A DNA stretch of 64,000 nucleotides, from assembly GCF_001724605.1 (NCBI RefSeq), contig NZ_MEEX01000016.1:24953-88952 (forward strand), given 5' to 3'. Numbering within the stretch: position 1 is the first letter of the stretch; each line of letters opens with the position of its first letter. This DNA comes from Phenylobacterium sp. SCN 70-31. GTDB lineage: Bacteria; Pseudomonadota; Alphaproteobacteria; Caulobacterales; Caulobacteraceae. The notes under the pieces were generated by a model, which had not been told where the DNA came from, did not search any database, and saw only the letters and a program-made list of their open reading frames with translations. The translations under genes and the position numbers were made by a program. This document shows positions 1-64,000 of this stretch, in pieces.

Positions 1-1
1 C

Positions 2-628
2 GCCGAAGCCCTGCGGGCGCGGCTGATCGACGCGATCGCGGGGCTGCGCGTCGGTGTGTCCACGGACCCGCAGGCGCAATTCGGCCCGGTCGTCAGCGCC
101 CCGCACAAGGCTCGGGTCGAATCCTACATCCAACTCGGCGTGGACGAGGGCGCGGAGCTGGTCGTCGATGGTCGCGGCTTCTCGCTGCAGGGCTATGAAG
201 CCGGCTACTTCCTGGGGCCGACGTTCTTCGACCACGTGACGCCGACGATGAGGAGCTACCAGGAGGAGATCTTCGGCCCGGTGTTGCAGATGGTGCGGGC
301 CGCCTCCCTCGACGAGGCGATCCGTCTCGTCGATCAGCATCCCTACGGCAATGGCGTGGCCATCTTCACCCGCGACGGCGACACCGCGCGGGAGTTCGCG
401 TCGCGGATCGAGGTCGGGATGGTGGGCGTCAACGTGCCCATTCCCGTTCCGGTGGCCTACCACTCGTTCGGCGGTTGGAAGCGGTCCGGCTTCGGCGACC
501 TCAACCAGTACGGCATGGACGGAATCCGCTTCTACACCCGCACCAAGACCGTCACCCAGCGCTGGCCCACCCAGGCGGCGGGCGCCGAACCCGCGGATCA
601 GTCGTTCCACTTCCCGACGATGCGATAG
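2..628 (+). CDS. mmsA: Methylmalonate-semialdehyde dehydrogenase (CoA-acylating), C-terminal part; 5' end lies outside the window
   Basis: Open frame from the window edge; C-terminal ALDH/MMSDH sequence (FGPVVSAPHKARVESYI, EIFGPVLQMVRAASLDEAI, VGVNVPIPVPVAYHSFGGWKRSGFGDLNQYGMDGIRFYTRTKTVTQRWP). Confidence 0.9.
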   Translation, partial: AEALRARLIDAIAGLRVGVSTDPQAQFGPVVSAPHKARVESYIQLGVDEGAELVVDGRGFSLQGYEAGYFLGPTFFDHVTPTMRSYQEEIFGPVLQMVRAASLDEAIRLVDQHPYGNGVAIFTRDGDTAREFASRIEVGMVGVNVPIPVPVAYHSFGGWKRSGFGDLNQYGMDGIRFYTRTKTVTQRWPTQAAGAEPADQSFHFPTMR

Positions 629-755
629 GGGGTGCCACGGCGACCGGGATTCCCCAGCCCGGTCGCCAACCGCCGCCATCCCACCGCGGCCGCCGCTAGG
701 ACGTCCCCGCCCCCGCCGTGCGGGCCGACCTCGCGCGAGTCCGTTGACACCAACG

Positions 756-795
756 TTTACTCATGTAATCGATACATCACGATTACGGATGTAAA
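756..795. promoter_or_regulatory. Two BlaI/MecI-type operator dyads upstream of blaI-like gene (TTTAC-TCAT-GTAAT 756-769; ATTAC-GGAT-GTAAA 782-795)
   Basis: Sequence TTTACTCATGTAATCGATACATCACGATTACGGATGTAAA directly upstream of the start codon; TTGACA (744-749) lies just upstream. Confidence 0.65.
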
Positions 796-799
796 TGAC

Positions 800-1162
800 A
801 TGAAGATCAGTCCGGCCGAAGCGGTGGTCATGGAGGTGCTGTGGCGGGCGAGCCCGCGTACGGCCGAGGAGGTCTTCGCCGAGGTGGGCGGCCCCCAGCG
901 CTGGACCGAGGCCACCGTCAAGACCCTCATCAACCGGCTTCTCAAGAAGAAGGCCGTGGCCGCCGAGCGCGACGGCCGACGCTATCTCTACCGGCCCGTC
1001 CTTGAGCGCGCCGCCTACATTCGCGGCGAAAGCCAGAGCCTCCTCGACCGGCTGTTCGACGGCCGGCTTGCGCCTCTTGTCAGCCATCTGTCCCAGTCCC
1101 GCGCCCTCTCGCCCGAGGACATGGCTGAGCTCAAACGCCTGATCGAGGAGATGGACGAATGA
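800..1162 (+). CDS. BlaI/MecI/CopY family transcriptional repressor
   Basis: MKISPAEAVVMEVLWRASPRTAEEVFAEVGGPQRWTEATVKTLINRLLKKKAVAAERDGRRYLYRPVLER: typical BlaI winged helix; coupled to a downstream M56 gene. Confidence 0.92.
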   Translation: MKISPAEAVVMEVLWRASPRTAEEVFAEVGGPQRWTEATVKTLINRLLKKKAVAAERDGRRYLYRPVLERAAYIRGESQSLLDRLFDGRLAPLVSHLSQSRALSPEDMAELKRLIEEMDE

Positions 1163-2352
1163 GCGCCGACGCCCTGGCTCTCCTCGCCCGCGCCAACATC
1201 GTGGGCGCCGTCGCGGTCCTGCTGGTGCTGGGCCTGGGCGCGCCGGTGCGCCGCGCCTTCGGCTCTCAGGTCGCCTACGCGCTGTGGCTGCTGGTTCCGG
1301 CCGCCGCCTTCGCCGCCCTCCTGCCCCGGCCCGAAGCCGCCACGATCCTCAGTCCGGTCGTGCTGGCCGCCTCCGAGGCGGCGTCCCGGGACATCGCGAC
1401 AACGGCGGACCGCTCCGCCGATATGCTGTTCGCCGGCTGGCTGCTCGGCGCCGGGGGGCTGGCGGCAGTCTTCGTGGCCCAGCAGACCCGCTATGTGGCC
1501 GGCCTGGGTCGCCTCACGCCCGCGGGACCGGGACACTTCCGGTCGGACCGGCTCGACGCGGGTCCTGCGGTCATCGGCGCGTTGCGTCCCCGGATCGTCA
1601 CCCCGGCCGACTTCGACGTACGGTTCGACGCCCGGGAGCGGGAGGTCGTGCTGGCCCATGAGGCGGCGCACCTGGCGCGCGGCGACGCCCTGGCCAACCT
1701 CGCCGTCGCCGCGGCGCTGTGTCTGTGCTGGTTCAACCCGCTGGCGCACGTGGCGGCCCGTCGTTTCCGGATGGATCAGGAACTGGCCTGCGACGCCGAC
1801 GTGCTCGCGCGCTTCCCCACCGCCCGGCGGGCCTATGCCGCGGCCCTCCTCAAGACCCAGCTCACGACCCAGCCCCTGCCGCTCGGCTGCCATTGGCCGT
1901 CGGCGGCCGAACACCCCCTGAAGGAGCGCATCGCCATGCTGACCCTGCCCCAACCCGGACACCGGACCCGCGCCATCGGCCTGGGCGTCGCCGGCCTCGC
2001 CGCCCTGGCCGCCGGCGCCGCGGCCTGGGCCGCCCAGCCGCCATCGCCGCCGGTTCTGGTCGCGGCGCCGAACTGGATCCAGCGCCCCGACGCCAAGGAC
2101 ATCGCCAGGGTCTACCCAAGAAAGGCTCTCGCCCAGCGCCTGGCGGGCCGCGCCGTCGTCACCTGCCGCGTCGCGGGCGATGGGCGGCTCGAGCGCTGCA
2201 GTGTGACGATGGAATCGCCCGTCGACGCCGGGTTCGGCCCGGCCGCCCTGGACCTGACCGATCGCTTCCGGATGGACGCCGTGGGACGCGACGGCCAGCC
2301 CACCGCCGGGGGGGAAGTCCGCATCCCCATCATATTCATGGCGCCGGTCTGA
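1159..2352 (+). CDS. M56 family (BlaR1-like) membrane metallopeptidase with a TonB-like C-terminal domain
   Basis: HEAAH zinc motif (VVLAHEAAHLARGDAL), N-terminal TM segments, C-terminal RVYPRKALAQRLAGRAVVTCRVAGDGRLERC...VRIPIIF; ATGA overlap with blaI. Confidence 0.9.
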   Translation: MSADALALLARANIVGAVAVLLVLGLGAPVRRAFGSQVAYALWLLVPAAAFAALLPRPEAATILSPVVLAASEAASRDIATTADRSADMLFAGWLLGAGGLAAVFVAQQTRYVAGLGRLTPAGPGHFRSDRLDAGPAVIGALRPRIVTPADFDVRFDAREREVVLAHEAAHLARGDALANLAVAAALCLCWFNPLAHVAARRFRMDQELACDADVLARFPTARRAYAAALLKTQLTTQPLPLGCHWPSAAEHPLKERIAMLTLPQPGHRTRAIGLGVAGLAALAAGAAAWAAQPPSPPVLVAAPNWIQRPDAKDIARVYPRKALAQRLAGRAVVTCRVAGDGRLERCSVTMESPVDAGFGPAALDLTDRFRMDAVGRDGQPTAGGEVRIPIIFMAPV

Positions 2353-3163
2353 CCGGCGCGCCCTCACCGGCCGCCCATTCGATGAAGGGCCGCCAGGCGG
2401 GCTCGACGGGCAGGCCGAAGACCTCGCGAAGAGTCTGCTCCAGGCCGTCGGCGTCGAGGACGGTCTGGACCGGCGCGCCGTCGCGGGGACGGACGGTGAG
2501 GCGATTGAACAGGAGGCCGTAGCGCGCCTCGTCCCGCGTCGCCGCCACCATCAGGGTCGCGCGGAAGGGCGAGGTGGGATGGGTGGCGGTGAACCAGTTG
2601 GCCATCTCGTAGTCGCGCGGCTCGCAGGGGACCATCGACAGGTCGTAGGCCGGGACCCAGCCCGCCTCGCGCCGCACCTCCTGGGCGAAGCCGCCCGGAA
2701 TGGGGACCAGGCGATAGGTGTCGTGATCGGTCGGCTGCTCGACGTCGGCGACGAACCGCAGCGGCGCGGGGAGGACGCAGCCCCCGAAGCCCACGTCCAC
2801 GAGCCAGTCCTCGCCCCCGGCCGCGACCTTGAGGAGTTGGTGGGTCCGAGGCTGGGCCGGCGCGTCGGGCGGGGCGTTCCAGCGCACGCGGGCGGCCAGA
2901 CCCTCGACCTCGAAACCCAGGGCCGTGAGCACCCGGGCGAACAGGCTGTTGTGCTCGAAGCAGTAGCCCCCGCGGCGACCGTGGATCAGCTTGGCGTCCA
3001 CCGCCTCGGGCGAAATGTCGATTCCGCGCTCCAGGAGCACGTCGATCGCCTCGAACGGGATCGCGGCGGGATGCAGGCGATGCAGGGCGCGCAGCGTCGA
3101 CAGGCTGGAGTCGCGCGGGCCGTCGTAGCCGATGCGGGCGAAATAGGCGTCGAGGTCGGTCAT
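2336..3163 (-). CDS. nat: Arylamine N-acetyltransferase
   Basis: NAT family: IPFEAIDVLL, RRGGYCFEHN (catalytic Cys), TH(Q)LL, WLVDVGFG. Confidence 0.93.
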   Translation of the reverse strand: MTDLDAYFARIGYDGPRDSSLSTLRALHRLHPAAIPFEAIDVLLERGIDISPEAVDAKLIHGRRGGYCFEHNSLFARVLTALGFEVEGLAARVRWNAPPDAPAQPRTHQLLKVAAGGEDWLVDVGFGGCVLPAPLRFVADVEQPTDHDTYRLVPIPGGFAQEVRREAGWVPAYDLSMVPCEPRDYEMANWFTATHPTSPFRATLMVAATRDEARYGLLFNRLTVRPRDGAPVQTVLDADGLEQTLREVFGLPVEPAWRPFIEWAAGEGAPVRPAP

Positions 3164-3226
3164 GCCCCTAACCTAGGGTGCGCAAGCGCGATTGCGAGGG
3201 CGCTCGTCCCCCGGCGCTCGCTTCCC

Positions 3227-4165
3227 TCAGGCGTCGAAGTCGAGTCCCATGTCGCCGTAGAAGGCGCGCTTGTCGGCCCAGCGTTCGTCGACGGCGACGT
3301 GCAGGAAGAGGTGGACCGGGCGGTCTAGGATCACGCCCAGTTCCTCGCGCGCCTTCTGGCCGATCCACTTCAGGGTCTGGCCGCCCTTGCCCAGGATGAT
3401 CGGCCGCTGGCTCTCGCGCTCGACATAGATGGTCTGCTCGATGCGCACACCGCCGTCCTTGCGCTCCTGGAACGCGGTGGTCTCGACCGCAGCGGCGTAG
3501 GGCAGTTCGTCGTGCACGCGCAGGTACAGCTTCTCCCGCGTGATCTCGGCGGCCAGCAGGCGGGCCGGCAGGTCGGCGGTCTGGTCCTCGGGATACAGCC
3601 ACGGCCCCTCGGGCATCAGGGCGGCCAGGCGGGCGCGCAGGTCCTCGACCCCCGAACCGGTGACGGCCGAGATCATGAAGACCTCGGAATAGACCCCGGT
3701 GTCGAAGAGGCGCTGCGACAGCGCCAGCAGGTCCTCGCGCTTCAGCTGGTCGACCTTGTTGAGGGCCAGGATCACCTGGCGGCCGGCGGTCTTGAGCCCC
3801 GCGACGATGGCCTCGACATCGGCCGCCGAGCGGCGGTCGGCGGCGCGGCCCTCCGGCCCGGCGGCGGCGATCTCGGCCGGAGCGTCCACTAGGTGGACCA
3901 CGGCGTCGGCGTCCTCGGCCCCGCCCCACGCGGCGCGCACCATCGCCCGGTCCAGCCGGCGGCGCGGCTGGAAGATGCCGGGGGTGTCCACCAGCACGAT
4001 CTGCGTCTCGCCCGCCAGCGCCACGCCACGCACGGGGAAGCGGGTGGTCTGGACCTTCTGGGTGACGATCGAGACCTTGGCGCCTACCAGCCGGTTGGTG
4101 AGCGTCGACTTGCCGGCGTTGGGCGCGCCGATGATGGCGGCGAAACCTGCGCGGGTCGTACTCAT
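3227..4165 (-). CDS. era: GTPase Era
   Basis: G1 GAPNAGKSTL, DTPGIF, NKVD, C-terminal KH domain (ILGKGGQTLKWIGQKAREEL). Confidence 0.97.
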   Translation of the reverse strand: MSTTRAGFAAIIGAPNAGKSTLTNRLVGAKVSIVTQKVQTTRFPVRGVALAGETQIVLVDTPGIFQPRRRLDRAMVRAAWGGAEDADAVVHLVDAPAEIAAAGPEGRAADRRSAADVEAIVAGLKTAGRQVILALNKVDQLKREDLLALSQRLFDTGVYSEVFMISAVTGSGVEDLRARLAALMPEGPWLYPEDQTADLPARLLAAEITREKLYLRVHDELPYAAAVETTAFQERKDGGVRIEQTIYVERESQRPIILGKGGQTLKWIGQKAREELGVILDRPVHLFLHVAVDERWADKRAFYGDMGLDFDA

Positions 4166-4860
4166 TCGTGACCCTCTCGCTTGATGAGCATGGCCTGGGC
4201 GGCGGCCTTCTCGGCCGACTGGCGCGAGCCGCCCTCCCCGCGCTCGGGCTCCAGCCCCTGGACCCGGACCTCGATGGTGAAGACAGGCGCGTGGGCGGGG
4301 CCCTCGCGGGCCACGACCTCATAGGCCGGGAGCGGCAGGCCGCGGCCCTGCACCCACTCCTGGAGCTGGGTCTTGGGATCCTTGGCGCGCGGGGCGTCCA
4401 CGTGCGGGAACTCCTCGGCCCAGAAGCGCTCGAAGAACGCGCGGGCGGTGTCGAGCCCGCCGTCGATGTAGAGGGCCGCGATCAGCGCCTCGCAGGCGTC
4501 GCCCAGCACGGCGTCCGACTTACGCGCGCCCACCTTGGTGGCGCTGGCCGACAGCCGCAGCGCCGCAGGCAGACCGACGCGCTCGGCGGCGCGGGCGCAG
4601 GCGTGGTAGTTCACGAGGCTGGCGAGGCGTCGCGACATCTCCCCTTCCCGCGCATCGGGATCGAGGGCCATCAGCCGCTCGGCCGCGCAGAGATTGAGGA
4701 CGCGGTCGCCCAAGAACTCCAGGCGCTCGTTGTGGCGCACCTCGCGCGCGCCGTCGCCCACGCTGGCGTGGGTGAGCGCCCGCTCCAGGAGGTCGCGGTC
4801 GGCGAAGGTATGGCCGATGCGGTGTTCGAGTTCCTCGACCGCCGCGATTCTCGCGTTCAT
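4162..4860 (-). CDS. rnc: Ribonuclease III
   Basis: RNase III signature (NERLEFLGDRVLNL), C-terminal dsRBD (DPKTQLQEWVQGRGLPLPAYEV); internal ATG at 4860 preferred. Confidence 0.96.
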   Translation of the reverse strand: MNARIAAVEELEHRIGHTFADRDLLERALTHASVGDGAREVRHNERLEFLGDRVLNLCAAERLMALDPDAREGEMSRRLASLVNYHACARAAERVGLPAALRLSASATKVGARKSDAVLGDACEALIAALYIDGGLDTARAFFERFWAEEFPHVDAPRAKDPKTQLQEWVQGRGLPLPAYEVVAREGPAHAPVFTIEVRVQGLEPERGEGGSRQSAEKAAAQAMLIKREGHE

Positions 4861-5639
4861 TTCAGGACTTTGAAGAACCGGCTGGGCCGTGCGTCGAGGA
4901 CCCAGGTCCAGGGCTTGAAGATGGTGGCCTCGGGCTTCCACGAGAGCAGGATGATCTCGGCCTTGCCCACCAGGTGGTCGGCGGGCACGTATCCGACGCC
5001 GTTGAGCGCCGGCGGCACGCGGCTGTCCAGCGAGTTGTCACGGTTGTCGCCGATGGCGAAGTAGTGGCCGTCGGGCACGATGTAGACGTCGGTGTTGTCG
5101 AGGTCGCCGTCCGTCCCGAAGTCCTGGGTCACATAGGTGCGGCCGCCCGGCAGGCGCTCCTGATAGCGGGCGACCTCGCGGATCTGGCCGTAGCCGACGT
5201 CGGTCCGCACGGGCGACAGCGGCTCGCGCTCGATCAGCTTGTCGTTGATGTAGAGCAGGCCGTCCCGCATCTGGAGGCGGTCGCCCGGCAAGCCCAGGAT
5301 GCGCTTGACGTAGTCGGTGCGCCCGTCGCTGGGCAGCTTGAAGACGGCGATGTCCCCGCGATTGACCGGCCGCTCCATGATACGACCCTCGAACAGCGGC
5401 GGGCTGAACGGGATCGAGTGCTTGGACCAGCCGTAGCTGTATTTCGAGACGATGATGTAGTCGCCCTCGTACAGGTTGGGCTCCATCGAGGCCGACGGGA
5501 TCGTGAACGGCTGGAAGAAGATGACCCGCAGCACCAGCGCGATCAGCAGCGCGAAGACGATCGTCTTGACGATCTCGACCAGCTCCTTGAGGGCGCTGGA
5601 TTTTTCCGGCGTCTCGACGCCCTGCACGTTCTGGCTCAT
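4857..5639 (-). CDS. lepB: Signal peptidase I
   Basis: PSASMEPNLYEGDYIIVSKYSYG, YVKRILGLPGD, GDNRDNSLDSR; overlaps rnc start. Confidence 0.96.
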   Translation of the reverse strand: MSQNVQGVETPEKSSALKELVEIVKTIVFALLIALVLRVIFFQPFTIPSASMEPNLYEGDYIIVSKYSYGWSKHSIPFSPPLFEGRIMERPVNRGDIAVFKLPSDGRTDYVKRILGLPGDRLQMRDGLLYINDKLIEREPLSPVRTDVGYGQIREVARYQERLPGGRTYVTQDFGTDGDLDNTDVYIVPDGHYFAIGDNRDNSLDSRVPPALNGVGYVPADHLVGKAEIILLSWKPEATIFKPWTWVLDARPSRFFKVLK

Positions 5640-5822
5640 CGACTGTTCCTGATCGTCCCGGCGCGCCGGGACGGCGCCTGCGTATCCGCTCCCTAGCGCA
5701 TGAGCAAGTTCGGCGCCCGTGAACATTGCGACATCCGGTCGCCGCGCCGCCCGCGGCGGGCCGGAGCCACCCTGCGGCGACTGGACCGGTGACACGGCCG
5801 CCGGGCGGCCTATGTAGGCGGC

Positions 5823-6725
5823 ATGAGCCGCGACGCGCTGCCTCCGCTACACCTCCTGCTGGCCCTGGCGGTCGTGGCCGTCTGGGGAACCAACTTCGTC
5901 GTGATCAAATGGGGACTCGAAGCGTTCCCGCCCCTCACCTTCGCGGCGCTGCGGTTCACCTTCGCGCTCCTGCCCGCCGTCTTCTTCCTGAAGCGGCCCG
6001 ACGTCCCGTGGCGGAACCTTGCGACCTACGGCGTGCTGATCGGCGTGGGCCAGTTCGGCGTGCTCTACATCGCCATGACCCAGTGGATCTCGCCCGGGCT
6101 GGCCAGCCTGGTGGTGCAGGTGCAGGCTTTCTTCACCATCGGCTTCGCCATGCTCCTGGCGGGCGAGCGGGTGCGGACCTACCAGATCGCGGCCCTGACC
6201 CTGGCCGGCGGAGGGCTGGCCTGGCTGCTGACCCACACCGACGGCGACGCGACCCCCCTGGGTCTGGCGCTGGTGCTGTTCGCCGCCCTGGCCTGGGCCG
6301 GCGGCAACACGGCGCAGCGGGCCGCGGGCCCGATCAACGTGCTGGCCTATGTGGTCTGGGCGAGCCTGTTCTCGGCCCCGCCCCTGATCGCTCTGGCCCT
6401 CGTGCTGGAAGGCTGGCCGGCCGTGTCCCAGTCGATCGCCCACGCCACGGCGGCCGCCTGGGCCGCCGTGGCCTGGCAATCGGTGGGGAACACCATCTTC
6501 GGCTATTCGGCCTGGGCGTGGCTGCTGGCGCGGCATCCGGCGGCGTCGATCGCCCCTCTCGCCCTTTTGGTGCCGGTGTTCGGCATGGGGGCCTCGGCCT
6601 GGCTACTGGGCGAGAGCCTGGCGTCCTGGAAGCTGACGGCGGCGGCGCTGGTGCTGAGCGGACTGGCGCTGAACACGCTGTGGCCGCGGTTCGCCGCACT
6701 GCGAGCCGCGCGGACGGCGCCCTGA
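5823..6725 (+). CDS. EamA/DMT family transporter
   Basis: About 10 TM hydrophobic protein with EamA repeats (VVAVWGTNFVVIKWGLEAFPPLTFAALRF). Confidence 0.85.
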   Translation: MSRDALPPLHLLLALAVVAVWGTNFVVIKWGLEAFPPLTFAALRFTFALLPAVFFLKRPDVPWRNLATYGVLIGVGQFGVLYIAMTQWISPGLASLVVQVQAFFTIGFAMLLAGERVRTYQIAALTLAGGGLAWLLTHTDGDATPLGLALVLFAALAWAGGNTAQRAAGPINVLAYVVWASLFSAPPLIALALVLEGWPAVSQSIAHATAAAWAAVAWQSVGNTIFGYSAWAWLLARHPAASIAPLALLVPVFGMGASAWLLGESLASWKLTAAALVLSGLALNTLWPRFAALRAARTAP

Positions 6726-6746
6726 CCGGCGTCGCCGCCGCGGGCC

Positions 6747-7175
6747 TCAGACCTGCCGCGGCGCCGCAGGGTCCGGGACGGCCGGCACGGCCTCGATGAT
6801 CACAAAGGCCTGGGCGTAGGGATGATCGTCGGTGAGCGACAGGTGGATCGTCGCCGTCATGCCCGGCGGCGTCATCTGCCGGAGGCGCGCCAACGCACCG
6901 CCGGTGAGCGCCATCGTCGGCTGGCCCGAGCGCATGTTGACCACGCCCATGTCGCGCCAGAACACACCCCGGCGGATGCCGGTGCCGAGCGCCTTGGCGC
7001 AGGCCTCCTTGGCGGCGAACCGCTTGGCGTAGCTGGCGGCCGCGTCGGCCTTGCGATCCGAGCGCGTCCGCTCGATCTCGGTGAAGACCCGCTGGCGGAA
7101 GCGGTCGCCGAACCGGTCCAGCGAAGCCTGGATGCGGCGGATGTCGGAAAGGTCGGAACCGATGCCCAGGATCAT
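6747..7175 (-). CDS. acpS: Holo-[acyl-carrier-protein] synthase
   Basis: [46 protein letters not shown]. Confidence 0.95.
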
Positions 7176-7185
7176 CTGACGCCCG

Positions 7186-7944
7186 TCACGCGGCGGCCGA
7201 GGCCCGCGCCTCGTCCATGAGGGCGCGCATCCGCTGGATGGCCGGTCCCAGCCCGATGAAGATCGCCTCGCCGATCAGGAAATGGCCGATGTTGAGTTCG
7301 GCGACCTCGGGAATCTCGGCGATGGGCTTGACGGTCTCATAGTCGATGCCGTGGCCGGCATGGACCTCGAGGCCGAATTCGGCGGCGCGGGCGGCCGCAG
7401 CGCGGAGGTTGCCCAGCAAGGCCTCGGCCTGGGGCCGGCGCTCGCGCACGGCCTCGCAATAGGCGCCGGTGTGCAGTTCGACCACCTGGGCGCCGACGCT
7501 CTTCGCGGCCGCCACCTGGGCCTCGTCCGCGTCGATGAACAGCGACACCCGGATACCCGCAGCCGCCAGCCGGCGCACGGCGGGCGCGATCGCGTTCTGG
7601 CCGCGCAGGACGTTCAGACCGCCCTCGGTGGTCACCTCTTCGCGGCGCTCGGGCACGAGGCAGGCGGCGTGCGGCCGGTGGGCGAGCGCGATGGCCTCCA
7701 TCTCGGGCGTCACCGCGCACTCGAAGTTGAGCGGACGGCCGCGCCGACGGCAGATGACGGCAAGCTGGTCGATATCGGCGTCGGAGATGTGGCGACGGTC
7801 CTCGCGCAGGTGGGCGGTGATCCCGTCGGCGCCCGCGGCCAGGGCGACCTCGGCCGCGCGCACGGGATCGGGATAGCCCTCGCCCCGCGCGTTGCGCACG
7901 GTGGCCACGTGATCGATGTTGACGCCCAGTCTCAGCCGCGACAC
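7186..7944 (-). CDS. pdxJ: Pyridoxine 5'-phosphate synthase
   Basis: [44 protein letters not shown]. Confidence 0.97.
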
Positions 7945-7962
7945 GCGCTCATCCTCTGCTGC

Positions 7963-8547
7963 TCATCCCCGCAGCCGCTTCGAGCCCGGCTCCTCGGCCG
8001 GGATGGCGGCCAGCTCCGGCGGGATCTCGTCCGGCGCGTAGGAGGGCACGTCCACGGTCGCCAGCGCGACCAGCGGCCAACCCACGTCGGCCTTGCCGCC
8101 CGACCGATCGACGATGCAGGCGCAGCACAGGACGACGCCGCCCGCGGCCTCGACCGGCTCGACCGCCTCCCGGAACGAACCGCCCGTGGTGATGACGTCC
8201 TCGACCACCACCACCTTGGCGCCGGGCGCGATGGTGAAGGCGCGCCGCAGGCGGAACCGGCCGTCCTCGCGCTCGACATAGATCGACGGCACGCCCAGCG
8301 CCCGGGCCACTTCGTAGCCGGGGATGATGGCGCCCACCGCCGGGGCCACGATGACGTCGGGCTTTCCGAACCGCGCCACGATCCGGTCGGCCAGCGCCCG
8401 GCACAGACGCTCGGTGCGGTCGGCGTACTGGAAGACCAGGTTCTTCTGCAGGAACATCGGCGAATGGCGGCCGGAGGCCAGGATGAAGTGCCCCTCGCGC
8501 AGGGCGCCAGCGCCGCGGAACTCTTCGAGGACGTCGTCTGTGTTCAT
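7963..8547 (-). CDS. pyrE: Orotate phosphoribosyltransferase
   Basis: PRPP motif [37 protein letters not shown]. Confidence 0.95.
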
Positions 8548-8661
8548 GAGGCGCTCCCTTACACTGGCTCGTGCGCATTTGTCGCGCCGCGCGACGGCCC
8601 GGATGGCAACCTCGCCTTAGGAAGCGCCGTTCTAGTCTGCGGGCGAGACACGGGGAACAGG

Positions 8662-9681
8662 TTGGCCAAAGACGCCGCATCACGCCCGCCGGCCGCGAAG
8701 CCGAGCGCTCTGCCGGACGGCTTTCCCGAGGGCCTGAAGCCGCGCCTGCGCCTGTTCTTCAGCGTCGATCTGGAGGGGGCGACCCACTACAAGCAGTCAC
8801 ACAACACGTGGCGACCGGAAATCCTTCGATTCTACAGAGATTTCGATCTGATCCTTCAGAGCGAGTTCCACGCCTTCGCGTCGAACTACGCCGGGACGCT
8901 GAAAGCGCCGGAGTACTGGAAGAGCAACGGCGACGAACTGCTCTACACCTGCGAACTGACCAGCCTCAGCCACGCCTATGCGCTGATGCACGTGTGGATC
9001 TGGGCGCTGCACCGGTATCAACTCCAGCACGAGCCGGGAACCGAACACCTGGAGGCCAAATCCACCGCCTGGATCGGCCTCTTCCCCACCCCCAACGCCG
9101 AGGTGTTCTTCCGGCGGGGCGGCGAAGTGGTGGACGGCGACCTGTCCCGCGACGCCATCATCGTGCAGTCCGAACTGCGCGACGAATGGTACGCCAACCC
9201 GTCGAACGCCTCGATCACCCGAGAGTTCGTGGGCCCGTCGATCGATACGGGGTTCCGCCTCACCTCCTGGGCGACGCCGCACCAGCTCATCCTGTCGGTG
9301 GACCTCGCATTCCTGCTCACCAGCGGCGAGCCCGAGGGGATCGGACCGCTCACGCTGCGCCTGTCGGGCAAGCAGAAGCTGAAGGGCGTGATCGACGACC
9401 AGCCCTATCCCACCCTGTGGATTCCCGTAGGCGGCCTGGGTCTGGCGCGCAGCGCCGGCGGCCCCGTGGTGACCGACCGGGCCGAGATCCGCTCGGCCTG
9501 CGAGGCGGTGATCGAGCAGAACTACCAGTCGATCACGCCGCTGTTCCTGGACGACCGGCAGGACGGCTACGACTGGGCCCCGCCCTACATCCTCAAGCGC
9601 ATCCTGGCGCTGTGGGAGGACGAGCAACGCCACGCGCGCGAAGCGGGCAAGCCGCCGACGAAGGCGAGCGACGCGGCCTGA
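8662..9681 (+). CDS. Standalone divergent class III nucleotidyl cyclase-like protein
   Basis: In-frame TTG start candidate at 8662. Class III cyclase-like blocks: LRLFFSVDLEGATHYK (beta1/metal Asp), YWKSNGDELLYTCEL (GDE/metal Asp), EFVGPSIDTGFRLTSWATPHQLILSVD (GdxVNxAxRL-like). The longer 7282 ORF start is a shadow over pdxJ/pyrE. Confidence 0.6.
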   Translation: MAKDAASRPPAAKPSALPDGFPEGLKPRLRLFFSVDLEGATHYKQSHNTWRPEILRFYRDFDLILQSEFHAFASNYAGTLKAPEYWKSNGDELLYTCELTSLSHAYALMHVWIWALHRYQLQHEPGTEHLEAKSTAWIGLFPTPNAEVFFRRGGEVVDGDLSRDAIIVQSELRDEWYANPSNASITREFVGPSIDTGFRLTSWATPHQLILSVDLAFLLTSGEPEGIGPLTLRLSGKQKLKGVIDDQPYPTLWIPVGGLGLARSAGGPVVTDRAEIRSACEAVIEQNYQSITPLFLDDRQDGYDWAPPYILKRILALWEDEQRHAREAGKPPTKASDAA

Positions 9682-9699
9682 TCGGCGGTTGAAGGCGCC

Positions 9700-11868
9700 T
9701 CATCCCTTCGCGCGTTCGACATCTTCCACGCTGGGATTGGCCCGGAGCGCCGCCGAGATGTGGGTCAGGTGCCGGGCGTCCGTGACCTCGACGTCGAAAT
9801 CCACCCCGAAGAAGTCGCTCTGGCGGTGGTGCATCCGCAGGCCCACGATGTTGCCGCCGGCCTCGCCGATCACCGTGCAGACCTGACCCAGGACCCCCGG
9901 CGCGTTCTTGATGGTCGCGGTGAGGCGGGCGCGGGCCACGGTGTTGCGCTCGGCCTCGGGGGTCCATTGCAGGTCACGCCAGAGTTCCTCGCGATCCTCG
10001 TAGTGGGCGAGCGTCTCGCAATCGATGGTGTGGACCGTCAGGCCACGGCCGTCGGCCTCGATGATGCCCACAATGCGGTCGCCCGGCACAGGCGAGCAGC
10101 ATTCCCCGAAGTGGATCGAGACGCCCGGCGTCAAACCACCGCCGCGGACGTAGAGGCGCGCGCCCGCACCGGCCTCGATACGACGCCGCGCGGTCGCCGC
10201 CTCGCGCTCGTCGGCCCGCAGGCCCGGGAACACCGTCTCCAGCACCTGCCCCGGCGTGGCGCGGCCCCGGCCGACCGCCTCGAACAGGTCGTCGTCGGTG
10301 GCGACCGCGAAGCGGTCGAAGGCGGGGCGTAGCGAGACGTCCTTGCGCGACTTGCCGGCGGACTCGAAGGTCTGGTCCACCGTGGCGCGACCCAGGCGGA
10401 CGAACTCGTCGCGCTCGGTCTGGCGGATGTGGCGGCGGATGGCGCTGCGCGCGCGGCCGGTCACGGTGAGCGAGCGCCAGTCCGGAGGAACCACCGGCTT
10501 GCCGCCGCGGATGACCTCGACCACGTCGCCGTTGACCAGGGCCGTGCGCAGCGGCTTCAGTTCGCCGTTGATCTTCACCCCGATGGTGGTGTCGCCGATG
10601 TCGGTGTGGACGGCGTAGGCGAAGTCCAGCGGCATGGCCCCGCGCGGCAGGCTGACGAGCTGGCCCTTGGGCGTGAAGACGAACACCTGGTCGAGGAACA
10701 TCTCGAGCTTGGCGTGCTCGACCAGCTCCTCGGCGTCGCCGCCGTGCTCCAGCACCTGGACGAGGTGGCGCAGGTTGACCAGCGGGTCGCGGCCGCCGGC
10801 GGCCTTCTGGTGTTCGGCGTCGAAGCCGTAGGATTCGTTCTTGTAGCGCCAGTGCGCGGCGACGCCCTCTTCCGCCACGCGGTCCATCGCCTCGGTGCGG
10901 ATCTGCATTTCGATGCGCATGCCGCGATAGCCCACCACCGTGGTGTGCAGGGAACGGTAGTTGTTGCGCTTGGGCGTGGAGATGAAGTCCTTGAACCGCT
11001 CGGGCACCGAGGGCCAGGCGCGATGGATGACGCCCAGGGCCCGGTAGCAGTCGTCCTCGTTCTCCACGATCACGCGGAAGGCGTAGATGTCGGAAAGCTG
11101 GGAGAAGCCGATCGACTTGCGCTGGAGCTTCCGCCAGATCGAATAGGCGTGCTTCTCGCGGCCGAAGACCCGCGCCGGGATGCCGGCGGTGTCGAGACGC
11201 GCCGAGATCTCCTGGCTGACCAGCGAGACGGCCCCGCCCTGCTCGTGACGCAGCGTCTCCAGGCGACGCAGGATGGCGTTGCGGGCCACCGGGTTCAGAT
11301 GCGCGAAGGCCAGCTCCTCCAGCTCCTCGCAGATGCGGTGGACGCCGATGGAACGGGCCAGAGGGCCGTAGATGTCGAGGGTCTCGCGGGCGATCCGCTC
11401 GCGCTTGGCGGCCTGCTTGATGAAGTGCAGGGTCCGCATGTTGTGCAGGCGGTCGGCCAGCTTCACCAGCAGGACGCGGACGTCCTTCGAGATGGCCAGG
11501 ATGAACTTCCGAAGGTTTTCGGCCTGGCGCAGGTGCTCCTGGCTGAGCTCCAGCTTGGAGAGCTTGGTGACGCCCTCGACCAGTTCGGCGACTTCGGCCC
11601 CGAACAGCTCCGCCACCTGCTCGCGGGTGGCGTCGGTGTCCTCGATGACGTCGTGCAGGAGGGCGGTGACGATCGTCTCGGTGTCGAGCCGGTAGTCGGT
11701 GAGGATTCCCGCCACCTCGATGGGGTGGGCGAAGTAGGGATCGCCGGAGGCGCGCTTCTGCGAGCCGTGCTGGCGCATCGCGTAGACATAGGCGCGGTTC
11801 AGGATCGCCTCGTCCGCGGTCGGATCGTAGGAGCGGACCTTCTCGATCAGCTCGAACTGGCGAAGCAT
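9700..11868 (-). CDS. spoT: Bifunctional (p)ppGpp synthetase/hydrolase (RelA/SpoT)
   Basis: HD domain (LLHDVIEDTDATREQVAELFG, VKLADRLHNMRTL), synthetase, TGS and ACT domains; ORF extends to 11922, ATG at 11868 preferred. Confidence 0.96.
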   Translation of the reverse strand: MLRQFELIEKVRSYDPTADEAILNRAYVYAMRQHGSQKRASGDPYFAHPIEVAGILTDYRLDTETIVTALLHDVIEDTDATREQVAELFGAEVAELVEGVTKLSKLELSQEHLRQAENLRKFILAISKDVRVLLVKLADRLHNMRTLHFIKQAAKRERIARETLDIYGPLARSIGVHRICEELEELAFAHLNPVARNAILRRLETLRHEQGGAVSLVSQEISARLDTAGIPARVFGREKHAYSIWRKLQRKSIGFSQLSDIYAFRVIVENEDDCYRALGVIHRAWPSVPERFKDFISTPKRNNYRSLHTTVVGYRGMRIEMQIRTEAMDRVAEEGVAAHWRYKNESYGFDAEHQKAAGGRDPLVNLRHLVQVLEHGGDAEELVEHAKLEMFLDQVFVFTPKGQLVSLPRGAMPLDFAYAVHTDIGDTTIGVKINGELKPLRTALVNGDVVEVIRGGKPVVPPDWRSLTVTGRARSAIRRHIRQTERDEFVRLGRATVDQTFESAGKSRKDVSLRPAFDRFAVATDDDLFEAVGRGRATPGQVLETVFPGLRADEREAATARRRIEAGAGARLYVRGGGLTPGVSIHFGECCSPVPGDRIVGIIEADGRGLTVHTIDCETLAHYEDREELWRDLQWTPEAERNTVARARLTATIKNAPGVLGQVCTVIGEAGGNIVGLRMHHRQSDFFGVDFDVEVTDARHLTHISAALRANPSVEDVERAKG

Positions 11869-12038
11869 GCGCGGCCGCACGACCCCGGGAACGACCGGAG
11901 CCGGCATGGAGGCGTCCCTCAAGGGTGCATCCCTGGGGAGCGCATCGTGGGAGGACGCGTCCGTTGCGGGTGCGTCATTCGGCGGGGCGGCGGGCTGTGT
12001 CGCCGCCTCTTGGATCAGCGGTTCTGCGCCTTCGGGGC

Positions 12039-12398
12039 TCAGTACCGCTCCTCCTGGCCGCCGTCGCGGTCGCTTTGCAGAGCGCGGACCAGCTCAAGCT
12101 CGCTCATCTGCATGTGGGTGGGATCCGCCAGCAGGGCCAGGGTCTCGGCCTCTTCCTCGGCTTCCGAGCGCTCGTCGACCCGTTGCAGCGTGCCGATAAG
12201 GGTTTCCTTCAGCTCCTCGGCGTCGACCACGTCCTCGGCGATCTCGCGCAGGGCCACGACCGGGTTCTTGTCGTTGTCGCGATCGACCAGGAGCGCCGAG
12301 CCGGCCGAGATGGCGCGGGCGCGGTGAGCCGACAGCAGAACCAGCGAAAAGCGGTTCGGGACCTTTTCGATGCAGTCTTCGACGGTGACGCGAGCCAT
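12039..12398 (-). CDS. rpoZ: DNA-directed RNA polymerase omega subunit
   Basis: [30 protein letters not shown]...[10 protein letters not shown]. Confidence 0.95.
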
Positions 12399-12552
12399 GA
12401 AATCTCTCGGAGGCGGAACGTAGAACCGCTCAAAATAGAGGTTCGGCCGCCATTGTGCAACGCCACACACGACCATACCAGCGCGACGGGCGCGAAGCCG
12501 CACCGATCCCCGACCGGCTGGCTCGACATTACCTCCGCGAATTAAGAGAACG

Positions 12553-13530
12553 ATGTTCGATATTGAGGCCACCATGCCGGAACTTCTGCGCGCGCCGAGT
12601 CGTGAGTACCGCACCGCGCTCATGGACAGCCACCGCTGGGACGGCTTCCGCCCGCGCCCAGGCGACATCGTGGTGGCCACCTATCCCAAGTGCGGCACCA
12701 CCTGGACCCAGCGTATCGTCGACATGCTGATCCACCAGTCGACGGCGGCGCGGCCGATCACGGAGACCTATCCGTGGCTGGATGCGACGTTCTTCAATCC
12801 CATCGAGGCGGAACTCGCTCTCCTCGAAGGCCAGACCCACCGGCGAGCGATCAAGTCCCATCTGCCGTTCGACAGCCTGCCGATCTACCAGGGGCTCAAG
12901 TACATCCATGTGGCGCGGGACGGGCGCGACGCCTGCTTCTCGTTCCACAACCACATGCGCGGGTTCACCGAAGGGGCGAAGATCCGGGTGGGACGGGCCG
13001 CCGCAGAGCTGTTCGGCGCCGAAGGCCCGCCGCCGCCCGATCCGCCGGAGGACCCCGTGGAGTTCTACCGCGGCTGGATCGCCGAGGCCGAAGCGCCGCC
13101 CGGCGCGCCGGTGGAGATGCCGTTCTTCGATTTCGAGATGACCTACTGGCGCGAGCGCGCGCGGGCCAACCTGTTGCTGGTCCACTACAACGACCTGAAG
13201 GCCGACCTGCCCGGAGAGGTCGCACGCATAGCGGCCTTCCTCGACATCGACACGCCGGCCGCGATGCTGGGCGCGATCGCGGAGGCCGCCCGGTTCGACA
13301 ACATGAAGGCTCAGGGCGCTGCGCTGCTGCCCACGGTCGAGATCATGTTCGATCGGGGCCACGACCGATTCCTGAACAAGGGTTTCAACGGCCGCTGGAG
13401 AGGCGCCCTGACCGACGCCGACCTGGCGCGGTTCGACCGGCTGGCGAGCGCGAAGTTCACGCCGTCGGCGCGGGCGTGGATCGAAGGCGGCCGGCTGGCG
13501 GCGGGCGATCCGGCCGCCCTGCCCGACTGA
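12553..13530 (+). CDS. Cytosolic-type sulfotransferase domain protein
   Basis: PAPS-binding [47 protein letters not shown]. Confidence 0.88.
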
Positions 13531-13571
13531 CCCGCCCAACCGCCCCCTGGCCACACCCGGCCGGCGACGCT

Positions 13572-13988
13572 TCAGCCCTTGGCCATGATCCGCTCGGCGT
13601 CGGCCTTGAGTTCCGGCGAGAAGGCGTCGCCGAAGTCCTCGATCTCGTAGAGCGGCCTGACTTCCAGTTCGACCTCGCCGTTCGCGTCGAGGGCGGGCCA
13701 GCGCCGGACCCAGACGAGCACCGCCTCCAGAGAATCGGCCTCGACCAGGGTGTATCCGGCGACGATCTCCTTGGTCTCGGTGAACGGCCCGTCGGTGACG
13801 AACGGCTTACCCTTGCGGAACTTCACCTTCGCGCCGGCCGATGTGGGCTTCAGGCCGTCACCGCCCAATATTCTGAGATGGCGCCCCATCTCCTCGTGGT
13901 GAGCCATCATCGCTTCGGCGAGTTCACGGCTGGGCGGGGCGCCGGCCTCGGTCTCGGCGTCGCCCTTGCGGATGATCATGAAGCGCAT
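13572..13988 (-). CDS. YCII-related (DGPF-type) domain protein
   Basis: MRFMIIRKGDAETEAG...KPFVTDGPFTETKEIVAGYTLVEADSLEAVLVW. Confidence 0.85.
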   Translation of the reverse strand: MRFMIIRKGDAETEAGAPPSRELAEAMMAHHEEMGRHLRILGGDGLKPTSAGAKVKFRKGKPFVTDGPFTETKEIVAGYTLVEADSLEAVLVWVRRWPALDANGEVELEVRPLYEIEDFGDAFSPELKADAERIMAKG

Positions 13989-14104
13989 CGGTCAGTCCTC
14001 CTCGCGGCCATCGGCATGACGCCGCCTGGGCTCAGGACGAAACGGCGCCGACGCACCCGACATTTCCGGACGTCGAACACCTTGTCGATCGATCGACGCC
14101 GCGT

Positions 14105-14584
14105 TCAAGCCGCGGGCGCGGCGTCCGTTCCCACCGTCGCGTCGGCGGCCAGATCGGCGGCGGTGCGGCCGAGCACGGGATGGACCCAATCCGACGCGAT
14201 CTGGGCCAGCGGTCCCATCACGAACAGACGCTGGTGCGCCCGCGGATGCGGCACCACCAGGCCGGGCCGATCCAGCACCCGGCGGCCGTGGGCGATCAGG
14301 TCCAGGTCCAGGGTGCGGGCGGCGTTCCGCCCGACGCGTTCCCGGCCCATGTCGGCTTCCAGCCGCAGGAGCGCCGCCAGCACCTCGTCCGGCCCCGCCG
14401 CCGCCTCGACAAGCGCGACGCCGTTGCGGTACTCAGGGCCATTCGGATCGGGCCAGGCGGCCGACCGCCACCAGCCGGACCTTTCAAGGATTTTCAGACC
14501 GACGGATGGGAAGCGCGCCAGGGCCTCCTCCAGCAGGGCTTCGGACGAGCCATAGGCTCCCGCAAGGTTGCTGCCGAGCGCCAC
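14105..14584 (-). CDS. folK: 2-amino-4-hydroxy-6-hydroxymethyldihydropteridine pyrophosphokinase
   Basis: ALGSNLAGAYGSSEALLEEAL, RTLDLDLIAHG, VVPHPRAHQRLFVMGPLAQIA. Confidence 0.92.
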   Translation of the reverse strand: MALGSNLAGAYGSSEALLEEALARFPSVGLKILERSGWWRSAAWPDPNGPEYRNGVALVEAAAGPDEVLAALLRLEADMGRERVGRNAARTLDLDLIAHGRRVLDRPGLVVPHPRAHQRLFVMGPLAQIASDWVHPVLGRTAADLAADATVGTDAAPAA

Positions 14585-14633
14585 GACGACGACCTCGTCC
14601 AGGTCCCGACATTTTCGGGAGATGTGCGTAGCG

Positions 14634-15227
14634 ATGACCTTCTACCCCACGGACCGGCTGGCCCTGTTCATCGACGGGGCCAACCTCTACTCGACCGCCA
14701 AGAACCTGGGCTTCGACATCGACTACCGGAAGCTGCTGGAAGAATTCAAGAAGCGCAGCATCCTGGTCCGGGCCTACTACTACACCGCCCTCGTGGAGAA
14801 CGAGGAGTACTCGCCGATCCGCCCGCTGGTCGACTGGCTGGACTACAACGGCTACCGCCTGGTGACGAAGGCGGCGCGGGAATATGTCGACGCCAGCGGC
14901 CGCAAGCGCTTCCGCGGCGACATGGACGTCGAGATCGCCGTCGACATGATGGAGATGGCCGAGCACGTGGACCACATGGTTCTGTTCTCGGGCGACGGCG
15001 ACTTCCGCAAGCTGCTCGAGGCCGTGCAGCGCCGGGGCAGCCGGGTCACGGTCGTCTCGACGGTGAAGTCGCAACCGCCGATGGTCAGCGACGATCTGCG
15101 GCGCCAGGCGGACAGCTTCGTGGACCTGGCCGACCTGTCCGACATGATCGGCCGTCCGGCGCGACTGCCCAAGTTCATCTCCGAAAGCCGCGCCGCTCAC
15201 GACCGGACGCCGGACGACGAGGCCTAG
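14634..15227 (+). CDS. NYN domain (LabA/DUF88-like) protein
   Basis: LALFIDGANLYSTAKNLGFDIDYRKLL, RGDMDVEIAVDMMEMAEHVDHMVLFSGDGDF. Confidence 0.9.
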   Translation: MTFYPTDRLALFIDGANLYSTAKNLGFDIDYRKLLEEFKKRSILVRAYYYTALVENEEYSPIRPLVDWLDYNGYRLVTKAAREYVDASGRKRFRGDMDVEIAVDMMEMAEHVDHMVLFSGDGDFRKLLEAVQRRGSRVTVVSTVKSQPPMVSDDLRRQADSFVDLADLSDMIGRPARLPKFISESRAAHDRTPDDEA

Positions 15228-15233
15228 AGACGC

Positions 15234-15875
15234 ATGAACGTCCCTGCCGAGGCCCCCGCCGACTGCCCGCTCTGTCCGAGGCTGGTGACCTATCGCGAGG
15301 CCAACAAGGTCTCCGTGCCGGGCGGATTCAACGGGGCGGTGGCGTCGTTCGGCGATCCGGACGCGAGGCTCTGCGTGGTGGGGCTGGCCCCCGGCCGGAT
15401 GGGCGCCAACCGTACGGGACGGCCGTTCACGGGCGACGGCGCCGGCTGGATGCTCTACGAAACCCTCCTGAAGACCGGCTTCGCCCGGGGCGCCTATGCG
15501 GCGCGGCCGGACGACGGCCTGGAACTGATCGACTGCATGATCACCAATGCGGTGCGATGCGCGCCGCCCGGGAACAAGCCCGAGACCAAGGAAGAGGCCA
15601 ACTGCCGTCCGTTCCTCGCCAGCCGGCTGGACGCCCTGCCCCGGCTGAAGGTGATCGTCACCCTGGGCGACGTCTCTCGGCGCAACGTGCTTCGCGCGCT
15701 GGGCCTGAAGGCGTCGGCGGGAATTCCCGGACACGGCAGCGAGTTCGAGGCCGGCCCCTACACGGTTCTGAACAGCTATCACTGCTCGCGGCTCAACACG
15801 AATACGGGCCGACTGACCGCCGAGATGTTCGAGGCGGTGTTCCAGCGGGCGCGGACGCTGATCGACGCGGCATGA
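15234..15875 (+). CDS. Family 5 (UDGb-type) uracil-DNA glycosylase
   Basis: CPLCPRLV Cys pair, GLAPGRMGANRTGRPFTGDGAG, TNAVRCAPPGNKP, NSYHCSRLNTNTGRLT. Confidence 0.9.
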   Translation: MNVPAEAPADCPLCPRLVTYREANKVSVPGGFNGAVASFGDPDARLCVVGLAPGRMGANRTGRPFTGDGAGWMLYETLLKTGFARGAYAARPDDGLELIDCMITNAVRCAPPGNKPETKEEANCRPFLASRLDALPRLKVIVTLGDVSRRNVLRALGLKASAGIPGHGSEFEAGPYTVLNSYHCSRLNTNTGRLTAEMFEAVFQRARTLIDAA

Positions 15876-15955
15876 CGGCGGCCCGCGGCCGAACATGACC
15901 CGATAGAATTGACCGGCGCCGTGGCGCCGATAGGGTTCGGTCCCGCCTCCACATC

Positions 15956-17353
15956 ATGGACGTCCCGGTGCATCGATCCCTTCCGGCCGGCCTCGCCGCC
16001 GCGCTCCTCGCCTCTTCCGCGCTCGCCGCCCCGCCGAAACCCGACCCGGCCCTGCACGCCGAGGCGCTGGAGATCCTGACGAAGGGCATCGGCTATCGCA
16101 CCGTCGCGGGAAGCGACCAGTTCGTCCCCTACGCCGAGTTCCTGAAGTCGAAGCTGGTGGCCGGTGGCTTCTCGCCCGCCGAGGTGACCATCGAGCCGTT
16201 CGCGGACTCGGCGCTCCTGATCGCGCGCTATCCCGGCAAGGACCCGAAGAAGCCGGCCATCGTGATCTCGGGCCACATGGACGTGGTCGAGGCCAAGGCC
16301 GAGGACTGGACGCGCGATCCGTTCACCGCGGTGGTGGAGAACGGCTACGTCTACGGGCGCGGCGCCTCGGACAACAAGTTCGACGTCTCGGCCATAATCG
16401 CCGTGCTGGCGAAACTGCGGTCCGAGGGCTGGAGGCCCGGCCGGGACGTGGTGCTGGCGCTGTCGGGCGACGAAGAGACCAACATGGCCACCACCGCCGA
16501 ACTCGCGCGCCGGCTGAAGGGCGCGGAGATGGTGCTGAACATCGACGGCGGCGGCGGCCTGCTGAAGGCCGGCCAGGCCGTGGGCTACGGAATCCAGGGC
16601 GCCGAGAAGACATACGCCGACTTCACCGTCACCTTCACCGACCCTGGCGGGCATTCCAGCCGGCCGACGCCCACCAATGCGATCTACCGCCTGTCGAAGG
16701 CGCTGGAGCGCATCGCGGCCTACCGCTTCCCCACCCAGTGGAACGAGATCACGCTGCAGTCCGCGGCGGCGCAGGCCGACAGCACGCCGGGCGAACTGGG
16801 GGTGGCGCTGAAGCGCTTCGTGGCGGACCCGAAGGACGCGGCGGCGGTCGAGATCCTGTCGGCCGACCCCAACACCAACCCCAGCCTGCGCACCACATGC
16901 GTGGCGACCATGCTCCAGGCCGGGCACGCCCCCAACGCCCTGCCCCAGCGGGCCCAGGCCACGGTGAACTGCCGCATCTTCCCGGGCACGCCGTCCGAGA
17001 GCGTGCGGCGGACCCTGGTCGAGGTGATCGGTGATCCCACGGCGGTCGTCACCCGGCTGGAGGACGGCTCGGTGGACAGCCCCGCCTCGCCGCTGCGGGC
17101 CGACGTGATGGCCGCGGTGAAGAAGGCGGTGCACGCGCGCTATCCCGGCGTTTCGATCGTGCCTGCCCAGTCGGCCGGCGCCACCGACAGCATGCACTTC
17201 CGCGCCGTGGGCATCCCCAGCTACGGCGTCTCGGGGATGTTCACCGAACCTGGCGAATCGTTCGCCCACGGCCTGAACGAGAAGGCGCCGCTGGCGACCC
17301 TGGACGGAGCCCTGGCGCACCACATCTCACTGCTCAAGGACCTGGCGAAGTAG
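15956..17353 (+). CDS. M20 family metallopeptidase, secreted
   Basis: Signal peptide; VISGHMDVVEAK, GRGASDNKFDVS, SGDEETNMATTAEL. Confidence 0.9.
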   Translation: MDVPVHRSLPAGLAAALLASSALAAPPKPDPALHAEALEILTKGIGYRTVAGSDQFVPYAEFLKSKLVAGGFSPAEVTIEPFADSALLIARYPGKDPKKPAIVISGHMDVVEAKAEDWTRDPFTAVVENGYVYGRGASDNKFDVSAIIAVLAKLRSEGWRPGRDVVLALSGDEETNMATTAELARRLKGAEMVLNIDGGGGLLKAGQAVGYGIQGAEKTYADFTVTFTDPGGHSSRPTPTNAIYRLSKALERIAAYRFPTQWNEITLQSAAAQADSTPGELGVALKRFVADPKDAAAVEILSADPNTNPSLRTTCVATMLQAGHAPNALPQRAQATVNCRIFPGTPSESVRRTLVEVIGDPTAVVTRLEDGSVDSPASPLRADVMAAVKKAVHARYPGVSIVPAQSAGATDSMHFRAVGIPSYGVSGMFTEPGESFAHGLNEKAPLATLDGALAHHISLLKDLAK

Positions 17354-17439
17354 GCCCTCGGAAAAAGCCCTTCCGTTTCCGTCGCGGCGCCATGCCTATC
17401 CTTCCGGAAACACGTCACCAGCACGTGGGGAGGATTGCG

Positions 17440-19200
17440 ATGCACGACCTGATCATCCGTGGCGGGACCATCGTGGACGGAACGGGCGAGGCGCCCTTCG
17501 CGGGCGACGTGGCCATCGACGGCGACCGGATCACGGCGGTGGGCCGGGTCGAGGGACCGGCGAGGCGCGAGATCGACGCCACGGGCCTGATCGTCACGCC
17601 CGGCTGGGTGGACATCCATACCCACTACGACGGCCAGGCCACCTGGGACCCTGTGATGGCGCCGTCATCGTGGCACGGGGTGACGACGGCGATCATGGGC
17701 AACTGCGGCGTGGGCTTCGCGCCCGTGCGGCCCGGCCAGGAGAATTTCCTCATCGAGCTGATGGAGGGCGTGGAGGATATTCCCGGTTCGGCGCTTGCCG
17801 AGGGCATCGACTGGAAGTGGGAGAGCTTCCCCGAATACCTGGACGCCCTGGAGGCCAAGCCGCGCGCCATCGACGTGGGCACGCACGTGCCGCATGCCTC
17901 GGTGCGGGCCTATGTGCTCGGCGACCGCTGCAACACCGACTACGAGCCCGACGCCGACGAGATCGCCGAGATGGCGCGCCTGGTGCGGGAGGGCGTCGAG
18001 GCCGGGGCGCTGGGCTTCTCCACCTCGCGCACGCTGCTGCACAAGGACCTCAAGGGCGTCCACATGCCGGGCACCTTCGCCGGCTCGGACGAGATGCTGG
18101 CGCTGGGACTGGCGCTCAAGGGCCTGCGCCACGGCGTGTTCGAGATGGTCTCGGACCACCTGGGCGACGACGACGAGTGGATGTGGGTCAAGGGCTTCGC
18201 GCAGGAGACCCGCCTGCCCGTCACCCTGGTCGCCACCTCGGCCGGCGCCTACGAAGGCGACAAGATGTACAACATCGCCGAGGAGAGCCGGCGGCACGGC
18301 ATGGACATCCGGCCCCAGATCGCCGGGCGCCCGACGGGCATCCTCCACGGCCTCACCTCCAGTTTCCACGTCTTCATGGCCAGCCCGACCTGGAAGGCGA
18401 AGCTGGCGGACGCGCCGCTGGACGAACGGCTGGCGCTGATGAGGACGCCCGAGATCCGCGCGGCCCTGCTGTCCGAGGACAGCCCGCTGATCCGCGCGGC
18501 GGTGGGCGACGGCGTCGCCGGCGACCTGGCCGTGGCGTTCGGCGGCAGCCTGCTGTGGCGGGTCTTTCCGCTGGGCGAGCGGCCCAACTACGAGCCCGAC
18601 CGCGAGCAGAGCGTGGCGGGCCTGGCGGCGGCGGCCGGCGTCTCGCCGCTGGAGACGATGTACGACCTGCTGCTGCGCGACGAGGGCCGCGAGTTGTTCT
18701 ACCAGCCGCTCGGCGGATACCAGACCTACAACTTCGACTTCTTCCGCAAGAACATGCAGCACCCCAACGTGCTGTTCGGCCTGTCGGACGGCGGCGCGCA
18801 CTGCGGCGTGATCGCCGACGCCGGAATGCCGACCTTCATCCTCAGCTACTGGGCGCGCGACCGGGTGAAGGGCGACCGCTTCCCGCTGGAGTTCCTGGTG
18901 CGCAAGCTGACCAGCGACACGGCGCGGGCCTATGGCCTCAACGACCGCGGCCAGGTGAAGCCCGGCCTGCTGGCGGACCTGAACCTCATCGACTTCGACA
19001 AGCTGGATCTCCACCGGCCCGAGGCCATCCACGACCTGCCGGCCGGCGGGCGGCGACTGGTGCAGAAGGCCGAGGGCTATCGCTACACGGTGAAGTCGGG
19101 CCAGGTGACCTTCGAGGACGGCCGGCACACGGGCGCCCTGCCCGGCGGCCTGGTGCGCGGCGGCCGCGAAGCGGTGATCCTGCCGCTGGCGGCGGAGTAG
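17440..19200 (+). CDS. N-acyl-D-amino-acid deacylase-like amidohydrolase
   Basis: [60 protein letters not shown]. Confidence 0.9.
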
Positions 19201-19249
19201 GCGTGGGGCGGCGGTCGCCGTCTCTCCCGCCCACGGGGCGAGGCAGGCC

Positions 19250-19984
19250 TCACCGCCAGTAGCGGTACCGCCAGGCCTCCTCGAAACCCGCGCGGCGGTA
19301 GAGGTTCTGGGCCGGATTGCCCTCCTCCACCTGGAGGAAGACGCGCGAGACCTGGCGAGCCTGGGCCGCGGCGCCGAACAGCGCCAGGAGGCGGCTGGCG
19401 AAGCCCGAGCCACGGCGATCGAGCGCCGTGCGCATGCCGTGGACGCCCGCCCAGCCGTGACCGAAGCTGACCACGCCGACCGCCACCGTGCGCCCAGCCT
19501 CCCGGACCGCGCCGTAGAGGGCGTCGGGCGATTCGGTCAGCCGGCGGACGCGGTGCGCGCCATCCTCGGGATCGAAGCCCTCGCCCAGGAACACCTGGCC
19601 CCACGCCTCGTCCGGCCTGTCCAGAAGATCGGCGAAGGGCACGGCGATCTCGGCCACGCTGCGGGCCGGCGCCACCATGACCAGGGTGGGCTGCTCGCTG
19701 GCGAAGCCCCGGCGGGCGATGTCGGCCGTCACCGCCTTGAGGCCGGGCGCCTCGGCGACGCGGAACGCCGGCGGAAGCCCGCGCTGGCGATAGGCGGCCT
19801 CGACCTCGCCCACCTGCCCGGCGTCGATGTCGTGCGACAGGGGCGCGGCGCTCTTGGCCCGCCCGACCGTGCCGGCGTCCAGCGGGACCAGCCAGGGCCC
19901 GATCTCCAGCACCTCCGGCGGGGCCACCGCCTCGATGGTGGCGCGCTCCAGACTTTCGACGTCGGCAGGGGTGAAGTTCGTCAT
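19250..19984 (-). CDS. GNAT family N-acetyltransferase
   Basis: C-terminal GNAT motifs: VVSFGHGWAGVHGMRTALDRRGSGFASRLLALF, VFLQVEEGNPAQNLYRRAGFEE. Confidence 0.85.
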   Translation of the reverse strand: MTNFTPADVESLERATIEAVAPPEVLEIGPWLVPLDAGTVGRAKSAAPLSHDIDAGQVGEVEAAYRQRGLPPAFRVAEAPGLKAVTADIARRGFASEQPTLVMVAPARSVAEIAVPFADLLDRPDEAWGQVFLGEGFDPEDGAHRVRRLTESPDALYGAVREAGRTVAVGVVSFGHGWAGVHGMRTALDRRGSGFASRLLALFGAAAQARQVSRVFLQVEEGNPAQNLYRRAGFEEAWRYRYWR

Positions 19985-20039
19985 TCCACGTCTTCCTCCC
20001 CCTCACAGGAGGAGGCTGCAGTTTACGCGCAGGGACACG

Positions 20040-20498
20040 TCAGCCCTTCTCCCGCAGGAGCCGGGCCTTGTCGCGCTTCCAGTCCCGTTCGGCGGCGACT
20101 TCACGCTTGTCGTGCGCCTTCTTGCCCTTCGCCAGCGCGATCTCGAGCTTGGCCAGCCCCTTGTCGGACCAATAGAGCTTCGTCGGCACCAGGGTGCGCC
20201 CGTCGCGCTGGACGGCGCCGATCAGCCGGTCGATCTCGCGACGCTTGAGCAGCAGCTTTCGATGGCGGCGGGGCTCGTGGTTGAAGTGCGGCCCGGCCTG
20301 GGCGTAGGGCGGGATGTCGGCGTTGACGAGCACGATCTCGTCCCCCTCCACCGCCGCATAGCTCTCGGCGATGTTGGCCTTGCCGTTGCGCAGGGACTTC
20401 ACCTCGGAGCCGGTCAGGGCGATGCCGGCCTCGAACGTCTGCTCGAGGAAGTAGTCGAACCGGGCGCGGCGATTCTCGGCGATCAGTTTCCCTGCCAT
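20040..20498 (-). CDS. smpB: SsrA-binding protein
   Basis: [42 protein letters not shown]. Confidence 0.97.
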
Positions 20499-20516
20499 GT
20501 CAGCACTTCATGCGGA

Positions 20517-21404
20517 TCAGTCGACGAGGCCCGCATCGCGCATGGCGGCCAGGACCTCGGTGCGAGCGGCCTCGGAGCACGGGACGATCGGCAGGCGGGT
20601 CTCCTCGCCGCAGAGGCCCAGGTGCGCGAGCGCGAACTTGGTGGGGGACGGCGAGGCGTCGGTGAAGAGGGCCTTGTGCAGGCGGACCAGCCGGTCCTGG
20701 AGCTGAAGCGCGCCAGCCCAGTCCCCCGACAGCGCGTCGTTGTGGAACTGGGCGCAGAGATCGGGCGCGACGTTGCAGGTCACCGAGATGCAGCCGTGCC
20801 CGCCGTGGGCCATGTAGCCCAGGGCCAGCGGATCGTCGCCCGAGAGCATCACCCAGTCGTCGCCGCAATGGAGCCGCTGGAAGCTGGCGCGGACGATATC
20901 GCCGCTGGCGTCCTTGATACCGACGATGTTGGGCAGCTTCGACAGCCGGTAGACCACATCGTTCGAGATATCGACGCTGGTGCGGCCGGGCACGTTGTAG
21001 ACCAGCACGGGAAGCTGCACGGCGTCGTTGATCGCCTTGTAGTGGGCGTACAGCCCCTCCTGGCTGGGGCGGTTGTAGTAGGGCGTCACCACCAGCGCCG
21101 CATCGGCGCCGATGGCCTTGGCGTATCGCGTCAGCTCGATGGCCTCGGCGGTGGAGTTCGAGCCCGTGCCGGGAATCACCGGCACGCGGCCCCGCGCCGT
21201 GCTGACGCACAGCTCCATCACCCGACGATGCTCGTCGTGGTTGAGGGTCGAGGCCTCGCCGGTGGTGCCGACGGGCACGAGGCCGTGGACGCCCCCGGCG
21301 ATCTGACGCTCGACGAGGGCGACGAAGGCGTCCTCGTCCACCTCGCCGTTGCGGAACGGAGTCACCAGCGCCGGAAGGACGCCGCGGAAGAGAGGTTCGG
21401 ACAT
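20517..21404 (-). CDS. dapA: 4-hydroxy-tetrahydrodipicolinate synthase
   Basis: [69 protein letters not shown]. Confidence 0.96.
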
Positions 21405-21538
21405 GCGTGGGTTCGAAAAGCAAAAAGCCGTGAAAATGCCGCCGTGTGAGGCGACGTTCAGATTTGCGCGGACAATATGTTGCCGTGGGCGTCGCCCGCA
21501 ACGCTGATTCCTGTCATCCCCGGTCGGGGGGAGTTCGT

Positions 21539-23644
21539 TTGGATACCAGAATTCGTAACGCCCTGCTCGCCGGTTGCGCCATCCTGGTGGCGACGACCGT
21601 GGCCCGCGCCCAGTCTCCCAATCCCGCGGGCGACCCGATCGGCGACCTCCTGGGCGGCGCGCCGCTGCCCGCAGCCCCCCAGCCCTACACCGCGATCCGC
21701 CCCAGCGGCGGTCCGGTGAGCGCCAGCGACCAGACGCTCCTGGCCCAGGGACTGGCGGCCGCGCGGCGCAGCGACACGGCGGGCGCCCGCAACGCCATCG
21801 CGGGCCTGTCGAACCCCGTCGCACGCCAGATCGTGACCTGGGCTCTGGTGGACACAAGCGCCAACATGCTGGGCTTCGCCGAACTGGACGCCGCCCGGCG
21901 CGACCTGGCGGACTTCCCCCGGGCCGGTCGGCGCCAGATCGCGGCCGAACGCGTACTGGAGACTTCGGGCAAGTCGCCCGCCGAGGTGGTGGCGTGGTTC
22001 GAAGGCCTTCCACCCGAGAGCCCTCAGGGGGCGATGGCGCTGGCGTCGGCGCTGCGCAGCCTCGGACGGGGCGCCGAGGCGCAGACGCTGATTCGCAGTT
22101 GGTGGCGGGACCGCAGCTTCGAGGCCGACGTCCAGCGCACGCTGCTGACGCGGTTCGGCGACATGCTGGGACCGGACGACCACGCCCGGCGGGCCGACAT
22201 CCTGCTGTACGGCGCACAAGGCCCCGCCGCGCGCGACATGATCGCTCTCCTGCCGCCCGACCGCCAGACGATGGCCCAGGTGCGCATCGCGCTGCGCGGC
22301 GATTCCGAGGCCGGCTACGGCGCGCTTTCCGCCGCCGACCAGCGGAGTCCAGGCGTGGCCTTCGAGCGCGTGGGCTTCCTCCGACGCAAGGGCCGCGAGG
22401 CCGAGGCCATCGCCCAACTCGCGCACGCCCCGCGCGAGGTGGCGACCGCGGAACAGGCCTCGCGCACTTGGAAGGGCGACCGCTACCGGCTGACGCTGTC
22501 GTCGATCCGCGCAGGCGACTGGCGCAGCGCCTATGCAGCGGCGGCCAACACCGGCCTGACCCAGGGGGCCGACGCGGCCGAGGCCGAGTTCTACGCCGGC
22601 TGGATCGCGCTCACCCGGCTGAAGGATCCCACGTCGGCGGCCCGGCACTTCGCGGCCATCGAACGGATCGGATCGTCGCCCATCACCCGCAGCCGCGCGC
22701 TCTACTGGCAGGGCCGGGCCGCCGAGGGCCGTGGCGACGCCACCGCGGCCGACAACTTCTACGCCCTGGCGGCCGAACACCCGACCGCCTTCTATGGCCA
22801 ACTCGCGGCCGAGAAGCTCCGCCTGCCGATCACCCTGCCGAAGGACCCCACGCCGACCGCCGCCGAGCGGGCGCGGTTCGAGAGCCGGCCGGCGGTGAAG
22901 GCCATGCGCCTGCTGGCCGAGCAGAACCAGATGGACCTGTTCCGGGTGTTCGCGCTGCACCTCGACGACACCCTGCCCGACCGGGCCGAAGGCGCGCTGC
23001 TGGTGGACGCCATCCGCGGCTACGGCGACCAGGACACCTCGATGAAGGCCGTCCGGGCGCTGGCGACGCGGAACCTCGTGCTGATCGATCGCGGCTATCC
23101 CGTGCGCGCCACACCGGAGGTGCCCGGCGCGCCGGAACCGGCGCTGATCCTGGGCATCACCCGCCAGGAGAGCGGCTTCGACCCCAAGGTGCGCTCGCAC
23201 GCGGACGCGCGGGGGATGATGCAGCTCCTCCCCTCGACGGCGGCCACCGTGGCCCGCCGCATGGGCGTCGGCTATTCGGCGGCGATGCTCTACGAGCCCG
23301 ACTACAACATGCGCCTGGGAACCAGTTTCCTCGGTCAGCTCGTGAACCAGTTCTCGGGGTCCTACATCATGGCGGCGGCCGGCTATAACGCCGGGCCCGG
23401 CCGCCCGCCCCAGTGGGCCGGGTTCTGCGGCGATCCTCGCGCCGGTTCGAACGACCCCATCGACTTCATCGAATGCATCCCGTTCTACGAGACGCGCAAC
23501 TACGTGATGCGGGTGATGGAGAACATGGTCGTGTATCGCGCCAAGCAGAACGGCGGGACCCTGCCGGCCACGCTCTCGGCCGACCTGCGGCGGGGTGGCT
23601 ACGGCTATGCGGTGGCGCAGCAATCGACGCCGGCGGCGCCATAG
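21539..23644 (+). CDS. Periplasmic soluble lytic murein transglycosylase
   Basis: Signal peptide after TTG start candidate; SLT domain [51 protein letters not shown]. Confidence 0.92.
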
Positions 23645-23683
23645 GCGTCGTCGCGACGCCAGGGCATTCGCGACCGGCCGGGC

Positions 23684-24319
23684 TCAGTCGATGACCAGCC
23701 CGTGCAGCATCCCGTCCAGCGTGACTCCCATCAGCTCTTCGCGATCCGCCCACTCGAAGGTCGGCCGGCCGATGACCAGGGCCACCAGGCCGTGGCACGC
23801 CGTCCAGATCGCCTGGGCGGCCGTGTCGGCGTCGCCGATCCGGAGCCGGCCGGCGGCGGCGACCTCCTTCACCACGCCGGAGAAAGCCTCGTAGCATTCG
23901 CGGGCGAGGTCGGACGTCCGATCGGGCGACGGATCGGTCGAGGCGGGCGGCGTCGCGCAATAGACGAGGTGATAGGCGTTGGGATGCTCGAACCCCCAGC
24001 GCATGTAGGCATCCAGCATCATCCGCGTGCGCACCACCGGGTCCAGCGGCTTGGCCGCGATCTCGGTGTTGCTGCGCAACAGTTCGTTCAGCGTCCCCTC
24101 GACGATCTCGTGGAGGATGCAGGCCTTGTCGGCGAAGTGCATGTAGAGCGCGGTCGAGGACACGCCGACCTCGTCCGCGATCTTGCGGATGGTGGCGCCC
24201 TCGTAGCCCTCGGCGACGAAAATCCGCTCGGCGGCGGCCAGAATCTCGGCGCGGCGGAGGTGCCCATCGCCCTTCGCCTTGCGCGTGGTTTTCCGCGTCG
24301 CAGGCGCAACAGTGCCCAT
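23684..24319 (-). CDS. TetR/AcrR family transcriptional regulator
   Basis: RRAEILAAAERIFVAEGYEGATIRKIADEVGVSSTALYMHFADKACIL. Confidence 0.93.
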   Translation of the reverse strand: MGTVAPATRKTTRKAKGDGHLRRAEILAAAERIFVAEGYEGATIRKIADEVGVSSTALYMHFADKACILHEIVEGTLNELLRSNTEIAAKPLDPVVRTRMMLDAYMRWGFEHPNAYHLVYCATPPASTDPSPDRTSDLARECYEAFSGVVKEVAAAGRLRIGDADTAAQAIWTACHGLVALVIGRPTFEWADREELMGVTLDGMLHGLVID

Positions 24320-24430
24320 GAATCCTCCCCGCATACTCTAGCGGGGGGGAACGGACCCCAATTCCGCAACTGTGACAAGTCCTTGTCGGCCCACTGGACG
24401 CATAGCGCCCACTCCGCGTAAGGGGCCGGC

Positions 24431-25327
24431 ATGAGCCCGCCCCTCGTCGCGCCCGAGCCCGCCGTGATGCGTACGGTCGGCTGGTCGGACTATGCGCTGC
24501 TGGATTCCGGCGGCGGCCGGAAGCTGGAGCGATACGGTCCCTATCGCGTCGTGCGGCCCGAACCTCAGTGTCTCTGGACGCCTCGCCTCCCCGAGAGCGC
24601 GTGGTCCTCGGCCGACGCGGTCTTCGATCCCAGCGACGAGGAGGACGCCGGCCGCTGGCGCTTCCGGGACAGGCCGCGGGAGGCCTGGCCGCTCGCCTGG
24701 GGCGATGTCCGGTTCCAGGGACGCTTCACGGCGTTCCGTCACCTCGCCTTCTTTCCCGAACAGGCGGCGAACTGGGCGTGGCTCGACGGAAGAGTGCGGG
24801 CGTCCGCGGGCGCGCCGCGGGTGCTGAACCTGTTCGGCTACACGGGAGTGGCCAGCCTGGCGATGGCCGCCGCAGGCGCCGCGGTCACCCACGTGGACGC
24901 CTCGAAGAAGGCCGTGGCGTGGGCGCGCGAGAACGCGGAGCTATCCGGCCTTTCCGACCGGCCTGTCCGATGGATCGTCGAGGACGCCAAGAAGTACGTC
25001 CAGCGTGAGGCCCGGCGGGGATCCCGGTACGAAGGGATCGTCCTCGACCCGCCCAAATATGGCCGTGGCCCCGATGGCCAGGTCTGGCGACTGTTCGAGG
25101 ATCTCCCTGAGCTTGCCCGCCTATGCGGTGAACTTCTCTCGGAAAACGCCCGCTTCCTGGTTCTCAACGCCTATGCCGAACGGATTTCGGGCGCGGCGCT
25201 GGCCGGTCTCCTGGCCGAAGTGCTGGCCGACCGGGGCGGTCGCATCGAATGGGGCGAACTGGCGCTCGAGGAGGAACGCGGCGACCGCGCCATCGGCATG
25301 AGCTTCTACGCGCGGTGGTCGGCTTGA
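24431..25327 (+). CDS. Class I SAM-dependent (RlmI-like) methyltransferase
   Basis: VLNLFGYTGVASLAMAAAGAAVTHVDASKKAVAWARENAELSGL, GIVLDPPKYGRGPDG. Confidence 0.88.
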   Translation: MSPPLVAPEPAVMRTVGWSDYALLDSGGGRKLERYGPYRVVRPEPQCLWTPRLPESAWSSADAVFDPSDEEDAGRWRFRDRPREAWPLAWGDVRFQGRFTAFRHLAFFPEQAANWAWLDGRVRASAGAPRVLNLFGYTGVASLAMAAAGAAVTHVDASKKAVAWARENAELSGLSDRPVRWIVEDAKKYVQREARRGSRYEGIVLDPPKYGRGPDGQVWRLFEDLPELARLCGELLSENARFLVLNAYAERISGAALAGLLAEVLADRGGRIEWGELALEEERGDRAIGMSFYARWSA

Positions 25328-26115
25328 GCGCGCGGACGATCACCTCGCTCCAGAACCCGACGGTCAAGGCCGTCCGCGCCCTGCACATGCGCAAGACCCG
25401 CGACGAGACCGGCCTGTTCCTGGCGGAGGGCCTCAAGAACGTCATCGAAGGGATCGACACGGGCCATCCGCCGCGCGTCCTCCTGCACGGCCCCGACGCC
25501 ATGTCGCACCCGATGATGCGCAAGGCCGCACAGGCGACGCTGGCCGCACGTGGCGAAGTGATCGAGGTGTCGCACGACATCCTGGCCAAGGTGTCGCGCC
25601 GCGAGAACCCCCAGGCGGTGGTGGGCGTCTTCCGCCAGGCGTTCACCGCGCTCGACAACGTGCAGCCCGGCCCGGCGCGGTGCGTGGTGGCCCTGCACCG
25701 CGTACGCGACCCCGGCAATCTCGGCACGATCGTGCGGACCGCCGACGCGGCGGGATGCGGCGCGGTGATCCTTGTGGGCGAGTGTTGCGATCCCCACGCG
25801 GTGGAGGCGGTGCGGGCCACCATGGGCTCGATCTTCGCCGTGCCGCTGGCCAGGGCGGGCGAGTCCGAGTTCGCCGCCTGGCGTGCCGGCTGGACGGGCT
25901 CGGTGGTCGGCACCCTGCTCTCGGCCTCGGTCGATCACCGGGCGGCGACCTATGCGAAGCCTGCGCTGGTGCTGATGGGCAACGAGCAACAGGGCCTGCC
26001 GCCCGAGATGGCGGCGCTCTGCGACGTGAACGTGAAGATCCCGATGCGCGGCCGCGCCGACAGCCTCAACCTGTCGGTGGCGACGGGGGTGATGATCTAC
26101 GCCGCGACGAACTGA
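25324..26115 (+). CDS. TrmH/SpoU family RNA 2'-O-methyltransferase
   Basis: HRVRDPGNLGTIVRTADAAGCGAVILVG, LMGNEQQGLPPEM, IPMRGRADSLNLSVATGVMIY; TTGA overlap with previous gene suggests TTG start. Confidence 0.92.
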   Translation: MSARTITSLQNPTVKAVRALHMRKTRDETGLFLAEGLKNVIEGIDTGHPPRVLLHGPDAMSHPMMRKAAQATLAARGEVIEVSHDILAKVSRRENPQAVVGVFRQAFTALDNVQPGPARCVVALHRVRDPGNLGTIVRTADAAGCGAVILVGECCDPHAVEAVRATMGSIFAVPLARAGESEFAAWRAGWTGSVVGTLLSASVDHRAATYAKPALVLMGNEQQGLPPEMAALCDVNVKIPMRGRADSLNLSVATGVMIYAATN

Positions 26116-26208
26116 TCGTTCGACGGTTTACATCCCCGCGCGCCGCCCCGAAGATCGTTCCGTCGGCTATCGACCGACCGATGGCTCAAAAATGATTTCA
26201 GGGCGGAA

Positions 26209-27711
26209 ATGCGGATGGCCGAAATCACTTCGTCTGACACCCCCTCCGCGGCCGCTTCGCCGGCCGTGACGACGCCGAAACCCTCGCTGTGGACCAAGCT
26301 GGCCTACGGTTTCGGATCGGTCGCCTACGGGGTGAAGGACCAGGGCTTCAACTATTTCCTGCTGCTCTTCTACAGTCAGGTGATCGGACTGGACGCGCGC
26401 CTCGTCGGCTTCGCCATCACGGCCGCCCTGGTCCTGGACGCCATCAGCGACCCCGTGGTCGGCTACTGGTCCGACAATTTCCGGTCCAGATGGGGCCGGC
26501 GGCACGTGTTCATGTACGCCTCGGCGATCCCCGTGGCGGCGACCTACTTCCTGCTGTGGAACCCGCCGGAAGGCCTCTCCCAGATGGCCCTCTTCTGGTA
26601 CCTGCTCTGCATGGCGGTGCTGATCCGGACCTCCATCACCTTCTACGAGACGCCCAGTTCGGCGCTCGCCCCCGAACTCTCGGACGACTACGACCAGCGC
26701 AGTTCGCTGCTCAGCTTCCGCTACTATTTCGGCTGGAGCGGCGGCAACGCCATGTCGGTGCTGATGTTCATGGCGGTGTTCCCCGCCTTCGCCACCGCCA
26801 CCATCGCCAACGGCCAGTTCAACCGCGACGCCTACGCTCTCTATGGCGTCATCGGCTCGGCGCTGATCTTCGTCGCCATCCTAGTTTCCGCGCTGGGAAC
26901 CCATTCGCGGATTCCCCACCTCAAGCCGCCACCGCCGAAGCGCCGCATCACCCTGATGGCCATCTTCCGCGAGATCTTCGAGACCCTGGCGAACCGCTCG
27001 TTCCTGGCGCTCTTCGTCGCCGCGATGCTCGGCGCCGTCGCCACGGGCCTCTCGGCCGCCCTGGCCTTCTACTTCTCCACCTATTTCTGGGGCTTCTCGC
27101 CGCAGCAGATCGGCCTGATCACCATGAGCGTCTTCGTCTCGGCGATCATCGGCTCGGTCCTGGCGCCGATCGCGACGCGCACCCTGGGCAAGAAGCGCGG
27201 CGCCATGATCATCGGCTTGATCGCGTTCCTTGGCGCGCCTCTGCCCATCGTCCTGCGGCTGATGGGCGTCCTGCCGGACAACGGTCATCCGCTCGTGTTC
27301 GCGCTGGTGCTCGGGACGACCATGATCGACACCGGGCTGATCATCTGCTTCCAGATCCTGTCCGCATCGATGCTGGCCGACCTCGTCGAGGCGGCGGAAC
27401 TGAGGACCGGGCGACGCTCGGAAGGCGTCTTCTTCGCCGCCTCCACCTTCATCCGGAAGTCGGTGCAGGGCCTGGGCGTGATCACCGCGGGCTTCGTGCT
27501 GACGGCGGCGCAGTTCCCGGCCGGCGCATCTCCGTCCGAGGTGCCGCAGGACGCGCTCCTGCGTCTCGGGACCTACTACGTCCCGACCATTCTCTGTCTG
27601 TGGATGGCGATGATGGCGGTGATGGCCACCTACAAGCTGAGCCGCGAGGGGCACGAGGAGAACCTGCGCCAGCTCGCCGCCAAATCGGCCGGAGATTCGA
27701 AGGCCGACTGA
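26209..27711 (+). CDS. GPH-type (glycoside-pentoside-hexuronide:cation symporter) MFS transporter
   Basis: KLAYGFGSVAYGVKDQGFNYFLLLFYSQVIG, DAISDPVVGYWSDNFRSRWGRRHVFMYASAIP. Confidence 0.88.
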   Translation: MRMAEITSSDTPSAAASPAVTTPKPSLWTKLAYGFGSVAYGVKDQGFNYFLLLFYSQVIGLDARLVGFAITAALVLDAISDPVVGYWSDNFRSRWGRRHVFMYASAIPVAATYFLLWNPPEGLSQMALFWYLLCMAVLIRTSITFYETPSSALAPELSDDYDQRSSLLSFRYYFGWSGGNAMSVLMFMAVFPAFATATIANGQFNRDAYALYGVIGSALIFVAILVSALGTHSRIPHLKPPPPKRRITLMAIFREIFETLANRSFLALFVAAMLGAVATGLSAALAFYFSTYFWGFSPQQIGLITMSVFVSAIIGSVLAPIATRTLGKKRGAMIIGLIAFLGAPLPIVLRLMGVLPDNGHPLVFALVLGTTMIDTGLIICFQILSASMLADLVEAAELRTGRRSEGVFFAASTFIRKSVQGLGVITAGFVLTAAQFPAGASPSEVPQDALLRLGTYYVPTILCLWMAMMAVMATYKLSREGHEENLRQLAAKSAGDSKAD

Positions 27712-27784
27712 CGCCGGGGTTTCGCAACCCCGACGCCGGCATGGCCACGCGCGACAAAGGCCGTCGCGGGGCGGATCGGGCGAT

Positions 27785-28387
27785 CTAGGCCGTCACAGCC
27801 ACCCGCCGCCGCTGGCGCAGCATGGCGCCGGCGGCGCCGAAGCCCACGATCATCAGAGCCCAGGCGCCAGGCTCTGGCGCCGCCGCCATGACCGAAGGGG
27901 TCAGTTCCAGGCGCCAGCCCCCGTAGACGCCGGAGACGCCGCCCGACGTGTCGGCGGCCTTAAGGGTCCAGGTCCCGGCCGAGTTCAGGCCGTTGAACGC
28001 GCCGAGCGCCTGGAAGGGCCGATAAACCGCGATGTCGACCAGCGGGAAGCTGGTGATGGCGGTGGCCGCGGCGTCGTCGAAGGTGAGCGTGTCACGCAGA
28101 TAGCTGTTGAAGCCATGGTTCCGGAAGAGCTGGACCACCACGTCGCCCTTCGAGAGGAAGAACTGCACATCGCCCGAGAAGTTGTGCGACAGCCCGTCGA
28201 TGCTGAGGTTGACGTCGTCGATCAGGAACGAGTCCGCGATCTCGATGGTGGAGAGCGTGAAGCTGTTGTCGGGAATCAGCGCGCCGGCGCCGCTGTAAGT
28301 CACGGTCGTTGCGGCGGCGGCCGGGCTGGCGAGGATCGCGGCGACGGCAAGCGGGGCGGCCACGAAGGGCGACAGGAAACGGATCAT
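27785..28387 (-). CDS. PEPxxWA-CTERM sorted protein with proprotein-convertase P-like domain
   Basis: Signal peptide; NFSGDVQFFLSKGDVVVQLFRNHG...AGTWTLKAADTSGGVSGVYGGWRLEL; C-terminus PEPGAWALMIVGFGAAGAMLRQRRR. Confidence 0.85.
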   Translation of the reverse strand: MIRFLSPFVAAPLAVAAILASPAAAATTVTYSGAGALIPDNSFTLSTIEIADSFLIDDVNLSIDGLSHNFSGDVQFFLSKGDVVVQLFRNHGFNSYLRDTLTFDDAAATAITSFPLVDIAVYRPFQALGAFNGLNSAGTWTLKAADTSGGVSGVYGGWRLELTPSVMAAAPEPGAWALMIVGFGAAGAMLRQRRRVAVTA

Positions 28388-28413
28388 TCTCGGATAACTC
28401 CAATGAGGTGGGT

Positions 28414-28929
28414 TCAGCAGCCCTTCTGGGCGTGCAGGTCGGTGAGGCGGGTGAGGCGTTGGCTCTCGACGCTGGCGTCGACGGCCTGGCCGGTGGGCGC
28501 GGGCGACGCGTCGTAGCCGCCGAAGCCGGGGGCGCCGAAGCCGGGCGCGCCGGCCATCATCTGCTGTTACATGGCCTGGGCCTGGACCTGGGCCTGAAGC
28601 GAACCCAGCGCCTGCTGGGCGATGTAGCCGCTCTGGCCCCCTCCCCCCAGGCCGCCCAGACCTCCGGGGCCGCCGCCCTTGCCCAGCACACCGCTGCTGC
28701 TGGCGATCTGAAGCGCCGTGCTGGCGAAGCCCAGCAGCTTGCGGCCGGACTCGGCGCGCTTCGCGGCCTTGGCCTTGGCCGACGACAGCGCGTTCATCTC
28801 GTCCGCGAGCGCCTGGCAGCTCATGTCGGCGTCGCCGGCGCGGACCAGCTCGACGGTGTCGGCCGAGGCCGAGGCGGTGGCGAGCAACGCCACCAGGACG
28901 CCGCACGCGAGGCGGCTGGATCGAAACAT
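28414..28929 (-). pseudogene. Secreted Gly-rich hypothetical protein interrupted by an in-frame TAA (28567-28569)
   Basis: Signal-peptide ORF ...LGSLQAQVQAQAM stops at TAA, and the same frame continues QQMMAGAPGFGAPGFGGYDASPAPTGQAVDASVESQRLTRLTDLHAQKGC to a TGA at 28414. Confidence 0.55.
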
Positions 28930-29175
28930 CTCGTGAAACTCCATGGAGCCGGTCCTGAGCCTGGAAACATCTTCCTCGGGGCGGACCCGGCCGTTCGATG
29001 GCCGCGGCTTCTGGCGACGCCCAGGGCGCCTGTCAGGTCGAATGCGCCGGACATGGCCAAGCCTGCGGTGGGCATGCCGGCTTTGCGCCGAACACCGCCC
29101 TGGATGCGGTGGAGACGGAGGCGCAGGCGCCGATCTGCGTCTATGGTCCCGCCGACCTCGCTTCCCGGGAACGCC

Positions 29176-30309
29176 ATGAGCTTCGGCTGGACATCACTGT
29201 CGGATCGCACGCGGACCGCGCTCAGGGCCGCGATGGTGCTGTGGACGCTGGGCTACGCGCTGGTGATCGCCGTGATCACCATCTTCGGCGCCCGGACGGC
29301 GACCGTCGATCTGGCCATCAGCGCCGGCCTGTGGTGCGTCGCCGTGGCGCAGGCCGTGGCGCTCTACGCCCTGTGGCGGCGGATGGAGCGGCGCCCACCT
29401 GTGGGACGCTGGATCGCCATGCTGGGCGCTTGCCTCGCCGCGGCGGCGCTGCAGACCGCCATCGACATCAGCATCTACTATGCCCTCGCCCAGACGGTTC
29501 TGCCCGAGTGGTCGGACTGGGCGACGATGGAATCCGGACGGGTGGGCGGCGTCTGGATTCTCTACTCCTGGACCTTCCTCCTGAACCTCTCGCTCTATTG
29601 GGCGCTCAGCCTCAGCGAGCAGGCGCGCGAACAGGGCCGCCGGGCCGCCGAGGCCGAGGCGGCCGCCGAGCGGGCGGAACTCACGGCCCAGCGGGCGCAG
29701 CTCGCGGCGCTGCGCCTGCAACTGAACCCGCACTTCCTGTTCAACACCCTGAACGCGATCTCGACGCTGGTGATGGAACGTGACGTCTCCCGGGCGGATC
29801 AGATGATCGAGCGTCTGTCGGACTTCCTGCGCGCCTCGCTGTCGATGGACCCGGCCGCGACGATCCCACTGGGCGAGGAGATGGACATCGCCCAGGCCTA
29901 TCTGGAGATCGAGGCCGTGCGCTTCGAAGGCCGCCTGGCGGTGGAGTTGGACTGTCCCGAGGCGCTACGGACGGCGCAGGTTCCCGGCTTCATGTTGCAG
30001 CCGCTCGTGGAGAACGCGATCAAGTACGCCGTGGCCCCGTCCCTGCGGCCCGTGACCGTCCGCGTGTCGGCGGCGTCGGACGGCGAGACGTTGATCCTGC
30101 GGGTGGCCGACGACGGCGATCCCGTCGACCCGGCCATGATCCTGGCCGGGGCTGGCGTGGGCCTGGCCAATACCCGGGCGCGCTTGAAGAACCTGTTCGA
30201 CGAACGTGGAACGCTCTCCGCCGGCCCGCGCGACGGCGGCTATCTGGCGGAGATTCGCATGCCCCTGGTCCCGCGCCCGTCCGGCGCCCGCAGCGGAGTG
30301 GCGGCATGA
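29176..30309 (+). CDS. LytS/AlgZ-type sensor histidine kinase
   Basis: LQLNPHFLFNTLNAISTLV, MLQPLVENAIKYAV, GVGLANTRARL; N-terminal TM segments. Confidence 0.93.
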   Translation: MSFGWTSLSDRTRTALRAAMVLWTLGYALVIAVITIFGARTATVDLAISAGLWCVAVAQAVALYALWRRMERRPPVGRWIAMLGACLAAAALQTAIDISIYYALAQTVLPEWSDWATMESGRVGGVWILYSWTFLLNLSLYWALSLSEQAREQGRRAAEAEAAAERAELTAQRAQLAALRLQLNPHFLFNTLNAISTLVMERDVSRADQMIERLSDFLRASLSMDPAATIPLGEEMDIAQAYLEIEAVRFEGRLAVELDCPEALRTAQVPGFMLQPLVENAIKYAVAPSLRPVTVRVSAASDGETLILRVADDGDPVDPAMILAGAGVGLANTRARLKNLFDERGTLSAGPRDGGYLAEIRMPLVPRPSGARSGVAA

Positions 30310-31088
30310 CGTTGCGGGTGGTCCTGGTGGACGACGAGCCGATCGCGCTGCGCCGGCTGGCCCTGGCGTTGCAGGACGTGGCGGGCGTCGAGGTGGTGGG
30401 CTCGGCGGGCGATGGCCTCTCAGCCGAGGCCCTGATCGCCGAAAAGAGCCCGGACGTGGTGATCCTGGACATCCAGATGCCGGGTCGGACGGGCCTGAGT
30501 CTCGCCGCCGCGCTGCCGGCCGAGAGTCGCCCCGAGGTGATCTTCGTCACCGCCTTCGAACACTACGCCCCCGACGCCTTCGACGTGGAGGCCGCCGACT
30601 ACGTCCTGAAGCCCGTCCGCATCGACCGGCTGAGGCAGGCGATCGAGCGGGTGCGGCGGCGCCTGGCGCTGCGCGAAGCCGAGGCCAGCGTGGCCACTCT
30701 GACCGCCGAGATGGAGGCCCTGCATCGCCAGCGCCAGGGCGACGCCGACGACGGTCTGCCCAACGCCGTCTGGGCGCCGGCCAAGGGCGGCGACGTCCGG
30801 GTGACCGCCGCCTCCATCGTCTGGATCGAGGCGGCCGGGGACTATGTGATCCTGCACACGGCCCATCGCAGCCACATGCTGCGCGCCACTCTCACCGAAC
30901 TGGAGAAGGTGTTCAGCCCCACCCTGATCCGGCGCGTCCACCGCTCGGCGATGGTGAACATGACCCTTGTCGAAGGCGTGAAGCGTCCGGGCCGCGGGGC
31001 GCTGACCCTGGTGCTGGAGGCCAAGACCGAGGTGCCGGTGGGCCCCAACTACACGCAGGCGGTCGCGACCGCGCTCAGGATCGAATGA
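30306..31088 (+). CDS. LytTR family response regulator
   Basis: Receiver VVLVDDEPIALRRL...VVILDIQMPG; LytTR domain VTAASIVWIEAAGDYVILHT...RRVHRSAMVN; ATGA overlap with kinase. Confidence 0.94.
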   Translation: MTLRVVLVDDEPIALRRLALALQDVAGVEVVGSAGDGLSAEALIAEKSPDVVILDIQMPGRTGLSLAAALPAESRPEVIFVTAFEHYAPDAFDVEAADYVLKPVRIDRLRQAIERVRRRLALREAEASVATLTAEMEALHRQRQGDADDGLPNAVWAPAKGGDVRVTAASIVWIEAAGDYVILHTAHRSHMLRATLTELEKVFSPTLIRRVHRSAMVNMTLVEGVKRPGRGALTLVLEAKTEVPVGPNYTQAVATALRIE

Positions 31089-31095
31089 GAGAGCG

Positions 31096-31126
31096 GGCCG
31101 GGCTCAGCGTGGAGGCGAGCCCGGCC
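31096..31126 (+). terminator. Intrinsic terminator after the LytS/LytTR operon
   Basis: Perfect 10-bp stem GGCCGGGCTC/GAGCCCGGCC followed by TTTCGTC. Confidence 0.65.
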
Positions 31127-31190
31127 TTTCGTCCCGCGTCCGGTGGCGGCCGGCGTCTCCACGGGGGAGTCGCCGGCGCCCGACGCGGAC

Positions 31191-31886
31191 TTAGGCGGAG
31201 ACCCGCGCGCCGATCCTGCGGCCGCGGATGGCGGCTCCGGCCATTCCGAAACCAAGGATCATGACGGCCCAGGTGGACGGTTCGGGAATGCCGCCCGTGA
31301 TCGGCGTCGACACGTCGGCCGTGAAGCCGATGTTCTGGAAATCCACTTCCCGGTTGGAGCCGGTCAGGAAGGCCGTGACGTATCGGACGTTGAGCGGCGC
31401 AGCCAGCGCAATGTCCTCGGCCTTGATGCCGCCCGGACTTCCCAGGGCCGGGTTCACCGACAGCGATCCCACCAGGGCGTTGGCGCCGTTGTAGAACGTG
31501 AAGAGGATATTATCGACGTCGTAGCCTTCGGCCGTGTAGTTCCAGAAGTGGAGTGTCGAGATGTCGTACTCTTGCTGGAAGTCGAACAGCAGTTCGAGCC
31601 CACCGCCCACCGCGTCGGCGGTGAACCAGATGTGGGTGTTCTGGTCGTGAAACTCCTCGGCGTCGGCCGACGGCGCGTCGATGACCTTCTCGATGGTGAG
31701 GCCGGGACTGTTGGTAAAGGTGTTGTTGAAGGTGCCCGGCGACGTGCCCGGACCGACCGCGACCGTGATCAGATCCTTGTTCAGGTAGATGGCGGACATC
31801 GCCGGAGCGCCGAACGACAACGAAGCTGCGGCGACGAGACCGCCCAGAGCCAGGACACGCGAGGGGAGCATTATTCCCATCCTCAT
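31191..31886 (-). CDS. PEPxxWA-CTERM sorted secreted protein
   Basis: Signal peptide; C-terminus PEPSTWAVMILGFGMAGAAIRGRR. Confidence 0.85.
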   Translation of the reverse strand: MRMGIMLPSRVLALGGLVAAASLSFGAPAMSAIYLNKDLITVAVGPGTSPGTFNNTFTNSPGLTIEKVIDAPSADAEEFHDQNTHIWFTADAVGGGLELLFDFQQEYDISTLHFWNYTAEGYDVDNILFTFYNGANALVGSLSVNPALGSPGGIKAEDIALAAPLNVRYVTAFLTGSNREVDFQNIGFTADVSTPITGGIPEPSTWAVMILGFGMAGAAIRGRRIGARVSA

Positions 31887-32089
31887 AGATTTGCGTGTCG
31901 ACCAGACGTTAAGCCGCGTGATGGCTCGGGGTCAAGACTTGTAGAAGCGCGCTGCAAACCGATCTTCGTCAGTAGAGTTGTATAATACGCCTCGCAGGCG
32001 AGTACAGAAGTGCTTCGGAAACCGCGCGCTGGATTGACCAGTCCCCCCGGAGCCGCACGACATGCCGCCAAAGGGCGACCCGCCTGCTG

Positions 32090-34531
32090 TCACGTCCCTC
32101 GCGGCTTGGCCCGTGTCGTCGGTTGCGCCGTCGCCGGGTCCTCGGGCCAGACATGTCTGGGATAGCGGCCGCGCATCTCGGTGCGGACGTCCTTCCAGGA
32201 CCCCTTCCAGAAGCCCGGCAGGTCCTTCGTCGTCTGGATCGGCCGATGCGCGGGCGAGAGCAGCGCCAGTGTGAGCGGCGCGCCCGCCACCGTGGGATGC
32301 TGCGTCAGGCCGTACACTTCCTGCACGCGAACCTCGACGCGCGGCCCGCCCTCCGCGGCGTAGTCGACGGCGAAGCTGGCCCCGGTGGGCGCCGTCCAGC
32401 GCGCCGGCGCCTCGGCCTCGAGGCGTCGCTGCCGATCCCACGGGACGAGCGTCCGCAAGGCGCCCTCCAGAACCTCGGGCCTGAGGTCGGCCAGGCGGCG
32501 CACGTCCGCCAGGACGGGCGTCAGCCACTCCTCCAACCGGGCCAGCAGCGCCATGTCGGAAAGGTCAGGCCAGGCCGGATCGTGGGCGTGGAGGAAGGCC
32601 GCCCGCTCGCGCAGGCCCCTCGCCGCCGCGCCCCAGGGCAGGATGTCCAGACCCTCACGCGCCACCCGCGCGGCCAGGGCGCGGGCGACGAGCGCCGGGT
32701 CCGGGTTGTCGTCCACCGTCTCGCGCACCGTCAGGCGGTCCAGCCGCGTGATCCGCTTGGTGCGCAGGCGTCCGCCGCCGCTCTCCTCCAGGCGATCCTC
32801 GGTCTCGAACTGGTCGGCGAAGGCCTGAAGGTCGTCGAGATCCAGGGGCGCGGCCAACAGGATTCGATCGCGGCGATCGCCGCCGCCCAGTTCACCCACC
32901 GCAAGCCACGGCTCACGCGCCAGGGCGTCGGTGGGCTCGACGAAGGCCCCGCGCCCGCTGGCGAGCTGGAACTCACCCTGTCCGCCCCGCGCCCTGGCCA
33001 CCCGTTCGGGAAAGGCGAACGCCAGCAACAGGCCATCCGGCAGCGGCTCGCCGTCGTCTCGCCCCTGCCGCGGCCTGGGCGCGAGGCCAGCCCAGCGGTC
33101 GGCCAGGGCGCGGGCGTCCCGGGCGCGCGGGCTGCGGTCGCGCTCCAGCATGTCCAGCCGATGGCGCACATCGACGTCGCGCCCGCCCAGGCCGCGTTCA
33201 GCCAGCAGGGCCGCGATGCGCGCCGCACGGCGCGCCTGCCCCGTCGCCGCGGCCTTCAGAACCATGTGAGCCAGGCGCGGCGACAGGGGGATGTCGGCCA
33301 GGGCGCGCCCGTGCTCGGTCAGCACCCCGTCGCCGTCCAGGGCTTCCAGCCGCCCCAGCAGCGCGCGGGCCTCGGCGAAGGCGGCGGCGGGGGGCGGGTC
33401 GAGAAAGGCCAGCCCCTCCGCGCCCCGGGCGCCCCAGCGGGCCAGATCCAGCGCCAGGCCCGACAGGTCCGCCTCGCGGATCTCAGGGTCCGCGAAGGCC
33501 GGAAGCGCGCGCGTCTCGGCTTCGTCCCAAAGGCGGTAGCAGACGCCGGACTCCGTGCGGCCCGCCCGGCCCCGGCGCTGATCCGCGGCGGCGCGGCTGA
33601 CCCGTACGGTGGCCAGGCGGCTCAGGCCGCTGGCGGGATCGTAGCGCGGAACCCGCGCCAGGCCGCAGTCCACGACCACCCGCACGCCCTGGATGGTCAG
33701 GCTGGTCTCGGCGATGGCGGTGGCCAGCACCACCTTGCGAACGCCGTCGGGCGCCGGCCGGATGGCGCGATCCTGGTCCTTCGGATCGAGAGCGCCGTAG
33801 AGGGGCGCGATCTCAACACCCGGCCGCCGCCGCTCGGACAGCCGCTCGGCCACACGCCGGATTTCCCCTTGTCCTGGCAGGAAGACGAGCAGGCTGCCAC
33901 CCTCTTCGGCGAGCGCGCGCTCGACCACCCGGACGATCTGATCCTCGATCCGAGCCGCCGGATCGCGACCGACATGCCGGGTCTCGACCGGAAACATCCG
34001 GCCCAGGCTCTCCACCACCGGCGCGCCGTCCAGCAGGCGGGCGACGGCCGCGCCGTCCAGCGTCGCCGACATCACCAGCAGCCGCAGGTCGTCGCGCAGC
34101 AACCCCTGGGTATCGCGCGCCAGGGCCAGCCCCAGGTCGGCGTCCAGGCTCCGTTCGTGGAACTCGTCGAAGATCACGCACGCCACGCCCGCCAGTTCGG
34201 GATCGCCCAGGATCATCCGGGTGAAGACGCCCTCGGTGACCACCTCGATCCGCGTGCGGGCCGATATGCGCGACTGCATCCGCACCCGATAGCCGACCGT
34301 CTCGCCCACCGCCTCGCCCAGAGTCGCGGCCATGCGCTCGGCGGCGGCGCGGGCGGCGAGCCGACGCGGCTCGAGCATGATGATCCGCCCCGACCCGATC
34401 CAAGGCTCGGCCAGGAGCTCCAGAGGAACCACGGTGGTCTTGCCGGCGCCCGGCGGAGCGACGAGCACGGCGGCTGCGCCTTCGCGCAACGCCGCCTTCA
34501 ACGCGGGCAGGGCCTCGTGGACGGGAAGCAT
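32090..34531 (-). CDS. hrpB: ATP-dependent helicase HrpB
   Basis: LVAPPGAGKTTVVPLELL, DEFHERSLDADL, VMSATLDG, QRRGRAGRTESGVCYRLW; internal ATG at 34531 preferred over 34609. Confidence 0.94.
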   Translation of the reverse strand: MLPVHEALPALKAALREGAAAVLVAPPGAGKTTVVPLELLAEPWIGSGRIIMLEPRRLAARAAAERMAATLGEAVGETVGYRVRMQSRISARTRIEVVTEGVFTRMILGDPELAGVACVIFDEFHERSLDADLGLALARDTQGLLRDDLRLLVMSATLDGAAVARLLDGAPVVESLGRMFPVETRHVGRDPAARIEDQIVRVVERALAEEGGSLLVFLPGQGEIRRVAERLSERRRPGVEIAPLYGALDPKDQDRAIRPAPDGVRKVVLATAIAETSLTIQGVRVVVDCGLARVPRYDPASGLSRLATVRVSRAAADQRRGRAGRTESGVCYRLWDEAETRALPAFADPEIREADLSGLALDLARWGARGAEGLAFLDPPPAAAFAEARALLGRLEALDGDGVLTEHGRALADIPLSPRLAHMVLKAAATGQARRAARIAALLAERGLGGRDVDVRHRLDMLERDRSPRARDARALADRWAGLAPRPRQGRDDGEPLPDGLLLAFAFPERVARARGGQGEFQLASGRGAFVEPTDALAREPWLAVGELGGGDRRDRILLAAPLDLDDLQAFADQFETEDRLEESGGGRLRTKRITRLDRLTVRETVDDNPDPALVARALAARVAREGLDILPWGAAARGLRERAAFLHAHDPAWPDLSDMALLARLEEWLTPVLADVRRLADLRPEVLEGALRTLVPWDRQRRLEAEAPARWTAPTGASFAVDYAAEGGPRVEVRVQEVYGLTQHPTVAGAPLTLALLSPAHRPIQTTKDLPGFWKGSWKDVRTEMRGRYPRHVWPEDPATAQPTTRAKPRGT

Positions 34532-34666
34532 TCGCCCGCCTCTACCGCGCGCCGGGGGCATATGGAAACGCCTCGGGGCCTTGGCGCTTGACCGCCCCCC
34601 CGCAAGCACGCCACCGTCGCGCCAAATTTTGCCTTGGCGGCTCGGGGGCCGCTGTTCGGAGGGACA

Positions 34667-36244
34667 ATGTGGCGTGTCAAGCCGCTCGACGCGATCCTCG
34701 CGACGGCTGAGAAGAAATCACTCACCCGCTCTCTGGGCCCCATTCAGCTCACGCTGCTGGGCGTGGGCGCCATCATCGGGACCGGCATCTTCGTCCTGAC
34801 CGCCGAGGCCGCCCAGAAGGCGGGACCCGGCATGATGATCTCGTTCATCATCGCCGGCGCGGTCTGCGCCGTGGCGGCGCTCTGCTACTCCGAGCTGGCG
34901 TCGATGGTGCCGGTGGCGGGCTCGGCCTACACCTATTCCTACGCGGTCATGGGCGAGTTCATCGCCTGGATGGTGGGCTGGGCGCTCATCCTCGAATACG
35001 CCGTCGCGGCCAGCGCGGTGTCGGTGGGATGGTCCGGCTACTTCGTGGGGCTCATGCAGAGCTGGGGGATAACCCTGCCCCACGCCCTGTCGGTCGGCCC
35101 CTATGCGGGCGGCATCGTGAACCTGCCGGCCCTGACCATCGCCCTCCTCGTGACCGGCCTGCTGATGATCGGCACCACCGAGAGCGCGCGGGTGAACGCC
35201 ATCCTGGTGGCCATCAAGGTGACGGCCCTGACGGTTTTCATCGCCCTCACCCTTCCGGTCCTGAACGGCGCGAACTTCGAACCGTTCGCCCCGAACGGCT
35301 GGTTCGGCAACGGCAACGGCACCGGCCTGGGCATCGTGGGCGCCGCCGCCTCGATCTTCTTCGCCTACGTCGGCTTCGACGCGGTCTCGACCGCGGCCGA
35401 GGAGACCAAGAACCCGCAGCGCAACGTACCTATCGGGCTGATCGGCTCGCTGGGCATCTGCACCATCTTCTACCTCCTGGTGGCGGCGGGCGCGATCGGC
35501 GCCCTGGGCTCGCAGCCCGTGATGGGCCTCGCCGGCGAGGTGCTCGAGCCCGGCACGGCGGCCCTGGCCGCCCAGTGCCAGTCGCTGACCGCGATGGGCC
35601 AGGAACCTCTGGTCTGCTCGCGCGAGGCCCTGGCGCACGTGCTCCGCGCGGTCGGCCACGAACGGATCGGCGACCTCATCGGCGTGGCGGCCTTCCTGGC
35701 GCTTCCGTCGGTGATCCTGATCATGCTGTTCGGCCAGACCCGGATCTTCTTCGTGATGAGCCGCGACGGCCTGCTGCCCAACTTCCTCTCGGCCATCCAC
35801 CCGAAGTGGAAGACGCCGCACGTGGTGACGGCGATCACCGGCGTGGCCGTGGCGATCTTCGCAGCCTTCCTGCCCGTCGGCCGGCTGGCGGACATCTCCA
35901 ACTCGGGGACGCTGTTCGCCTTCTTCATGGTGGCGCTGGCCGTCATGATCCTGCGCCGCAAGCAACCCGACCGGCACCGCCCGTTCCGCACGCCGCTGGT
36001 GTGGGTGGTGGCGCCGCTGGCGATGCTGGGGACGCTGGGACTGTACCTGAGCCTGCCGGTCCAGGCGATCCTGGTCCTCCCCGTCTGGGGCGCCATCGGC
36101 CTGGTGGTCTACTTCCTGTACGGCTACCGCAACAGCCACGTGGCCCGCGGCCTGATCGAGACCCACGAGCTGGATCCCGACGCGCCGCCCGAGCCGCTGG
36201 CGCCGATGCCCGGCGCGCCGACCCCCGGCGGCCGGGACAACTGA
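34667..36244 (+). CDS. APC family (cationic amino acid transporter-like) permease
   Basis: SLGPIQLTLLGVGAIIGTGIFVLTAEAAQKAGPGMMISFIIAG; 12+ TM. Confidence 0.92.
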   Translation: MWRVKPLDAILATAEKKSLTRSLGPIQLTLLGVGAIIGTGIFVLTAEAAQKAGPGMMISFIIAGAVCAVAALCYSELASMVPVAGSAYTYSYAVMGEFIAWMVGWALILEYAVAASAVSVGWSGYFVGLMQSWGITLPHALSVGPYAGGIVNLPALTIALLVTGLLMIGTTESARVNAILVAIKVTALTVFIALTLPVLNGANFEPFAPNGWFGNGNGTGLGIVGAAASIFFAYVGFDAVSTAAEETKNPQRNVPIGLIGSLGICTIFYLLVAAGAIGALGSQPVMGLAGEVLEPGTAALAAQCQSLTAMGQEPLVCSREALAHVLRAVGHERIGDLIGVAAFLALPSVILIMLFGQTRIFFVMSRDGLLPNFLSAIHPKWKTPHVVTAITGVAVAIFAAFLPVGRLADISNSGTLFAFFMVALAVMILRRKQPDRHRPFRTPLVWVVAPLAMLGTLGLYLSLPVQAILVLPVWGAIGLVVYFLYGYRNSHVARGLIETHELDPDAPPEPLAPMPGAPTPGGRDN

Positions 36245-36266
36245 GCCGCCCGGACGACGACCTGCG

Positions 36267-36294
36267 AAAGGCCCGGGTTTGCGCCCGGGCCTTT
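36267..36294 (+). terminator. Intrinsic terminator after amino acid permease
   Basis: Perfect 11-bp stem AAAGGCCCGGG-TTTGCG-CCCGGGCCTTT. Confidence 0.75.
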
Positions 36295-36329
36295 CCATTT
36301 GCGCGCCGTGACCCGATCATAGGGACGCC

Positions 36330-37010
36330 ATGAACGCACAGACGCCGCCGCCGCTGCCCATCCGCGCGATGATCGCCCCGGTCACGCCGCTTCAGCAGAA
36401 CTGCACCATCGTCTGGTGCGTGAAGACGAAGAAGGCCGCCATCATCGACCCGGGCGGCGAGGTCCCGCGCCTCATGGCCGCGCTGAAGGAGCAGGACCTC
36501 ACCCTCGAGAAGATCTGGATCACCCACGGCCATCTGGACCACGCGGGCGGCACGGCGGCCCTCAAGGAGCTGACCGGCTGCCCGATCGAGGGGCCGCACC
36601 CCGACGACCAGTTCTGGATCGACGACATCGGCACGTCGGGCGCCAAGTGGGGCATGCCCGAGGCCCGCAGCTTCACGCCCGACCGCTGGCTTCAGGACGG
36701 CGACACGGTGAGCCTGGGCGAAACCGAGTTCGAGGTCGTCCATTGTCCCGGCCATACGCCCGGCCATGTGGTGTTCTTCCATCGCGAGGCCAGGTTCGCG
36801 CAGGTGGGGGACGTGCTGTTCCAGGGCTCGATCGGCCGCACCGACTTCCCGCGCGGCAACTTCCAGGACCTGATCCAGGCGATCACGAAGAAGCTCTGGC
36901 CCCTGGGCGACGACGTACGCTTCGTGCCCGGCCACGGTCCGATGTCGACCTTCGGCCAGGAGCGGAAGACCAATCCGTTCGTCGCCGACGACGTCCTCGC
37001 CGAGGATTAG
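36330..37010 (+). CDS. MBL-fold metallohydrolase (glyoxalase II-like)
   Basis: ITHGHLDHAGGTAALKE, CPGHTPGHVVFFH, GDVLFQGSIGRTDFPRG. Confidence 0.92.
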   Translation: MNAQTPPPLPIRAMIAPVTPLQQNCTIVWCVKTKKAAIIDPGGEVPRLMAALKEQDLTLEKIWITHGHLDHAGGTAALKELTGCPIEGPHPDDQFWIDDIGTSGAKWGMPEARSFTPDRWLQDGDTVSLGETEFEVVHCPGHTPGHVVFFHREARFAQVGDVLFQGSIGRTDFPRGNFQDLIQAITKKLWPLGDDVRFVPGHGPMSTFGQERKTNPFVADDVLAED

Positions 37011-37094
37011 CCGCGACGGCGTTCTTGCAGATGGGGACATCTGGGTTTCAGTTGGGACATTCGCACGTTACGGCCGGCGACGAAGCTGGCGCGC

Positions 37095-37832
37095 ATGGAG
37101 ATTGCGACTGACATGTCCGGGGCCGGCGCCCGCATCCTGATGGTCGACGACGATCCGGGCATCCGCGACGTGGTGTCCGACTTCCTCGGACGCCACGGCT
37201 ACAAGGTGGAGACGGCCGCCGACGCCGCCGAGATGGACCGCGCCCTGGAGCGTGGGCCCGTCGACCTGATCGTGCTCGACATCATGATGCCGGGTGAGGA
37301 CGGACTGGCCGTCTGCCGCCGCCTGACCGGCGCCGAGGCCGCCCCCCCGATCATCATGCTCTCGGCTATGGGCGAGGAGACCGACCGGATCGTCGGCCTG
37401 GAGCTGGGCGCGGACGACTATCTCGCCAAACCCTGCAACCCGCGTGAACTGCTGGCCCGCGTCCGGGCCGTCCTGCGCCGCTCGGAACAGCGCCCCACCT
37501 CCGGGCCGCTGGGGGCGGGCTGCGAGTTCGCCGGCTGGCGCCTGGACCTGGTGCGGCGCGAGCTGCGCTCTCCGGCCGGGGTGGTGGTCAACCTGTCGTC
37601 GGGAGAGTTCTCCCTTTTGCGGGCGTTCGTGGAGCGCCCGCAGCGGGTGCTGACCCGGGATCAGCTCCTCGAGTTCGCCCGGGGGCCCGACAGCGAAGCC
37701 TTCGACCGCGCCATCGACGTGCAGATCAGCCGCCTGCGCCGCAAGCTGGACGATGGCGGCGGCGGCCACGACCTGATCCGCACGATTCGCAACGAAGGCT
37801 ACATGTTCACCGCCAAGGTGAAGCGCACGTGA
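37095..37832 (+). CDS. OmpR family response regulator
   Basis: ILMVDDDPGIRDVVSDFL...LIVLDIMMPGEDGL; winged helix RAIDVQISRLRRKL...IRTIRNEGYMF. Confidence 0.94.
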   Translation: MEIATDMSGAGARILMVDDDPGIRDVVSDFLGRHGYKVETAADAAEMDRALERGPVDLIVLDIMMPGEDGLAVCRRLTGAEAAPPIIMLSAMGEETDRIVGLELGADDYLAKPCNPRELLARVRAVLRRSEQRPTSGPLGAGCEFAGWRLDLVRRELRSPAGVVVNLSSGEFSLLRAFVERPQRVLTRDQLLEFARGPDSEAFDRAIDVQISRLRRKLDDGGGGHDLIRTIRNEGYMFTAKVKRT

Positions 37833-39166
37833 CGCCACTCCGGCCCAAGGGGTCGCTGTTCGTCCAGCTCCTGACGCTCACGAGCCTGACGCTGGTCGCC
37901 GCCTGGGTGATGAGCAGCGCGCTGCTCATCCTGCTGCCGCCGCCGGCGCCGGACTTCTACCGCATCAGCGAGATCGAGCAGACCTATCGCGGTGCGCCGC
38001 CCACCTTCACCGAGCGGCGCCAGCTGGTGCTTTCGCACCAGGATGAACCGCCTCGCCCGCCGCTGGAGGGGCGGACGATCCCCGACATCCGCGCCCAGAT
38101 CGCCGCCGACCTGGGGGTGCCGGTCGACCACGTGGTCCTGGCGGGCGAGCGCGGCCCGCTGTCGGACCGGCGGGTGGGTCGCATCATCCGCGACCGGGCG
38201 GTCCAGGCCGGCATCCGCCAGGACGAGCATTTCCTGATCAACCCCTTCCAGGTCGGCGTACGCCAGTCGGACGGGCGCTGGGCGGTCGTTCGCTCGGAAC
38301 CGCGTTTCGGACTGGACGACTGGCAGCAGCGGGTCGCCCTGTGGTTCGCGCTGTCGGCCTTGCTGATGACGCCGGTGACGTGGATCTTCGCGCGCCGGCT
38401 CTCCAAGCCGATCCAGGTCTTCGCCCAGGCGGCCGAACGGCTTGGCCGCGACCCCAAGGCCCCGCCCCTGGCGCTGAAGGGCCCCGCAGAGATCGGCGTG
38501 GCGGCGCGCGCCTTCAACGAGATGCAGGAACGTCTCCAGAGATACGTCGAGGACCGGACAGCCATGGTCGGCGCCATCGCCCACGACCTGCGCACTCCCC
38601 TCACCCGACTGCGCTTTCGCATCGAGAGCCTCCCCGACGACCAGCGCGCCAAGTATGCCGCCGACCTGGACCAGATGGAGGCGATGATCGCGGCCACGCT
38701 CGCGTTCGTGCGCGACGCGACCAGGCCGGGCGAGCGCACGCCGCTCGAACTGTCTTCCCTGATCGAGAGTCTCTGCGACGAAATGGCCGAGACCGGAGCC
38801 AGGGCCGAGGCCGAGGCCGGCGAGAAGGTGGTGCTGGAGGGCGACCCCATGGCGCTCCGGCGGCTGTTCGCCAATCTGCTGGAAAACGCCGTCAAATTCG
38901 GCGGCCAGGCGCGGGCCCGGGTGTTCCGCGACGCCGGCCATGCGGTGGTCGAGATCGACGACGATGGCCCGGGGATACCGGCGGCCGACACCGAGAGGGT
39001 CTTCGAGCCCTTCTACCGCCGCGAGCCGTCGCGCAACCGCCAGACCGGCGGCATCGGGCTGGGTCTGGCCGTGGTGCGCTCCATCGCCCGCGGGCATGGC
39101 GGAGACGTGAGCCTGATCAATCGCCAGGGCGGCGGACTGCGCGCGCGCGTCCTGCTGCCTCTCTAG
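37829..39166 (+). CDS. HAMP-type sensor histidine kinase
   Basis: IAHDLRTPLTRLRFRIE, NLLENAVKF, GIGLGLAVVRSIARGHGG; GTGA overlap with response regulator. Confidence 0.94.
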   Translation: MTPLRPKGSLFVQLLTLTSLTLVAAWVMSSALLILLPPPAPDFYRISEIEQTYRGAPPTFTERRQLVLSHQDEPPRPPLEGRTIPDIRAQIAADLGVPVDHVVLAGERGPLSDRRVGRIIRDRAVQAGIRQDEHFLINPFQVGVRQSDGRWAVVRSEPRFGLDDWQQRVALWFALSALLMTPVTWIFARRLSKPIQVFAQAAERLGRDPKAPPLALKGPAEIGVAARAFNEMQERLQRYVEDRTAMVGAIAHDLRTPLTRLRFRIESLPDDQRAKYAADLDQMEAMIAATLAFVRDATRPGERTPLELSSLIESLCDEMAETGARAEAEAGEKVVLEGDPMALRRLFANLLENAVKFGGQARARVFRDAGHAVVEIDDDGPGIPAADTERVFEPFYRREPSRNRQTGGIGLGLAVVRSIARGHGGDVSLINRQGGGLRARVLLPL

Positions 39167-39283
39167 CCCGCCTTCATCTCCAGGCCGGGCGCCGCAATTC
39201 GGTATCGGAAATGAAATCGGCCGGAAAAGCGCTTCTGGCCTAGTCAGGCGGGGTTCATTCGGGCCCCTTACACTTGGGACGAC

Positions 39284-40867
39284 ATGAGCCTGAACAAGAC
39301 CTCCCGTCGGCGTTCCTTCCGCCTGTCGCGCAACATCTGGATCGGACTGGGCCTGGTCGTGCTGGCGATCGCGGCCCTCGCGGCCTGGCAGATGCGGCCG
39401 AAGCCCGAGAAGGACCCCTATCGGTTCGCCACCGTCGAGCAGGGCGACATCACGCGCTCGGTCTCGGCGTCGGGCACGCTCCAGGCCCTGAACACGGTGG
39501 ACATCGGCTCCCAGATCTCGGGCCAGGTGATCCGCGTGCTGGCCGACTTCAACGACCAGGTGCGCGCCGGCCAGACCTTGGCGGTGATCGACCCCCAGAC
39601 CTTCCAGTCGCGCGTGGCCCAGGGTCAAGCCGACATCGCCGCAGGCGAGGCTTCGGTGCGGCAGGCCCAGGCCACCCTGGCGAACGCCCAGGCCGACTAC
39701 GACCGCAAGAAGACCCTGGTGGACCAGGGCTGGTACTCGCCCTCCACCCTGGATCAGGCCACCGCCGCCCTACGCACCGCCCAGGCCAACGTCGCCGCCG
39801 CCCAGGCGCGGGTGAACCAGAGCCGCGCCGCGCTGCGCAGCCAGCAGGCGGACCTGGGCCGCACCACCATCGTCTCGCCGATCGACGGCGTGGTGATCGA
39901 CCGCAAGGTCGAGCCCGGCGCCACGGTGGCGGCCAGCCTCCAGGCCCCGGTCCTGTTCACCATCGCTCAGGACCTGTCCAGGGTGGAGGTGAAGATCAGC
40001 GTCGACGAGGCCGACGTGGGACAGGTCCGGGAAGGCCAGCAGGTGCGCTTCACCGTCGACGCCTTTCCGGACGACACGTTCGAAGGCGTGGTCACCCAGG
40101 TGCGGATGCAGCCGACCACCGAACAGAACGTCGTCGCCTATACGGTCATCGCGGAAGCCGCCAATCCGCAACGGAAGCTGTTGCCGGGCATGACGGCCAA
40201 CGCCGACATCCTCATCGACACCCGGCGCAACGTCATGAAGGTCGCCTCGGCGGCCCTGCGCTGGTCGCCCCCCTCGGAGGGCGGCCGGACCTCTCGGGGC
40301 GGCGTCGGCATGATGGGCGCGCCCGGCCTTGGCGGTCCGCCGGGCGGGGGTCAGCAGACCAACCGCCAGGGCGGGATGATGGGTTCGCGGATCGTCGAAC
40401 AGCTCGACCTCGACGCCAGGCAGAAGGCCGCGTGGGAGACCATCAGCTCCGGCCTGCGCGAAAAGATGCAGGCGGCGCGGGCGTCGGCGGCCGGCAATCC
40501 GCAGGCGATGCGGGACGCCATCTCGAAGACCCTGGGCGAGGCCTTCGCCAAGCTGGAGCCGATGCTTCGGGTGGACCAGAAGGCGAAGCTGGCGGCGTTG
40601 CGCGCCAACATGGGTCAAGGCGGCCGCGAGGGCCGGAACGGCGAATCCCTGCGCGCCGGCACGCTGTACGTCCTCCGTGACGGCAAGCCGACGCCGGTGG
40701 TCGTCCGCTCGGGGGCGACCGACGGCGCCTCGACCGAGATCGTCGCCAGCGACCTGAAGCCCGGCGATCAGGTGATCGTCGGGGGCGGGCCACGCCCCAA
40801 GGCGGAACTCCGCGGGGGCGCCGCCGGTCCGGCCGGCCCCGGCGGCGGCGTGCGCGTGCGGATGTAG
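39284..40867 (+). CDS. MacA-like periplasmic adaptor of an ABC exporter with an internal LTxxQ-like insertion
   Basis: GDITRSVSASGTLQALNTVDIGSQISGQV, biotinyl-lipoyl/HlyD segments, insertion about 40270-40655 with QLDLDARQKAAWETI and MLRVDQKAKLAAL. Confidence 0.9.
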   Translation: MSLNKTSRRRSFRLSRNIWIGLGLVVLAIAALAAWQMRPKPEKDPYRFATVEQGDITRSVSASGTLQALNTVDIGSQISGQVIRVLADFNDQVRAGQTLAVIDPQTFQSRVAQGQADIAAGEASVRQAQATLANAQADYDRKKTLVDQGWYSPSTLDQATAALRTAQANVAAAQARVNQSRAALRSQQADLGRTTIVSPIDGVVIDRKVEPGATVAASLQAPVLFTIAQDLSRVEVKISVDEADVGQVREGQQVRFTVDAFPDDTFEGVVTQVRMQPTTEQNVVAYTVIAEAANPQRKLLPGMTANADILIDTRRNVMKVASAALRWSPPSEGGRTSRGGVGMMGAPGLGGPPGGGQQTNRQGGMMGSRIVEQLDLDARQKAAWETISSGLREKMQAARASAAGNPQAMRDAISKTLGEAFAKLEPMLRVDQKAKLAALRANMGQGGREGRNGESLRAGTLYVLRDGKPTPVVVRSGATDGASTEIVASDLKPGDQVIVGGGPRPKAELRGGAAGPAGPGGGVRVRM

Positions 40868-40871
40868 GCGG

Positions 40872-41555
40872 ATGATCGAGATCCGCGACCTGACCAAGGT
40901 CTATCTGATGGGCGACGAAGAGGTGGCGGCCCTGGCCGGCGTGAGCCTCTCGATCGACCGCGGCGAGTACGTGGCGGTCATCGGCCCCTCCGGGTCCGGC
41001 AAGTCGACCCTCATGAACATCCTGGGCGGCCTGGATCGGCCCACAACCGGCCGCTACGCCTTCGACGGCGACGACGTGGGGAACTTCACCGACGACGATC
41101 TCGCCGACTTCCGGCGCCGGCGCATCGGCTTCGTGTTCCAGTCGTTCCAGCTCCTGCCACGCCTCTCGGCATTGCAGAACGTCGAGCTGCCGATGATTTA
41201 CGCCGGCCTGGATCGTGGCGAGCGGCGCGCCCGGGCGGCGGAACTCCTGGAACGTGTCGGCCTGGGCGCGCGGATGAGCCACAGGCCCACCCAGCTCTCG
41301 GGGGGCCAGCAACAGCGCGTGGCCATCGCCCGCTCACTCGCGAACCGGCCCGACCTGCTGCTGGCCGACGAACCGACGGGCGCGCTCGACACCCACACCG
41401 GCGAGGAGGTGCTGCGCCTCTTCGAAGAGTTGAACGCCGACGGCCTCACCCTGGCCATCGTCACCCACGACCCCGACGTCGCCGCCCAGGCCGGGCGACG
41501 GGTGGCGTTCCGCGACGGACACATCGTCTCGGACGAGCGAGGACGTGCGGCATGA
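40872..41555 (+). CDS. MacB/LolD-type ABC transporter ATP-binding protein
   Basis: Walker A GPSGSGKSTL, signature LSGGQQQRVAIARSLANRPDLLLADEPTGALD. Confidence 0.95.
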   Translation: MIEIRDLTKVYLMGDEEVAALAGVSLSIDRGEYVAVIGPSGSGKSTLMNILGGLDRPTTGRYAFDGDDVGNFTDDDLADFRRRRIGFVFQSFQLLPRLSALQNVELPMIYAGLDRGERRARAAELLERVGLGARMSHRPTQLSGGQQQRVAIARSLANRPDLLLADEPTGALDTHTGEEVLRLFEELNADGLTLAIVTHDPDVAAQAGRRVAFRDGHIVSDERGRAA

Positions 41556-42778
41556 GCTTTCTCGAACTGATCCGCTTCGCCCTGGGCGCGATCGTCGCCC
41601 ATCCCATGCGCAGCGTGCTGACCTCGCTGGGCGTGGTGATCGGCGTCGCCGCTGTGGTGATGATGACCTCGATCGGCCTGGGCGCCCAGCAGCGCGTGAC
41701 CGAGGCGATCTCGGGCCTGGGCTCGAACCTCATCATCGTCACGCCCAACTTCCAGCGGGGACCGGTCAGCCAGGGCGCGGGCGGTGGGTTCTCGCTCCGC
41801 GACAGCGACGCCGAGGCCATCGCACGTCAGGTCGAAAACGTGACCGCCGTCGCGCCGCTGGTGCGCGGACAGGCTCAGCTGGCCTCGGACGGCGCCAACT
41901 GGAACACCCAGATCCAGGGTGTGACGCCCGACTACCTGCTCGCCCGCGACCTCCGGGTCGCGTCCGGGCGTATGTTCGACGAGCGCGAAGGCCGACAGGG
42001 CCGCAAGGTGCTGGTGGTGGGGCCGACCGTCGCCCGCGAACTCTGGGGCGACGCCGATCCGGTAGGTCGACGGGTCCGCGTACGCAGCGTGCCCTTCGAG
42101 GTGATCGGGGTGCTGGAATCCAAGGGCCAGGCGGGCTTCGGCCAGGATCAGGACGACGTCGTTCTGGCGCCGCTGAGCGCCGTGCGATCACGCATTACCG
42201 GACGGCGTTTCCGGGGCGATGCGGTCCAGACGATCTATGTGAAGGCGGCCGACGAACAGAGCCTCAATCAGGTGCAGGACGACGTCACCAACCTGCTGCG
42301 CGAGCAGCACAAGATCCGGCCCGGCGACGATGACGATTTCCAGACCCAGAATATGGCGTCCATCCTGGAGGCGAGCCAGGCCGCTGTCGGCGCCTTCACG
42401 GTCCTGCTGGCGGCGGTGGCGGGCGTTTCGCTGGTCGTCGGCGGCGTGGGGATCATGAACATCATGCTGGTGGCGGTGACCGAACGGACCCGCGAGATCG
42501 GCCTGCGCATGGCGGTCGGCGCGAAGCGGAGCCATATCCTGATCCAGTTCGCCCTGGAGTCGGTGTCCCTGTCGCTCGTCGGCGGGCTGATCGGCCTTTC
42601 CCTGGGCGTCCTGGGCGCGTTCGCCATCGCCCGGCTGGGCGATTGGCCGGCCGCCGTTCCGCCCTGGGCCGGCCCCCTGGCCCTGGGCTTCTCGATGGTC
42701 GTCGGCCTGGTGTTCGGCGCCTATCCGTCGTGGCGGGCGGCGCGGCTGGATCCCATCGAGGCGCTGCGCCGCGAATAA
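41552..42778 (+). CDS. MacB-type ABC transporter permease
   Basis: FtsX/MacB_PCD: RSVLTSLGVVIGVAAVVMMTSIGLGAQQRVTE, GGVGIMNIMLVAVTERTREIGLRMAVGA. Confidence 0.95.
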   Translation: MSFLELIRFALGAIVAHPMRSVLTSLGVVIGVAAVVMMTSIGLGAQQRVTEAISGLGSNLIIVTPNFQRGPVSQGAGGGFSLRDSDAEAIARQVENVTAVAPLVRGQAQLASDGANWNTQIQGVTPDYLLARDLRVASGRMFDEREGRQGRKVLVVGPTVARELWGDADPVGRRVRVRSVPFEVIGVLESKGQAGFGQDQDDVVLAPLSAVRSRITGRRFRGDAVQTIYVKAADEQSLNQVQDDVTNLLREQHKIRPGDDDDFQTQNMASILEASQAAVGAFTVLLAAVAGVSLVVGGVGIMNIMLVAVTERTREIGLRMAVGAKRSHILIQFALESVSLSLVGGLIGLSLGVLGAFAIARLGDWPAAVPPWAGPLALGFSMVVGLVFGAYPSWRAARLDPIEALRRE

Positions 42779-42853
42779 GTCTCACGTCGGGACGCAACCT
42801 TGACCGCGCCTCGGGGGTTCTCAAACGGCAAGCCCCCAGAGGAGACCCCCTCG

Positions 42854-43066
42854 ATGCCTACCCTCGACCCCGGCAAGCCCCGCGCCCGGCGCGGCTTCGC
42901 CGCCATGAACCCGGAACGCCGCCGTGAGATCGCCCGCAAGGGCGGCGCGAGCGTACCCGGCGAGAAGCGCAGTTTCGCCAAGGACCGCGACCTCGCCGCA
43001 GCCGCCGGCCGCAAGGGCGGCGAGGCCTCGCGTGGCGGCGGACGCAGCCGCAACCGCGAGAGCTGA
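42854..43066 (+). CDS. KGG-repeat (con-10-like stress) small protein
   Basis: RGFAAMNPERRREIARKGGASVPGEKRSFAKDRDLAAAAGRKGGEASRGG. Confidence 0.8.
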   Translation: MPTLDPGKPRARRGFAAMNPERRREIARKGGASVPGEKRSFAKDRDLAAAAGRKGGEASRGGGRSRNRES

Positions 43067-43099
43067 ACCGCAGGCCAGGCTGAGCCTGTCCGGAAACTG

Positions 43100-43131
43100 A
43101 GCGCGGACGCCCTCCCCCAGGCGTCCGCGCT
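43100..43131 (+). terminator. Intrinsic terminator after KGG gene
   Basis: Perfect 12-bp stem AGCGCGGACGCC-CTCCCCCA-GGCGTCCGCGCT followed by TGTATGT. Confidence 0.65.
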
Positions 43132-43225
43132 TGTATGTCCGCGGATGTGTATCCCGGAGCTGCGGCCGCAGCCCGGCCGTGCAGCCGAAACGGCGGATGA
43201 TTGAACTCCGCAGTCAGTCGCCCAG

Positions 43226-45430
43226 TCAGCCGCTGAGGCGCACCAGGGCGAAGGCGGGCTCGGCGCTGATCCACTGCGCGTCGACTCGCCAACCGGCGCC
43301 CGCAGCCAGCGCAGCGAACCCCTCCATCGTGAACTTGTGCGAGTTCTCGGTATGGAGGGTCTCTCCGGCGGCGAAGTGGAACGCCCGGCCGCGGACGACG
43401 ACCGTCTGCTCGCGCAGGCTCACCAGGTGCATCTCGATCCGGCTGCGCGCCGCGTTCCACAGGGCGCGGTGCGCGAAGGCGTCCAGGTCGAAACGCCCGT
43501 CCAGCTCGCGGTTGATGCGGACCAGAAGGTTGCGGTTGAACGCCGCCGTCACACCCTGGGCGTCGTCGTACGCCGCCACCAGCACATCTGGGTCCTTCGC
43601 GAGGTCGATCCCCACCAGGAACGTCGCTCCGGCCCCCAGGAGGCGTCGCGCGCCCACCAGGAAGGCCTGCGCCTCGTCCGTCGTGAAATTGCCGAGGGTG
43701 GAGCCCGGGAAAAACCCCACGACCGGACGATCTTCCACCTCGGCCGGCAACCGGAGCGCGTCGGTGAAGTCGTCGCGAAGGGGCGCGACGACGAGCCCCG
43801 GATAGTCGGCCCGGATGGCGGCCGCCGCCGCGTCCAGCGCCGAGGCGCTGATGTCGATGGGGGCGTACACCGCCACCTGAGGCGCCGCGTCCAGCAGGAT
43901 CCGCGTCTTTGTGCTGGCGCCCGAACCGAACTCGATCAGCGCGGCGCCCTCCGGAATGCCGGCGGCGATGTCGGCGGCGGAAGCCTCGAGCAGCGCCACT
44001 TCGGTGCGGGTGGGATAGTATTCCGGAAGCTCGGTGATCGCCTCGAACAGCGCGGAGCCGGCCGCATCGTAGAAGTGCTTCGGCGGGATCGACTTCGGCG
44101 TTCGGGACAGCCCGGCCAGAACATCGGCCTCGAAATCCGAAGGCGCGCGCCCCTCTCCCACGCCGTCCAGCGCCAGCCGCACGCCCGAGAACATCCAGCG
44201 CTGATGCGGATAGAAGAAGTTGCGGTAGGTCGACCGCACATGGCCTGGCGGCGTCACGCAGGCGCCGCCGCGCAGGACGAACTGACCCGACATGAACTTG
44301 CCGTTGTACTCGCCCACCGCCCCGGCGGCCGGGCGAAAGCCCGCATAGGGCAGGTAGGCGCTGCGGGTCCATTGCCAAAGCCGCCGATACATCTGCTGGA
44401 GGCCCGCCCCCGCCCGCGCCGGCGCGGGATCGAGCCAGAGGCCCTCGTCGACTTCGGGGGCTGCGCTCCGGACGGCGTGCTCCCACTCGGCCTCGGTGGG
44501 GAGGCGCGCGCCGGCCCAGGTCGCATAAGCGTCGGCCTCGTAGTAGCTGACGTGGCTGACCGGCCGGTCCGGGTCCAGCGGGCGCAGGCCGTGCAGACCC
44601 ATCACCCGCCACCGCCCGTTGTCGTCCGGGCGCCAGTAGGCCGGCGCCGCCCACCCCTCCTCGCGCACCCGCGCCCAGCCGTCCGAGAGCCACAGCTCAG
44701 GGCGCCGGTAGCCGCCATCGTCCATGAAGGCCAACCACTCGCCATTGGTCACCAGCCGTTCGGCCAGCCGGAACGGCTCCAGCCACACGCGGTGTCGCGG
44801 CCCTTCGTTGTCGAAGGCGAAGCCCGCTCCGTCATGCCCGATCTCGACGAGGCCGCCCGCGAAGTCGGCATAGGTCACCGGCGCGACGGGCGGCGTGATC
44901 GCCCCGCCCCGCGGAGGCGCATAGGCGGGCGCCAGCGGCGACTGGGCGAAAAGATGCAGGACATCCATCAGGATCAGTTCCTGATGCTGCTCCTCGTGGG
45001 CCAGGCCGAGATCGAGCAGGGCGGCGATCATCTCACCCTCGCCGGCGATCAGGCGCTCCATCCCCGCGTCGACATGGGTGCGATAGGCGAGGACGTCGGC
45101 CACGGTGGGCCGCGTGATCAGGCCGCGCGCCGGTCGCGGATGCCGCGGCCCCACCTGCTCGTAGTAGGAATTGAAGAGGTAGCCGAAGCGCGGGTCGAAC
45201 GGCCGGTAGCCCGGCAGCCGCGGTTCGAGCAGGAAGGTCTCGAAGAACCACGTCGTATGCGCCAGGTGCCACTTGGTGGGGCTGGCGTCAGGCATCGATT
45301 GCGCCGCCATGTCCTCGGGCGTCAGCGACCGGATCAGGGCCTCCGAACCACGACGCACAGCCCGATAGCGCGCAAGCGCCGACGGGGCCTCGACATCCCG
45401 ACCCGGGCGGGTCTCCTCGACGGCGCGCAT
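43226..45430 (-). CDS. EgtB-EgtD fusion: ergothioneine sulfoxide synthase-like (DinB/FGE) N-terminus plus L-histidine N-alpha-methyltransferase C-terminus
   Basis: EgtB: MPDASPTKWHLAHTTWFFETFLL, EEQHQELILMDVLH, FGE-like RNFFYPHQRWMFSGVRLA; EgtD: KSIPPKHFYDAAGSALFEAITELPEYYPTRTE, IEFGSGASTKTRILL, GFFPGSTLGNFT; one uninterrupted frame. Confidence 0.9.
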   Translation of the reverse strand: MRAVEETRPGRDVEAPSALARYRAVRRGSEALIRSLTPEDMAAQSMPDASPTKWHLAHTTWFFETFLLEPRLPGYRPFDPRFGYLFNSYYEQVGPRHPRPARGLITRPTVADVLAYRTHVDAGMERLIAGEGEMIAALLDLGLAHEEQHQELILMDVLHLFAQSPLAPAYAPPRGGAITPPVAPVTYADFAGGLVEIGHDGAGFAFDNEGPRHRVWLEPFRLAERLVTNGEWLAFMDDGGYRRPELWLSDGWARVREEGWAAPAYWRPDDNGRWRVMGLHGLRPLDPDRPVSHVSYYEADAYATWAGARLPTEAEWEHAVRSAAPEVDEGLWLDPAPARAGAGLQQMYRRLWQWTRSAYLPYAGFRPAAGAVGEYNGKFMSGQFVLRGGACVTPPGHVRSTYRNFFYPHQRWMFSGVRLALDGVGEGRAPSDFEADVLAGLSRTPKSIPPKHFYDAAGSALFEAITELPEYYPTRTEVALLEASAADIAAGIPEGAALIEFGSGASTKTRILLDAAPQVAVYAPIDISASALDAAAAAIRADYPGLVVAPLRDDFTDALRLPAEVEDRPVVGFFPGSTLGNFTTDEAQAFLVGARRLLGAGATFLVGIDLAKDPDVLVAAYDDAQGVTAAFNRNLLVRINRELDGRFDLDAFAHRALWNAARSRIEMHLVSLREQTVVVRGRAFHFAAGETLHTENSHKFTMEGFAALAAGAGWRVDAQWISAEPAFALVRLSG

Positions 45431-45576
45431 GGGTCCGACTCCTCCAGGCCGCCATCGGCGACGACGGCGCGCATCATGGATACAAAACAAGAACGCGACA
45501 ATGGGCCTGCGCGGCGCCCAGAACCATGCCGCCTCACTCGGACAGGACCGCATCGGCGATCCCGTGGCCCCGCGAC

Positions 45577-45602
45577 AACGTCATCCCTAGGAACGCGGTT
45601 CC
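45577..45602 (-). promoter_or_regulatory. EcfG-type promoter (GGAAC-N17-CGTT) directed to the egtB-egtD fusion
   Basis: Plus-strand AACG(45577-45580)-N17-GTTCC(45598-45602). Confidence 0.6.
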
Positions 45603-45606
45603 GGCT

Positions 45607-45631
45607 GGAACGCCCGGCGCTCCGCCGCGTT
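45607..45631 (+). promoter_or_regulatory. EcfG-type promoter (GGAAC-N16-CGTT) upstream of ECF sigma gene
   Basis: GGAAC(45607-45611)-N16-CGTT(45628-45631), 58 nt before the ATG. Confidence 0.65.
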
Positions 45632-45689
45632 CAACCTTTGCTAGTGTATGCTTAACCCCTGGTCGTAGAACCGGGTCGCGAGGGCGTGG

Positions 45690-46214
45690 ATGGAATGGCG
45701 TGACGAGGTCGTGGCCCTCATACCAGCGTTGCGGGCGTTCGCGTGGTCGCTGAGCCGCAATGGCTCGGACGCCGACGACCTGGTTCAGGACACGCTCATC
45801 AAGGCCTGGTCCAATCGCGAGAAATTCCAACCGGGCACGAACCTGCGGGCCTGGCTCTTCACCATCCTTCGAAACACCTACTACACGACCGTGACGCGCC
45901 GCCGTCGCGAGGTGAGCGACGAGAACGGAGAATACGCCGAGACCCTGACGGCGCCGCCGAGCCAGGATTGGAGCATCACCCTCCGTTCGCTCCAGGCCGC
46001 GCTTCAGCAGTTGCCGGACGAGCATCGCGAGGCTCTCATCCTGGTCGGCGCGGCCGGCCTGTCCTACGAGGAGGCGGCCGAAATCTGCGGCTGCGCCCTG
46101 GGCACCATCAAGAGCCGGGTGAACCGCGCCCGCGCCCGCCTGCTGCGGATCATGGACGCCGACGATCCGGCCGAGGTCCTGATGGTGGAGACCCGCACCG
46201 CGGCCAGCGCCTGA
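45690..46214 (+). CDS. ECF RNA polymerase sigma factor
   Basis: Region 2 DADDLVQDTLIKAWSNREKFQPGTNLRAWLFTILRN; region 4 LPDEHREALILVGAAGLSYEEAAEICGCALGTIKSRVNRARARL. Confidence 0.94.
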   Translation: MEWRDEVVALIPALRAFAWSLSRNGSDADDLVQDTLIKAWSNREKFQPGTNLRAWLFTILRNTYYTTVTRRRREVSDENGEYAETLTAPPSQDWSITLRSLQAALQQLPDEHREALILVGAAGLSYEEAAEICGCALGTIKSRVNRARARLLRIMDADDPAEVLMVETRTAASA

Positions 46215-46355
46215 CGGGTCCGATCCCCCGGTCCCGCCCCAACGGCCGCACCTTCGCGACGATGACCCTACGTGGGGTTTGGCCGGACGCCCGGCATCGG
46301 CTAGCTATCGCCGGAACGACGGGCGAAACGCCCGCTGGGAGCGAAACGGCGCCGC

Positions 46356-47915
46356 ATGCAAGACGATCCTATCAAGACCCTGATCGACATCGCCACGGTC
46401 CACGGCCGCGAGCGCGGCGACCGCGTGGCCGTGCATTTCGAAGGCCGAGACCTGACCTACGCCGAACTGGACCGGAGATCCGACCAGGCGGCGGGCCTCT
46501 TGCAACAGGCGGGCGTCAAGCCCGGCGACCGCGTGGCGTGGCTGGGGCGACCGTCCGAGGCCTGGTACGAAATCTTCTTCGGCGTGGCCAAGGCCAGGGC
46601 CTGTTTCGCCCCCATCAACTCGCGCCTGGCCGTGCCCGAGGTCGCGTTCATCCTGAAGGATTCCGGAGCGGACGTCTTCTTCGTCACGCCCGAGTTCTTC
46701 GACTTCGCCGGCGAGGTTCTGGCGGGGATGGACCGCTCGATCCGCACGATCGCCGTGGGCGGCGAGCATCCCGTCTTCGGCTCGTATCATGCCCTGCGCG
46801 ATGCGGCCCCGGCGCCCCGGATCGAACCCCCGCAGCCCGAGGACGACGTGCTGCAGCTCTACACCTCGGGCACCACCGGCCTGCCCAAGGGCGTGCGCCT
46901 GACCAACGCCAACTATTCGGCGTTCCTGGCGCTTCGTCATCTGGTCGACGGCTTCAGCTACGAGGCGGACGACACCGTTCTCATCCTCATGCCGATGTTC
47001 CACGTCGCGGGCACCAACATCAGCTTCTCGGGCCTGGCGGCCGGCGGCCGGCTGGTGCTCCAGGCCGACTTCGTCCCGCCCGCGGTCCTCAAGGCCTTCG
47101 GCGAGGAAAAGGTGGCGCACGTCTTCCTGGCCCCGGTGATGATCAACGCCCTGCTCCAGACTCCGGGGGTCGACCAGGTCGACTATTCCAGCCTGAAGAC
47201 GGTGTCCTATGGCGCCTCCCCGATCTCGGAAGCGGTGCTGGCCAAGGCGACCCAGACCTTCGGCTGCGGCTTCATCCAGTTCTACGGAATGACCGAGACC
47301 ACGGGCGCCGGCACCACGCTCGCGCCCGCCGACCATCGTGGCCAGCTCCTGCGCTCGTGCGGGCGGCCGTGGGCGACTTTGGAGACCCGCATCGCCAGCG
47401 AGGACGGCGAAACGCTGGGGCCCGGCGAAATCGGCGAGATCGAAATCCGCGGCCCCATCGTCATGGCAGGCTACTGGAACCGCGACCAGGCCACGGCCGA
47501 GACGATCCGGCCCGACGGCTGGCTGCGCACCGGCGACGCCGGCTACATGGACGAGGAAGGCTTCTTTTTCGTCCACGACCGGGTCAAGGACATGATCGTG
47601 TCGGGGGGCGAGAACGTCTATCCGGCCGAGGTGGAGAACGCGATCCTGGGCTGTCCCGGCGTCGCCGACGCCGCGGTCATCGGGGTGCCCGACGAGAAGT
47701 GGGGCGAAGCGGTGAAGGCCATCGTCGTGCGAGCGCCGGGAACCGACCCCTCGGCCGCCGATATCATCGCGTGGGCGCGCGGACGCATCGCCGCCTACAA
47801 GGCGCCCAAGACCGTGGAGTTCATCGACGCCCTGCCGCGCAATCCGTCCGGCAAGGTGCTGCGCCGCGAGCTGCGCAAGCCCTACTGGGAGGGCCTGGGC
47901 CGCAACGTCGGCTAA
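46356..47915 (+). CDS. Acyl-CoA synthetase (AMP-forming)
   Basis: LYTSGTTGLPKGVRLTN, GMTETTGAG, GWLRTGDAGYMDEEGFFFVHDRVKDMIVSGGENVYPAEVE. Confidence 0.93.
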   Translation: MQDDPIKTLIDIATVHGRERGDRVAVHFEGRDLTYAELDRRSDQAAGLLQQAGVKPGDRVAWLGRPSEAWYEIFFGVAKARACFAPINSRLAVPEVAFILKDSGADVFFVTPEFFDFAGEVLAGMDRSIRTIAVGGEHPVFGSYHALRDAAPAPRIEPPQPEDDVLQLYTSGTTGLPKGVRLTNANYSAFLALRHLVDGFSYEADDTVLILMPMFHVAGTNISFSGLAAGGRLVLQADFVPPAVLKAFGEEKVAHVFLAPVMINALLQTPGVDQVDYSSLKTVSYGASPISEAVLAKATQTFGCGFIQFYGMTETTGAGTTLAPADHRGQLLRSCGRPWATLETRIASEDGETLGPGEIGEIEIRGPIVMAGYWNRDQATAETIRPDGWLRTGDAGYMDEEGFFFVHDRVKDMIVSGGENVYPAEVENAILGCPGVADAAVIGVPDEKWGEAVKAIVVRAPGTDPSAADIIAWARGRIAAYKAPKTVEFIDALPRNPSGKVLRRELRKPYWEGLGRNVG

Positions 47916-49339
47916 GGGCCTGCGGCCACGTCCGGGCTCCGGTCGAGCGGCTCGGGACGCGGACGTGGCGAGAGCTTGAGACGGAGCAGGCTCACCCCGG
48001 CGGCCGCGAGGGCGAGCCCGGCGGCCAGGGCGAGGATCGTCGTCGTCGCCGCCGTGCCGGCCAGATGGAAGAAGGCGGCCGTGGTGACGGCCCCCGCCGT
48101 CTGGCCCAGCAACCGCGCCGTCGCCAGCGCGCCGCCCGCCGCGCCGCTGCGGTGCAGCGGGGCCGAGGTGACCATCGCGCGGTTGTTGGGCGCCTGGAAG
48201 AAGCCGAAACCCAGGCCGCAGAGCGCCATGCGCCAGACGATGTCGAGATCGGCGGCGCCGGGCTTCACCAGGGACAAGGCGGCAAGTCCGGCGGCGAACA
48301 CGCCGAGCCCGACGCCGCCCAGCATCCCCGCGCGATGACGATCGGCCAGCCGCCCCGCCAGCGGTGCGGCGACCCCCACGGCCAGCGGCCAGGCCGTCAT
48401 CAGCAGCCCCGTCTCCACGGCGCTGCGACCCAGCACGGTCTGGAAATAGAAAGGCAGGCTGACGAAGGCCATCATCTGGGCCGTGAACGAGACGATCGAG
48501 GTGGCGATCGAGAGGCCGAAGATCGGAATCCGCATCAGGTCGAACGGCACGAGCGGCGCATCGCGCGACAGCTCCCGTCGGACCAGGAGCACCGCCGCTA
48601 CGGCGCCGACCGCCAGCTTCCACAGCCCTGACGCCAGGCCTTCGCGCGCCAGACTCTCGGCCCCCAGGATCAGGAAGCCGAACGCGAGGGCGTTGAGCAG
48701 CGCCGACACCCCGTCGAAGGGGCGCGACGACCCCACCGTTCGCGGCAACGCCCGCACGCCCAGGACGATGGCCAGCAGGCCGATCGGGACGTTGACGGCG
48801 AAGAGCCAGGGCCAGGACGCGTGCGCCAGGATGCCCGCGGCCACCGTCGGCCCCGTCGCCGCCGCCATCGAGATCACCAGGGCGTTCAGCCCGATGCCGC
48901 GGCCGAGAAGCCGCTTGGGATAGGTGAACCGGACGAGCGCGGCGTTGATGCTCATGATCGCGCCCGCGCCCAGCCCCTGGAAGACGCGCGCCGTGGTGAG
49001 TTGCGGCAGGGTGTCGGCCAGGGCGCAGCCCAGGGACCCCAGGGTGAACACCATCAGGCCGGCGATGTAGACCCGCCGATATCCCAGCCGGTCGCCCAGG
49101 GCCGCCAACGGCAGCAGCGTGACGGTGATCGCGAGCTGATAGGCGTTGACCACCCAGATGGACGACGCCGCGCTGGCGCCGAGGTCGGCGGCGATGGTGG
49201 GCAGGGCGACATTGGCGATCGCCCCGTCCAGAACCGACATGGCCATGGCCAGCCAGATGGCCGCGACCGACCAGTAGCGCTGCGGGACCGGCAACCCGTC
49301 CTGCGCCGGGACCGGTGACCGGGCGTCGGTGTCGGCCAC
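47912..49339 (-). CDS. DHA2-type MFS multidrug transporter
   Basis: AMSVLDGAIANVALPTIAADLG, VNAYQLAITVTLLPLAALGDRLGYRRVY; GTG start candidate at 49339. Confidence 0.9.
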   Translation of the reverse strand: MADTDARSPVPAQDGLPVPQRYWSVAAIWLAMAMSVLDGAIANVALPTIAADLGASAASSIWVVNAYQLAITVTLLPLAALGDRLGYRRVYIAGLMVFTLGSLGCALADTLPQLTTARVFQGLGAGAIMSINAALVRFTYPKRLLGRGIGLNALVISMAAATGPTVAAGILAHASWPWLFAVNVPIGLLAIVLGVRALPRTVGSSRPFDGVSALLNALAFGFLILGAESLAREGLASGLWKLAVGAVAAVLLVRRELSRDAPLVPFDLMRIPIFGLSIATSIVSFTAQMMAFVSLPFYFQTVLGRSAVETGLLMTAWPLAVGVAAPLAGRLADRHRAGMLGGVGLGVFAAGLAALSLVKPGAADLDIVWRMALCGLGFGFFQAPNNRAMVTSAPLHRSGAAGGALATARLLGQTAGAVTTAAFFHLAGTAATTTILALAAGLALAAAGVSLLRLKLSPRPRPEPLDRSPDVAAGP

Positions 49340-49380
49340 CGGGGTTTGGGAGCCCGAGCCCTCCTGGCGGCCGGAACGGC

Positions 49381-49995
49381 TCACGCGCTGGCGGCGGCGC
49401 TGGGACGGGCCTTCACGCGGGCGAACCAGTCGCTCACCTTGGCGTATCCGGCGTCCAGCGGCTGCCCGACCGCCGCGCCGAAGTCGAGGAAACTGAACAG
49501 CAGGATGTCGGCGAGTGTGAACCGCCCGCCCGCGATCCACGGTCCCTGGAAACCTTCCTCGAGCCAGGCGAGGCCGTCCTGCGCGACCGCTTTCAGGCCC
49601 GGAGCCGCCTCGGGCAGACACCGCATGCGGCTCTCGAACATGGGCAGGCCTTCGGCGAACCGGAAGCCGTTCGCCATCGGCTCACAGATCTTCAGGTCGA
49701 CGCGGCGCGTCCACATGCGGGTGACGGCCCGTTCCTCGGCCGTGGTCCCGATCAGGGGCGGGTTCGGCGTCACCTCCTCCAGGTATTCGCAGATGGCGGT
49801 GATCTCGGCGAGATGCGCGCCGCTCTCCAGCTCCAGCGCCGGGGTCTGGCCCGCCGGGTTGACCGCCAGATAGGCCGCCTGACGGTTCTCGCCGGCGCGC
49901 AGGTCCACCTCGACGCGCTCGACGTCGATCCCCTTCTCGGCCAGGAACATCTTCACGACCCGCGGATTGGGGCCGATGGAGGTGTAGAGCTTCAC
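49381..49995 (-). CDS. Glutathione S-transferase family protein
   Basis: VKLYTSIGPNPRVVKMFLAEKGIDVERVEVDLRAGENRQAAYLAVNPAGQTPALEL...AGGRFTLADILLFSFLDF; GTG start candidate. Confidence 0.9.
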   Translation of the reverse strand: MKLYTSIGPNPRVVKMFLAEKGIDVERVEVDLRAGENRQAAYLAVNPAGQTPALELESGAHLAEITAICEYLEEVTPNPPLIGTTAEERAVTRMWTRRVDLKICEPMANGFRFAEGLPMFESRMRCLPEAAPGLKAVAQDGLAWLEEGFQGPWIAGGRFTLADILLFSFLDFGAAVGQPLDAGYAKVSDWFARVKARPSAAASA

Positions 49996-50152
49996 GTCGA
50001 ATTCCCTTCCCCGTTCTCGATCTTCGCGTGCCGGCTTAGCACGCCGGCTTCGTGGCGGGGTAGAATCACGGGCCTCGATATCGTATACCGACGTTATATC
50101 AGAGCACAGCTTCCGCCCCGATCCGACGGGCCCGGACGAGAGCCTGGACGAC

Positions 50153-50323
50153 ATGCTCTCGCGCCTGAAAGCGCAGCTTTCGCGGCCCAGGGCGCGCCCC
50201 AACCGCTACCCTCCGCCGGACGCCGGCCACTTCGCCATCAGCCGCCGGCCCCAGGGCGGTTCAGGCGGCGCCGAGGCGCCGATCCCGGTCGACCGCCCCC
50301 TGCCCGACGGCCACACCACCTAG
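50153..50323 (+). CDS. Hypothetical small protein (56 aa)
   Basis: Short ORF MLSRLKAQLSRPRARPNRYPPPDAGHFAISRRPQGGSGGAEAPIPVDRPLPDGHTT between divergent/convergent genes; not in the supplied track. Confidence 0.3.
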   Translation: MLSRLKAQLSRPRARPNRYPPPDAGHFAISRRPQGGSGGAEAPIPVDRPLPDGHTT

Positions 50324-50811
50324 CGGTTCACCAGCGACTCCATCGTGAAATGGGCGGCCAGCACGCAGGTCGCCCGGCCCTCCGCCGTGGAAACCGTCGC
50401 GGGCTGGCCAGGTCCGGGCAGGAAGAACCATTCGCCCCGGACCGTCTTCACGCGCAGGGCGTTGGGACTGGTGAACTGGCAGACGGGATAGGTTTCGGTT
50501 CCCCAGCCCGCGCCATATCGCAGGGAGTCGCACGACATGTGGCCGAACTGCCGGGCGAAGACGACATCGCCGTAGAACGTGGCCTTCGGCGCCTTCAGGC
50601 CCCGCGCCTCGAACTCCGCCCGGCTCAAGGCTTCGCAGGGCGGCCCCTCGATCGTGGCGCCCGCGGCGCGTGTCAGGGCCGCGTCGCGCTGGCGCAGATA
50701 GCCTCCGCCGAAGAGGAACGCCGACATGCCCAGGCCGGCGAGGAATCCCACCGCGACCAGGACATTCCGGCCGCGACGGCCTCGTGGTGCATGCGTGCGC
50801 ACATTCGCCAT
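50320..50811 (-). CDS. Hypothetical protein with N-terminal TM anchor and periplasmic domain
   Basis: NVLVAVGFLAGLGMSAFLFGGGYL TM segment; SD GGGGAGG 8 nt before ATG. Confidence 0.7.
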   Translation of the reverse strand: MANVRTHAPRGRRGRNVLVAVGFLAGLGMSAFLFGGGYLRQRDAALTRAAGATIEGPPCEALSRAEFEARGLKAPKATFYGDVVFARQFGHMSCDSLRYGAGWGTETYPVCQFTSPNALRVKTVRGEWFFLPGPGQPATVSTAEGRATCVLAAHFTMESLVNR

Positions 50812-50834
50812 CTGTCGATCCTCCCCATCGACAG

Positions 50835-50848
50835 ATTACTTATGTAAT
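50835..50848. promoter_or_regulatory. BlaI/MecI-type operator dyad ATTAC-TTAT-GTAAT
   Basis: Perfect 5-bp arms, same geometry as the two dyads at 756-795; upstream of the 50320-50811 gene. Confidence 0.5.
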
Positions 50849-50871
50849 TTTCTAATGCAAGCCGGCCCGCG

Positions 50872-52362
50872 TCAGGCCGCCAGCTTCTCGGGCGCCCCCG
50901 CCGAACGGCCCGCCGCACGCGAGAACCGCAGCACGCCATCCTCCAGCTTGGAATAGCGCAGGCTCATCAGGTCGAGCGCGTAGTTCTGGTTCAGCTTCCA
51001 CGGGACCTTGTTCCCCTGCTTGGGGAACTTCGCCATCGCCCGCTGGACGTAACCCGACGAGAAATCCAGCCACGGCTCGAACGTGACCGAGGGATCGTCG
51101 TTGACCGGGACGACGGTGGTGGAACCCGTCTTCTTCATATGGTTCAGCAGGCGGCAGACGTACTCGCACGTCAGGTCGCACTTCAGCGTCCAGGAGGCGT
51201 TGGTGTAGCCGAAGGCCGACGCGAGGTTCGGCACGCCTTCGTACATCATGCCCTTGTAGGCGAGCGTCCGGCCGGGATCGACGGCCTGCCCGTCCACGCT
51301 GACGGCGATGCCGTTCCAGACCTCCAGCACCAGACCGGTGGCCGAGACCACCACGTCGGCGTCCAGCTCCTGACCGGACTTCAGGCGAACGCCCCTCTCC
51401 GTGAAGGTCTCGATGTGGTCGGTGACCACCGAGGCCCGACCGGACTTGATCTCGTTGAACATGTCGGCGTCGGGCGCCAGACACAGTCGCTGGTCCCAGG
51501 GGTTGTAGGTGGGGGTGAAATGACGGTCGACATCGTAGTCGGGGCCGAGTTGCTCGCGCACCATCTTGATGATGTTGGCCTTGACGGCTTCGGGCTTCTT
51601 CCGCGCGAGATTGAAGAAGTACATGCCGAACAGCACGTTGCGCCAGCGCACGATGTCGTACGCCAGCTTGCCCGGCAGCTTCGCGCGGAGCCAGTTGGCC
51701 ATGGCGTCCTCGGCCGGGCGGCTGACCACATAGGTGGGCGAGCGTTGCAGCATGGTGACGTGGCCGGCCGTCCGGGCCATCTCGGGCACGAGGGTGACCG
51801 CGGTCGCCCCAGAGCCGATCACCACCACCTTCTTGCCGGCGTAGTTCAGGTCTTCGGGCCATTGCTGGGGATGGACCAGCGCGCCCTTGAACGACTCCAC
51901 CCCCGGGTAGTCGGGCGTGTAGCCACCGTCGTACGAGTAGTACCCGCCGCACATGAACAGGAATCCGGCCGTGAAGGTGCGGGTTTCGCCGCCGACCCGC
52001 GCCTCGACGGTCCAGCGGCCGTCGATGTTCGACCAGTCGGCGCGCGTCACCTTTTGGCCGAAGCGGATATGACGATCCAAGCCATTCTCGGCGGCGGTGT
52101 CGCGCACATACTTCAGGATCGAAGGCCCGTCGGCGATGGCCTTGGCCTGGGTCCACGGCTTGAAGGCGTAGCCCAGGGTGTACATGTCCGAGTCCGAGCG
52201 GATGCCGGGGTAGCGGAACAGGTCCCAGGTGCCGCCGATGGCGTCGCGGCCCTCCAGGATGACGAAGCTGCGGTCAGGGCAGGCCGACTTGAGATGATAG
52301 CCCGCGCCCACGCCCGACAGGCCCGCGCCGACGATCAGGACGTCGAAGTGCTCGATGGTCAT
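50872..52362 (-). CDS. Flavin-containing (Baeyer-Villiger-type) monooxygenase
   Basis: DVLIVGAGLSGVGAGYHLK, GGTWDLFRYPGIRSDSDMYTLGYAFKPW, VVVIGSGATAVTLVPEM. Confidence 0.93.
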   Translation of the reverse strand: MTIEHFDVLIVGAGLSGVGAGYHLKSACPDRSFVILEGRDAIGGTWDLFRYPGIRSDSDMYTLGYAFKPWTQAKAIADGPSILKYVRDTAAENGLDRHIRFGQKVTRADWSNIDGRWTVEARVGGETRTFTAGFLFMCGGYYSYDGGYTPDYPGVESFKGALVHPQQWPEDLNYAGKKVVVIGSGATAVTLVPEMARTAGHVTMLQRSPTYVVSRPAEDAMANWLRAKLPGKLAYDIVRWRNVLFGMYFFNLARKKPEAVKANIIKMVREQLGPDYDVDRHFTPTYNPWDQRLCLAPDADMFNEIKSGRASVVTDHIETFTERGVRLKSGQELDADVVVSATGLVLEVWNGIAVSVDGQAVDPGRTLAYKGMMYEGVPNLASAFGYTNASWTLKCDLTCEYVCRLLNHMKKTGSTTVVPVNDDPSVTFEPWLDFSSGYVQRAMAKFPKQGNKVPWKLNQNYALDLMSLRYSKLEDGVLRFSRAAGRSAGAPEKLAA

Positions 52363-52475
52363 TCCCGGTTTCCGTCCCCGAAGTGGGCGCCAGGATAACT
52401 GATCGACGTTCAGTTGTCAGGATGCCGAGGCGGGACCATCGCCGACTTCGCGCCTGGCCCCTCCCCTGCGCCCCT

Positions 52476-52955
52476 TCAGCCGCGCCGCGCGGCCTCGATG
52501 GCGGCCACGTCGATCTTCCGCATCTCCATCATGGCCTCGAACGCCCGCTTCGCCTCCCCACCGCCGGCCGCCATCGCCTCGGTCAGCACACGCGGCGTGA
52601 TCTGCCAGGAAATCCCCCAGCGATCCCTGCACCAGCCGCACATGCTCTCCTCGCCACCGTTGCCGACGATGGCGTTCCAGTAGCGGTCGGTCTCCTCCTG
52701 ATCGTCGGTGGCGATCTGGAACGAGAAGGCCTCGGTGTGCTTGAACGCCGGTCCGCCGTTCAGGCCGATGCAAGAGACCCCGGCCACGGTGAACTCGACG
52801 GTCAGGACGTCGCCGGCCTTGCCCGACGGATAGTCTCCCGGCGCCCGATGGACGGCGCTCACGAAGCTGTCGGGAAACGTCTCGGCGTAGAAGCGTGCGG
52901 CCGCCTCGGCGTCGGTGTCGTACCAGATGCAGATGGTGTTCTTGGCGATCGCCAT
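52476..52955 (-). CDS. VOC family (PhnB-like) protein
   Basis: CIWYDTDAEAAARFYAETFPDS...FSFQIATDDQEETDRYWNAIVGNGGEESMCGWCRDRWGISWQITPRVL. Confidence 0.9.
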   Translation of the reverse strand: MAIAKNTICIWYDTDAEAAARFYAETFPDSFVSAVHRAPGDYPSGKAGDVLTVEFTVAGVSCIGLNGGPAFKHTEAFSFQIATDDQEETDRYWNAIVGNGGEESMCGWCRDRWGISWQITPRVLTEAMAAGGGEAKRAFEAMMEMRKIDVAAIEAARRG

Positions 52956-53329
52956 GGCTTTTCCTCTCGATCCGAAGGCGTCTCCCGCCGTCATCGCTGC
53001 GGACGAAGCGGAAGATGATGACTTCAAGACGTTCGTCGAGCCGGCGTTCCGACACGCCGTCGCCCCGGAGGCGTACTGGAACGCGGATGTGACGGCCACA
53101 GGTTGCAAGGCTCTTGATTGTGACCGCCGATAGGCCTGAACTGCGCCGGCGGGCCGGGCTGTCCCGTGGCCCTTCGGGAAGGCGCCTCGGCGGCCCGATC
53201 GGGCTTCGCACCTGTAGCGTTCGGGTTTTCCGCCCCTGCGGGCGGCGTCGGCTCCGGCCGGTCGCCGGGAGTACATTCCAGACTGCCAATTGTTCCTTCC
53301 TTGAAGCCCTTCGTTCCGGGAGAACGCCC

Positions 53330-55099
53330 ATGAGATGGTTCGTGAAGGCCGCGGTCGTGAGCGGAACCGGCGTCATGCTTGCGGGCTCCGCCAGCCCGCC
53401 CAGCCTTTCCGCCGACGCCCTGGCCCTGCTCGATCCCACCCGTCTCGCCGCATCGATGTGCGCGCCGCGAACGTCGGGAGGCGCCCTCACCCGCGAACTG
53501 CTCATCGCGGCCGCCGTCGCCGCGCCTGCGGCGCAACTCAGACCCATTCCGCTGTATCCCGACCTGGCGACCTCACCGTTCGGCGTGACGACCGCAAGCG
53601 CCGAGGCGCAGCGCTACTTCAGCCAGGGCCTGCTCCTCACCTACGGCTTCAACCACGCCGGCGCCGTCCGCTCGTTCCGCGAGGCCCAGCGCCTGGATCC
53701 TGAGTGCGCCATGTGCTGGTGGGGCGAGGCCGTCGCGCTCGGTCCGAACATCAACGCCCCGATGGACGACCGGGACCGGGACGCGGCGCTGGCGGCGATG
53801 GACAGGGCGATGGCGTTGCGCGGCCGGGCAAGCCCTCGGGAACGGGCGCTGATCGAAGCCGTCGCCCATCGGTATTCCCGGGATCCGGCGGCGGATCGGG
53901 GAACGCTGGATGCGGCGTACGCCGATGCGATGCTCGCCGTGGCGCGCCAGTTCCCCGACGACCACGACATCGCGGTCCTGGCCGCCGAGGCGGCGATGGA
54001 CACCACGCCGTGGAACTACTGGGAGGCCGACAAGCGTACGCCCGTGGGGCGGAGCGGCGACGCCGTCCGCCTCGTCGAGAGCGTCCTGAAGCGCGATCCC
54101 GCCCATGTGCAGGCCGCGCATCTCTACATCCACCTCATGGAGGCCAGCGATCCCGAACGGGCCGAGGCGGCGGCCGATCGCCTCTCGTCCCCGCTGACGC
54201 CGAGCGCCGGCCATCTGGTGCACATGCCCGGCCACATCTACGCGCGGCGCGGCCGCCACGCGGACTCGATCCGGGTCAATGTGGCCGCGGTCCGCGCCGA
54301 CGAGGCCTTCATCCAGGCCACCGACGACCAGGGCCTGCTGCGCTACGGCTACTATCCCCACAACATCCATTTCATCGTGACCTCGGCGCAGATGGCCGGC
54401 GACATGACCACCGCCATCCGGGAGGCGCAGCGGCTCCGCACGGTGCTCGACCCCGAGACGTCATCCAGGATCGCGTGGATTCAGGTGATCGACGCCGCGC
54501 CCTATCTGGCGTTCGCGCAGTTCGCCGAGCCCAGGGCGATCCTGGAGATGCCCGCCGCCGACGCCCGGCTCCCCTATGCCGTGGCCATGCGGCGCTACGC
54601 CCGTGCGGTCGCCTATGCCCAGTTGCGCGATCAGAAGGGCTTCGACCGCGAGATGGCGGGCATCGCCGCCCTCAAGGACTCGGACGCCTTCGCGGACATG
54701 ATCGAACAGGGCATGCCGGCGAAGGATCTCCTGACGCTGGCCGAGGCGGTGGCCCAGGGCCGCATGGCGTCGGCGCGGGGACGGCATGGCGAAGCCGCCG
54801 CGCACTATCGCCGCGCGATCGCCATCGAAGACGGCCTTCCCTACCAGGAGCCGGCCTTCTGGTATCAGCCCGTCAGCCAGTCCCTGGGCGCGGCGCTGCA
54901 CCAGGACGGGCGATACGCCGAGGCCGCCCAGGCCTTTCGCGCCGCGCTGGCCCAGACGCCCAACAACGGATGGGCGCTCTACGGTCTGATGCAGAGCGAA
55001 GCGGCGCAAGGGCGGCGGCTCGAGGCGGCCGCGGCGAAGCAGGCGCTGTCCAGGGCGTGGCTGGGAAATCCCCGCTGGCTCCGCATGGATCGCCTCTGA
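53330..55099 (+). CDS. Secreted TPR-containing protein
   Basis: ATG at 53330 with signal peptide; TPR-like repeats (AQRYFSQGLLLTYGFNHAGAVRSFREAQRLDPECAMCWWGEAVALG; YAEAAQAFRAALAQTPNNGWALYGL). Confidence 0.85.
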   Translation: MRWFVKAAVVSGTGVMLAGSASPPSLSADALALLDPTRLAASMCAPRTSGGALTRELLIAAAVAAPAAQLRPIPLYPDLATSPFGVTTASAEAQRYFSQGLLLTYGFNHAGAVRSFREAQRLDPECAMCWWGEAVALGPNINAPMDDRDRDAALAAMDRAMALRGRASPRERALIEAVAHRYSRDPAADRGTLDAAYADAMLAVARQFPDDHDIAVLAAEAAMDTTPWNYWEADKRTPVGRSGDAVRLVESVLKRDPAHVQAAHLYIHLMEASDPERAEAAADRLSSPLTPSAGHLVHMPGHIYARRGRHADSIRVNVAAVRADEAFIQATDDQGLLRYGYYPHNIHFIVTSAQMAGDMTTAIREAQRLRTVLDPETSSRIAWIQVIDAAPYLAFAQFAEPRAILEMPAADARLPYAVAMRRYARAVAYAQLRDQKGFDREMAGIAALKDSDAFADMIEQGMPAKDLLTLAEAVAQGRMASARGRHGEAAAHYRRAIAIEDGLPYQEPAFWYQPVSQSLGAALHQDGRYAEAAQAFRAALAQTPNNGWALYGLMQSEAAQGRRLEAAAAKQALSRAWLGNPRWLRMDRL

Positions 55100-55284
55100 C
55101 GCGGGGTGGCGCTCCGTCCCGTCGAGCGACACGTGTCCGGCGGCGGCGAGGGCTTGCCGAGGCGCGTACTGCTCGAAATCTACCCGAGGCGGATCAATGG
55201 AGCCTGCAGGTCCGGCAGGAGGTGATATTGTCCAGAAATCGTCCACGCCCACCGAGGGCGGCGTGATTTCCCCCTAGGAGGAAA

Positions 55285-55374
55285 TGGCGGTGACGGAGGG
55301 ATTCGAACCCTCGATACCCTTTCGAGTATGACGATTTAGCAAACCGTTGCCTTCAGCCACTCGGCCACGTCACC
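55285..55374 (-). tRNA. tRNA-Ser (anticodon GCT)
   Basis: Reverse complement GGTGACGTGGCCGAGTGGCTGAAGGCAACGGTTTGCTAAATCGT...GAGGGTTCGAATCCCTCCGTCACCGCCA; cloverleaf arms, variable arm and encoded CCA. Confidence 0.96.
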
Positions 55375-55508
55375 GGCTCGCAGGCGACCGAAGCGCCCAC
55401 GGGAGGGCGGTTCTTAGCGGACGAAGACGCCTCTGCCTAGCCGGTCGGACGCGCGGATTTCGCGCCCGCTCCGGATCGGTCCAGCTTCAGGCCGGCTTCA
55501 GGCTCGGC

Positions 55509-55796
55509 TCAGGCCTGGGCCAGCCATTGCCGGGCCTGGCGCTGGGCTTCGGCGACCTCGTCGCTCGCCATCTCGCCGGCGAGTTCCTTGCGGTAGACCT
55601 TGGCCTCGACCGAGCCGCGCATCGCGGCCAGGTTGAACAGCATGTGCGCCGAAACGTAGTCGAGCGGCGCGCCGCCCTGGCCCGTCGAATACAGCAGGCC
55701 CATACGGAACAGTTCGTCGCCCGTCGCGTCCGGAGTCGGCAGCGGCAGGCCATCGGACTTCATGTCGATGCTCGCCAGCATGGTCTTCGTTCCCAT
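55509..55796 (-). CDS. SEL1-like repeat protein
   Basis: DELFRMGLLYSTGQGGAPLDYVSAHMLFNLAAMRGSVEAKVYRKELAGEM. Confidence 0.75.
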   Translation of the reverse strand: MGTKTMLASIDMKSDGLPLPTPDATGDELFRMGLLYSTGQGGAPLDYVSAHMLFNLAAMRGSVEAKVYRKELAGEMASDEVAEAQRQARQWLAQA

Positions 55797-55963
55797 CCGG
55801 CCGGCGAGCCCGCTTTTCGAGCCCTGTCACCAGCCTGTGAGCGAAGAAAATCGCCCTCGGGCTGAACACATGGTTAAAGCCGCGGTTGTCATATTGTCAG
55901 AATAGCGCCCTGGGACACCCTGCCGCAGTTCAGGTCATGGCGTGCGGGAAAGAGGTCGGCTCT

Positions 55964-55980
55964 GTTCAGGGACAGTTCAG
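55964..55980 (+). promoter_or_regulatory. Tandem GTTCAG-N5-GTTCAG direct repeat (11-bp period), candidate OmpR-family response regulator box
   Basis: GTTCAG at 55964-55969 and 55975-55980, third copy at 55928-55933; directly upstream of RcnB-like gene. Confidence 0.5.
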
Positions 55981-56006
55981 CCCCGGGGACGATGATCGTC
56001 GGCGAG

Positions 56007-56558
56007 ATGAAACGTCGGTTCCTCGTCATCGCGGCCCTGGCCGCCCTCGCCTCGGCTGCGCCGCACGCGGCCTCGGCCCAGTATCGCGGCGACGACCGCG
56101 GTCGCGGAGCCGAGCGTTCGGAACGCGGCCGTGGCGATCAGGGCCGCCCGGACCGGAGTCGCGCGGAGCGCAGCGACGGGCCCCGAAGCCAGCGACCGGC
56201 GGCGGAAGGGCGCGACAGCCGCCGCTGGGTGGATCAGGACCGCGGGCGCGAGGGCCGCGCCGAGGTCCGGCGCGACGACGACGAACGCCGCGCCCGCGTG
56301 CCGGCCCTGGGCTATGGCGACGCGCGCCGGGGACCGGCCCAGCGCTATGACGGCGGCCCGCCCGCCCGCGGCTTCGCGCCGCCCGCCTCGGCCCGCCGCG
56401 GGGGCTATCTGCCCGACAGCTACCGGGGCTCGGTTGTCGAGGACTACCGGCGCCATCGCCTGCGCCCTCCGCCCCAGGGCTACGCCTGGGTGCGCGTGGG
56501 CGACGGCTTCGCCCTGGTGTCGCTGGCCGACGGGCGCGTCTTCGACATGGTGCAGTAG
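56007..56558 (+). CDS. RcnB-like secreted protein
   Basis: Signal peptide, Arg/Asp-rich middle, C-terminal YRGSVVEDYRRHRLRPPPQGYAWVRVGDGFALVSLADGRVFDMVQ. Confidence 0.75.
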   Translation: MKRRFLVIAALAALASAAPHAASAQYRGDDRGRGAERSERGRGDQGRPDRSRAERSDGPRSQRPAAEGRDSRRWVDQDRGREGRAEVRRDDDERRARVPALGYGDARRGPAQRYDGGPPARGFAPPASARRGGYLPDSYRGSVVEDYRRHRLRPPPQGYAWVRVGDGFALVSLADGRVFDMVQ

Positions 56559-56562
56559 GCGC

Positions 56563-58062
56563 TCAGAGGCCCAGCTTGGCCTTCAGGAGCTGATTGACGG
56601 CCCCCGGGTTGGCCTTGCCGCCGGTGGCCTTCATCACCTGGCCCACGAACCAGCCGATGGCCTGGGGCTTCTCCTTCACCGCTTCGGCCTGGCCGGGGTT
56701 GGCGGCGATCAGGTCGTCGACGATCTTTTCCAGGGCGCCGGTGTCGCTGACCTGCTTGAGGCCCTGCGTCTCGACGATCTCGGAGGCGCCGCCCTCCCCC
56801 GCCCACATGCGCTCGAAGACGTCCTTGGCGATCTTGGAGGAGATCACGCCCTCCTCGATGAGCTGCACCAGTTCGGCGATGGCCGCTGGGCTGATAGGAC
56901 TGTCGGCGATGTCGATCCCGCCGGCGGTCAGGCGCGCGGCCAGGTCGTTGGTGACCCAGTTCGACACCAGCTTGGCGTCACGGCCTTTCGCGGCCGCCTC
57001 GTAGAAGTCGGCGCGGGCCTGTTCGGTGATCAGCACGCCGGCGTCATAGGCCGACAGGCCGTACTGCGACTGCAGCCGGGCCTTCTTGGCGTCGGGCAGC
57101 TCGGGCAGGTCGGCCTCGATGCGCTTGATCCACGCCGGGTCCAGCACCAGCGGAATGAGGTCCGGATCGGGGAAGTAGCGATAGTCCATGGCGTCCTCCT
57201 TGGACCGCATGGACCGCGTCTCGCCCTTGTTGGGGTCGAACAGGCGCGTCTCCTGCGTGATCGAGCCCCCGTCCTCGAGAATCTCGATCTGCCGGCGCGC
57301 CTCGTACTCGATCGCCTGCTGGATGAAGCGGAACGAGTTGACGTTCTTGATCTCGCAGCGCGTGCCCAGATGCCCGAAGTCACCGGTCTCGCGGAACTTC
57401 TCGTAGTCGCCCGGACGGCAGACCGAGACGTTCACGTCGGCCCGCAGGTTGCCCTTCTCCATGTCGCCGTCGCAGGTGCCCAGGTAGACGAGGATCGTGC
57501 GCAGCTTCTTCACATAGGCGGCGGCCTCTTCCGAGGTGCGCATGTCGGGGCGCGAGACGATCTCCATCAGCGCCGTGCCCGCGCGGTTCAGGTCGGCATA
57601 GGTGAAGTCGGGGTCCTGGTCGTGCAGCAGCTTGCCGGCGTCCTGCTCCAGGTGCAGTCGCTCGATGCGCACGGTGAAGGCCGAGCCGTCGTCGCGTTCG
57701 ACGATGACCTCGCCCTCGCCCACGATCGGGTCCTTGAACTGGCTGATCTGATAGCCCTGGGGCAGGTCCGGATAGAAGTAGTTCTTCCGGTCGAAGCGCG
57801 ACCACGCGTTGATCTTGGCCTTCAGGCCCAGGCCGGTGCGGATCGCCTGCTCCACGCAATGGCGGTTGATGACCGGCAGCATGCCGGGCATGGCCGCGTC
57901 CACCAGCGACACCTGGGTGTTGGGCGCCGCGCCCGCGCCGACGGCGGCCCCCGAAAACAGCTTGGCGTTCGACGCCACCTGGGCGTGGACCTCAAGGCCC
58001 AGGACGATTTCCCACGGACCGGTCCGGCCCTGGATCACCTTTGCATTCGTCACGTCGTTCAT
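56563..58062 (-). CDS. gatB: Aspartyl/glutamyl-tRNA amidotransferase subunit B
   Basis: [51 protein letters not shown]. Confidence 0.97.
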
Positions 58063-58191
58063 GCCGCCGGTACTAGCGCCGCGCGCGCCGGACGTGAAGC
58101 GGGCGCAGAAGCCCTCTTGCGCAAAGGCCGGGAATTGGAGTCAAAGTTCGGCGCGTCTTAACGGCGTCAAGACCGGGGAAAAGGAACACCC

Positions 58192-58506
58192 ATGAAGACT
58201 ATCGCCCTCGCCGCCGCCCTCGCCCTGGCCGCGGTCTCCGCTCCGGCGCTCGCCCAGGCCCAGGACCATGCCAACCACGGAGCCGCCGCGGCGCCGGCCG
58301 CCAAGCTTTCGGTCGAGTCCACGCCGATCGGCGACATCATCAAGAACGACAAGGCCAAGGCCGCGCTCGAGAAGGCGTTGCCCGAGATCACGCAGTTCTA
58401 CGATCAGATCGCCACGATGACGCTGAGCCAGGTCGCGCCGATGAGCCAGGGCGCCATCGACGACGCGAAGCTCAAGGAAATCCAGGCCGAATTCGACAAG
58501 CTCTGA
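58192..58506 (+). CDS. Hypothetical secreted protein
   Basis: Clear signal peptide MKTIALAAALALAAVSAPALAQA, GGGGAAAAGG-type RBS region, conserved-looking helical C-terminus. Confidence 0.7.
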   Translation: MKTIALAAALALAAVSAPALAQAQDHANHGAAAAPAAKLSVESTPIGDIIKNDKAKAALEKALPEITQFYDQIATMTLSQVAPMSQGAIDDAKLKEIQAEFDKL

Positions 58507-58538
58507 TCCCGGACGGCCGCCTCCGCCCAGGACACCGT

Positions 58539-59108
58539 TCAGGGCGAGGCGGCCGAAACCGCAACAGGCGCGGGTTCACGCAGCAAAGGCGTCACGATCG
58601 CGTCCAGACTCTTCGCCGTGAACGCCCCCGCCTCGGCGTGGCGAAGCACGCCGGCCCGGTCGATCACGTAGTTGGTCGGCACAGCCCCTTGGATCCGGCC
58701 GTAGCCACGGCCCTTCAGGCGGGCGACCATCTCGAACGACAGCACGGACGCCAATGGCCCCAGATTCTGGCGCGGCGCCCCCGACACCTCGACCGCATAG
58801 ATCGCCAGATCCCGGCCACGATGGCGGCGCAGGTAGTCGTCCAGTGCGGGCAGCTCGACGCGGCACGGGGCGCACCAGGTCGCCCAGTAATTCAGGATGA
58901 CCACCTTGCCCCGCAGGTCGGCCAGACGGACTTCCCGGCCCTCGTAGGTCACCAGCGTCATGGGCGGCGCGGCTTCGCCCACCTTCGGCGCGGCGGACGC
59001 CGAGGCCGGCGCAATCAGGAGCGCCAGCGCGAGCAGGACGGTTCGAACATCGATCACGACAACCCCCCGGACGCCGGCGAAGCTGTGGAACGTCCGGGTT
59101 GAAGTCAA
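58539..59108 (-). CDS. TlpA-like thioredoxin-fold protein
   Basis: LRGKVVILNYWATWCAPCRVELPALDDYLRRH. Confidence 0.9.
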   Translation of the reverse strand: MTSTRTFHSFAGVRGVVVIDVRTVLLALALLIAPASASAAPKVGEAAPPMTLVTYEGREVRLADLRGKVVILNYWATWCAPCRVELPALDDYLRRHRGRDLAIYAVEVSGAPRQNLGPLASVLSFEMVARLKGRGYGRIQGAVPTNYVIDRAGVLRHAEAGAFTAKSLDAIVTPLLREPAPVAVSAASP

Positions 59109-59118
59109 GCTTGCGGCG

Positions 59119-60600
59119 TCACCACCAGCGCTGGGGCTTTGCGCGGAAGTCGGCGGCCTTCTCGATCGCCGAACCCAGCGAAAAGAGCGTGCCCTCGTCG
59201 AGGTTGCGGCCGATGAGCTGGAGGCCCAGCGGAAGGCCCTGGGCGTCCAGGCCCGCCGGCACGCTCATCCCCGGCAGGCCGGCGAGGTTCACCGTCACCG
59301 TGAAGATGTCGTTGAGGTACATCGCCACCGGGTCGTCCGACTTCTGGCCCAGCGCAAAGGCCGCCGACGGCGCCGTCGGGGTCAGCAGGGCGTCCACCTT
59401 TTCCCAGGCCTGGTCGAAGTCGTCGGCGATGCGGCGGCGCACCTTCAGCGCCTTCAGATAGTAGGCGTCGTAGTAGCCGGCCGACAGCACGTAGGTTCCG
59501 ATCAGGATACGGCGCTTCACCTCGGCGCCGAAGCCCTCGGCGCGGGTCTGCTCGTACGTCTCGATGAGGTTGGCGCCCTCGACGCGCAGGCCGTAGCGCA
59601 TCCCGTCGTAGCGGGCGAGGTTCGACGACGCCTCGGCCGGGGCCACGATGTAGTAGGCCGGGAGCGCATATTTCGTGTGCGGCAGGCTGACTTCGACGAT
59701 CTCGCAGCCGGCGTCGCGGACCCAGGCGATCCCCTGCTCCCACAATGCCTCGATCTCGGCCGGCATGCCCTCGACGCGATACTCCTTCGGGATACCCACC
59801 CGCAGCCCCTTGACCGACTGGCCGCAGAAGGCCGGGAAGTCCGGCGTCTCGACCGGAAGGCTGGTGGAGTCCTTCGGGTCGTGGCCGGCCATCGACCTCA
59901 GCAGGATGGCGGCGTCCTCGACCGTCCGCCCCATCGGGCCGGCCTGGTCCAGCGACGAGGCGAACGCCACGATCCCCCAGCGCGAGCAGCGGCCGTAGGT
60001 GGGCTTGATCCCGACCGTGCCGGTGAAGGCCGCGGGCTGGCGGATCGAGCCGCCGGTGTCGGTGGCGGTGGCGCCCAGGCACAGGTCGGCGGCGACCGCC
60101 GCGGCCGAGCCGCCGGACGAGCCGCCGGGGGTCAGGTCGGCGTCGCCCCCTCGCGCCCGCCACGGGTTGACCACCGGCCCCCACGCCGAGGTCTCGTTGG
60201 ACGAGCCCATGGCGAACTCGTCCATGTTGAGCTTGCCCAGCATCACCGCCCCGTCCCGCCACAGGTTGGCGGTAACGGTGGACTCGTATGTGGGCTTGAA
60301 GCCCCGCAGGATGTTCGAGGCGGCGGTGGACTCCACACCCTCGGTGCAGAACAGGTCCTTGATCCCCAGCGGCGCGCCGTCCAGCGGTCCGGCGTCGCCG
60401 GACGCCCGACGGGCGTCGGAGGCGCGGGCCATCTCCAGGGCGCGCTCCGGAGTCTCGACCACATAGGCGTTGAGCGCCCGCGCGCCTTCGATCGCGTCCA
60501 GGTGGGCCCGGGTGATCTCCTCGGACGAGAACGACCGGTTCGCCAGTCCGTCCAGGGCGGACCTGAGGGTGAGCCCGGTCAGGGCGGAGTCCTTCGACAT
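59119..60600 (-). CDS. gatA: Aspartyl/glutamyl-tRNA amidotransferase subunit A
   Basis: Amidase signature [36 protein letters not shown]. Confidence 0.97.
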
Positions 60601-60888
60601 CTATTCCACCACCTTCGGCACCACGAAGAAGCTCTTCTCCGACCTGGGCGCGTTTGACAGCACGCGCTGAGGGTCGCCACCGTCGGTGACGACATCTTCG
60701 CGCATCGGCAGCGTCACGGCCTCGGTCGAAGCCATCGGCTCGACGCCGTCGGTGTCGACCTCGCTCAGTTGCTCGATCCAGTTCAGGATGCCGCTCAGCT
60801 CCCGGGCCAGCGGCTCCAACCGGTCTTCCGGCTCGGCGATGCGCGCCAGCCTTGCAACCTTCCTGACGGTCGCGACGTCGATGGCCAT
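60601..60888 (-). CDS. gatC: Aspartyl/glutamyl-tRNA amidotransferase subunit C
   Basis: VRKVARLARIAEPEDRLEPLARELSGILNWIEQLSEVDTDGVEPM. Confidence 0.95.
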   Translation of the reverse strand: MAIDVATVRKVARLARIAEPEDRLEPLARELSGILNWIEQLSEVDTDGVEPMASTEAVTLPMREDVVTDGGDPQRVLSNAPRSEKSFFVVPKVVE

Positions 60889-60999
60889 GACCATCCCTCC
60901 TCGAAACAGAGGGCGTGGGTTAGCCGCGCCCCCCTGCCCGCGCAAGGGGGCCGGCGATTTCCGACGTCGCGGGACGGCGGTCGGTCGCCAGGAGCGCGG

Positions 61000-62730
<1,731 letters not shown>

Positions 62731-62970
62731 GGGTCACTCGCCTCCGCGGTTTTTCGCGGCCCTCTCTAAGGGTGGCGGGCCGCGGGCGAAAGGGGCGTCC
62801 GAAAAATCAACTTCAGGATGAATTTTCCAGACCGCAACCCGCGTTGCTGCATTGCGGATAACGTCGGTCTCCAAACCAGCCCGAGCCTTTATTGCGCAAG
62901 GGGTCTATTTGTTTCGCAATTGCGAAATATTGGCTACTTGCGGCTCAAATGCGTCAGCAAAATACAAAAA

Positions 62971-62991
62971 GGGCGCGCTTTTCGCGCGCCC
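62971..62991 (-). terminator. Intrinsic terminator on the minus strand
   Basis: 8-bp stem GGGCGCGC/GCGCGCCC; on the minus strand the hairpin is followed by TTTTTG. Confidence 0.7.
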
Positions 62992-63229
62992 CTAGGTTGT
63001 CATTGGGATGAACAAAGTCAGAAACCAACAGATCATCACCCAATTCCTTCGACTCTACAAGTCTCCATGCGACTCCTGCTTTTGCACAACAGCCACACTA
63101 ACTGAGTCTAATTAACTTATCGACGTTCATATTCGGCAATTGCGTTGACGACACCCCGCACCTGCTTCAGCCTTCGTGAGCAGGCGCAGGCAATAGCGCC
63201 GTCATCGAAGCTGCGGGGAGGCACTTCAG

Positions 63230-63590
63230 ATGGGGTTGAGGCATCAGTTGCTGGCGGCCAGCCCCTCGCTGGCCGCCCTGATCGGCGCATCGGCCCAGGC
63301 CCAGTCGGCCGCGAACACCCTCGCGGAGCAGGTCGTCGCCGCGGAGAAGCGCGAGCAAGGCCTCCAGGACGCACCGGTTGCGATCCCCGCCTTCACGTCG
63401 GAACGGCGCGACGTAGACATCCAGTCCATTCGGGACATCACGAACTTCACGCCCGGCCTCCAGCTCGACGGATCACGTCTCGCTGCGAGGCCCCGGCCGG
63501 CTGACCCACGTGCTCTCGGCGGACGCGTCCGTGGCGGGCGACGCCGAAGTTCTGGTGACTGCCGCGGCGCCAGCCTCACGGGCTGGCGCC
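63230..63590 (+). pseudogene. Decayed N-terminal fragment of a TonB-dependent receptor
   Basis: AQSAANTLAEQVVAAEKREQGLQDAPVAIPAFTSERRDVDIQSIRDITNFTPGLQLDG, then frame change near 63470 to DHVSLRGPGRLTHVLSADASVAGDAEVLVT; parallels the intact receptor at 63649. Confidence 0.75.
63566..63590 (+). terminator. Hairpin (possible terminator/attenuator) upstream of the intact TonB receptor
   Basis: Perfect 10-bp stem GGCGCCAGCC-TCACG-GGCTGGCGCC followed by GTTCCAATTTT. Confidence 0.5.
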
Positions 63591-63648
63591 GTTCCAATTT
63601 TCACAAGAGGGCGCACCAAAGCGCCGCGCTGCTGGGAGGTCTCATAAT

Positions 63649-64000
63649 ATGAAGTTGAAAGCGTTTCTGTTCGCCTCGGGCGCATTGGCCGCGGCTGTCG
63701 CCGGCTCGGCCCACGCCCAGAGCGGCTTCACCATCGAGGAACTGGTTGTCACGGCTGAAAAGCGCGAGCAGAGCCTGCAGGACGTGCCGGTGGCCATCTC
63801 GGCGTTCACCAGCAAGCAGCGCGACATGGTTGGGATCAGCACGGTCCAGGACCTGACCAATTTCACGCCGGGCTTCGTCTACCAGTCGTCCAACGACCGC
63901 TCGAGCATGCGGGGCATCGGCCGCCTCACCAACGTCCACGCGGTGGACGGGGCGGTGTCGATCTACATCGACGGCCTGTTCACCACCTCGACGGTCCTGG
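63649..64000 (+). CDS. TonB-dependent receptor, N-terminal part (runs off window)
   Basis: Signal peptide MKLKAFLFASGALAAAVAGSAHAQS, TonB box/plug FTIEELVVTAEKREQSLQDVPVAISAFTSKQRDMVGISTVQDLTNFTPGF...MRGIGRLTNVHAVDGAVSIYIDGLF; RBS GGGAGG. Confidence 0.92.
   Translation, partial: MKLKAFLFASGALAAAVAGSAHAQSGFTIEELVVTAEKREQSLQDVPVAISAFTSKQRDMVGISTVQDLTNFTPGFVYQSSNDRSSMRGIGRLTNVHAVDGAVSIYIDGLFTTSTVL

Follow-up and report, generated by a model that had tools for sequence, protein, structure and literature searches.

Predicted head-to-head EcfG-type promoters between a fused ergothioneine gene and a non-canonical EcfG paralogue in Phenylobacterium

The general stress promoters read by EcfG (sigma-T) in Alphaproteobacteria have the form GGAAC-N16/17-CGTT. 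Non-canonical copies of EcfG are a recognized class (PMC3892343); different lineages evolved such paralogues independently (PMC4814048), and the secondary copies have several independent origins and differing roles (PMC3892343, PMC4814048). The gene for such a secondary sigma factor, sigU in C. crescentus or ecfG2 in Sphingomonas, is transcribed under the control of the primary sigma factor, and neither SigU nor the EcfG2 of Sphingomonas interacts with NepR (PMC4814048). Ergothioneine genes have also been placed in an EcfG regulon, namely egtB and egtD (SGRAN_4050/4049) of Sphingopyxis granuli TFA, as reported "for the first time" in 2020 (PMC7083833).

Here, we analyzed a 64-kb stretch of Phenylobacterium DNA (hereafter the window) in which a 55-bp segment, located between an egtB-egtD fusion gene and an ECF sigma factor gene, carries 2 EcfG-type motifs in head-to-head orientation (Table 1). 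We consider it probable (roughly 80%) that this segment is a divergent pair of genuine EcfG-type promoters, both read by the core EcfG of the genome.

Table 1. Coordinates of the features at the egt-sigma locus, numbered along the window
Feature	Position	Strand	Details
egtB-egtD fusion gene, 734 aa	43226..45430	-	EgtB N-terminal part, EgtD C-terminal part; one frame
egt-facing EcfG-type promoter (predicted)	45577..45602	-	-35 GGAAC 45602-45598, N17, -10 CGTT 45580-45577
Gap GGCT, 4 bp	45603..45606	none	separates both -35 elements
sigma-facing EcfG-type promoter (predicted)	45607..45631	+	-35 GGAAC 45607-45611, N16, -10 CGTT 45628-45631
EcfG-like ECF sigma gene, 174 aa	45690..46214	+	PF04542, PF08281, PF22029; non-canonical

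The two genes and the DNA between them

The preliminary description had placed an egtB-egtD fusion to the left of the promoters, and the profile searches bear this out: within one frame, the product scores above the curated equivalog cut-offs of both the EgtB model (TIGR03440, 566 bits versus 360) and the EgtD model (TIGR03438, 396 bits versus 291), and Pfam domains also back the call. The model for SenA, of selenoneine synthesis, scored 341 on the fusion, under its cut-off of 420. The fusion is kept in most relatives. In some genera, an in-frame TGA occurs near the linker or the match is lost there, as if egtB and egtD were separate genes; relatives noted for this comparison of fused and split forms are G010, G012, G027, G038, G040, G041, and G050.

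The ECF sigma factor that had been described to the right of the promoters is also supported: it has regions 2 and 4, with matches to Sigma70_r2, Sigma70_r4_2, and PhyR_sigma2, and its top sequence match among solved structures is 5uxx, an RNA polymerase sigma factor. It is 51% identical to the core EcfG of the same genome and 58-63% identical to rhizobial sigma factors encoded beside phyR, and its region 4.2 helix, responsible for -35 recognition, is nearly identical to that of the core EcfG. The ECF regions 2 and 4, the PF22029 match, and the recognition helix assign it by sequence to EcfG (ECF15). The phyR/nepR/ecfG core is present in this genome: the single nepR match lies on another contig, C19, with phyR and the core ecfG adjoining. 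A canonical copy is one located beside nepR and phyR, and the window sigma factor, being away from the sole NepR match, is thus a non-canonical EcfG copy. In the phylogenetic tree, it groups apart from both the core EcfG clade of Caulobacteraceae and the extra EcfG-like sigma factor of 2 genomes of genus g22 (L179/L181), within a clade whose support is 97/87 (26 rows) and 96/90 (30 rows); the tree was built without the C. crescentus SigU sequence, and the L179/L181 sigma factor could not be matched to SigU. Judging by these comparisons, the window sigma factor is best named a non-canonical EcfG paralogue with a clade of its own. A third, more diverged ECF sigma factor with a PhyR_sigma2 match is encoded on contig C3 of the same genome (L037:1887-2501) and shares 39-44% identity with the other two.

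Both motifs between the genes match the EcfG-type promoter exactly in their -35 element, -10 element, and spacer. The arrangement previously reported, GGAAC-N16-CGTT on the plus strand and GGAAC-N17-CGTT on the minus strand with the -35 elements head to head and 4 bp apart, agrees exactly with the sequence at 45577-45631, as does the distance of 58 nt (45632-45689) between the plus-strand -10 element and the ATG of the sigma gene (45690). On the minus strand, 146 nt separate the -10 element from the egt ATG (45430). The egt -35 element sits within a 13-bp palindrome, GGAACGCGGTTCC (45590-45602), and several relatives carry a similar one, GGAACTGCGTTC. A short G+C-rich hairpin (CCGGT...CCGG) may be present right before the sigma start in L040, L041, L047, L122, L123, L130, and L137. 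The leader regions of the locus gave no Rfam match to a known RNA element.

Frequency and conservation of the promoter motifs

GGAAC-N16/17-CGTT occurs only twice in the window, both times at this locus. We rejected this count as proof, since 2 matches per 64 kb are not significant alone: shuffled windows contain 0.82 on average, and 17 of 100 contain at least 2. The striking part is rather the head-to-head placement within one intergenic region. Across the genome (4.89 Mb), there are 53 sites (28 on the plus and 25 on the minus strand) compared with 31 for a reversed control pattern, and many of the 53 are probably chance matches. Head-to-head pairs no more than 100 bp apart number 4, whereas with random placement a single pair turned up in 1.4% of trials and no trial had two or more. 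Contig C19 holds the remaining 3 pairs, in the neighborhood of phyR/nepR/ecfG. Divergent EcfG promoters cluster around the phyR / nepR-ecfG core, with gaps of 25, 57, and 40 bp (L036, G000:C19:14000-31000, at ~6258-8879), the 40-bp gap being that of the divergent phyR / nepR-ecfG region.

Relatives were drawn from named genomes (headed by Phenylobacterium and other Caulobacteraceae), 199 genomes of the family, and further fetched regions, and conservation was scored at 64 distinct Caulobacteraceae loci in which a sigma homologue and egtBD are divergent. The strict sigma-facing motif is found at 62 of the 64 loci, the egt-facing one at 43 (it is missing at 21), and both together at 41, while dinucleotide-shuffled regions give expectations of 0.22, 0.21, and 0.01, respectively; these counts come from related genomes and are not independent. 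Spacers outside 16-17 nt produced 0-2 matches at the 64 loci and reversed patterns 0 or 1. As the DNA flanking the motifs is strongly diverged in the relatives, the motifs look held by selection. Conservation in related genomes, on which the preliminary description had made its proposal depend, is therefore found for both motifs, and co-regulation of the ergothioneine gene and the sigma gene by the general stress sigma factor is the best reading of it.

The spacing between the promoters behaves differently. The gap measures 4, 8, 9, 14, 18, 20-23, 33-36, or 43 bp, most commonly 20-23 or 33-36 bp; 4 bp is the shortest and peculiar to the window's genome, and the gap class switches repeatedly on the tree. 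The 4-bp geometry described earlier thus stands for this genome and was rejected as a conserved feature: conservation applies to the two promoters and not to the distance between them.

At 4 loci (L047, L174, L177, and L178), the egt-sigma intergenic region contains a symmetric promoter, GGAACG-N15-CGTTCC, which fits the EcfG motif both ways from one footprint. Such promoters occur in 39 of the 199 genomes, mostly one each and without enrichment, and none was found in the window's own genome. Given their rarity genome-wide, despite the 4 cases at the locus, we rejected them as a general device.

The sigma factor acting at the locus

Comparison of genera points to the core EcfG as the likely driver of egt. 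In genus g22, which has no window-type sigma factor within ~1.2 kb of egt, the strict egt motif accompanies 23 of 26 egtBD genes, and all 26 if GCAAC or TGTT is allowed, GCAAC being among the top two -35 boxes by frequency in Sphingopyxis (PMC7083833). By contrast, the motif is seen at 0 of 18 in genus g14, none of whose genomes has a NepR match; in genus g3, it is present in 12 of 24 cases without a neighboring sigma factor under the strict pattern and in 18 of 24 under the relaxed one. These genus patterns, which are uncorrected for relatedness, show the motif kept where the PhyR-NepR-EcfG system exists and absent without it (g14), with G108, G113, and G118 as exceptions. These 3 genomes, together with G148, belong to the window's genus and have egt but no window-type sigma factor adjoining it; the strict egt motif is found in 0 of the 4, the first 3 having NepR and G148 having no NepR and only a GCAAC variant. 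Because the motif is present in g22 without a neighboring window-type sigma factor and lacking in g14 without NepR, the core EcfG is the most likely regulator of egt, in line with the report on egtB and egtD in Sphingopyxis (PMC7083833). The sigma-facing promoter, in turn, is kept at 3 loci without egt found alongside (L151, L156, and L160) and at L145 of G184, a genome with no NepR match in which the window-type sigma factor is the sole EcfG-like match. G184 may be an incomplete genome or may rely on autoregulation.

The neighboring sigma factor might instead be the one that mainly serves both promoters, forming a local switch that controls itself and is dedicated to egt, with the core EcfG in a minor part. 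The better conservation of the sigma-facing motif (62/64), its retention in G184, the autoregulation of R. etli EcfG2 (PMC3892343), and the lack of an egt motif in the 3 genomes of the genus that have egt and NepR but not this sigma factor are all compatible with such a switch. We nevertheless regard it as unlikely: the egt motif persists in g22 and in half of g3 with no such sigma factor beside egt, the genus without NepR has no egt motif, and sigU and ecfG2 elsewhere depend on the primary sigma factor (PMC4814048).

It is also quite improbable that only the sigma-facing promoter is functional here, the egt-facing match being a remnant or a coincidence and egt being read from another promoter. 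At the density of 53 sites in 4.89 Mb, this 259-bp region should contain a correctly oriented match by chance ~0.001 times, the egt-facing motif is present in the near relatives L039 and L040, and a 17-nt spacer is found in 12 of 44 egt-facing motifs. Such a remnant would fit the 21 of 64 divergent loci without the strict egt-facing motif, among near relatives L120, as well as the combination of a 17-nt spacer with a gap of just 4 bp in this genome. The idea that the high G+C content of the DNA produced both motifs at random, which could appeal to the 17 of 100 shuffles and to the likely random origin of many of the 53 genomic sites (control 31), deserves next to no credence in view of the 62/64 conservation, the spacer-length specificity, and the head-to-head enrichment; conservation across the 64 loci effectively refutes it.

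In the reading that we prefer, with the core EcfG acting on both promoters, we infer transcription itself, the sigma factor at each promoter, and the physiological effect from the DNA. Under stress, PhyR would take NepR off the core EcfG, whose gene is on contig C19, and EcfG-RNA polymerase would read both divergent promoters. Leftward, transcription of the egtB-egtD fusion would lead to more ergothioneine synthesis; rightward, the second, non-canonical EcfG-like sigma factor would be produced. The nearly identical -35 recognition helices imply that both sigma factors should read the same promoters, and the second one, using the same -35 and -10 elements, would probably feed back on its own promoter and amplify part of the regulon. 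The sigma gene is thus probably driven by EcfG, by itself, or by both, a cascade and autoregulation looking alike in sequence because the two helices are nearly the same. The preliminary description had offered either a SigU-like cascade or autoregulation; a second, EcfG-like sigma factor is confirmed, but orthology to SigU is not, given the separate clade and a tree lacking SigU, and "SigU-like" is reasonable as a label for the mode of the sigma factor.

Several points speak against this reading. The strict egt-facing motif is missing at 21 of the 64 divergent loci and in all 4 genomes of the window's genus that have egt but no window-type sigma factor beside it, and the 4-bp gap leaves little room for two polymerases together. 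Simultaneous occupancy of both promoters by polymerase is improbable at this distance, and those of this genome may therefore compete. A more elaborate and, in our estimate, unlikely extension would make the sigma gene and egtBD a dedicated redox branch of the Caulobacteraceae general stress response: a NepR-free EcfG paralogue would autoactivate and lock in ergothioneine synthesis once the core response had begun, and in this genome competition across the 4-bp gap would let the same DNA choose between the antioxidant and more sigma factor.

Comparison with known systems

Ergothioneine is a widespread antioxidant. The locus would link it family-wide to the general stress response of Alphaproteobacteria, and genera with and without the core system provide a natural control for this link. 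It also defines a clade of EcfG paralogues with a conserved gene neighbor, making the role of secondary EcfG copies directly testable in a culturable genus. Among searchable open-access papers, as judged by their titles and abstracts, we found no description of a conserved pairing of egtBD with an EcfG paralogue.

The motifs share the -35 element, -10 element, and spacer lengths of EcfG (sigma-T) promoters, and the phyR/nepR/ecfG core is present too; the difference is that the predicted pair sits head to head across a 4-bp gap. Sphingopyxis granuli TFA likewise has ergothioneine genes under an EcfG-type promoter, but its putative egtB and egtD are separate genes, described without mention of a divergent sigma paralogue (PMC7083833), whereas across Caulobacteraceae a fused egtBD and an EcfG paralogue have a promoter region in common. 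SigU of C. crescentus, EcfG2 of Sphingomonas and R. etli, and EcfG1 of Sphingopyxis resemble the window sigma factor as second EcfG-like sigma factors located away from the phyR/nepR core and having their own EcfG-type promoter, while the window sigma factor forms its own clade in the tree. The divergent phyR / nepR-ecfG region is similar in carrying two head-to-head EcfG-type promoters, with regulators on both sides; at the egt-sigma locus, a biosynthetic enzyme takes the place of one regulator. The components are familiar in type, be it EcfG promoters or secondary EcfG copies, and the pair of egtBD with an EcfG paralogue appears to be a new case built from them.
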